Positions 1-22,858 of a stretch of DNA of 22,858 nt are shown in pieces. A program made the translations under genes and the position numbers. Numbering within the stretch: the first letter of the stretch is position 1; each line of letters opens with the position of its first letter. Below the pieces are notes generated by a model, which was given only the letters and a program-made list of their open reading frames with translations, ran no database searches and was not told the DNA's origin. Where the stretch lies: the IMG/VR virus record IMGVR_UViG_3300006789_000186, positions 1 through 22,858 of that record; one strand, written 5' to 3'. The DNA comes from a virus.

Positions 1-620
1 GCACCGAACAAGTCGTCCTGGACGGGGATGTCCTTCCAGTCTTCCATCATCTGGATACGCTCGAGTACTGGTGTGATTGCAGTCTCGGTGATGTCACCCA
101 GCATGTTACCCAGTGTCTCGAAGACGTTGGTGGTGTGCTTGGCGCTGATCATATGCTCGCCGGAGAAACAACCGTTAGCGCAGATGAATGGTGCGCTGCC
201 GATGGCTACCTGGTTGGCGATGGTCTTGTCGTAGCTCGAACGCATGGCGACCGTGATGGCCTGGCCGGTGTGTCCCGATCCGAAGCCGATCATACCGAAC
301 ATCTGATTGCCGGACTTGTTGAGAGCGTATGTCTCGAACAGTGGTGGAGCGTTCAGTATGTTCGACATCTCGTCCCGTGCTCCGTTGATCAACGATGCGT
401 ACGGAACGGCTTGGTACTGGGTGTTACCGGTGGTTGGATGGTATGTGCAGTCGGGTACGGGTACTGCACACACTGCTTCGTATGGTGCGCGGTACGCTTC
501 AGGTGCGCCGACGGTCATGATTTGTTGCGACTTGAGTTTAGGTAGTGGTGCGACTCGTGCTTGGGGTATTGATGTGTTGAGACGCGGGGCTGCGACTGGG
601 GTCGTATTGTGGGTTTGCAT
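1..620 (-). CDS. DUF932-type phage/plasmid protein, 3' end cut by window edge
   Basis: The reading frame is open from an ATG at 620 to the left edge, giving 206 codons with no stop, so the C-terminus is missing. An AGGAG lies 8-9 bases before the ATG, and the start overlaps the previous stop (TAATG). Around residues 120-155 the protein contains RSSYDKTIANQVAIGSAPF followed by ICANGCFSGEH. This matches the central signature of DUF932 (roughly R-S-H/Y-D-K, G, F-x-C-x-N, F-S-G-E). Family members are common in phages and plasmids and have no established activity. It is the last visible gene of the leftward operon that also carries SSB, which suggests a role around DNA metabolism, but that is inference. 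The N-terminal 60 residues are Pro/Ala/Gln-rich and look like a linker. Confidence 0.82.
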   Translation of the reverse strand, partial: MQTHNTTPVAAPRLNTSIPQARVAPLPKLKSQQIMTVGAPEAYRAPYEAVCAVPVPDCTYHPTTGNTQYQAVPYASLINGARDEMSNILNAPPLFETYALNKSGNQMFGMIGFGSGHTGQAITVAMRSSYDKTIANQVAIGSAPFICANGCFSGEHMISAKHTTNVFETLGNMLGDITETAITPVLERIQMMEDWKDIPVQDDLFG

Positions 621-877
621 TATTCATGCTCCTGTATTGAGGTTGGGTCACGGCACGGCACTTGGACGCGCTCGCATTGTCCGGTTGCGGGGTGGTACCT
701 GTGACGGAATTGATGGGTCCATTGACCTTCCGCGTTGGGTACCGTCCCCATGTATTGCCAGTAGTCTGAGCTATTGACAGGTCCGCGTCTGCGGGTCTTG
801 AATGGTGTTGAGTGTACTACTTGCCATGCGTAGTACCACTCGTCTGAGTCTCGGGTCATGCATCGGAAATCTGCCAT
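620..877 (-). CDS. Hypothetical protein in the ssb-DUF932 operon
   Basis: This 85-residue protein has many aromatic residues (WYYAW near the N-terminus, YWQYMG and HQFRHRY further on) and two cysteines. I do not recognise it. It overlaps the upstream gene by 22 bases and shares its stop with the DUF932 start (TAATG), which supports translation. A GGTGAG sits 8 bases before the ATG at 877. A second possible start is the ATG at 859 (residue 7), which forms a classic ATGA overlap with the upstream stop. Choosing that start shortens the protein to 79 residues. It is probably a soluble small phage protein of unknown role. Confidence 0.6.
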   Translation of the reverse strand: MADFRCMTRDSDEWYYAWQVVHSTPFKTRRRGPVNSSDYWQYMGTVPNAEGQWTHQFRHRYHPATGQCERVQVPCRDPTSIQEHE

Positions 878-1176
878 GTGTGGATCTCACCTTTGCGCGG
901 GTTGCGCGGTAGCTCCTGGAACAAGACATTGAGTTTGTGTTCCGGTGAAGCGGGTATGAGTCCATCGTATACAGCTAACAATAACGCTGCTTTTGCAGGT
1001 AGCATTGGTATGCACTGCTCAGCGTTGTCGGTTTCCTTCTTGATGAGAACTTGATTGGGTTGTTGTCTTTGGTTTAGCCACGCGACATACTTTTCGCGGT
1101 GGGTCTGTGGTCTGCGTTGCAGGGTCCGGGTTGGTTGGGATGGCGAACGTGTACGGTGTTTCTTCTTGTCGGTCAT
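856..1176 (-). CDS. Hypothetical basic-N-terminus protein downstream of ssb
   Basis: The protein has 106 residues and a strongly basic first third (TDKKKHRTRSPSQPTRTLQRR), followed by a more ordinary region (AKAALLLAVYDGLIP, HKLNVLFQELPRNPRKGE). The start at 1176 is well supported by AGGAGG seven bases upstream. It begins 11 bases after the SSB stop. The basic tail could bind nucleic acid, and its position behind SSB is consistent with that, but no family was recognised. Confidence 0.65.
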   Translation of the reverse strand: MTDKKKHRTRSPSQPTRTLQRRPQTHREKYVAWLNQRQQPNQVLIKKETDNAEQCIPMLPAKAALLLAVYDGLIPASPEHKLNVLFQELPRNPRKGEIHTWQISDA

Positions 1177-1187
1177 GAGACCCCCTC

Positions 1188-1571
1188 CTAAAAGGGGATG
1201 TCAGAGTTGTCGTGTGCGAGACGCTGAGGTGGTGGTGCTCCGTTTGCTGGCTGTGCCTTGGACATGAACTCGACACGGTCGGCTACGATTTCTGTACGCC
1301 TACGCTCTACGCCGGTCTTGTCTGTGTACGTGCGTGTGCGAAGCTTACCGTCGACAGCTACCTTGGAGCCCTTCGCAAGAAACTGAGCACAGCTTGCTGC
1401 TTGGCCGCCGAAGACTACGACGTTGTGCCACTCGGTATGGTCGACCCACTCGTCTTGCTTCTTGACGCGCTCGTTAGTTGCGACGCTGAGGTTACATACC
1501 TTGGTGCCGCTGTTGGTTGGTCGTAGCTCAGGTGCTACTCCCAGGTTTCCAGTGATGATTACCTTGTTCAT
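1188..1571 (-). CDS. ssb: Single-stranded DNA-binding protein
   Basis: The 127-residue product has the bacterial-type SSB OB-fold. It begins MNKVIITGNLGVAPELR, continues through NLSVATNER and the EWHNVVVFG strand, then GSKVAVDGKLRTRTYTD, and ends in the acidic hydrophobic tip DNSDIPF that recruits partner proteins in this family. It coats single-stranded DNA during replication and recombination, normally as a tetramer. The linker between the OB domain and the tail is short (about 20 residues), as in many phage versions. The ATG at 1571 overlaps the stop of the upstream gene (TAATG), so the two are probably translationally coupled. It lies within the leftward operon. Confidence 0.96.
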   Translation of the reverse strand: MNKVIITGNLGVAPELRPTNSGTKVCNLSVATNERVKKQDEWVDHTEWHNVVVFGGQAASCAQFLAKGSKVAVDGKLRTRTYTDKTGVERRRTEIVADRVEFMSKAQPANGAPPPQRLAHDNSDIPF

Positions 1572-2023
1572 TATTCCTCCTTGTTGGATGATGAACTGTT
1601 TTTGATTGACTCAAGTGAGTGGCGGACTGCTCGGGTCCACCATGAAAGTTCTTCGCCGTAGTTACCCCATGTCACAGATCGATCGCGATACTGGTTGATG
1701 AAGTCGCTGATTTCTAACTCGACTGTCTTGGCTACTACGGTATCGCATGGCTCGTCACGGTCGATGACTCGGAGGGTAAGTCCGGTTGGGTCTACGTATA
1801 GTGCCAGGTTGGATAGTGCGCCGAGGGTGATGTACTGTTCGTACTGCACAAACGGTTGCATGATTATCCCTTGTCCGTGCAGGTAACCGGCCAGGTAGAT
1901 GAGATCGCTGGGTGTTCCTTTCCAGTGCCGCCATCGGGCGATGACCAGTGGTAGTTCGTGTTCGGTCAGGTGGGTCATGTTTGCGCACAGGTAGGTGATG
2001 TGCCTGAGGTGTGGTTCATACAT
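1571..2023 (-). CDS. Hypothetical protein upstream of ssb
   Basis: The protein has 150 residues and no family I recognise. It contains MTHLTEHELPLVIARWRHW, a hydrophobic stretch (SDLIYLAGYLHGQGIIM), an acidic middle part, and ends in SSSSNKEE. The stop at 1571 overlaps the ssb start. The ATG at 2023 has an AGGA about 12 bases upstream. An internal ATG at 1978 (residue 16) is an alternative start, because the sequence from there looks like a typical folded N-terminus. It is cytoplasmic by composition, with no signal peptide. Confidence 0.6.
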   Translation of the reverse strand: MYEPHLRHITYLCANMTHLTEHELPLVIARWRHWKGTPSDLIYLAGYLHGQGIIMQPFVQYEQYITLGALSNLALYVDPTGLTLRVIDRDEPCDTVVAKTVELEISDFINQYRDRSVTWGNYGEELSWWTRAVRHSLESIKNSSSSNKEE

Positions 2024-2071
2024 GGGGATATGTATCCTGAATAGTTGTGGGTGAATGCGGGTAACCGGACA

Positions 2072-2275
2072 TTAGTTGTCCACTACTGCGCCGTCCTTGT
2101 AGTGCCAGCATAGGCAATCGAACACATCGACTACCTTGATTTCTTGAACTACTGTTCGTCCTGGTCCACGAGTCAGTCGCTGTATCGCTGAGCGCACTGC
2201 GGACATGGGTTCGAACTTGAACTCGGTATGTTGTTCGCCTGAGATATCGGTCCAGTAAACTGAGAATCGTTCCAT
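2072..2275 (-). CDS. Hypothetical small protein (67 residues)
   Basis: The start is the ATG at 2275, preceded by AGGAGG with a six-base gap. A GTG just before it is in frame but too close to the ribosome site to be preferred. The ATG shares bases with the stop of the preceding 48-residue gene (TGATG). The sequence alternates charged and hydrophobic residues (MERFSVYWTDISGEQ, then QEIKVVDVFDCLCWHY), which suggests a small alpha/beta protein. No family was recognised. It sits in a run of tiny coupled genes. Confidence 0.6.
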   Translation of the reverse strand: MERFSVYWTDISGEQHTEFKFEPMSAVRSAIQRLTRGPGRTVVQEIKVVDVFDCLCWHYKDGAVVDN

Positions 2276-2421
2276 CACTCACCTCCTTCGGCTTTGGTTA
2301 GGGCAAGGTCAATAAGTACCGCTGCATCGCCAAGTGAATCTTTCCAATCAGGTTTCGGGTCATCCGAGATAGCATCGAGTATGCTGGTCAAGATGGCTTC
2401 AAGTTCCTCTTTTGTGAGCAC
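2275..2421 (-). CDS. Short GTG-start gene (48 residues), acidic helical protein
   Basis: The frame runs from a GTG at 2421 to a TGA at 2275 and encodes 48 residues beginning LTKEELEAILTSILDAIS after the start and ending TKAEGGE. An AGGAGG precedes the GTG with a six-base gap. The start overlaps the upstream stop by one base (TAGTG) and the stop overlaps the next start (TGATG), so the gene exactly fills the gap between its neighbours. Without it there would be 145 unexplained bases in an otherwise gapless operon. The protein is acidic, cytoplasmic and probably helical. No function can be assigned. Confidence 0.75.
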   Translation of the reverse strand: MLTKEELEAILTSILDAISDDPKPDWKDSLGDAAVLIDLALTKAEGGE

Positions 2422-2702
2422 TACTCACCTCCTTCATCAGTCTTGAAGCTCTGATTGTTGTGTACCGAGAAGTAGACTCCGTCTGAGTCCTTCCCGATGT
2501 TGGGGTTCTGGTCTGGGTGCGATCCAAATGCACGACCAATGTACTGCTGCTCTTTGATCACACGACCATCCGACAGGAGTATGTCGCCGCTGGCTCCATT
2601 CGTGCAGGTCCATTGCAGAACGGTCACACCGTCCGTATCAATGAACCAACACCCATGAATCTGAGGCTCGTCGTTCCATTTGTTGTCGTAGTGGTACTTC
2701 AT
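2421..2702 (-). CDS. Hypothetical small protein (93 residues)
   Basis: The start is taken at the ATG at 2702. A GTG at 2705 is the only upstream in-frame alternative. A GGGGGTGAG lies just before it. The stop of the upstream gene overlaps this start, and its own stop overlaps the GTG of the next gene. The protein is rich in Gly, Asp and aromatic residues (IHGCWFIDTDGVTVLQWTC, then SGDILLSDGRVI), giving the appearance of a small beta-sheet protein. The family is not recognised. Confidence 0.62.
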   Translation of the reverse strand: MKYHYDNKWNDEPQIHGCWFIDTDGVTVLQWTCTNGASGDILLSDGRVIKEQQYIGRAFGSHPDQNPNIGKDSDGVYFSVHNNQSFKTDEGGE

Positions 2703-2896
2703 CACTCACCCCCATCCCACTTGTCACTTTCAGGGTCATGCGGTCGTTCGTACTTTGCCCGTTCATCTTCCGTCAGCATGTAGCCAGCCTTTCCGGTCAG
2801 GCAGACGGGATGATGTCGATGCCCTTCACGGCAGGTCATCATTTCTTGCGTGGGGTAAATCCGTTTCCCGCATGATTTACAGATGTCATCCATCAT
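2702..2896 (-). CDS. Small zinc-finger-like protein
   Basis: This 64-residue protein carries CKSCGKRI (Cys 6 and 9), Cys 22, the cluster HRHH (residues 26-29) and Cys 32. The spacing CxxC-x12-C-x3-H-x1-2-H-x2-3-C resembles a single treble-clef or RING-like zinc site. The second half is acidic and unstructured-looking. The ATG at 2896 overlaps the upstream stop by four bases (ATGA). Such small phage zinc proteins often bind host transcription or protein partners, but nothing here identifies a target. Confidence 0.68.
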   Translation of the reverse strand: MMDDICKSCGKRIYPTQEMMTCREGHRHHPVCLTGKAGYMLTEDERAKYERPHDPESDKWDGGE

Positions 2897-3183
2897 CCAT
2901 CCTCATAGAAGCTGTAGGAGTTGTAGTCAGGTACTTCTTTCGGTTCATACGATGCAACCCGTGTGGAGGGGTGGCATTCGCTCGTTGCGCTTATCAAGTT
3001 CAAGGCTCTGATTAGTCCCACCTTCTTTGTGGGTAGCTCGAATACGGATACTACTATATCCATGTCATTGTCGGTTTCTTCTATGAAGGTTTTGGCTGCT
3101 CGTGTAGCCTCTGCTTTGTTGGCGTAGAAGCTTACTGTTGGTCCTTCCCCGTGTTCCCATCGATATACTTGGTATATTTTCAT
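2893..3183 (-). CDS. Hypothetical protein (96 residues)
   Basis: The protein begins MKIYQVYRWEHGEGPTVSFYANKAEATRAAK, a short beta strand then a helix, and ends in a Tyr-rich acidic tail (DYNSYSFYEDG). It looks like a small alpha/beta protein in which the KAEA...AAKTFI helix follows a strand that could take part in a ferredoxin-like fold. No function is known to me. It is coupled to neighbours on both sides by four-base ATGA overlaps. Confidence 0.65.
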   Translation of the reverse strand: MKIYQVYRWEHGEGPTVSFYANKAEATRAAKTFIEETDNDMDIVVSVFELPTKKVGLIRALNLISATSECHPSTRVASYEPKEVPDYNSYSFYEDG

Positions 3184-3362
3184 ATCCGTGGTCCTTGGTC
3201 GTAGCGGTACCAGGCTGAGCCGTACTCATTGCGGTCGCGTATGGCTGCGTCCTTGGCTGCTTGCTTTCGTTGTTCTGCTTTGAGCTTACGTGCGGCTTTG
3301 CTCAGTGGCTTACTGGCCTTGTTGTTTAGCCAGAGCTTTTTGTACTTATCTATCTGTGACAT
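3180..3362 (-). CDS. Small highly basic protein (60 residues)
   Basis: The protein is rich in Lys, Arg and Ala (KYKKLWLNNKASKPLSKAAR, then KAEQRKQAAKDAAIRDR) and is probably one or two amphipathic helices with a basic face, so nucleic-acid binding is possible. The ATG at 3362 follows the stop of a 24-residue peptide gene by nine bases, and no good Shine-Dalgarno site is visible. Its end overlaps the next start (ATGA). The family is unknown. Confidence 0.55.
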   Translation of the reverse strand: MSQIDKYKKLWLNNKASKPLSKAARKLKAEQRKQAAKDAAIRDRNEYGSAWYRYDQGPRI

Positions 3363-3371
3363 GGGTTGTCT

Positions 3372-3446
3372 TTATGAGATGAAGAGTGAGAGAAACATCA
3401 GCGTGTATGTGCTGAAGAGAATGCTGGCGTATAGTTCCCAGATCAT
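3372..3446 (-). CDS. Candidate 24-residue membrane peptide
   Basis: An ATG at 3446 opens a 24-codon frame ending in TAA at 3372. The peptide begins MIWELYASILFSTYTLMF and is followed by six further, mostly hydrophobic residues (LSLFIS), enough for one membrane span. The ATG overlaps the TGA of the upstream gene by four bases (ATGA), and AAAGG lies eight to nine bases upstream. It fills the otherwise empty space before the gene at 3362. Short single-span phage peptides can act in host takeover or lysis control. The assignment rests on coupling and hydrophobicity only. Confidence 0.5.
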   Translation of the reverse strand: MIWELYASILFSTYTLMFLSLFIS

Positions 3447-3757
3447 GATGTACCTTTGTCGGGTATGGGTTGAGGTTCGATGGTGATCCACTTGGTGTTC
3501 TCTGGCGTGCGAATGCCTTCGGATCCGTCGTACTCGGTGATCAGGTATTGATTGCCGGTGATGGTGACTACGTTTAGTTCGGCACAATCGCCGTTGGCTT
3601 CTTTGCCGAATAGTTTAACGACTGCGATGAGGTCGGGGTCGTGACGTGGAACATTCCATGAGTCGAACTCGCGGTCTGTGCGTGATTCCCATGCGGCCTC
3701 GGCTGCGGGGCTTAGGCCGAAGCCGCCGTAACATTGATTGATAACTACTTGAGGCAT
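3443..3757 (-). CDS. Conserved phage protein of unknown function
   Basis: The 104-residue protein starts MPQVVINQCYGGFGLS, has IPRHDPDL-like and GKEANGDCAEL segments in the middle, and continues with VTITGNQYLITEYDG. This order (VxIN-x-C-GGF-x-LS, R-x-DPxL, G-EA-G-x-x-A-L, IxEYDG) is one I recall from small conserved proteins in many unrelated tailed phages. Their function is not established. The ATG at 3757 overlaps the upstream stop by one base (TAATG), and the stop overlaps the membrane-peptide start. The protein looks soluble and cytoplasmic. Confidence 0.75.
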   Translation of the reverse strand: MPQVVINQCYGGFGLSPAAEAAWESRTDREFDSWNVPRHDPDLIAVVKLFGKEANGDCAELNVVTITGNQYLITEYDGSEGIRTPENTKWITIEPQPIPDKGTS

Positions 3758-4131
3758 TAGTATTCCTTGATGGTTGTGAAGGCTGCGCCTTCGTTACACA
3801 GAGAGCAGCAGATCTTTTCTTTGTGGGCGTATTCGTATGTGCCGAGATCGATCAAAGGATGGACGTCGATCACACCGCTGTATGTGTTCGCATCTTCTTC
3901 AGGTATGTAGAACCTCATGCGTCCATGCTGGTCGACCCAGTCGGAGATGTCATCATGGTCCCAGGTATAGGTACGACACTTGAGGTTGGTACACTTAGCC
4001 AATACCTGGTTGGGTAGAGTTGGTAGTCGGTCTGCTTCTATGTCACAGTCGCAGCAGTGATGTCCTCGACCGAAGTCTTTGAGGCAGTGTGGGCAGTAAT
4101 AGTTCTGGTCTACTTCGTTTCCCGCGTACAT
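3757..4131 (-). CDS. Cys-rich, probably zinc-binding protein
   Basis: This 124-residue protein carries several cysteine pairs: YYCPHC (13, 16), HHCCDC (26, 27, 29), CTNLKC (47, 52) and CCSLC (108, 109, 112). These could form two zinc ribbons, one near each end. The middle is acidic and aromatic. The ATG at 4131 has GAGGAG eight bases upstream, so the 22-base overlap with the previous gene looks genuine. Its role is unknown. A DNA- or protein-binding zinc protein is the simplest reading. Confidence 0.7.
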   Translation of the reverse strand: MYAGNEVDQNYYCPHCLKDFGRGHHCCDCDIEADRLPTLPNQVLAKCTNLKCRTYTWDHDDISDWVDQHGRMRFYIPEEDANTYSGVIDVHPLIDLGTYEYAHKEKICCSLCNEGAAFTTIKEY

Positions 4132-4520
4132 TTGATATGCTCCTCGATGTATTCGTGGATGGATCCTGGTGATGACAGGTGTTGCTTTACTGCCATGATA
4201 TTGTGACTCGCATTAGTCAGATCAATGATCGCTTGGCGTGCACAGTTCGCGGCGTAGTTGTTGATCTCGAGCCACGCACTTGTGTATATGAGCTTGCGTT
4301 CTCTGTGACGTCGGCCGCCGGTAGTCTGCAAGAGGTCTTCGAGATGTCGGATAGTCTGCCCGATGTTCTGGTACATGTCGCCGACAGAATCATGGAAGAA
4401 GATATAATTGTCGGCTGCAACACAGGAGTCACGTTGACAGCTGCGGCATCGCCCATCGAGATTTGTTAGCTCGTCGATGTCTCGCTCTAAGCACACTCTA
4501 CATTTATTAGTCGTAGACAT
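4110..4520 (-). CDS. First gene of the leftward operon; N-terminal zinc-ribbon-like protein
   Basis: The 136-residue product has CRVC (7, 10) and CRSC (25, 28), a likely zinc ribbon, followed by a long helical region (SVGDMYQNIGQTIRHLEDLL and onward). The ATG at 4520 is preceded by AGGAGATCAA, a strong site. It is the most upstream gene of the 15-gene block. Transcription must start within the 4521-5311 non-coding region, where repeated GTTAC-core motifs lie. No known family was identified. Confidence 0.68.
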   Translation of the reverse strand: MSTTNKCRVCLERDIDELTNLDGRCRSCQRDSCVAADNYIFFHDSVGDMYQNIGQTIRHLEDLLQTTGGRRHRERKLIYTSAWLEINNYAANCARQAIIDLTNASHNIMAVKQHLSSPGSIHEYIEEHIKCTRETK

Positions 4521-5311
4521 TTGATCTCCTGGAACGTGCGCCCTGTTGTTGTTGCGTACTGAGCCGGACGCCCGCTCATTGTTCGCTCAACCCTCGGGGG
4601 TTTGTCTCCGAAGGATTTGTCAGTCAAAGTCCCTGACCGTGGACGCCTCGGTTGTGGGTTCGCAACAGCTTGTGGTCTGGGCTGTCGTCGATCAATTTAT
4701 GTTTAGGCATTGAGCGCCTGCTTGATAGTTGCAGTTGGACATACAACATGTGTCGCTGGTTTATGCTTTTACGCACGACACATTCTTGGACTATCAAGTC
4801 TTATCACCCGTTTTCTTATAGACACTACGGGTAGCGTCTTGACATGGTGTAACCACCAACATGCAGGTGGTAACGCGATAAGCTAGGAACAACCTGGACT
4901 ATCGAGGTGTAACCCTGTTACCCACTTTTTTAGGGGGTAGATAGAAGTGCTGAGTAGCTCGAGACAATCGATGAATACTGTATAGATGCTGATGCGCCTG
5001 ACTGACGAGCGCTTATTTTCTATGTATTCAATTATGTGGTTACAGTGGTTACACTTCTTTATATCTAACTATCTACCTGGCATATGGTGTAACCCACTTT
5101 GGGTAACGTTCGGGTTACTGGGTTACAGAATAAAACCTTTATTTAGAAAGCTAAAGAATAAACTAGAAGTCGCCGGTACTCTGATTTGTAAATGCCTCCC
5201 TGCGGTCCGTCCCCAGGTGAGGTGAGGTTGGAAGTACGTGCATCGGAAGTGAGTATGGGTTTCCGGGTGCGAGTGTTCGAACCTGCGAAGAGTAAGTATT
5301 CATAAGTCTAT
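4521..5311. other. Non-coding control region upstream of the leftward operon
   Basis: About 790 bases have no convincing gene on either strand, and composition turns visibly more AT-rich around 4700-5170. Contents seen: a short AACCC/GGGTT hairpin near 4590, a TTGACA hexamer at 4839-4844 without a clear -10 partner, and a cluster of GTTAC/GTAAC-core motifs (4846-5127, listed separately). The region must contain the promoter for the leftward operon, but I could not choose one confidently. A TTCGAA-containing stretch near 5268 resembles a tRNA T-loop, but no cloverleaf could be built. Confidence 0.6.
4846..5127. repeat. Array of GTTAC/GTAAC-core motifs
   Basis: At least ten copies of GTTAC or its complement GTAAC lie in 282 bases, most embedded in GGTGTAACC or GGTTACA. 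GGTGTAACC occurs at 4846, 4906 and 5086. Related copies are GGTGGTAAC (4866), GTTACC (4917), GGTTACA (5038), GGTTACAC (5047), GGGTAAC (5101), GGGTTAC (5112) and GGGTTACAG (5120). Some form inverted pairs, such as the two near 4906-4922. Clustered, mixed-orientation copies of one core suggest binding sites for a regulator or an origin-binding protein. No protein can be assigned to them. Confidence 0.6.
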
Positions 5312-5333
5312 AAAAAAGATGTCGGCAGACATC
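5312..5333 (-). terminator. Second leftward terminator
   Basis: On the minus strand a GATGTC/GACATC stem with a four-base loop (TGCC) is followed immediately by a run of six T. Two further G-T pairs can extend the stem. It lies about 20 bases beyond the first terminator and would back it up. Confidence 0.65.
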
Positions 5334-5353
5334 CCTTTTCCTCCTCTCGTACA

Positions 5354-5389
5354 AAAGAAAGGCCCGGACTGCCGAAGCAGCCCGAGCCA
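5354..5389 (-). terminator. Rho-independent terminator of the 5412-6182 gene
   Basis: Read on the minus strand, GGCTCGGGCTGC pairs with GCAGTCCGGGCC (12 pairs, two of them G-T) around a TTCG tetraloop, and is followed by TTTCTTTT. It lies 22 bases after the gene's stop. This is a strong intrinsic terminator that isolates the gene from the leftward operon. Confidence 0.92.
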
Positions 5390-5411
5390 AGGTGACCCAG
5401 CGGGTGAGAGC

Positions 5412-6182
5412 TTACTCTCCAATCATGTTGCCCAAGTCACGGACGGACTTGTTGTGCTCACGAACGGTGGCCTTCTTCAAGTCAACGGGGTTGTCGAGGG
5501 TGTCGAAGTCGATGGGCTCGTCTTCTTCCAGGACAGGCTTCGCACGGAAGTAGAGACCAAAGGAGTTGAAGTTCTCTGTGTCGTACGTCCGCTCAACAAC
5601 TGTGAGGTTGTAGAAGTTGTTGTTGAGGCTGGCCTGCTCGCGGGGCCAGTTGTAGAGGAAGGTCTCACCGGTGAAACTGTTCACACCCTGGTTGCGCCAG
5701 CAGGAGAAGGTTTCAACATGTCTCAGGACACGAGCCAGGCTAAAGCAGAGCTTCAGTTGGTGCTGGGGAGTAGCTTTCTTTCCGAGCCCTACGATGCCTT
5801 GCATAGTACGCTTGACAATGAGGAGCCAGGTGTCGAAGTCAACGTTGATGGCCAAGTGGGTCTCACCGTTGTAAGTTTCTCCCGACGAGAAGAAGTCGTC
5901 GAGGTCAAGACCGTCCGTAAGAGACTGTCTGCGCGTGTACATCAAGCGAGCAGCGTCGAACATCCAAGTACGCTCAGGGTCTTTCTGAACGAGTTGCGGT
6001 CCGTACTGAACGCTGGCACCCTTGACCATGCACTCAACCTTTGCGCGGTTCTCCTCAGTATCGGTGAGGTTGCGCCAAGGCTCGCTGAGCAGGAGCTTAA
6101 TCTTGACTTTCACCTCGTCGCACAGAGCGTTGATTTTCTGTTGAGTTGGTGAGAGCTTACGAGTTTGTTGGTTTGAAGGCAT
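5412..6182 (-). CDS. Unrecognised 256-residue protein, separately transcribed
   Basis: The start is placed at the ATG at 6182 because AAAGGA lies eight bases upstream. An in-frame ATG at 6233 has no such site. The product starts MPSNQQTRKLSPTQQK. It has a helical first half, a middle with DTWLLIVKRTMQGIVGLG and HQLKLCFSLARVLRHVE, a section of strands (NSFTGETFLYNW, then NNFYNLTVVERTYD) and an acidic stretch (VLEEDEPIDFDTLD) near the end. No signal peptide, membrane span or known motif was found. The opposite strand is also open for 277 codons, a known side effect of biased codon use, but lacks any sensible protein character. The gene is flanked by two terminators and a 1.2-kb non-coding region, so it is its own transcription unit. 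The codon use looks strongly selected (CTC, GTG, AAG, GAG), which would suit high expression. Confidence 0.85.
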   Translation of the reverse strand: MPSNQQTRKLSPTQQKINALCDEVKVKIKLLLSEPWRNLTDTEENRAKVECMVKGASVQYGPQLVQKDPERTWMFDAARLMYTRRQSLTDGLDLDDFFSSGETYNGETHLAINVDFDTWLLIVKRTMQGIVGLGKKATPQHQLKLCFSLARVLRHVETFSCWRNQGVNSFTGETFLYNWPREQASLNNNFYNLTVVERTYDTENFNSFGLYFRAKPVLEEDEPIDFDTLDNPVDLKKATVREHNKSVRDLGNMIGE

Positions 6183-6257
6183 TACACTTTCCTTTATGAT
6201 TATTGATGAATTGAGGATGAGAGTCATTCTCACCCTTTTCCCATAGATATTGAGATT

Positions 6258-6299
6258 TCAAAGAAGAAGAAAAAAGAGAATAAGAGAGGAAGGAAGGAT
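6258..6299. other. Purine-rich tract (polypyrimidine on the minus strand)
   Basis: The plus strand is almost entirely A and G here (GAAGAAGAAAAAAGAG then GAGGAAGGAAGGA). On the minus strand it is a CT-rich leader segment 75-115 bases upstream of the 6182 ATG. It could be an unstructured leader, or a binding site for a pyrimidine-tract protein. Confidence 0.5.
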
Positions 6300-6310
6300 G
6301 ATATGAACGA

Positions 6311-6330
6311 TTACATTGGACTGACCTCCT
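6311..6330 (-). promoter_or_regulatory. Candidate start-stop minigene with strong ribosome site
   Basis: On the minus strand a full AGGAGG (6325-6330) is followed after eight bases by ATG TAA (6311-6316), a start codon immediately followed by a stop. It sits about 130 bases upstream of the ATG at 6182, inside the presumed leader of that gene. Start-stop elements can stall ribosomes or drain initiator tRNA, like the lambda bar minigenes, but this could also be a chance ribosome-binding sequence. Confidence 0.4.
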
Positions 6331-6362
6331 GGGGTTAGGTAAGCTAAGAACACGTACAAAAA

Positions 6363-6463
6363 CTACAGGGCACGCTGCTACTCGGCGAACCTGGGCTCTT
6401 GGTTGATGTTCTACTTGTTCCACACACCTGCTGGATCAAGTAGAGCATTCGGCGTGCCCGTAG
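6363..6463. ncRNA. Candidate structured RNA element, strand undecided
   Basis: An outer stem pairs CTAC plus GGGCACGC (6363-6375, one bulged A) with GCGTGCCCGTAG (6452-6463). Inside it a long hairpin pairs TCTACTTG and TCCA (6410-6422) with TGGA and CAAGTAGA (6432-6444), interrupted only by a T-T mismatch. A short AACC/GGTT hairpin occupies 6388-6404. Together they make a three-way junction of about 100 bases. On the minus strand the outer stem is followed at once by TTTTT, which would suit an RNA 3' end or a leader attenuator for the 5412-6182 gene. No known RNA family was recognised. Confidence 0.5.
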
Positions 6464-6537
6464 GCCTGTAGTAGTAGTTAAAAAGTTGGGTATGAAGCAA
6501 ATGCGGACACCGAAAAATACAATAAAGAAGTGTCGCC

Positions 6538-6839
6538 GTCGACCGACCAGGTCGACACCCGAGTCAATCAGCTCAGTTGATTGACAGCGGCCATCGCGCC
6601 CGCAGGCGCGTGTACTTTTTACCACACCGCTCGCGAGCGGGGGCCATTTAGCTTATGATTTTTGGCCTCAAAATCTAAGCTGGGCGAAGCCCATATTACT
6701 GCCCCGCGACGTAAGACCTTACCGGACAGGGCGACAAAGAATAAAAATAAAAAGCCGCCCTGCCGAGCGCGACATTCGCTGAGTGGGTAATCGTGTAGGG
6801 TTTGCACCGCAGCGTTGCACCCCTGCTTTGACCGATTAC
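6538..6839. repeat. Dense hairpin cluster
   Basis: In order: GTCGACC/GGTCGAC (6538-6556); GTCAATCA/TGATTGAC (6563-6585); CGCGCC/GGCGCG with a four-base loop (6595-6610), followed by TTTTT on the plus strand; the perfect palindrome CCGCTCGCGAGCGG (6627-6640); a 12-pair hairpin AGCTTA-GATTTT with AAAATCTAAGCT (6650-6681, one bulge); TGGGC-GAA-GCCCA (6681-6693); CGG-CAGGGCG with CGCCCTGCCG around an A-rich 22-base loop (6724-6765); and GTAATCG/CGATTAC enclosing AGGG/CCCT and TGCA/TGCA (6787-6839). The density is far above that of the coding regions. Confidence 0.7.
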
Positions 6840-6877
6840 ACACCTTGGCCTTCTGGTTGATACCGCCACCGCGTGGA

Positions 6878-6942
6878 TGAAAGCCGGAGGGGAAAAGCCA
6901 AACATGTTTGAGATCCCCCGGCTTTCAGATTCCGCGCGGAAT
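6878..6942. repeat. Nested inverted repeat plus GC palindrome
   Basis: TGAAAGCCGG with GGGG (6878-6892) pairs with CCCCCGGCTTTCA (6915-6927). Its 22-base loop contains the perfect 12-base palindrome CAAACATGTTTG (6899-6910). Directly after the stem lies another perfect palindrome, ATTCCGCGCGGAAT (6929-6942). On the plus strand a GTCGC-GCAA-GCGAC hairpin with a GNRA-type loop follows at 7020-7033. Nested palindromes of this kind fit a cruciform, an RNA fold or a dimeric protein site. Confidence 0.65.
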
Positions 6943-7058
6943 ACATAGACGAATCAATCGATCAGGGATCGAAAGAAGGATCAGCGGAGAGGAGTCGCGG
7001 AGGCTTCCGGAATAAGACTGGTCGCGCAAGCGACGCCGCTTGTTGGTTACCTCAACAT

Positions 7059-7160
7059 CAATCCGCCCACCGGACAATCCGCCAAGCCGACTACGTATCA
7101 ATCCGCCCCCCACGCGGGGAGAGACTCGACATCCGACTAAGCTGTGAATCCGAATCCGCC
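7059..7160. repeat. Short CAATCCGCC direct repeats
   Basis: CAATCCGCC occurs at 7059-7067, 7075-7083 and 7099-7107, and the near copy GAATCCGCC at 7152-7160. All are on the same strand, 16, 24 and 53 bases apart. The arrangement is iteron-like but the spacing is irregular, so a replication role is only a possibility. Confidence 0.5.
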
Positions 7161-7302
7161 ACCCCGCCGTTGGGCGTAGCTAAAGGTAAGTTTCCGGACC
7201 GGACGATGAGAGTGGTAGGGGGGGAGGGTATACCGTTTTGATTGTCGTAACATCCATATTCCGAGGACCCTTTCCCCGACCGAACACATTTCTCAACTAC
7301 CT

Positions 7303-7323
7303 TACCACAGTGGTATTACCACC
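7303..7323. promoter_or_regulatory. Operator-like triple half-site upstream of the 7379 gene
   Basis: TACCAC (7303), its complement GTGGTA (7310) and TACCAC again (7317) are spaced exactly seven bases apart, about 55-75 bases before the ATG at 7379. A further GTGGTA lies at 7212. Ribbon-helix-helix proteins commonly repress their own promoter through short, evenly spaced half-sites, and the downstream gene appears to carry such a domain. The pairing of site and protein is inference. Confidence 0.5.
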
Positions 7324-7378
7324 TTGCCACGAAGGGCGTCTCATGGTACGTTCGCAGTCCAACCCAAAGAGGACCGCT

Positions 7379-7996
7379 ATGCCACGACCTAAATCTTCTG
7401 AGATAAAACTTAACCTCGAGTCTGTTATGCTTGAGCGTTTAGACAAGTTGGTCCCTATGGTGGCCGAATCTGCTGCTGCGAGGGAGTTCGGCATCGAAGT
7501 AGACCGTCGTCTTGTGGCTCGAGTCGCGCTCTTGCGCGGATTAACTGCGATGGAGGCTGCGGTGCCTTCGGAGCCGGCACCTGACACGCCCCGGAGCCCT
7601 GTGGGAGAGGTCGCACCGCCCCCTGTGCTTGCAATTCCGCTGCCTGATGGCGCCCCTGAGGTCTCCACGACAGCCGACTCGGGTTCTGCGTCGCCTGATA
7701 TGGCGGAATTAGGCGAAGATGGCCTCTACGACTTGCCTGAGGGCTGGCACATATGGAGTTCTGGCGAGAGAATCCCTGCGGAGCACGCAGAAATCCACGA
7801 TCACTACGCCTCGGGGGGCTGGAATCGCTACTGGGGCCGCGTAGGAGAGGAAGTCATCGCGTTTTATTGGACGCCAGACCCTGCATTGCAGGACTATCCG
7901 TCCTATAAGGGCGCAGATCGCGGGGGTAAGGAGTTGAATATCCAGAAAACCCCCTATGGTCCGGGGCATATCATCCCACATGGGTGGTCAGCGTGA
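7379..7996 (+). CDS. Putative ribbon-helix-helix protein fused to an unknown C-terminal domain
   Basis: The start is set at the ATG at 7379, with AGAGGA six bases upstream. The longer frame from 7238 has no ribosome site. The 205-residue protein begins MPRPKSSEIKLNLESVMLERL. That strand-helix start, followed by VDRRLVARVALLRGLTAME (about 41-60), is the look of a ribbon-helix-helix DNA-binding domain. Residues 64-115 are a Pro/Ala/Ser/Asp linker. The C-terminal 90 residues are aromatic and Gly-rich (LPEGWHIWSSGERI, then GGWNRYWGRVGEEVIAFYW) and match nothing I know. Its composition looks richer in G and C than the block to its left, a possible sign of transfer. It ends in a GTGA overlap with the next gene. 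Confidence 0.7.
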   Translation: MPRPKSSEIKLNLESVMLERLDKLVPMVAESAAAREFGIEVDRRLVARVALLRGLTAMEAAVPSEPAPDTPRSPVGEVAPPPVLAIPLPDGAPEVSTTADSGSASPDMAELGEDGLYDLPEGWHIWSSGERIPAEHAEIHDHYASGGWNRYWGRVGEEVIAFYWTPDPALQDYPSYKGADRGGKELNIQKTPYGPGHIIPHGWSA

Positions 7997-8451
7997 AGGA
8001 TTCCCCCACATCTTCGGAAATTGCGCACTTCTTAGAGGAATTAAACCCAGATGCGCTGATGTACGACGGATTTGAGGGTGCATTAGTGGGTATTGCGTCT
8101 CGTTGCTCCACATTGCCGCTAGCTCTGTACGATCGGTCCCGATGTATCCAGATATTGGTGGATAAGGGGATGAGTCACGCTAATGCGGAGGATTACTTCT
8201 GTTATAACGTAGAAGGCTGCTGGGCTGGCCCTAATACGCCGCTAATCGCGTCGTTCTGTCTGGACCCTGTAGGAGTCCGGTACCCCATGGATGGTCTGGA
8301 GGTGGTTACAGACAGTGGCAGTGACTGCGAAGTACTCATCGGTCGTCATGTGGGCGGGGACGTTGCGCTCGAGCCGGCAGATAACGGGTCTGTCGCCGTA
8401 GACGGCGCATCCCAGGCCGGGGACCCCGTCGGATCTAACGATGGGAACTAG
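7993..8451 (+). CDS. Conserved phage/plasmid protein with unusual C-terminal extension
   Basis: The start is placed at the GTG at 7993, which overlaps the upstream stop by four bases (GTGA). A GTG at 7984 is an alternative. The first 90 residues (FLEELNPDALMYDGFEGALVG, then CSTLPLALYDRSRCIQIL, then EDYFCYNVEGCWAGPNTP) follow a pattern I recall from small conserved phage proteins: LxPDALxxDGF, GxxxRC, PLAxYDRxKCIxIL, AEExFxxNVxGAW, GExTP. Function unknown. Those proteins normally stop soon after the GxxTP motif. Here about 60 more low-complexity residues follow, and this extension lies entirely opposite the YkgJ-like gene. Confidence 0.7.
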   Translation: MKDSPTSSEIAHFLEELNPDALMYDGFEGALVGIASRCSTLPLALYDRSRCIQILVDKGMSHANAEDYFCYNVEGCWAGPNTPLIASFCLDPVGVRYPMDGLEVVTDSGSDCEVLIGRHVGGDVALEPADNGSVAVDGASQAGDPVGSNDGN

Positions 8452-8598
8452 ATGTCCGCACGATCCGTCGTCCTTAATCTTGAAGTCGAAGTCTTTGTCT
8501 TCGTCTACGAGCGTTAGTGTCTTCAGGGTCTCTCTTACGTGGGCGCAGCAAGCACCACATGAAGTACAGTTAAACAGTTTTTCTTGAGGTTTTATCAT
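8242..8598 (-). CDS. YkgJ-type Cys-cluster (CxxCxxCC) protein
   Basis: The 118-residue product carries CTSCGACC (Cys 11, 14, 17, 18), Cys 47 in GSCGHL, Cys 64 and Cys 74 in GCAVYGDRPVICR, and Cys 97 in ATVCNHL. This is the layout of the YkgJ family (putative zinc- or iron-chelating proteins; older annotation calls them Fe-S oxidoreductases). It is complete for the family. The ATG at 8598 is chosen because the domain starts right after it; the upstream ribosome site is weak. Its ATG shares CATG with the divergent gene at 8597, and its last 70 codons lie opposite the end of the previous plus-strand gene. The substrate is unknown. Confidence 0.85.
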   Translation of the reverse strand: MIKPQEKLFNCTSCGACCAHVRETLKTLTLVDEDKDFDFKIKDDGSCGHLVPIVRSDGVPGLGCAVYGDRPVICRLERNVPAHMTTDEYFAVTATVCNHLQTIHGVPDSYRVQTERRD

Positions 8599-8785
8599 GC
8601 CGTTATATCTTTTCAAATGTGACAATTGCGATAAGCGAATTGAGAAGCTTATGCCCTTTGATGGCCCGATACCGTCATGTGAAGACTGTTTAGTTGATAT
8701 GAAAAAACAAATAGCACCGACTAATTTTTCTCTCAAGGGTCCAGGGTGGGCGAAGGATAATTACGGGCTGAAGGGAGATGGGTAA
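8597..8785 (+). CDS. FmdB-type small zinc ribbon protein
   Basis: This 62-residue protein begins MPLYLFKCDNCDKRIEKLMP and has two cysteine pairs (8/11 and 28/31) forming one zinc ribbon. It ends with FSLKGPGWAKDNYG, the FxxxGxGW-type tail seen in FmdB-like proteins of phages and bacteria. These are annotated as putative regulators, and their biochemical role is not settled. GAGG lies eight bases before the ATG. It starts divergently from the YkgJ-like gene within one CATG tetranucleotide, and its end overlaps the next gene by eight bases. Confidence 0.85.
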   Translation: MPLYLFKCDNCDKRIEKLMPFDGPIPSCEDCLVDMKKQIAPTNFSLKGPGWAKDNYGLKGDG

Positions 8786-9086
8786 GTTGATGTTTAAGAT
8801 TAGTCTACTTTCATTGATGTTGGTACTTAGCTCGGATGCTTCGGCCACAGAGTTTAACCCTACGCACAGGATTGATAAGCTTGAGGCGTCTACAGGATTA
8901 TCCCTTAAGCCTACGGCTGATCTTGATCAGGCTCGTAGTCGTGAGTTTCGTTGGGACTCAAGCGCTGGTTTCTGGGGGTCACTCGTGGGCTTAGCGATTA
9001 CGACGACGAGTATTATCTTGGCGGTAAACGCTGCCGACAAAGATAACAGTAGCCCCTACGAGCCGATGGAGCACTCATCTCATTGA
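8778..9086 (+). CDS. Small exported membrane protein
   Basis: The protein has 102 residues. Its N-terminus (MFKISLLSLMLVLSSDASA) is a typical Sec signal with probable cleavage after ASA. A second hydrophobic segment (GFWGSLVGLAITTTSIILA) spans about residues 65-83, leaving a short polar tail. It should therefore sit in the inner membrane with its middle part in the periplasm, or be an envelope protein. The ATG at 8778 is directly after GGGAG; the ATG at 8790 is an alternative with better spacing. It ends tail-to-tail, overlapping the next minus-strand gene by 12 bases. Its place beside two other membrane genes suggests a lysis or envelope role, but this is not proven. Confidence 0.6.
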   Translation: MGKLMFKISLLSLMLVLSSDASATEFNPTHRIDKLEASTGLSLKPTADLDQARSREFRWDSSAGFWGSLVGLAITTTSIILAVNAADKDNSSPYEPMEHSSH

Positions 9087-9380
9087 GTCGATCTTAAGTT
9101 TGAGTACTTCGTTGTCTCGTTTCATGTAGCCGACTTCTACTTTGAGCGCGGCCATCTCAGTCATCAAGTCCATGATCTGCTGCAAGTGTTCGTCTCTCTC
9201 GGTCTCAAGATTCTCGACTCTCTTGATGAGGTCGTCTCTATATAGTGTCTGCTCAGCTTTTTCTTCCTGCTGAACCTCTCTCTTCTGCTTAAGTATGAAC
9301 TCATAAAACTTAAACGCGCCAGCGCTCACTGCGCCTGTAACGACGGCGACTATCGCTGCGGTGGTGGTTGGCTTATCCAC
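9075..9380 (-). CDS. Membrane-anchored coiled-coil protein (inner-spanin-like)
   Basis: A GTG at 9380 with AAGGA six bases upstream starts a 101-residue protein. Residues 6-31 (TTAAIVAVVTGAVSAGAF and onward) form one membrane helix. The rest is a long charged coiled coil (KQKREVQQEEKAEQ, later LIKRVENLETERDEHLQQ). This topology is that of phage inner-membrane spanins and of some holin-associated proteins. An outer-membrane partner would support a spanin; the exported protein at 8778 has no lipobox, so the case is incomplete. It overlaps the upstream membrane gene by eight bases. Confidence 0.68.
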   Translation of the reverse strand: MDKPTTTAAIVAVVTGAVSAGAFKFYEFILKQKREVQQEEKAEQTLYRDDLIKRVENLETERDEHLQQIMDLMTEMAALKVEVGYMKRDNEVLKLKIDSMR

Positions 9381-9792
9381 GGAGATCCTTGTGCATTATT
9401 TCCACACGCATTTTAACGTATATCCAAACCCACAGGGTAAAGTAGACTGCGGTTACCACCAGGCTGCGACCCACATCTCCGAATGCGAACTCGGGGTCAG
9501 CCATGACGTTGGCGACAAACTTGGTGGTGGAGAAGATGTACAGCATCAAGTACACACCAACGAATCGGGAGCAGGAGCGGATGTTCGGGAGGCTGAACAG
9601 CATTCCCAGCGCCACCACGAAGTACAGGCAGTACTGAAAGTAGGCCCACTCATTGCCCCCATCCAGGGCCTCACCGTAGCTCATCCAAAGCACTCGGTTG
9701 TTAGCCAAGTCTGCGATGTTCCAGAACAACAGCAGGGGTCCATAGTCGTGGTAGACCAGGATATCCTTGTACGATTTTAGGAAGCTTTTCAT
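9373..9792 (-). CDS. Polytopic membrane protein, candidate holin or envelope protein
   Basis: This 139-residue protein shows three or four hydrophobic segments (GPLLLFWNIADLA, YCLYFVVALGMLFSL, FVGVYLMLYIFSTTKFV, LVVTAVYFTLWVWIYV), each long enough to cross the membrane. The plus-strand frame opposite is open for a similar length but is not protein-like. No clear Shine-Dalgarno site precedes the ATG at 9792, so the start is uncertain. It is coupled to the coiled-coil membrane gene downstream. Small polytopic proteins beside spanin-like genes are often holins, but the sequence alone does not prove that. Confidence 0.68.
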   Translation of the reverse strand: MKSFLKSYKDILVYHDYGPLLLFWNIADLANNRVLWMSYGEALDGGNEWAYFQYCLYFVVALGMLFSLPNIRSCSRFVGVYLMLYIFSTTKFVANVMADPEFAFGDVGRSLVVTAVYFTLWVWIYVKMRVEIMHKDLRG

Positions 9793-9857
9793 GGCGTCGT
9801 TTTACTGGTGGTTATCGCTATGTTATCTTTGTCTGTAAGTGAATGTAGGAGATTATT
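9793..9857. promoter_or_regulatory. Divergent intergenic region with paired TTATC motifs
   Basis: These 65 bases separate two divergent genes. They hold GTTATC (9811-9816) and TGTTATC (9821-9827), which read GATAACA on the other strand. The only other long divergent gap inside the virion genes (21437-21485) holds a similar pair. The motifs may be promoter or operator parts serving both directions. No clean -35/-10 pair was assigned. Confidence 0.4.
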
Positions 9858-10043
9858 ATGGCTGGGTTTTTAGGTGGTATTAGCAATCTCGCTGCGGCGC
9901 CGACTGTTGCAATGCACGGCACGCTACCTGGTCAGGCAGCTAAGAAGTTGTTCGGTAAGGACACTGGCGTGTTTAAGAACCTCCAAGCGAGACGTAAGGC
10001 CAAGAAGGGTATTCAGGCGATGAAGCCGACGTATGAGGGCTAA
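9858..10043 (+). CDS. Small basic protein, first of the DUF2589 operon
   Basis: The protein has 61 residues and a perfect AGGAG seven bases before the ATG. The N-terminal half is hydrophobic and Gly/Ala-rich (MAGFLGGISNLAAAPTVAMH), and the C-terminal half is Lys/Arg-rich (NLQARRKAKKGIQAMK). It could be a small head-associated or membrane-touching protein. No family was recognised. It leads the rightward group that carries the two DUF2589-type genes. Confidence 0.7.
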   Translation: MAGFLGGISNLAAAPTVAMHGTLPGQAAKKLFGKDTGVFKNLQARRKAKKGIQAMKPTYEG

Positions 10044-10092
10044 GGGTTCTCCGGTTAATGTGTAAACCTCTCATTTTCCGTAGGGAGCATCT

Positions 10093-10584
10093 ATGTCCGA
10101 ACATTCTCTTGATGACATTGTTCATTCTATTCAGTCTGCTGTTCTGGCAGCTACCGACATTGCTGAGCGCCACGAACTCGACTCGATAATGAAGCAGGAG
10201 TTCTGGGAACTCAAAGTCGATAACAAGGGGGACCCAGTCAAGGATGACGCGGGTAGAGAGGTGTACACACCCCGTATGGTGACGATGCGCGTACCAACCT
10301 GGCAGGAAGGCAAACTTGTCGATCAGGATATTCCTGTGCCGTTACAGTCTCTTACGACGGGTCAGAGCCTCAGCGTTGACCGTCTCGAAGTTGAGATGTC
10401 AGTTCAGATATCGGGTCTGGAGACGGACAAGTCTAAGGGTAAGTTGATGATACGGCCTGGAGCGAGTTCTTCTTGGTTCCATAAACAAAGCAACACTGCT
10501 AAACTGAAGCTGGTTTTTAAGGGTAGCGAGCCTCCAGAAGGTTATGCAAGAATCGACGACCAGTTAATTAAACTGCTTCCATAG
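10093..10584 (+). CDS. DUF2589-related protein (partner paralogue)
   Basis: The 163-residue protein has a helical start (SLDDIVHSIQSAVLAATDIA), then strands with VPLQSLTTGQSLSVDRLEVEM, and ends LVFKGSEPPEGYARIDDQLIKLL. The order VPL-x-SL-x-SL-x-x-x-x-x-E-x-x followed by PPEG-x-x-x-x-x-D-x-L is shared with the next gene. I recall it from the shorter partner encoded next to DUF2589 genes in bacteria. AGGGAG precedes the ATG. The predicted fold is mostly beta with helical ends. The function of the family is unknown to me. It is co-oriented and spaced nine bases from the DUF2589 gene, so the two products probably form a complex. Confidence 0.72.
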   Translation: MSEHSLDDIVHSIQSAVLAATDIAERHELDSIMKQEFWELKVDNKGDPVKDDAGREVYTPRMVTMRVPTWQEGKLVDQDIPVPLQSLTTGQSLSVDRLEVEMSVQISGLETDKSKGKLMIRPGASSSWFHKQSNTAKLKLVFKGSEPPEGYARIDDQLIKLLP

Positions 10585-10592
10585 GAAATAAA

Positions 10593-11195
10593 ATGCCAGA
10601 CCAACTTGTAAACATGTCATCTCAGTTTGGCGGTCTTCCTATGGACCAGCTTATTGGTGGCCCTCTCAAGGCTGCCTGTAGCGCTCAGACTTTGTTGGCT
10701 AAGGCTTCTGCTGACTTTATCAAGGACGTCGGCCTGGACGACGCTGGTGGCGGCAAGATGAATGCCCGCACAGTGGACTTCAGCTTTAACAAGCCAGTTC
10801 AGGCTCCAGATGGAACAACGACTCTTGAGAAGGTTGACCTGCAGGTTCCCCTACTCGCAATCATCAACACGCCAAGCTTGTCTGTGAAGGAAGCCGAGGT
10901 CCGCTTCACCATGGAAGTGAAGTCCTCTACTTCCAGTAAGACTACTTCAGACACCAAGGCTGAGCTTACAGCGCACGCCAAGTACAATGCCGGACTGTTT
11001 AGTTGCGACGTTACTGTTCACGGCTCTGTGGCTAACCACAGCGAGAATAGTCGTAAGAGTGACAACAGCGCCAAGTACGACGTCAAGGTTGTAGCTCGTG
11101 ATGACGGTCCTCCAGAAGGTCTCATGAAGGTTCTGGACATGTTGAATGACGCAATCGCACCCACTCAGGGTGTACCTGCACCAGCTAAGAAGTAG
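10593..11195 (+). CDS. DUF2589 family protein
   Basis: This 200-residue protein contains the landmarks I know for DUF2589: an early DQLIGGPLKAACSAQTLLA, then ARTVDFSF, VDLQVPLLAIINTPSLSVKE, EVRFTMEVKSS, VTVHGSVANHSENSRKSDNSAKYDV and the closing PPEGLMKVLDMLNDAIAP. It is close to full length for the family. DUF2589 proteins are found in scattered bacteria, often in pairs, without a settled role. Here the gene sits between a basic 61-residue protein and a 797-residue repeat protein in a phage virion-gene area, which hints at a particle-associated or injected role. AGGA lies eight bases before the ATG. There is no signal peptide. Confidence 0.85.
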   Translation: MPDQLVNMSSQFGGLPMDQLIGGPLKAACSAQTLLAKASADFIKDVGLDDAGGGKMNARTVDFSFNKPVQAPDGTTTLEKVDLQVPLLAIINTPSLSVKEAEVRFTMEVKSSTSSKTTSDTKAELTAHAKYNAGLFSCDVTVHGSVANHSENSRKSDNSAKYDVKVVARDDGPPEGLMKVLDMLNDAIAPTQGVPAPAKK

Positions 11196-11204
11196 GGAAT
11201 TAAG

Positions 11205-13598
11205 ATGCCGAGACGACCAAAGGATAGAAGCGAGTACGAAGGCTATGACCCGGTCGTTACTTCACCTGAACCTATAGAGCGTAGTGAGGAAGAGGGTTAC
11301 GATCCGGTCGTAACCATGCCTCGTCAGGACTATAAGGGCTTTCAGATGCCCTCAGGCATGAGCCTCCCTCAGCGCCGAAAGTGGAAGAGGTCGATTGACG
11401 TACGTGAATCTGGTGCTGGCAAGCGTCAAGAAGCTCGTGACGACGCAGACACTGAGGCCCTCAAGCAGGGCATCATTGACCGTACGAAGGACGTTGGTGC
11501 GGCTATTAAGGGTGCCGCAGAGGGTGTCGGTGATGTCATCAAAGCACCCTTCGAGTATCGAGCGGCGCTGGCTACGGATCCCGCAGGCACGATGGCGGCT
11601 ACCAAGGAGTTCGGCTCTCGTGTGATGTCGGGGGACCCAGAGGCCAGACGTCAGGCTGCTGAGGGCGTCTCGATGTCTACGGTCGAGCCTTTTGCTACGG
11701 CTGCCGACGCTGAGCTTGCTCGCCAGGACCTCGCTAAGGGTGACTATGCTGGGGCAGCTATCTCTGGTGCTTCGGTGCTGCTGCCATTCGTATCTGCTGG
11801 CTGGCTGAAGACCGCGATGAGAAAAGGTGATGTACCTTCTGAGGCGGCAGAAAAAGTGGCCGAACTGGAGCGTCGAGTCGATGCCGGTGAGGTCACAGAC
11901 GACATGCAGATCCGTCGTGAGATAGCGATGATCGAAGATGATCATGCAATTGATTATGCCAAGAGTCGTCCGGTAGAAGATCCGATGCAGCAAGGCATGT
12001 CAAGGCCGAGAGCCGACGTCGATCCAGATGCTGCTTACGAATTCGATCGTGAGCCGCCGGGCTACATGGCTATGTCTCGATCGAATCAACCAATGTCGAG
12101 ATTTTCTGAGGGTCATGCGAGGTTCATAGACGAACTGCGAACAGACATGGCCGAAGATACTAACTTTGGTGAGTTATCAAGCAGCGTCTATGATCAACTC
12201 CTTGATATTGATAAACGCGAAGATCTGTTGCGCTCTACAGGTAAAGATGCGAGGGGTCGTCAACTTGACGACATAGAGATTTCTAATGAGTATGAAACGT
12301 TGTCGAAGGAGAGGCACAGCCTCGCCAATGAGTATTACGTCGGAAAGGCAGAACGGGAAGCAGAACTTAGGTATGAAGGGTCATATGTCCCACCTGGCTC
12401 TAAAACCACGCTGGCCGGTGAACCTGTAGGACCTCCAGGCGGCAAGCCCCCAGGCGGCGGTAGTGTTGCTCGTAGTGTAAAAGACCAAGCTGATGAGATG
12501 CAGAGTGAACTTGAGCGTATGAGTTACGCAGGGCAGATGGAATCTGAAGGTAGGTTGTTTTCAGACGTAGACGATTTGGTCGAGGATTTTGCGCGCAAAT
12601 ACCCAGAAGACGTTTATGCTGAAGTAGCGCGGCGAATAAAAGCAGGTGACACTCGCGGAAGTGAAACTTTTTACGAGATTGCTGATCCTGACGATTATCT
12701 ACCATCTGGAGGCGGCAAACCCCCAGGCGGTGGTGCAGGTGGTCTACCAAGTAAAATTAAATCTCAGGCAGACGACCTTGAATCTGAGTTGGCTCAGTTG
12801 AGTGATACAGGTGTAGCCGAGTCTGGAATGGACCGTGAAGCATTTGCGGAAGATACGATTGAACGTGCCAGAGACGAATTATTTGGGAGAATCGCTGATG
12901 CGAGTCCTGAGGTTAAGGCAGAGCTAATCCGTAGGTATCGATCTGGAAACCTTGATCGTTGGGGTGACGGAGACGGTTTATTTGCGGAATTCGGTTTTGT
13001 GGATGACCCATCGTTCGGCAAACCCCCAGGCGGCGGTGCAGGTGGCTTCAAGAGAGATCAACTTGATCGCACGGAGCGAATGGGTCTCGCAGGCGGTGAC
13101 CCTAAACTGGCGTCACCTAAGTTTGGTCTGAAGGATCAGGGACATCACAATGTTGTAGAGGATTTAGGACCTCTTCTTCCCGAAGACAGAAACCTGCTTG
13201 GACGATTTGCCGAGGATTACAATCTTAGCGAAACAGAGTTGCGTCAGTTGCGGGATGAGTACGTCGCCTATGGATATGACGATTTCCCCGGAAGGTCTGC
13301 GCGTGGCTTCGAAGAGATCGATATCCCCGACGATCTCCCAGGCGGCGGTTCAGAGGGTCCCAGCGAAGCCGAGATTCAGGCGATGGTCAACCAGAGGTTC
13401 GGTGATCCTAACGAGCTTGAGATGATGAAAGAAGACATGCGCCGCATGGCGGGGTTAATGCAAGACGAGCAGATAGCGCAGGCTAAGAAGAATCGTGTCC
13501 GCCGTTCTCGGACTCCTGGCGCTCCTGGGGCGACTGAGGGATCGGTGAAACGTGAGCGTCCGATGCCTAAGGCGAAGAAAGGCAAGTACGAGAACTAG
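11205..13598 (+). CDS. 797-residue repeat protein, probable internal virion or accessory structural protein
   Basis: The start at 11205 has AGGGAA in good position. The N-terminus holds two copies of an acidic tag (YEGYDPVVT near 11, EGYDPVVT near 30). Residues 85-205 are Ala-rich helices, including a hydrophobic hairpin (KGDYAGAAISGASVLLPFV) of the sort seen in phage internal proteins and in pre-toxin regions. Residues 412-611 hold three GKPPGGG linkers that bound two units of about 90-100 residues. Each unit has QAD-x-x-x-SEL then a D/E-rich helix and EV-x-x-E/RR. The C-terminus is basic (RVRRSRTPG, then KAKKGKYEN). No enzymatic motif was seen. Its size, low complexity and position before the cement gene suggest a virion protein. 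Confidence 0.75.
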   Translation: MPRRPKDRSEYEGYDPVVTSPEPIERSEEEGYDPVVTMPRQDYKGFQMPSGMSLPQRRKWKRSIDVRESGAGKRQEARDDADTEALKQGIIDRTKDVGAAIKGAAEGVGDVIKAPFEYRAALATDPAGTMAATKEFGSRVMSGDPEARRQAAEGVSMSTVEPFATAADAELARQDLAKGDYAGAAISGASVLLPFVSAGWLKTAMRKGDVPSEAAEKVAELERRVDAGEVTDDMQIRREIAMIEDDHAIDYAKSRPVEDPMQQGMSRPRADVDPDAAYEFDREPPGYMAMSRSNQPMSRFSEGHARFIDELRTDMAEDTNFGELSSSVYDQLLDIDKREDLLRSTGKDARGRQLDDIEISNEYETLSKERHSLANEYYVGKAEREAELRYEGSYVPPGSKTTLAGEPVGPPGGKPPGGGSVARSVKDQADEMQSELERMSYAGQMESEGRLFSDVDDLVEDFARKYPEDVYAEVARRIKAGDTRGSETFYEIADPDDYLPSGGGKPPGGGAGGLPSKIKSQADDLESELAQLSDTGVAESGMDREAFAEDTIERARDELFGRIADASPEVKAELIRRYRSGNLDRWGDGDGLFAEFGFVDDPSFGKPPGGGAGGFKRDQLDRTERMGLAGGDPKLASPKFGLKDQGHHNVVEDLGPLLPEDRNLLGRFAEDYNLSETELRQLRDEYVAYGYDDFPGRSARGFEEIDIPDDLPGGGSEGPSEAEIQAMVNQRFGDPNELEMMKEDMRRMAGLMQDEQIAQAKKNRVRRSRTPGAPGATEGSVKRERPMPKAKKGKYEN

Positions 13599-13606
13599 TC
13601 TTCTAG

Positions 13607-13634
13607 TTGCTGATTTTCCTGCTCGTGGTAAGAT
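13607..13634 (+). promoter_or_regulatory. Possible sigma70-type promoter of the cement gene
   Basis: TTGCTG (13607-13612) and TAAGAT (13629-13634) are 16 bases apart, in the 88-base gap before the cement-like gene. A CACGCGTG palindrome follows within the likely leader. With the terminator after 14334 this would make the head protein its own highly expressed unit. Confidence 0.45.
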
Positions 13635-13686
13635 TTACACGCGTGATTATGCGCTTTTGTAACTCCTTAAAAGGAATGGAAAAATC

Positions 13687-14334
13687 ATGGCTAAGTTTAA
13701 GCAAGAACAAATTATCCCTGGCGTAACGAAGAGTCGTTCGAATGCCGTAAAGGTCTACTGTGGTGCCGCTATTGCAGAGAACGATATCATCGTGGCTACT
13801 GGTATGCAGGGTGACTTCCTGTCATGCGTACCCGCAGACAACACGGACCTTACTAAGTGTCGTGGTCCTTTCTTCGTGGCAGACTTTGCTGGTGCATCTG
13901 GTGAGTACCTGCCTCTCGCACTTCCTATGAAGACCGTTACTGGTGTTGACACCGACGCTGCGGCTCAAGTTGGCGACGCCGTGTACCTGAGCACTGGTGG
14001 TGACGTGACTCTTGGTGCTGTGCCTGCGGCAACTGCTACTACTAACGATTTTAGCGCGAATGTTCGTGTTGGTCGGATCACAAAAAAGGACGCAACTTCC
14101 GGCGCCTACGTTCTTGAGCCTGGTGTGGCCAACGGCGCTCCCATCGTGGGCAAGGTGACATGCAGTGGTACATCATCGTCAGTCACCGGTTTTACCTCCG
14201 AGCTTGATGGTGCTCCTGTCGTCGTGTCCATGGACGCAAACATCGCGACAACCGGCGCGGTCATTGCATCTGGTACACTGACGATTCACCATGCCTCGTC
14301 CACCGACGATGCCACATACGTCATCTTCGCCTAA
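13687..14334 (+). CDS. Capsid cement / head decoration-like protein (DUF2190-like)
   Basis: The 215-residue protein is Ala/Gly/Thr/Val-rich and all-beta in character. It has the pattern I associate with DUF2190-type cement proteins: an early AIAENDIIVATG, then ADNTDLTKCRGPFFVADF, a VGDAVYLSTGGDVTLG strand pair, and ANVRVGRITKKDATSGAYV. These proteins bind the outside of HK97-type capsids. The last 65 residues (GKVTCSGTSSSVTGF onward) look like an extra beta domain. AAGGA lies 11 bases before the ATG. It is a single-gene unit, closed by a strong terminator, and encoded on the opposite strand from the scaffold. Confidence 0.68.
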   Translation: MAKFKQEQIIPGVTKSRSNAVKVYCGAAIAENDIIVATGMQGDFLSCVPADNTDLTKCRGPFFVADFAGASGEYLPLALPMKTVTGVDTDAAAQVGDAVYLSTGGDVTLGAVPAATATTNDFSANVRVGRITKKDATSGAYVLEPGVANGAPIVGKVTCSGTSSSVTGFTSELDGAPVVVSMDANIATTGAVIASGTLTIHHASSTDDATYVIFA

Positions 14335-14354
14335 ACAGCGTAGACAAAGAAAAG

Positions 14355-14386
14355 CCCCCGATAGCTTAGGCCGTCGGGGGTTTTTT
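14355..14386. terminator. Bidirectional-type terminator between convergent genes
   Basis: CCCCCGA (14355-14361) pairs with TCGGGGG (14374-14380). It is followed by TTTTTT on the plus strand and flanked on the other side by AAAGAAAA, which gives T-rich sequence on the minus strand. It lies between the stops of the cement gene and the scaffold-like gene and would end transcription from both sides. Confidence 0.9.
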
Positions 14387-14388
14387 AT

Positions 14389-15348
14389 TTAGCTACGAAG
14401 GATTAGTTCGTTCTCGACCATCGCAGTCTTACGCAGGGCTTCCATCATCTCTTCGAACGAGCGTGGGTCTCCGCCTTCTGTACCTGAAGCTGTATCGGGT
14501 CCCATGTTCATGAGCTTAATACCTTCGGGTACGGGCTCTGGTTCGGGTACGACTTCTGGTTCTGGGGTCGGTTCTGGTGCTGGTGGTGGGTAGAGCGCAC
14601 GGGTCATCTTGACCGCGTCTTCTGGTGTGAAGTTCGCTCGTGCAAGCTCGCAGAACTTATCAAAGGCATCATCGTTATCATAGATATCGGATGCTTCTGA
14701 GGTGAGCCATTTCTCGAGGGTGTCGACCTGGTGCTCGGTTTGTGTCTCTTGGAACTTCTCGAGTTGTTGGTTTACCTCTTGGTACTGACGAAGAGCGTTG
14801 TCACGTTCTTTCGCGGCAGTCTCGAGTGCGGTTCCATGAGAGTTTTGAGCTTTCTCGTGTGCTTCTTCGGCTTCACGTCGGAGCGTCTGAAGTGCCGATC
14901 GGTGGGCAATCTTCAGTTCATCAATTTCTCTCTGCTTCGCGACCATAGGGTCGATATCGCCATGTAGCCAACGCTGTACCTTAACTTCCTGCTCCCGAAC
15001 TTCTTTCATAAGCTCTTCGGCGCTACGTCTTTGCTTAGCGAGGTCTTGATACTTGTTCGTGTATCCGCGCTGCCAGTTCTGGTACTTACCTTCGATTCCG
15101 TCCAGCACGGCGCGCCGCATTCCTGGCTCGAGGTTTTGTACCCACTCAGCTTCGTGGAGGGCTTCCATCTCGCCGTTCCAGTCGAACACTGGTGGTACTT
15201 CTACTTCTTCTTCTACTTCAACGGGGGTCGCATCAGATGCTTCCATCGGTTCCGGAGTATCGGCAACGGCCTCGACGCTACTTTCTTGTGCTGCGTCTGT
15301 ATCGGTCGCTACTGCCTCATCTACGGTTTCGTTATCTTCGTTAAGCAT
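14389..15348 (-). CDS. Putative head scaffolding protein
   Basis: The 319-residue protein has the usual scaffold layout. It has an acidic, low-complexity N-terminus (residues 1-55), then a long charged helical, coiled-coil centre (AKQRRSAEELMKEVREQE, later REAEEAHEKAQNSHG), a globular patch (TSEASDIYDNDDAFDKFCEL) and a Pro/Glu linker (PPPAPEPTPEPEVVPEPEP) before a short C-terminal helix that could contact the capsid. Scaffolds guide capsid protein assembly and leave the head. It is the last gene of the portal transcript. In most phages the capsid gene would follow directly, but here the cement gene converges instead. GGGGG lies 11 bases before the ATG. Confidence 0.78.
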   Translation of the reverse strand: MLNEDNETVDEAVATDTDAAQESSVEAVADTPEPMEASDATPVEVEEEVEVPPVFDWNGEMEALHEAEWVQNLEPGMRRAVLDGIEGKYQNWQRGYTNKYQDLAKQRRSAEELMKEVREQEVKVQRWLHGDIDPMVAKQREIDELKIAHRSALQTLRREAEEAHEKAQNSHGTALETAAKERDNALRQYQEVNQQLEKFQETQTEHQVDTLEKWLTSEASDIYDNDDAFDKFCELARANFTPEDAVKMTRALYPPPAPEPTPEPEVVPEPEPVPEGIKLMNMGPDTASGTEGGDPRSFEEMMEALRKTAMVENELILRS

Positions 15349-15352
15349 GAGT

Positions 15353-15853
15353 TTACATTCCCCCTTGTGGTGTCATTGCAGGCTCAGCGCCTGGCATCAT
15401 TTCTGCTGGTTGCTCAGGCATTGCCTGTGCTTCTTCTGGTTGATCATCCTTGCCGCGAGCGGCAACCATCTCAAGCTGCATGAGGACTTCAAAGTCCTTT
15501 GCGATCATGTCGGCAAGCTCTTGTGGGCTCTTGCCCTGAGTCTTTGCAAGCTCCTGGGCCGCATCAAAAAGCATCTTAGCGCGGTCAGGCGTGATGCCGA
15601 GAGTTTCCTCGAGGGGCTTGAGGTCTTCTGCACCGCCCTCAGCCTTCATCTCGCCTTCGCCCTGGGGGGCTTCCTTGCCTTCCCGCTCAGCAATTTCTTT
15701 GTCTATATCTGCGATTAGCTCTGTCGCGTCCCGGATAGGGTCTTCGCCTTGGGCACTTTTTGTCGCCATCTCAGGTGATTGAGGGGCCCCTGCTTCTGCT
15801 CCGGGTTCTCCGGGGTTAGGAAGGCGCTCGCCAGTTTTCGGGTCGGTAGGCAT
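15353..15853 (-). CDS. Acidic Pro/Glu/Ala-rich protein, probably head-assembly associated
   Basis: This protein has 166 residues with a disordered N-terminal third (NPGEPGAEAGAPQSPEM), a helical middle (LEETLGITPDRAKMLFDAAQ, then SPQELADMIAKDFEVLMQLE) and a Met/Pro/Glu-rich tail. AGGAG precedes the ATG by six bases, and the stop is five bases from the scaffold start. Short acidic proteins before the scaffold are frequent and may assist assembly. No family was recognised. Confidence 0.65.
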   Translation of the reverse strand: MPTDPKTGERLPNPGEPGAEAGAPQSPEMATKSAQGEDPIRDATELIADIDKEIAEREGKEAPQGEGEMKAEGGAEDLKPLEETLGITPDRAKMLFDAAQELAKTQGKSPQELADMIAKDFEVLMQLEMVAARGKDDQPEEAQAMPEQPAEMMPGAEPAMTPQGGM

Positions 15854-15893
15854 GAAGACTCCTGAAGTCTGGTGGTGTACCAGTGTGGTGTAA

Positions 15894-16151
15894 CTAATTT
15901 ACTCGATTCGTGTCAGACATTTCAAGGTCTGGGTCGATTAGCTCAAATGTAGCGTGCTCTCCGATAGCCCGAACAAACTTATTCGGCAGCGTTCTACGCT
16001 CACCGGAGTTGCGGTCTTCGTAGACCAGGCCATCTCGCCGAAGGTCTTCTTTGACCTTTCTAAGAGATCGCTCGTTCATCGAGGCTTGCTTCTGCGCGTA
16101 CTCGACAAGTTCGATGTCAGATAGCAAGTTTCTCTTTGTTGGGTCGGGCAT
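15894..16151 (-). CDS. Hypothetical 85-residue protein
   Basis: The protein begins MPDPTKRNLLSDIELVEYAQ and has helical, charged character (NERSLRKVKEDLRRDG, then RTLPNKFVRAIGEHATF). The middle could form a small helix-turn-helix-like bundle, but no clear DNA-binding motif was seen. The ATG overlaps the upstream stop (TAATG). Unknown role. Confidence 0.62.
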   Translation of the reverse strand: MPDPTKRNLLSDIELVEYAQKQASMNERSLRKVKEDLRRDGLVYEDRNSGERRTLPNKFVRAIGEHATFELIDPDLEMSDTNRVN

Positions 16152-16612
16152 TACTTCGCCTTTGCTGGTGCGGGTTGCTTTGGCTTTAGGGGAGTCCCTT
16201 CGGCCTTCATTGCTTTCTGGTTCGTAGCTCGTTCCTTCGGCATCTGGTCATCGCATCCGCGTGCTTGTTTTCTTTTCCAGCTATTGTGCCTGATGGTCTC
16301 GACTCGGTTTGCCCTTTGAGCGTCGTTCTCTTCTTGGATGTTGACTCTCTTGCCGGGGAACCGCTTCTCAATAGTTGCGATACATCGATCGTAGTCTTCT
16401 TTAGTCTCGGCTTTACCGAGAACACCGAAGTCGACTGCGGCGAATGATCCTGGTCCTTGACCATGGATAGCGTAGCGTAGTCCCTTAAACGACATCTTCC
16501 GCTTGCTTCCGCACTCGGGGCAATTGTCTGGTCCATCGGCTCTACGGTAGATCGCCTCTTCTTCGAAGAAGTCGCAACCCGTACACTCTACGTTGTTCAT
16601 TATTAGACTCAT
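16151..16612 (-). CDS. Zinc-ribbon protein of the packaging cluster
   Basis: This 153-residue protein has CTGC (10, 13) and CPEC (31, 34) in an N-terminal zinc ribbon, a central region with YAIHGQGPGSFAAVDFGVLG and DYDRCIATIEKRFPGKRV, and a basic Lys/Pro/Ala tail. The ATG at 16612 overlaps the previous stop as ATGA; an ATG four codons further in is an alternative. Its location among small conserved proteins between portal and scaffold suggests a morphogenetic or packaging role, but no activity is known. Confidence 0.68.
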   Translation of the reverse strand: MSLIMNNVECTGCDFFEEEAIYRRADGPDNCPECGSKRKMSFKGLRYAIHGQGPGSFAAVDFGVLGKAETKEDYDRCIATIEKRFPGKRVNIQEENDAQRANRVETIRHNSWKRKQARGCDDQMPKERATNQKAMKAEGTPLKPKQPAPAKAK

Positions 16613-16866
16613 GCTGTACCTGATCTGTTTTTGCCTTTGTGGAGGCCGTGAGACGCAAACTGCTTACCTTGACTGGTTGCCTTGCGTTTAGCCTTGTTCG
16701 CTGCGGCCAACTTTTTCTTTCCGGATCGAGACTTCTTGAGGGCATCGATAGTTTTTTTCGGTGCGTATACTTCGCCGGTATCACTGCTCTTCTTACCTGA
16801 AGCGGTAGTCCACTTCTGCTTTGTCCATTGGTCTAGAGACTTTTGGGATTTAGCTTTATTTCCCAT
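16609..16866 (-). CDS. Small basic conserved protein (DUF5872-like)
   Basis: This 85-residue Lys/Ser-rich protein contains SLDQWTKQKWTTASGKKSSD, then YAPKKTIDALKKSRSGKKKL and ATSQGKQFASHGLHKG. The WTKQKW-x-x-x-SGK, xYxPxKxIxAL and KGKQF order matches small basic proteins I recall in many environmental phages and in some large algal viruses; DUF5872 is my best name for them, from memory. The high positive charge suggests nucleic-acid binding. It is coupled to neighbours by TAATG and ATGA overlaps. Confidence 0.72.
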   Translation of the reverse strand: MGNKAKSQKSLDQWTKQKWTTASGKKSSDTGEVYAPKKTIDALKKSRSGKKKLAAANKAKRKATSQGKQFASHGLHKGKNRSGTA

Positions 16867-17048
16867 TACTTGTAGCCCCCACCGGCTGCCTTGTACTTCT
16901 TAGCCAGCATCTGAGCCTTGCGTGCCGACCATTGTCCTGGCTTACCTCCCTTACCGCTGGCTTTAATTGCATTGAATAGGCGCTTGCGCTTCTCGGGCTG
17001 GGTGTAGTTACCTGCCTCATTGACTCGGCTTTTAGCTTTTTTAGCCAT
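16866..17048 (-). CDS. Small basic conserved protein with GKPGQWSARKAQ motif
   Basis: The start is the ATG at 17048, because the conserved part begins there (MAKKAKSRVNEAGNYTQPEK). The longer frame from 17159 would run back through the neighbour. The 60-residue protein ends KGGKPGQWSARKAQ followed by MLAKKYKAAGGGYK, a motif I recall from small proteins in many phages and some giant viruses, where it can be fused to relatives of the adjacent genes. It is probably DNA- or RNA-binding by charge. It overlaps the upstream gene by eight bases. Confidence 0.78.
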   Translation of the reverse strand: MAKKAKSRVNEAGNYTQPEKRKRLFNAIKASGKGGKPGQWSARKAQMLAKKYKAAGGGYK

Positions 17049-17463
17049 CTTTAGTTCCGGCCCAGATAATGCAGACGCGTTGTGAGGCACACTTAAAGTC
17101 GAGTGCCGAGCAGTATCCAAGTTCTCCTGCATCCACAGCAGACTCGGGGTCACCCTCATCTCCGATACCGGTAGCGATACATTCTTGCATTTCTTCTGAT
17201 GTATCGAAGAAGCTGCAGTTTCCGCATCGCATGGTCATTACGTTTTCGATCGTGTCGTTAAAGCGATCTGCGTAACGTTGCCAGAACTCTTGATTGCCGC
17301 CTTCAGCGTCCAGTCCTGGATTAGCTGGTCCATACTCTTTGGTATCCAGCGCGTTCTGGCGGTTCTCTAAGTTTATTTCTACGTCTTGTGTTGCCGTTGG
17401 GCATGACTCAGACTTCTCCGCGTCACGCTTCATAGCGCCCATCATGTCGTCGTATTCAGCCAT
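17041..17463 (-). CDS. Cys-rich conserved phage protein
   Basis: Counting from the ATG at 17463, chosen because it overlaps the upstream stop (TAATG), this is a 140-residue protein. An ATG at 17469 two codons earlier is possible. The C-terminal half holds MRCGNCSFFD, then ECIATGIG, the DPESAVDAGELGYCSALDFKC segment (split by one Cys pair) and RVCIIWAG. This is six regularly placed cysteines in about 55 residues. I recall this arrangement from phage proteins sometimes annotated as high-potential iron-sulfur-like, which is not proven. It belongs to the group of small proteins after the portal. Confidence 0.72.
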   Translation of the reverse strand: MAEYDDMMGAMKRDAEKSESCPTATQDVEINLENRQNALDTKEYGPANPGLDAEGGNQEFWQRYADRFNDTIENVMTMRCGNCSFFDTSEEMQECIATGIGDEGDPESAVDAGELGYCSALDFKCASQRVCIIWAGTKDG

Positions 17464-17771
17464 TACCATTTCGCCTTATCAGCCCAGTAGGCTGCGCTCA
17501 TTTTACCCTTAGCAATGTTCTTCTGGTGACGAGACTTGAAGCTCTTACGTTTCTTCTTCATCCGATCCGACTCACCTGACTTAGGCTTACCGGCGGTGCT
17601 CGCGCCCTGCTCCCCGAAGCGAATCAACTTTAACTGACTACCCTCTTGGGCCAATACGATGTGGCTTTTCTTTGGGTGGTCTGGTGTGCGCTTGGCTTTA
17701 TTTACCCCGCTCAACCGATGCTTCTTTAGTATCGTAGCCTTTCTCAGCTTATCTCTTTTCGACAGTGCCAC
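17463..17771 (-). CDS. Small basic conserved protein with RHQKNIAKGKMSAAYWA motif
   Basis: A GTG at 17771 with AGGAG six bases upstream opens a 102-residue protein. It contains LSKRDKLRKATILKKHRLSG, then KSHIVLAQEG and IRFGEQGASTAG, and ends SRHQKNIAKGKMSAAYWADK. The pair of motifs (KSHIV...IRFGxQG and RHxKNIxxGKMSAAYWAxxxKW) is one I know from environmental phages and large viruses, usually near the two small basic proteins also present here. Function unknown. It starts ten bases after the portal stop. Confidence 0.78.
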   Translation of the reverse strand: MALSKRDKLRKATILKKHRLSGVNKAKRTPDHPKKSHIVLAQEGSQLKLIRFGEQGASTAGKPKSGESDRMKKKRKSFKSRHQKNIAKGKMSAAYWADKAKW

Positions 17772-17780
17772 GGTAGACTC

Positions 17781-19565
17781 CTATGCCTCGCCACGTATGG
17801 GTGCGCCGCCCCCGCCTGGGAGGACGTCTTCAGTCGCGACCTCTCCTGAGGGTACGGGTGCTCCGAGTTCCTCGGCTAACGCGAGCGCATCTTCTGGTGG
17901 TAGTGTTTGCATTAGCTGCTGAACCTGTGCGGCTTGCTGTGCTTCCATCGCAGGTCTACCGGCGGCAGCACCGCCGAGCTTAGCGGTCTGCTCCGCCTGT
18001 ATCATTGCTTGCTGTTGTGCTGCGGCCTGTTCTTGTGCGGCTATGATATCTTCTTCCGGAATCAAGATTCTGCTTGGGAGTCCCAGGTTAGTGAGAATCT
18101 CTTCCGTAAGCCTGCGTATGTTGACGTTTTCGTTCTGAGACAAGAAGGGCAACATCTGAATCAGGGTCTCGGCCATCATGCCTGGGTTACGTCTGATCGG
18201 GTTGTAGCTAACCATCTCGAAGTCGACCTCAACGTCGACCAGGTCCTTGTGACTAAGCTCAGCCCACTTGGTTGACCCGGACACACGGATGAGTCTGTTT
18301 GTCTTCATGTATTTCTTGCAGAGGTAGAACACCTTGCGGGCTACGTCTTCGATGGCATCGTTTAGATGTCCCTCGCGAGTCGCCAGCCGTGTTCGAAGCT
18401 GAGCGTCAATAATAGCCATCTCAGTTGCTGTTCGGGCGCCTGCGACTTGGCCGCGAGCAGCTTCTGCCAGAGCAGAGATAAAGGCTGCGTCATCTTCTTG
18501 CCGCGCGATGAACTCCTTTACACCTGTGGGGCTATCAGGAATTGGCATCTCATAGAACAGAGTTGCCAGGCTACGAAGAGCTTCACTGTTAGACGGGTTG
18601 ATTCCGACAAAAGAGCCTGCCGACGAGTCTACGGCTTTGTTCAAGTCTTCTTCAGTTACGCGACCGGAGTCATACATGACGCGGGGTATCTGAAGATACG
18701 TGATCTGCTTCATGTGTGTGAGCAGGTCATTGATTGTTTCTTGCTGCTTTAGGACAAGCTGAACCTCGCTCAGACCCAGGCAGTCGATGCCTGACTGGTT
18801 GAGTGAGAACATGCTGTACGGGATGTAGTCGATCTTGTCTTCGAATACGACGGCATCAGCTTGCTTAATGTAGTGCTGCATTAGGCCGCGTTCGCGATCG
18901 TAGTACTCATAGATTGTTACCCATTGGAAGGCGTCGCGAACAGTGTCCGTGGTGCTCTTCTGGTTCTCGTCCATGAGCCACTTAGGGTACCGGTCAGGCG
19001 TTACTTCCTTGACGAGTTCCGCTTTATACTGACCAGACTTAACACGGGCCTTGAACTCATCATATGAGATCACGGTAGCTTCGATCCAATATCGGATATC
19101 GTCTGCGTCACGCACAGTAAGGTCAAAGAAGATGCTGGATGGGTTGATTGCGCGGACAATTGGAATGTCCTTCTTCGCGTCCCATCCAGTCTTAAAGATT
19201 CCGCGCTTACACAAAACAGCGTCGATCAGTGTCGTAGCTGCTTTACGGCGAAACTTATTTGCATCGAAGACATACTCGACGAGCCCTGTGACGGACGGTG
19301 CCGCATCTTGAGATCGAGGAGTACGTGCGATTGCGCCCACAGATGGGTTGGGTCCAAGCAAGGCACTGACGGCCGTATCGGCGATTGCGTAGATGATGTT
19401 CTTCGAGCACAGGTATGAGTGCGAACTCATGCCGGAGATATCGGAATCACTGGAGGTAAAGAAGTTACCTCGGTAGAACCGACGTGCTTTATCGAAGTCT
19501 TTCTTCTCTGAACGCTTGTAATAGTTCAGATGACGGTCGATCAGTTTTGACAGCTTGGACGGCAT
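17781..19565 (-). CDS. Portal protein
   Basis: This 594-residue protein forms the ring at the unique capsid vertex through which DNA enters and leaves. Supporting features are its length, an N-terminal helical part (KLIDRHLNYYKRSEKKDFDK), the fold region with INPSSIFFDLTVRDADD, and a YSMFSLNQSG-LGLSEVQLVLKQQETINDL helix typical of the portal stem/crown. The following IPRVMYDSG and helical domain, and a Gln/Ala-rich C-terminus (residues 500-560) that would form the barrel, fit as well. AAGGA lies nine bases before the ATG. It lies directly after the terminase and small coil genes, the usual order. No truncation is seen. Confidence 0.9.
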   Translation of the reverse strand: MPSKLSKLIDRHLNYYKRSEKKDFDKARRFYRGNFFTSSDSDISGMSSHSYLCSKNIIYAIADTAVSALLGPNPSVGAIARTPRSQDAAPSVTGLVEYVFDANKFRRKAATTLIDAVLCKRGIFKTGWDAKKDIPIVRAINPSSIFFDLTVRDADDIRYWIEATVISYDEFKARVKSGQYKAELVKEVTPDRYPKWLMDENQKSTTDTVRDAFQWVTIYEYYDRERGLMQHYIKQADAVVFEDKIDYIPYSMFSLNQSGIDCLGLSEVQLVLKQQETINDLLTHMKQITYLQIPRVMYDSGRVTEEDLNKAVDSSAGSFVGINPSNSEALRSLATLFYEMPIPDSPTGVKEFIARQEDDAAFISALAEAARGQVAGARTATEMAIIDAQLRTRLATREGHLNDAIEDVARKVFYLCKKYMKTNRLIRVSGSTKWAELSHKDLVDVEVDFEMVSYNPIRRNPGMMAETLIQMLPFLSQNENVNIRRLTEEILTNLGLPSRILIPEEDIIAAQEQAAAQQQAMIQAEQTAKLGGAAAGRPAMEAQQAAQVQQLMQTLPPEDALALAEELGAPVPSGEVATEDVLPGGGGAPIRGEA

Positions 19566-19567
19566 AT

Positions 19568-19768
19568 CTATTTATCCTTCTTGCCCTGCATAATCTTGGC
19601 GAGTCTATCGGCCTTCTTATCCATCTCTTCTTTAGAGATCTCACCCTTTTTCTCGTCCAGTGCCTTCTTCTTCTCTTCGTCAGTCATGCTCTGGACGGCC
19701 GCCTTAGTTTCGTTGTCGCTGTTCTTTGCGGCTTTCGCCATCTCGGCTTTCTTCTTGCTGTAGTCCAT
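19568..19768 (-). CDS. Small helical protein between terminase and portal
   Basis: This 66-residue protein consists almost only of Lys, Glu, Ala, Asp and Met (KKKAEMAKAAKNSDNETKAA, then TDEEKKKALDEKKGEISKEE) and should be a long charged helix or coiled coil. Its start is near the terminase stop, with GGAAG upstream, and its end is three bases from the portal start. Small coiled proteins at this place may link terminase and portal, but no family was recognised. Confidence 0.65.
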   Translation of the reverse strand: MDYSKKKAEMAKAAKNSDNETKAAVQSMTDEEKKKALDEKKGEISKEEMDKKADRLAKIMQGKKDK

Positions 19769-19771
19769 TTT

Positions 19772-21436
19772 TTACTTCCAAATGTTTGAGGCTGGTCTAA
19801 ACGGTGATCGTGCTTCACGTCTCTTATGAGACTTAATAATGTCAAGCTGCTTAATTGTAACTTGTCCTGGCATGTAATCCGATTTTACTTCCGCTGCGGC
19901 TTGTGTGAAGTGTCTTCTCGACAGGATGTCGGCCGCCATAACGGCTGTTCGTGCGCGGTCGAAGTGGTGAATCGTGCCATCTTCCCCTCGGATGCGCTTC
20001 TTTCGACTGCCATCATAGTTAAGTAGTTGGTGGAGCATACCACGACTTCGGATGGAAAGGTCTTCTTGTCTTAGCATCTGGACCAGTCGGGCTTCAGACT
20101 CTTGTAGTCTTTTATTCGTTGCGTACCAGCCGGGATGATTCCGGTCAGTCCAGAGCAGGTTCCGAGTTTCTTGATCTTTTAGGATTGCGATACACGCTGT
20201 TGCGTTTGACTCAACTGCGAGTAGTGCGCCCAGGTACCGCTTCTGCACCACTTGTAGTCTATGCGCAAACCTATCTGGGGATTCACGGTCTTCCCAGAAC
20301 GCAATCTCTTTCCAGTCGGTTGCGTCCCACACAGTAAGGGCCGACTTATCACCGGTACTACCGAATCCTGCGGGGTCAGCGGTGATGAGGTACTGGTGTC
20401 CTGGCTTCGGCGGTTCAAACTCATGGCAGGCATATGCGCCGACGTCTGGATCTTTCTTCGCTTTCTCCAGCCATGGTTTTAGTATTTCTGCGGGCATGAC
20501 GGGGTTAGTTGTTCCGAGCCATCCGTCATACGCATCTGATGGGTACTTGCAGGAGAACAGACGTGTGTCACCGACAAACTCTGTATTTAGTCCTCGCCGA
20601 CGAAATGCCAGGTTGTGCGGCGACATACCATCATGTCGAGCCATGTAGTCACGTTCGGCCGACGTAGGTGTGAACGAGTCATCCATCTCACGGCAACTCT
20701 TGTCTTCCCACCACTCAAGGAACAGTGGGTGGAATCGACTGGATCCCTCGAGCGCCGAGCGCCACATCTGTTCGTGGTGTGATCCGGCTCTACCTGGCGT
20801 TGACTCAAGGATGACCTTGGCATTGGGCCTCTTGTTGACGGTGGGGAATATGTTGATGGCTGCTTTACGCTGCCACTGCGCCTCACCGAACTCGGTAATG
20901 ACCAGGCGGTCGATTGATCTACCGATCGCAGGGGATCGTCCGCCGGCAGTCAGAACCTTGATTCCGCCTCCGTGTATGAACTGCATTTGCGTTGCGCCAG
21001 CTTTTTTCCCTGGCGTTAGCGGCATCCTGACGTCGTCGGGCAGCCTGTTGTAAGCGAATAGTATGCGCTCAAAGATGTCTTCTGCTGTGTCTTGACGCTC
21101 TGCAATAAGCAGTCCCTTGACGCCGCTGAGGTACATGCAGTCTCGCAGCAGCAGCATGACTGACACAGTCGTAATCTTTGCCTGACGAAACTTGTTGACC
21201 ATAAGCCAGCGATTCTCGTCGTAGGCTTTCAGTAGTTTCTTCTGCGTATGTGTTGGCTCCATGTAGCCTGTTGACTCGTCTTCTCGTACGATCTGGCACA
21301 TAGAAACAAACGCGTCAGGCGTGGCGAACAGCGCTCGCACCTTACCTTCATGTATTCCTGGGGCAGTCGCAAACTCTGCACCACCAGTGACTACGTTTTT
21401 ACGGTTTGCTTTTTTCTTCTTCGTAGTTGTTGCCAT
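19772..21436 (-). CDS. Terminase large subunit
   Basis: The packaging motor is 554 residues long. The ATPase half has an atypical Walker A (KFRQAKITT, residues 82-90), Walker B with catalytic acid (RLVITEFGEA, 177-186) and the coupling motif LESTPG (210-215). The nuclease half has ADPAGFGSTGDKSALTVWD (353-371), an acidic site in AVESN (408-411) and a late Asp region HFDRARTAVMAADIL (491-504). These are in the order expected for TerL. No clear ribosome site precedes the ATG at 21436. The upstream bases contain ATAACAT and GATAAC elements shared with the gap before 9858. No small terminase subunit was recognised beside it. Confidence 0.95.
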   Translation of the reverse strand: MATTTKKKKANRKNVVTGGAEFATAPGIHEGKVRALFATPDAFVSMCQIVREDESTGYMEPTHTQKKLLKAYDENRWLMVNKFRQAKITTVSVMLLLRDCMYLSGVKGLLIAERQDTAEDIFERILFAYNRLPDDVRMPLTPGKKAGATQMQFIHGGGIKVLTAGGRSPAIGRSIDRLVITEFGEAQWQRKAAINIFPTVNKRPNAKVILESTPGRAGSHHEQMWRSALEGSSRFHPLFLEWWEDKSCREMDDSFTPTSAERDYMARHDGMSPHNLAFRRRGLNTEFVGDTRLFSCKYPSDAYDGWLGTTNPVMPAEILKPWLEKAKKDPDVGAYACHEFEPPKPGHQYLITADPAGFGSTGDKSALTVWDATDWKEIAFWEDRESPDRFAHRLQVVQKRYLGALLAVESNATACIAILKDQETRNLLWTDRNHPGWYATNKRLQESEARLVQMLRQEDLSIRSRGMLHQLLNYDGSRKKRIRGEDGTIHHFDRARTAVMAADILSRRHFTQAAAEVKSDYMPGQVTIKQLDIIKSHKRREARSPFRPASNIWK

Positions 21437-21485
21437 AACGGTAATGTTATCATGTTATTCGATGACTGCCGAAATGGAGGACGTT
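21437..21485. promoter_or_regulatory. Divergent region between terminase and small rightward gene
   Basis: The gap contains two TGTTAT copies with period eight (21445-21458), which read ATAACA on the terminase side. It must drive the leftward packaging transcript and perhaps the rightward gene. The sites resemble the pair at 9811-9827. No confident -35/-10 pair was assigned. Confidence 0.4.
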
Positions 21486-21707
21486 GTGGGTGATAAGTGG
21501 ATTAAGGGTGCGGTCAAAAATAAGGGTGCACTGCGGAAGGCTTTAGGTACACCAGAAGGCGAGCCCATCTCGGCGGAAAAGCTGAAAACTATAAAAACTA
21601 AACTACGTAAAAAAGGTCAGGGCGATAAAAAACTCAGCCTGGGCGACCGTAAGCTTTTGCGTCGGGTTCAGTTAGCGTTGACTTTGCGCGGCTTTAATAA
21701 ATCATAA
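21486..21707 (+). CDS. Small basic phage protein with LGxPEGxxIxxxKL motif
   Basis: The start is put at the GTG at 21486, with GGAGG five bases upstream. An ATG at 21462 is in frame but has no ribosome site and would run close to the terminase promoter. The 73-residue protein begins after the start with GDKWIKGAVKNKGALRKALG and continues TPEGEPISAEKLKTIKTKL. The WI-x-x-A-x-x-x-x-GAL-x-x-x-LG-x-x-x-G-x-x-I-x-x-x-KL pattern is one I recall from short proteins of many phages. The role is unknown, probably nucleic-acid or head related. Confidence 0.7.
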   Translation: MGDKWIKGAVKNKGALRKALGTPEGEPISAEKLKTIKTKLRKKGQGDKKLSLGDRKLLRRVQLALTLRGFNKS

Positions 21708-21725
21708 GACTTAAATTTTAGCTAC

Positions 21726-21754
21726 TTGCAGCATTTGTCTATGTGATGTATACA
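21726..21754 (+). promoter_or_regulatory. Candidate promoter of the capsid gene
   Basis: TTGCAG (21726-21731) and TATACA (21749-21754) are 17 bases apart, about 105 bases before the capsid ATG. The leader then holds a GTCAG/CTGAC hairpin and a T-run. The match is moderate, so this is a candidate only. Confidence 0.45.
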
Positions 21755-21859
21755 AATAAGGCACCCACTTAGGCGTGTCAGGTAGCCATTTTGGTCTGAC
21801 TTAAGCGTCGCGGGCAGGCGAGAACAAAGTTTTTTTAACCTACTCTTAGTGAGAACATA

Positions 21860-22858
21860 ATGTCTATCAGTACAGAATTGCTGAATACTACGTTCGCGGA
21901 TCTCCGTGGGCCTCTGGTAAACTCATTTGTTCGTAGTAATGAACTGTTCGAAGCACTTAACTCGAAAGCACGTATGCCCATGGAAGGCGGAACGAAGATT
22001 GAACGTTCCTTCTCCGGTGGTGCACCTGCTCGCGGTGTTGGTGTCTACGTCGGTGACGAACTACTGAACATGACCCGTCGTCAACAAATCCGTAAGTACG
22101 AGGTTGAGCCACACCGTATGGTTATGGCTATCAACATTCCCAAGCGGGAACTCAACCAGAACAGCGGAAAGCTTGCCGTCATCCGACTCATCGAGGAATA
22201 TCCTCAGACTGCGATGGAAGCAGCTAAGGCGGACTTGAACAAGTTCCTCCTTACTGGTGCCAGCCGTGGCTTGGCCTTTGGTTCTTCGGAGCTTTACGGT
22301 CTTCTGACTCTTAACGGTCAGTTCAGTTCCGGTATTGGAACTGGTGTCACCAACGGTCTTCTGGACTTCGTGGCCCCTGCGGCTCAGACTGACACTGTTC
22401 AAGGTGTCGCGAAGAGCAGCAGCTACTTCCACTTCAACCAGTACAACGACATTTCGTCGTTCGGTGCTAACGGTATTACGCAACTGCGTAAGACTTACCG
22501 TCAATGTGCTCACTACGCTGGTGGTGTTGGTAAGGGTCCTGATCTCGTGATCATGGACGACGATACCTACACCAACTTCGAGGACAGCCGGCGGGACAAC
22601 GTTCGCGTGACTCTCGTTGATGACAAGATTGACAAGAGCAACACCCTGGGTCTCTCCATGGGTATCGCTTCTGTTACTTCTTCCATCGACCTGGATCGCA
22701 CCGATACGTCTGTGTTCTCTGGTGTCGCGGCTGACGGTATCACTTACATGCTCAACACTGACTACATTGAGTTCCCGATGCTTGAAGCACCGAACATCAG
22801 TGAGTTCAAGGAGCGCGTTGGTGACCAAGATGTCGTAACTGCAATCTTCGCAATGCAA
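21860..22858 (+). CDS. Major capsid protein (HK97-fold), 3' end cut by window edge
   Basis: The frame runs from the ATG at 21860 to the right edge, 333 codons with no stop. It has the look of an HK97-fold major capsid protein: a short N-terminal arm (MSISTELLNTTFADLRGPLV), an E-loop-like region (ARMPMEGGTKIERSFSGGAP), a long backbone helix region (RLIEEYPQTAMEAAKADLN), a P-domain segment (DLVIMDDDTYTNFED) and a final EFKERVGDQDVV strand. Most families of this type are 330-400 residues, so only a little is missing. The ribosome site is weak (GTGAGAAC). It is encoded opposite to terminase, portal and scaffold. A 265-codon frame on the other strand is a codon-bias shadow. Confidence 0.85.
   Translation, partial: MSISTELLNTTFADLRGPLVNSFVRSNELFEALNSKARMPMEGGTKIERSFSGGAPARGVGVYVGDELLNMTRRQQIRKYEVEPHRMVMAINIPKRELNQNSGKLAVIRLIEEYPQTAMEAAKADLNKFLLTGASRGLAFGSSELYGLLTLNGQFSSGIGTGVTNGLLDFVAPAAQTDTVQGVAKSSSYFHFNQYNDISSFGANGITQLRKTYRQCAHYAGGVGKGPDLVIMDDDTYTNFEDSRRDNVRVTLVDDKIDKSNTLGLSMGIASVTSSIDLDRTDTSVFSGVAADGITYMLNTDYIEFPMLEAPNISEFKERVGDQDVVTAIFAMQ

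Follow-up and report, generated by a model that had tools for sequence, protein, structure and literature searches.

What does a 1.2-kb interval between two phage genes contain, if it contains no gene? The window, by which we mean the whole 22,858-base stretch that was analyzed, makes up an entire virus record and is likely a fragment of a genome; several related records are 70 to 74 kb. A first-pass annotation had claimed that positions 6183 to 7378 hold no credible gene and could not decide between a large structured RNA and a hairpin-rich origin. The interval lies between the following two genes:

5412 to 6182, minus strand: leftward flanking gene (ORF), 256 amino acids, first of the leftward unit
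7379 to 7996, plus strand: rightward flanking gene, 205 amino acids, with 22 viral relatives

The leftward protein has relatives detectable by tblastn (53% in L005, 42% in L002, and 24% in L003/L004), and searches of Pfam and PHROG placed it in no known family (0 matches). The N-terminal part of the rightward protein may resemble a ribbon-helix-helix regulator, a possibility inferred from sequence pattern only; its AlphaFold model is of low confidence (pLDDT 60). Genes downstream in the window include those for portal and terminase.

The claim that the interval lacks a gene held. Its longest ORFs encode 88 to 93 amino acids and lie on the minus strand. In translated comparisons with relatives, which readily recovered both flanking genes as controls, strong matches were confined to conserved DNA near the promoter and the C-rich stretch described below. 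Matches near 7250 to 7378 occurred in all three plus-strand frames as well as on the minus strand, which argues for conservation of DNA rather than of a protein. A coding gene was ruled out on the basis of the short internal ORFs and the lack of frame-specific translated conservation; we found no conserved protein frame.

Hairpin richness, the other main claim of the first-pass annotation, also held, with small corrections: against its at least ten stems of 6 to 13 pairs, we found six perfect stems (≥6 bp, loops of 3 to 12), or 5.0/kb versus 2.3/kb in the rest of the window, and 19 helices in the minimum-energy fold, which allows bulges and longer loops. Of four perfect palindromes of 12 to 14 bases that had been claimed, three were found (6627-6640, 6899-6910, and 6929-6942). 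A GNRA loop placed on the plus strand at 7020-7033 is present at 7021-7034, and the UNCG-type loop claimed for the minus strand at 6595-6610 is present. The sequence is more stable than its dinucleotide shuffles, with sliding-window z values of -4.9 at 6401-6600 and -4.1 at 6501-6700, both on the plus strand; elsewhere, z lies mostly between -3 and +2. The structured portion spans approximately 6363 to 7050, and positions 7045 to 7378 are unstructured C-rich and promoter DNA.

We gathered relatives by scans with both flanking proteins and with conserved DNA patterns; they share the same gene arrangement, and the alignment of the rightward protein comprises 22 viral loci. In relatives, a structured noncoding region occupies the same place, with a leftward gene on one side and the same rightward gene on the other. 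These relatives are few. Large forms of 0.5 to 1 kb are found in 7 phages (the window, L002, L003, L004, L005, L009, and L021, the upstream portion of record L013), and compact forms of ∼160 to 190 nt are found in 9 phages. The compact forms have three unrelated architectures:

S1: L031, L032, L033, and L035
S2: L034, L036, L037, and L045
Third compact type: L039

Three further loci (L030, L038, and L040) carry other sequence upstream of the rightward gene, which is weakly structured (z of -2.5 at most on the plus strand). Six contigs retrieved with the pattern GATCGAAAGAAGGNTCAG (L015 to L020) gave short matches only and were set aside as chance. Searches by DNA and by the rightward protein yielded no cultured phage relative above chance, and searches of GTDB genomes (prophage or host) with the rightward protein and the promoter dyad yielded no relative; the sole dyad match there, in Chromohalobacter, occurs at about the chance rate.

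Combining single-sequence z values, alignment folding, and helix lists, we delineated these parts of the structured region:

6363 to 7050 (ends approximate), plus strand: structured noncoding RNA, large form, ∼0.69 kb
6363 to 6463, plus strand: 5′ stem-loop H1, with outer stem CTACAGGGCACGC/GCGTGCCCGTAG and inner stem TCTACTTG/CAAGTAGA
6466 to 6480, plus strand: conserved segment GTAGTAGTAGT at the start of domain 2, with 11 invariant columns running in the five-sequence alignment A1
6479 to 6621, plus strand: domain 2, closed by helix P2 (6479-6486/6614-6621), with hairpins 6538-6556 and 6563-6585 inside
6650 to 6681, plus strand: hairpin H3, whose loop TGGCnTC is common to L005 and whose stem differs from that of L005 on both sides
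6723 to 6765, plus strand: hairpin with an A-rich loop (GAATAAAAATAAAAAG), helix probability 0.88
6775 to 6988, plus strand: long-range helix P4, TTCGCTGA (6775-6782) with TCAGCGGA (6981-6988), spanning 214 bases and enclosing P4b (6783-6843), hairpin 6869-6939, and P4d (6958-6972)
7021 to 7034, plus strand: GNRA hairpin GTCGC-GCAA-GCGAC, close to the 3′ end of the structured part

H1 has counterparts with different paired sequence in all six other large forms (L002, L003, L004, L005, L009, and L021), and direct reading found comparable A-rich loops in L003, L005, and L009. Helices keep pairing when both of their strands have changed, and this includes some that close over 75 to 215 nt. P2 pairs perfectly in 7 phages, and the sequences that pair differ largely among them, for example, TAAAAAGT/ACTTTTTA in the window, TTAGATTTTGA/TCAAAATCTAA in L009, GCACCGGCTA/TAGCCGGTGC in L003, and AAAAATCC/GGATTTTT in L004. 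Similarly, the P4 pairing of the window is replaced by TTCGGTGA/TCACCGGA in L005 and L009 and by CTCCGCTGA/TCAGCGGGG in L004. One hairpin stem changes from TCACTTC/GAAGTGA in L003 to TCGTTTT/AAAACGA in L004, and its GCGA loop is kept. Among compact forms, both-side changes affect 7 of 51 consensus pairs in S2 and 4 of 51 in S1. We chose the illustrated P2 and P4 helices by eye from small alignments, so that they illustrate pairing and do not test it; the minimum-energy fold of the window favors other partners for parts of both helices, and in the single-sequence fold the right strand of P2 shares bases with an alternative hairpin (6595-6641).

Folding of alignments against column shuffles gave plus-strand z values of -7.0, -5.2, -5.1, -8.8, -2.7, and -6.0 for blocks of the large form, -6.2 for S1, and -11.4 for S2; single compact RNAs reached -4.2 to -8.1 on the same strand. 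Controls from the large-form group gave -1.0 (promoter region) and +0.6 (C-rich stretch). Because a coding control reached -3.3 and the promoter region of the compact group reached -2.9, the shuffle z is imperfectly specific, and a value near -3 is not proof; most RNA blocks lie well past that level. We consider it very likely that the locus holds a conserved structured RNA, a conclusion that leaves its strand and function open.

Of the two possibilities left undecided by the first-pass annotation, the evidence favors RNA, because homologues show compensatory changes, helices are long-range and multi-branched, and GNRA loops are found on one strand. The alternative is a DNA element, either an origin, packaging, or recombination site with extruded hairpins or a small mobile cassette that has inverted repeats at its termini. 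The palindromes and the AATCCGCC repeats downstream of the structured part speak for this reading, as do the inverted repeats at the cassette ends of S types, GTCCCGATCAC...GTGATCGGGAC, and a strand-neutral substitution count that ended in a tie (G-U 14 versus A-C 13). Against it stand the long-range multi-branch helices, GNRA loops on the plus strand only, plus-strand stability, unrelated structures at the same place, and the absence of a GC-skew switch in the region, which was our check for a replication origin. We therefore regard a DNA element as unlikely and return to a structured RNA.

Its strand, called unclear at first, is now partly resolved toward plus. Measured against shuffles, plus folds more stably than minus in 25 of 35 windows (Wilcoxon P = 0.002), and all 8 aligned RNA blocks give a lower z on plus. 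Of 21 distinct tetraloop hairpins of ≥5 bp, GNRA loops account for five on the plus strand and none on the minus strand, a split expected by chance about 1 time in 32. The RNA thus likely lies on the plus strand; this is inferred from stability and GNRA loops, with the substitution count tied and no transcript data available. No plus-strand promoter stands out upstream of the RNA.

The unexpected feature of the locus is exchange. In L035 (S1) and L045 (S2), the left flanks match at 97.4% over 227 bp and the right flanks at 96.5% over 2.3 kb, and between these near-identical flanks lie ∼140 different bases (L035 positions 2967-3105). For L033 (S1) and L037 (S2), identity is 99.3% across the 843 bp that lead to the cassette and 80% past it. 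Covariance models of S1 and S2 each found four records, without overlap and at one place per record; second S2 matches were the opposite strand of the same place. Since each type is present in four separate contigs, a single assembly error cannot explain the swap. Large forms, for their part, are mosaics that trade single domains: at about 7112-7173, L004 carries a hairpin domain of 62 bases that matches L005 at 95% identity, compared with 68 to 89% for the other matching parts, and in L003 and L004, which are ∼90 to 95% identical around it, the left part of domain 2 comprises 33 versus 95 bases, with both P2 strands changed together. RNA-like conserved structure, fixed position, cassette and domain exchange, and single copy where tested are thus shown. 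In the open-access literature, which we searched mostly by titles and abstracts, we found no description of this RNA, nor of RNA cassette exchange at a phage locus.

The DNA around the RNA contains further conserved elements:

6215 to 6234, minus strand: leader hairpin of the leftward gene, GGUGAGA-AUGAC-UCUCAUC, upstream of its ribosome-binding site
7045 to 7165, plus strand: C-rich, G-poor, unstructured stretch with AATCCGCC repeats and no conserved fold (z +0.6)
7218 to 7228, plus strand: conserved G-run between the C-rich stretch and the dyad, seen in alignment A1 and by direct reading of other loci
7302 to 7320, plus strand: dyad TTACCACAGTGGTATTACC, found in relatives and unique in the window (0.08 expected)

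In 13 of 14 loci, the leader hairpin is more stable on the minus than on the plus strand, mostly with G-U on minus where plus has A-C, and it belongs to the leftward leader rather than to the structured RNA. In S types, one arm of this hairpin doubles as the 5′ strand of the helix that closes the RNA. At 6311-6330 on the minus strand, AGGAGGT is followed by ATG-TAA, and L021 has GGAGGT with GTG-TAG at a like place; this may be a start-stop element in the leftward leader, although we hold that only as a possibility.

Within the C-rich stretch, the AATCCGCC direct repeats number four at 7060-7160 on the plus strand, versus 0.7 expected. Similar repeats are present in the large-form group, all on the plus strand, and every large-form relative retains a similar motif, ATCCRCC. 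The 80-nt window with the highest excess of C over G lies at approximately -345 to -290 before the rightward gene in 16 of 16 loci, being weak in L034. Rho loads on C-rich, G-poor, unstructured stretches. Because such a stretch sits 3′ of the RNA, we infer a Rho-dependent end, and 7045 to 7165 is likely a rut-like Rho-dependent terminator; this inference rests on sequence features only, without Rho-dependent 3′-end data. The dyad, whose family form is TTACCnnnRTGGTATTACC, follows the C-rich stretch and precedes the rightward gene, of which it is inferred to be the likely promoter or operator; possibly, it is an operator for the gene's own regulator-like product.

The order of leader hairpin, RNA, C-rich stretch, dyad, and rightward gene suggests a separate plus-strand transcript. 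The main rival, which remains possible, is a cis-acting leader: the RNA would form the 5′ portion of either the rightward or the leftward transcript and control it by attenuation, antitermination like that of HK022 put, or Rho control. In its favor, the RNA always lies directly upstream of the same rightward gene, with the C-rich stretch at a fixed distance, and S-type RNAs lie so close to the leftward gene that a leftward promoter would have little room between them. Only ∼30 to 100 bases separate the leftward start codon from the RNA at S-type loci, so the leftward promoter may lie past the RNA, and the region may double as a leftward 5′ leader. Against it, downstream of the RNA the rightward gene is preceded by a conserved promoter-like dyad of its own, and wholesale replacement of the RNA beside a nearly identical downstream gene (L035/L045) is odd for a fixed job in cis. 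Put itself, a hairpin RNA of ∼65 nt near the start of phage transcription units, acts in cis; the RNAs described here comprise 160 to 1,000 nt and have unrelated alternatives.

Does the RNA belong to a known family? No Rfam family, introns and ribozymes included, matched the window at the gathering score, and a lax-threshold covariance search of the window region and four relatives returned chance-level E values only. Neither tRNA nor tmRNA was found in the 22.9-kb window. A resemblance of the S2 rod to 6S or SRP RNA was also weighed, by analogy only.

GOLLD and ROOL, which assemble into RNA-only particles, are closest in kind (PMC12286853), and membership fails on covariance models and tRNA context. 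An ornate structural RNA that works as they do while belonging to a different family would fit the size, multi-domain build, phage origin, and variable domain set of the large form, which recall GOLLD, itself a large multi-domain phage RNA with a less conserved 5′ region and domain set (PMC12286853). ROOL is likewise a large ornate phage RNA, with an example of ∼0.66 kb (PMC12286853). Both are often near tRNA genes. Here, however, there is no covariance-model match to either and no tRNA nearby; unlike GOLLD, the locus has compact alternatives, and unlike ROOL, it lies in another context and swaps domains and whole cassettes. Replacement by RNAs of ∼160 to 190 nt argues against a required large cage, and we consider this alternative unlikely. 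To our knowledge, no function is known for large phage RNAs of the GOLLD and ROOL kind.

A packaging RNA comparable to phi29 pRNA is less likely still. Phage structured RNAs that keep their structure under sequence drift do exist, and phi29 pRNA is one with drifting sequence. However, portal and terminase lie ∼10 to 14 kb from the RNA region, in another unit, and here the fold itself is replaced between close relatives. Phage-encoded small RNAs offer a looser comparison, being noncoding phage transcripts with suspected host targets; the RNA described here is much larger, domain-built, and replaced as cassettes.

We favor a reading in which the RNA acts in trans. Positions 6363 to about 7050 on the plus strand would make a structured noncoding RNA of ∼0.7 kb, built from exchangeable helical domains, which Rho would probably end in the C-rich stretch, before the rightward gene's own promoter. 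The product would act as a free RNA that most likely binds a component of the host early in infection, with host takeover or counter-defense as its putative role. Because the RNA is swapped out entirely beside a nearly identical gene, a trans-acting RNA seems more plausible than a fixed role in cis. A host or competitor target was chosen, with modest confidence, because arms-race genes typically show such swapping of whole alleles at a fixed locus. Plus-strand transcription, promoter, Rho termination, trans action, and target are all inferred, and the chain as a whole is in our judgment slightly more apt to fail than to hold. A bolder reading, which we raise only as a possibility, is that a fixed phage locus serves as a socket for interchangeable structured RNAs, whether whole architectures of 0.16 to 1 kb or single domains, in an RNA-based arms race with the host or competing phages. 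Near-identical flanks with a swapped RNA amount to a natural allele-swap experiment, and contrasting the hosts or host defenses of phages like L035 with those of phages like L045 could open the function of a large phage RNA to direct testing. Structured RNAs outside Rfam coverage remain in uncultured phages.

Elsewhere in the window, the leftward unit includes a single-strand DNA-binding protein (1188-1571, minus strand), and two adjoining DUF2589 proteins (10093-11195, plus strand) are likely paralogues. The gene at 14389-15348 on the minus strand has a weak PHROG match (E value of 0.0073) to the Srd anti-sigma factor, and at 14501-14700 there is a lone stable minus-strand fold inside a gene (z -6.0).
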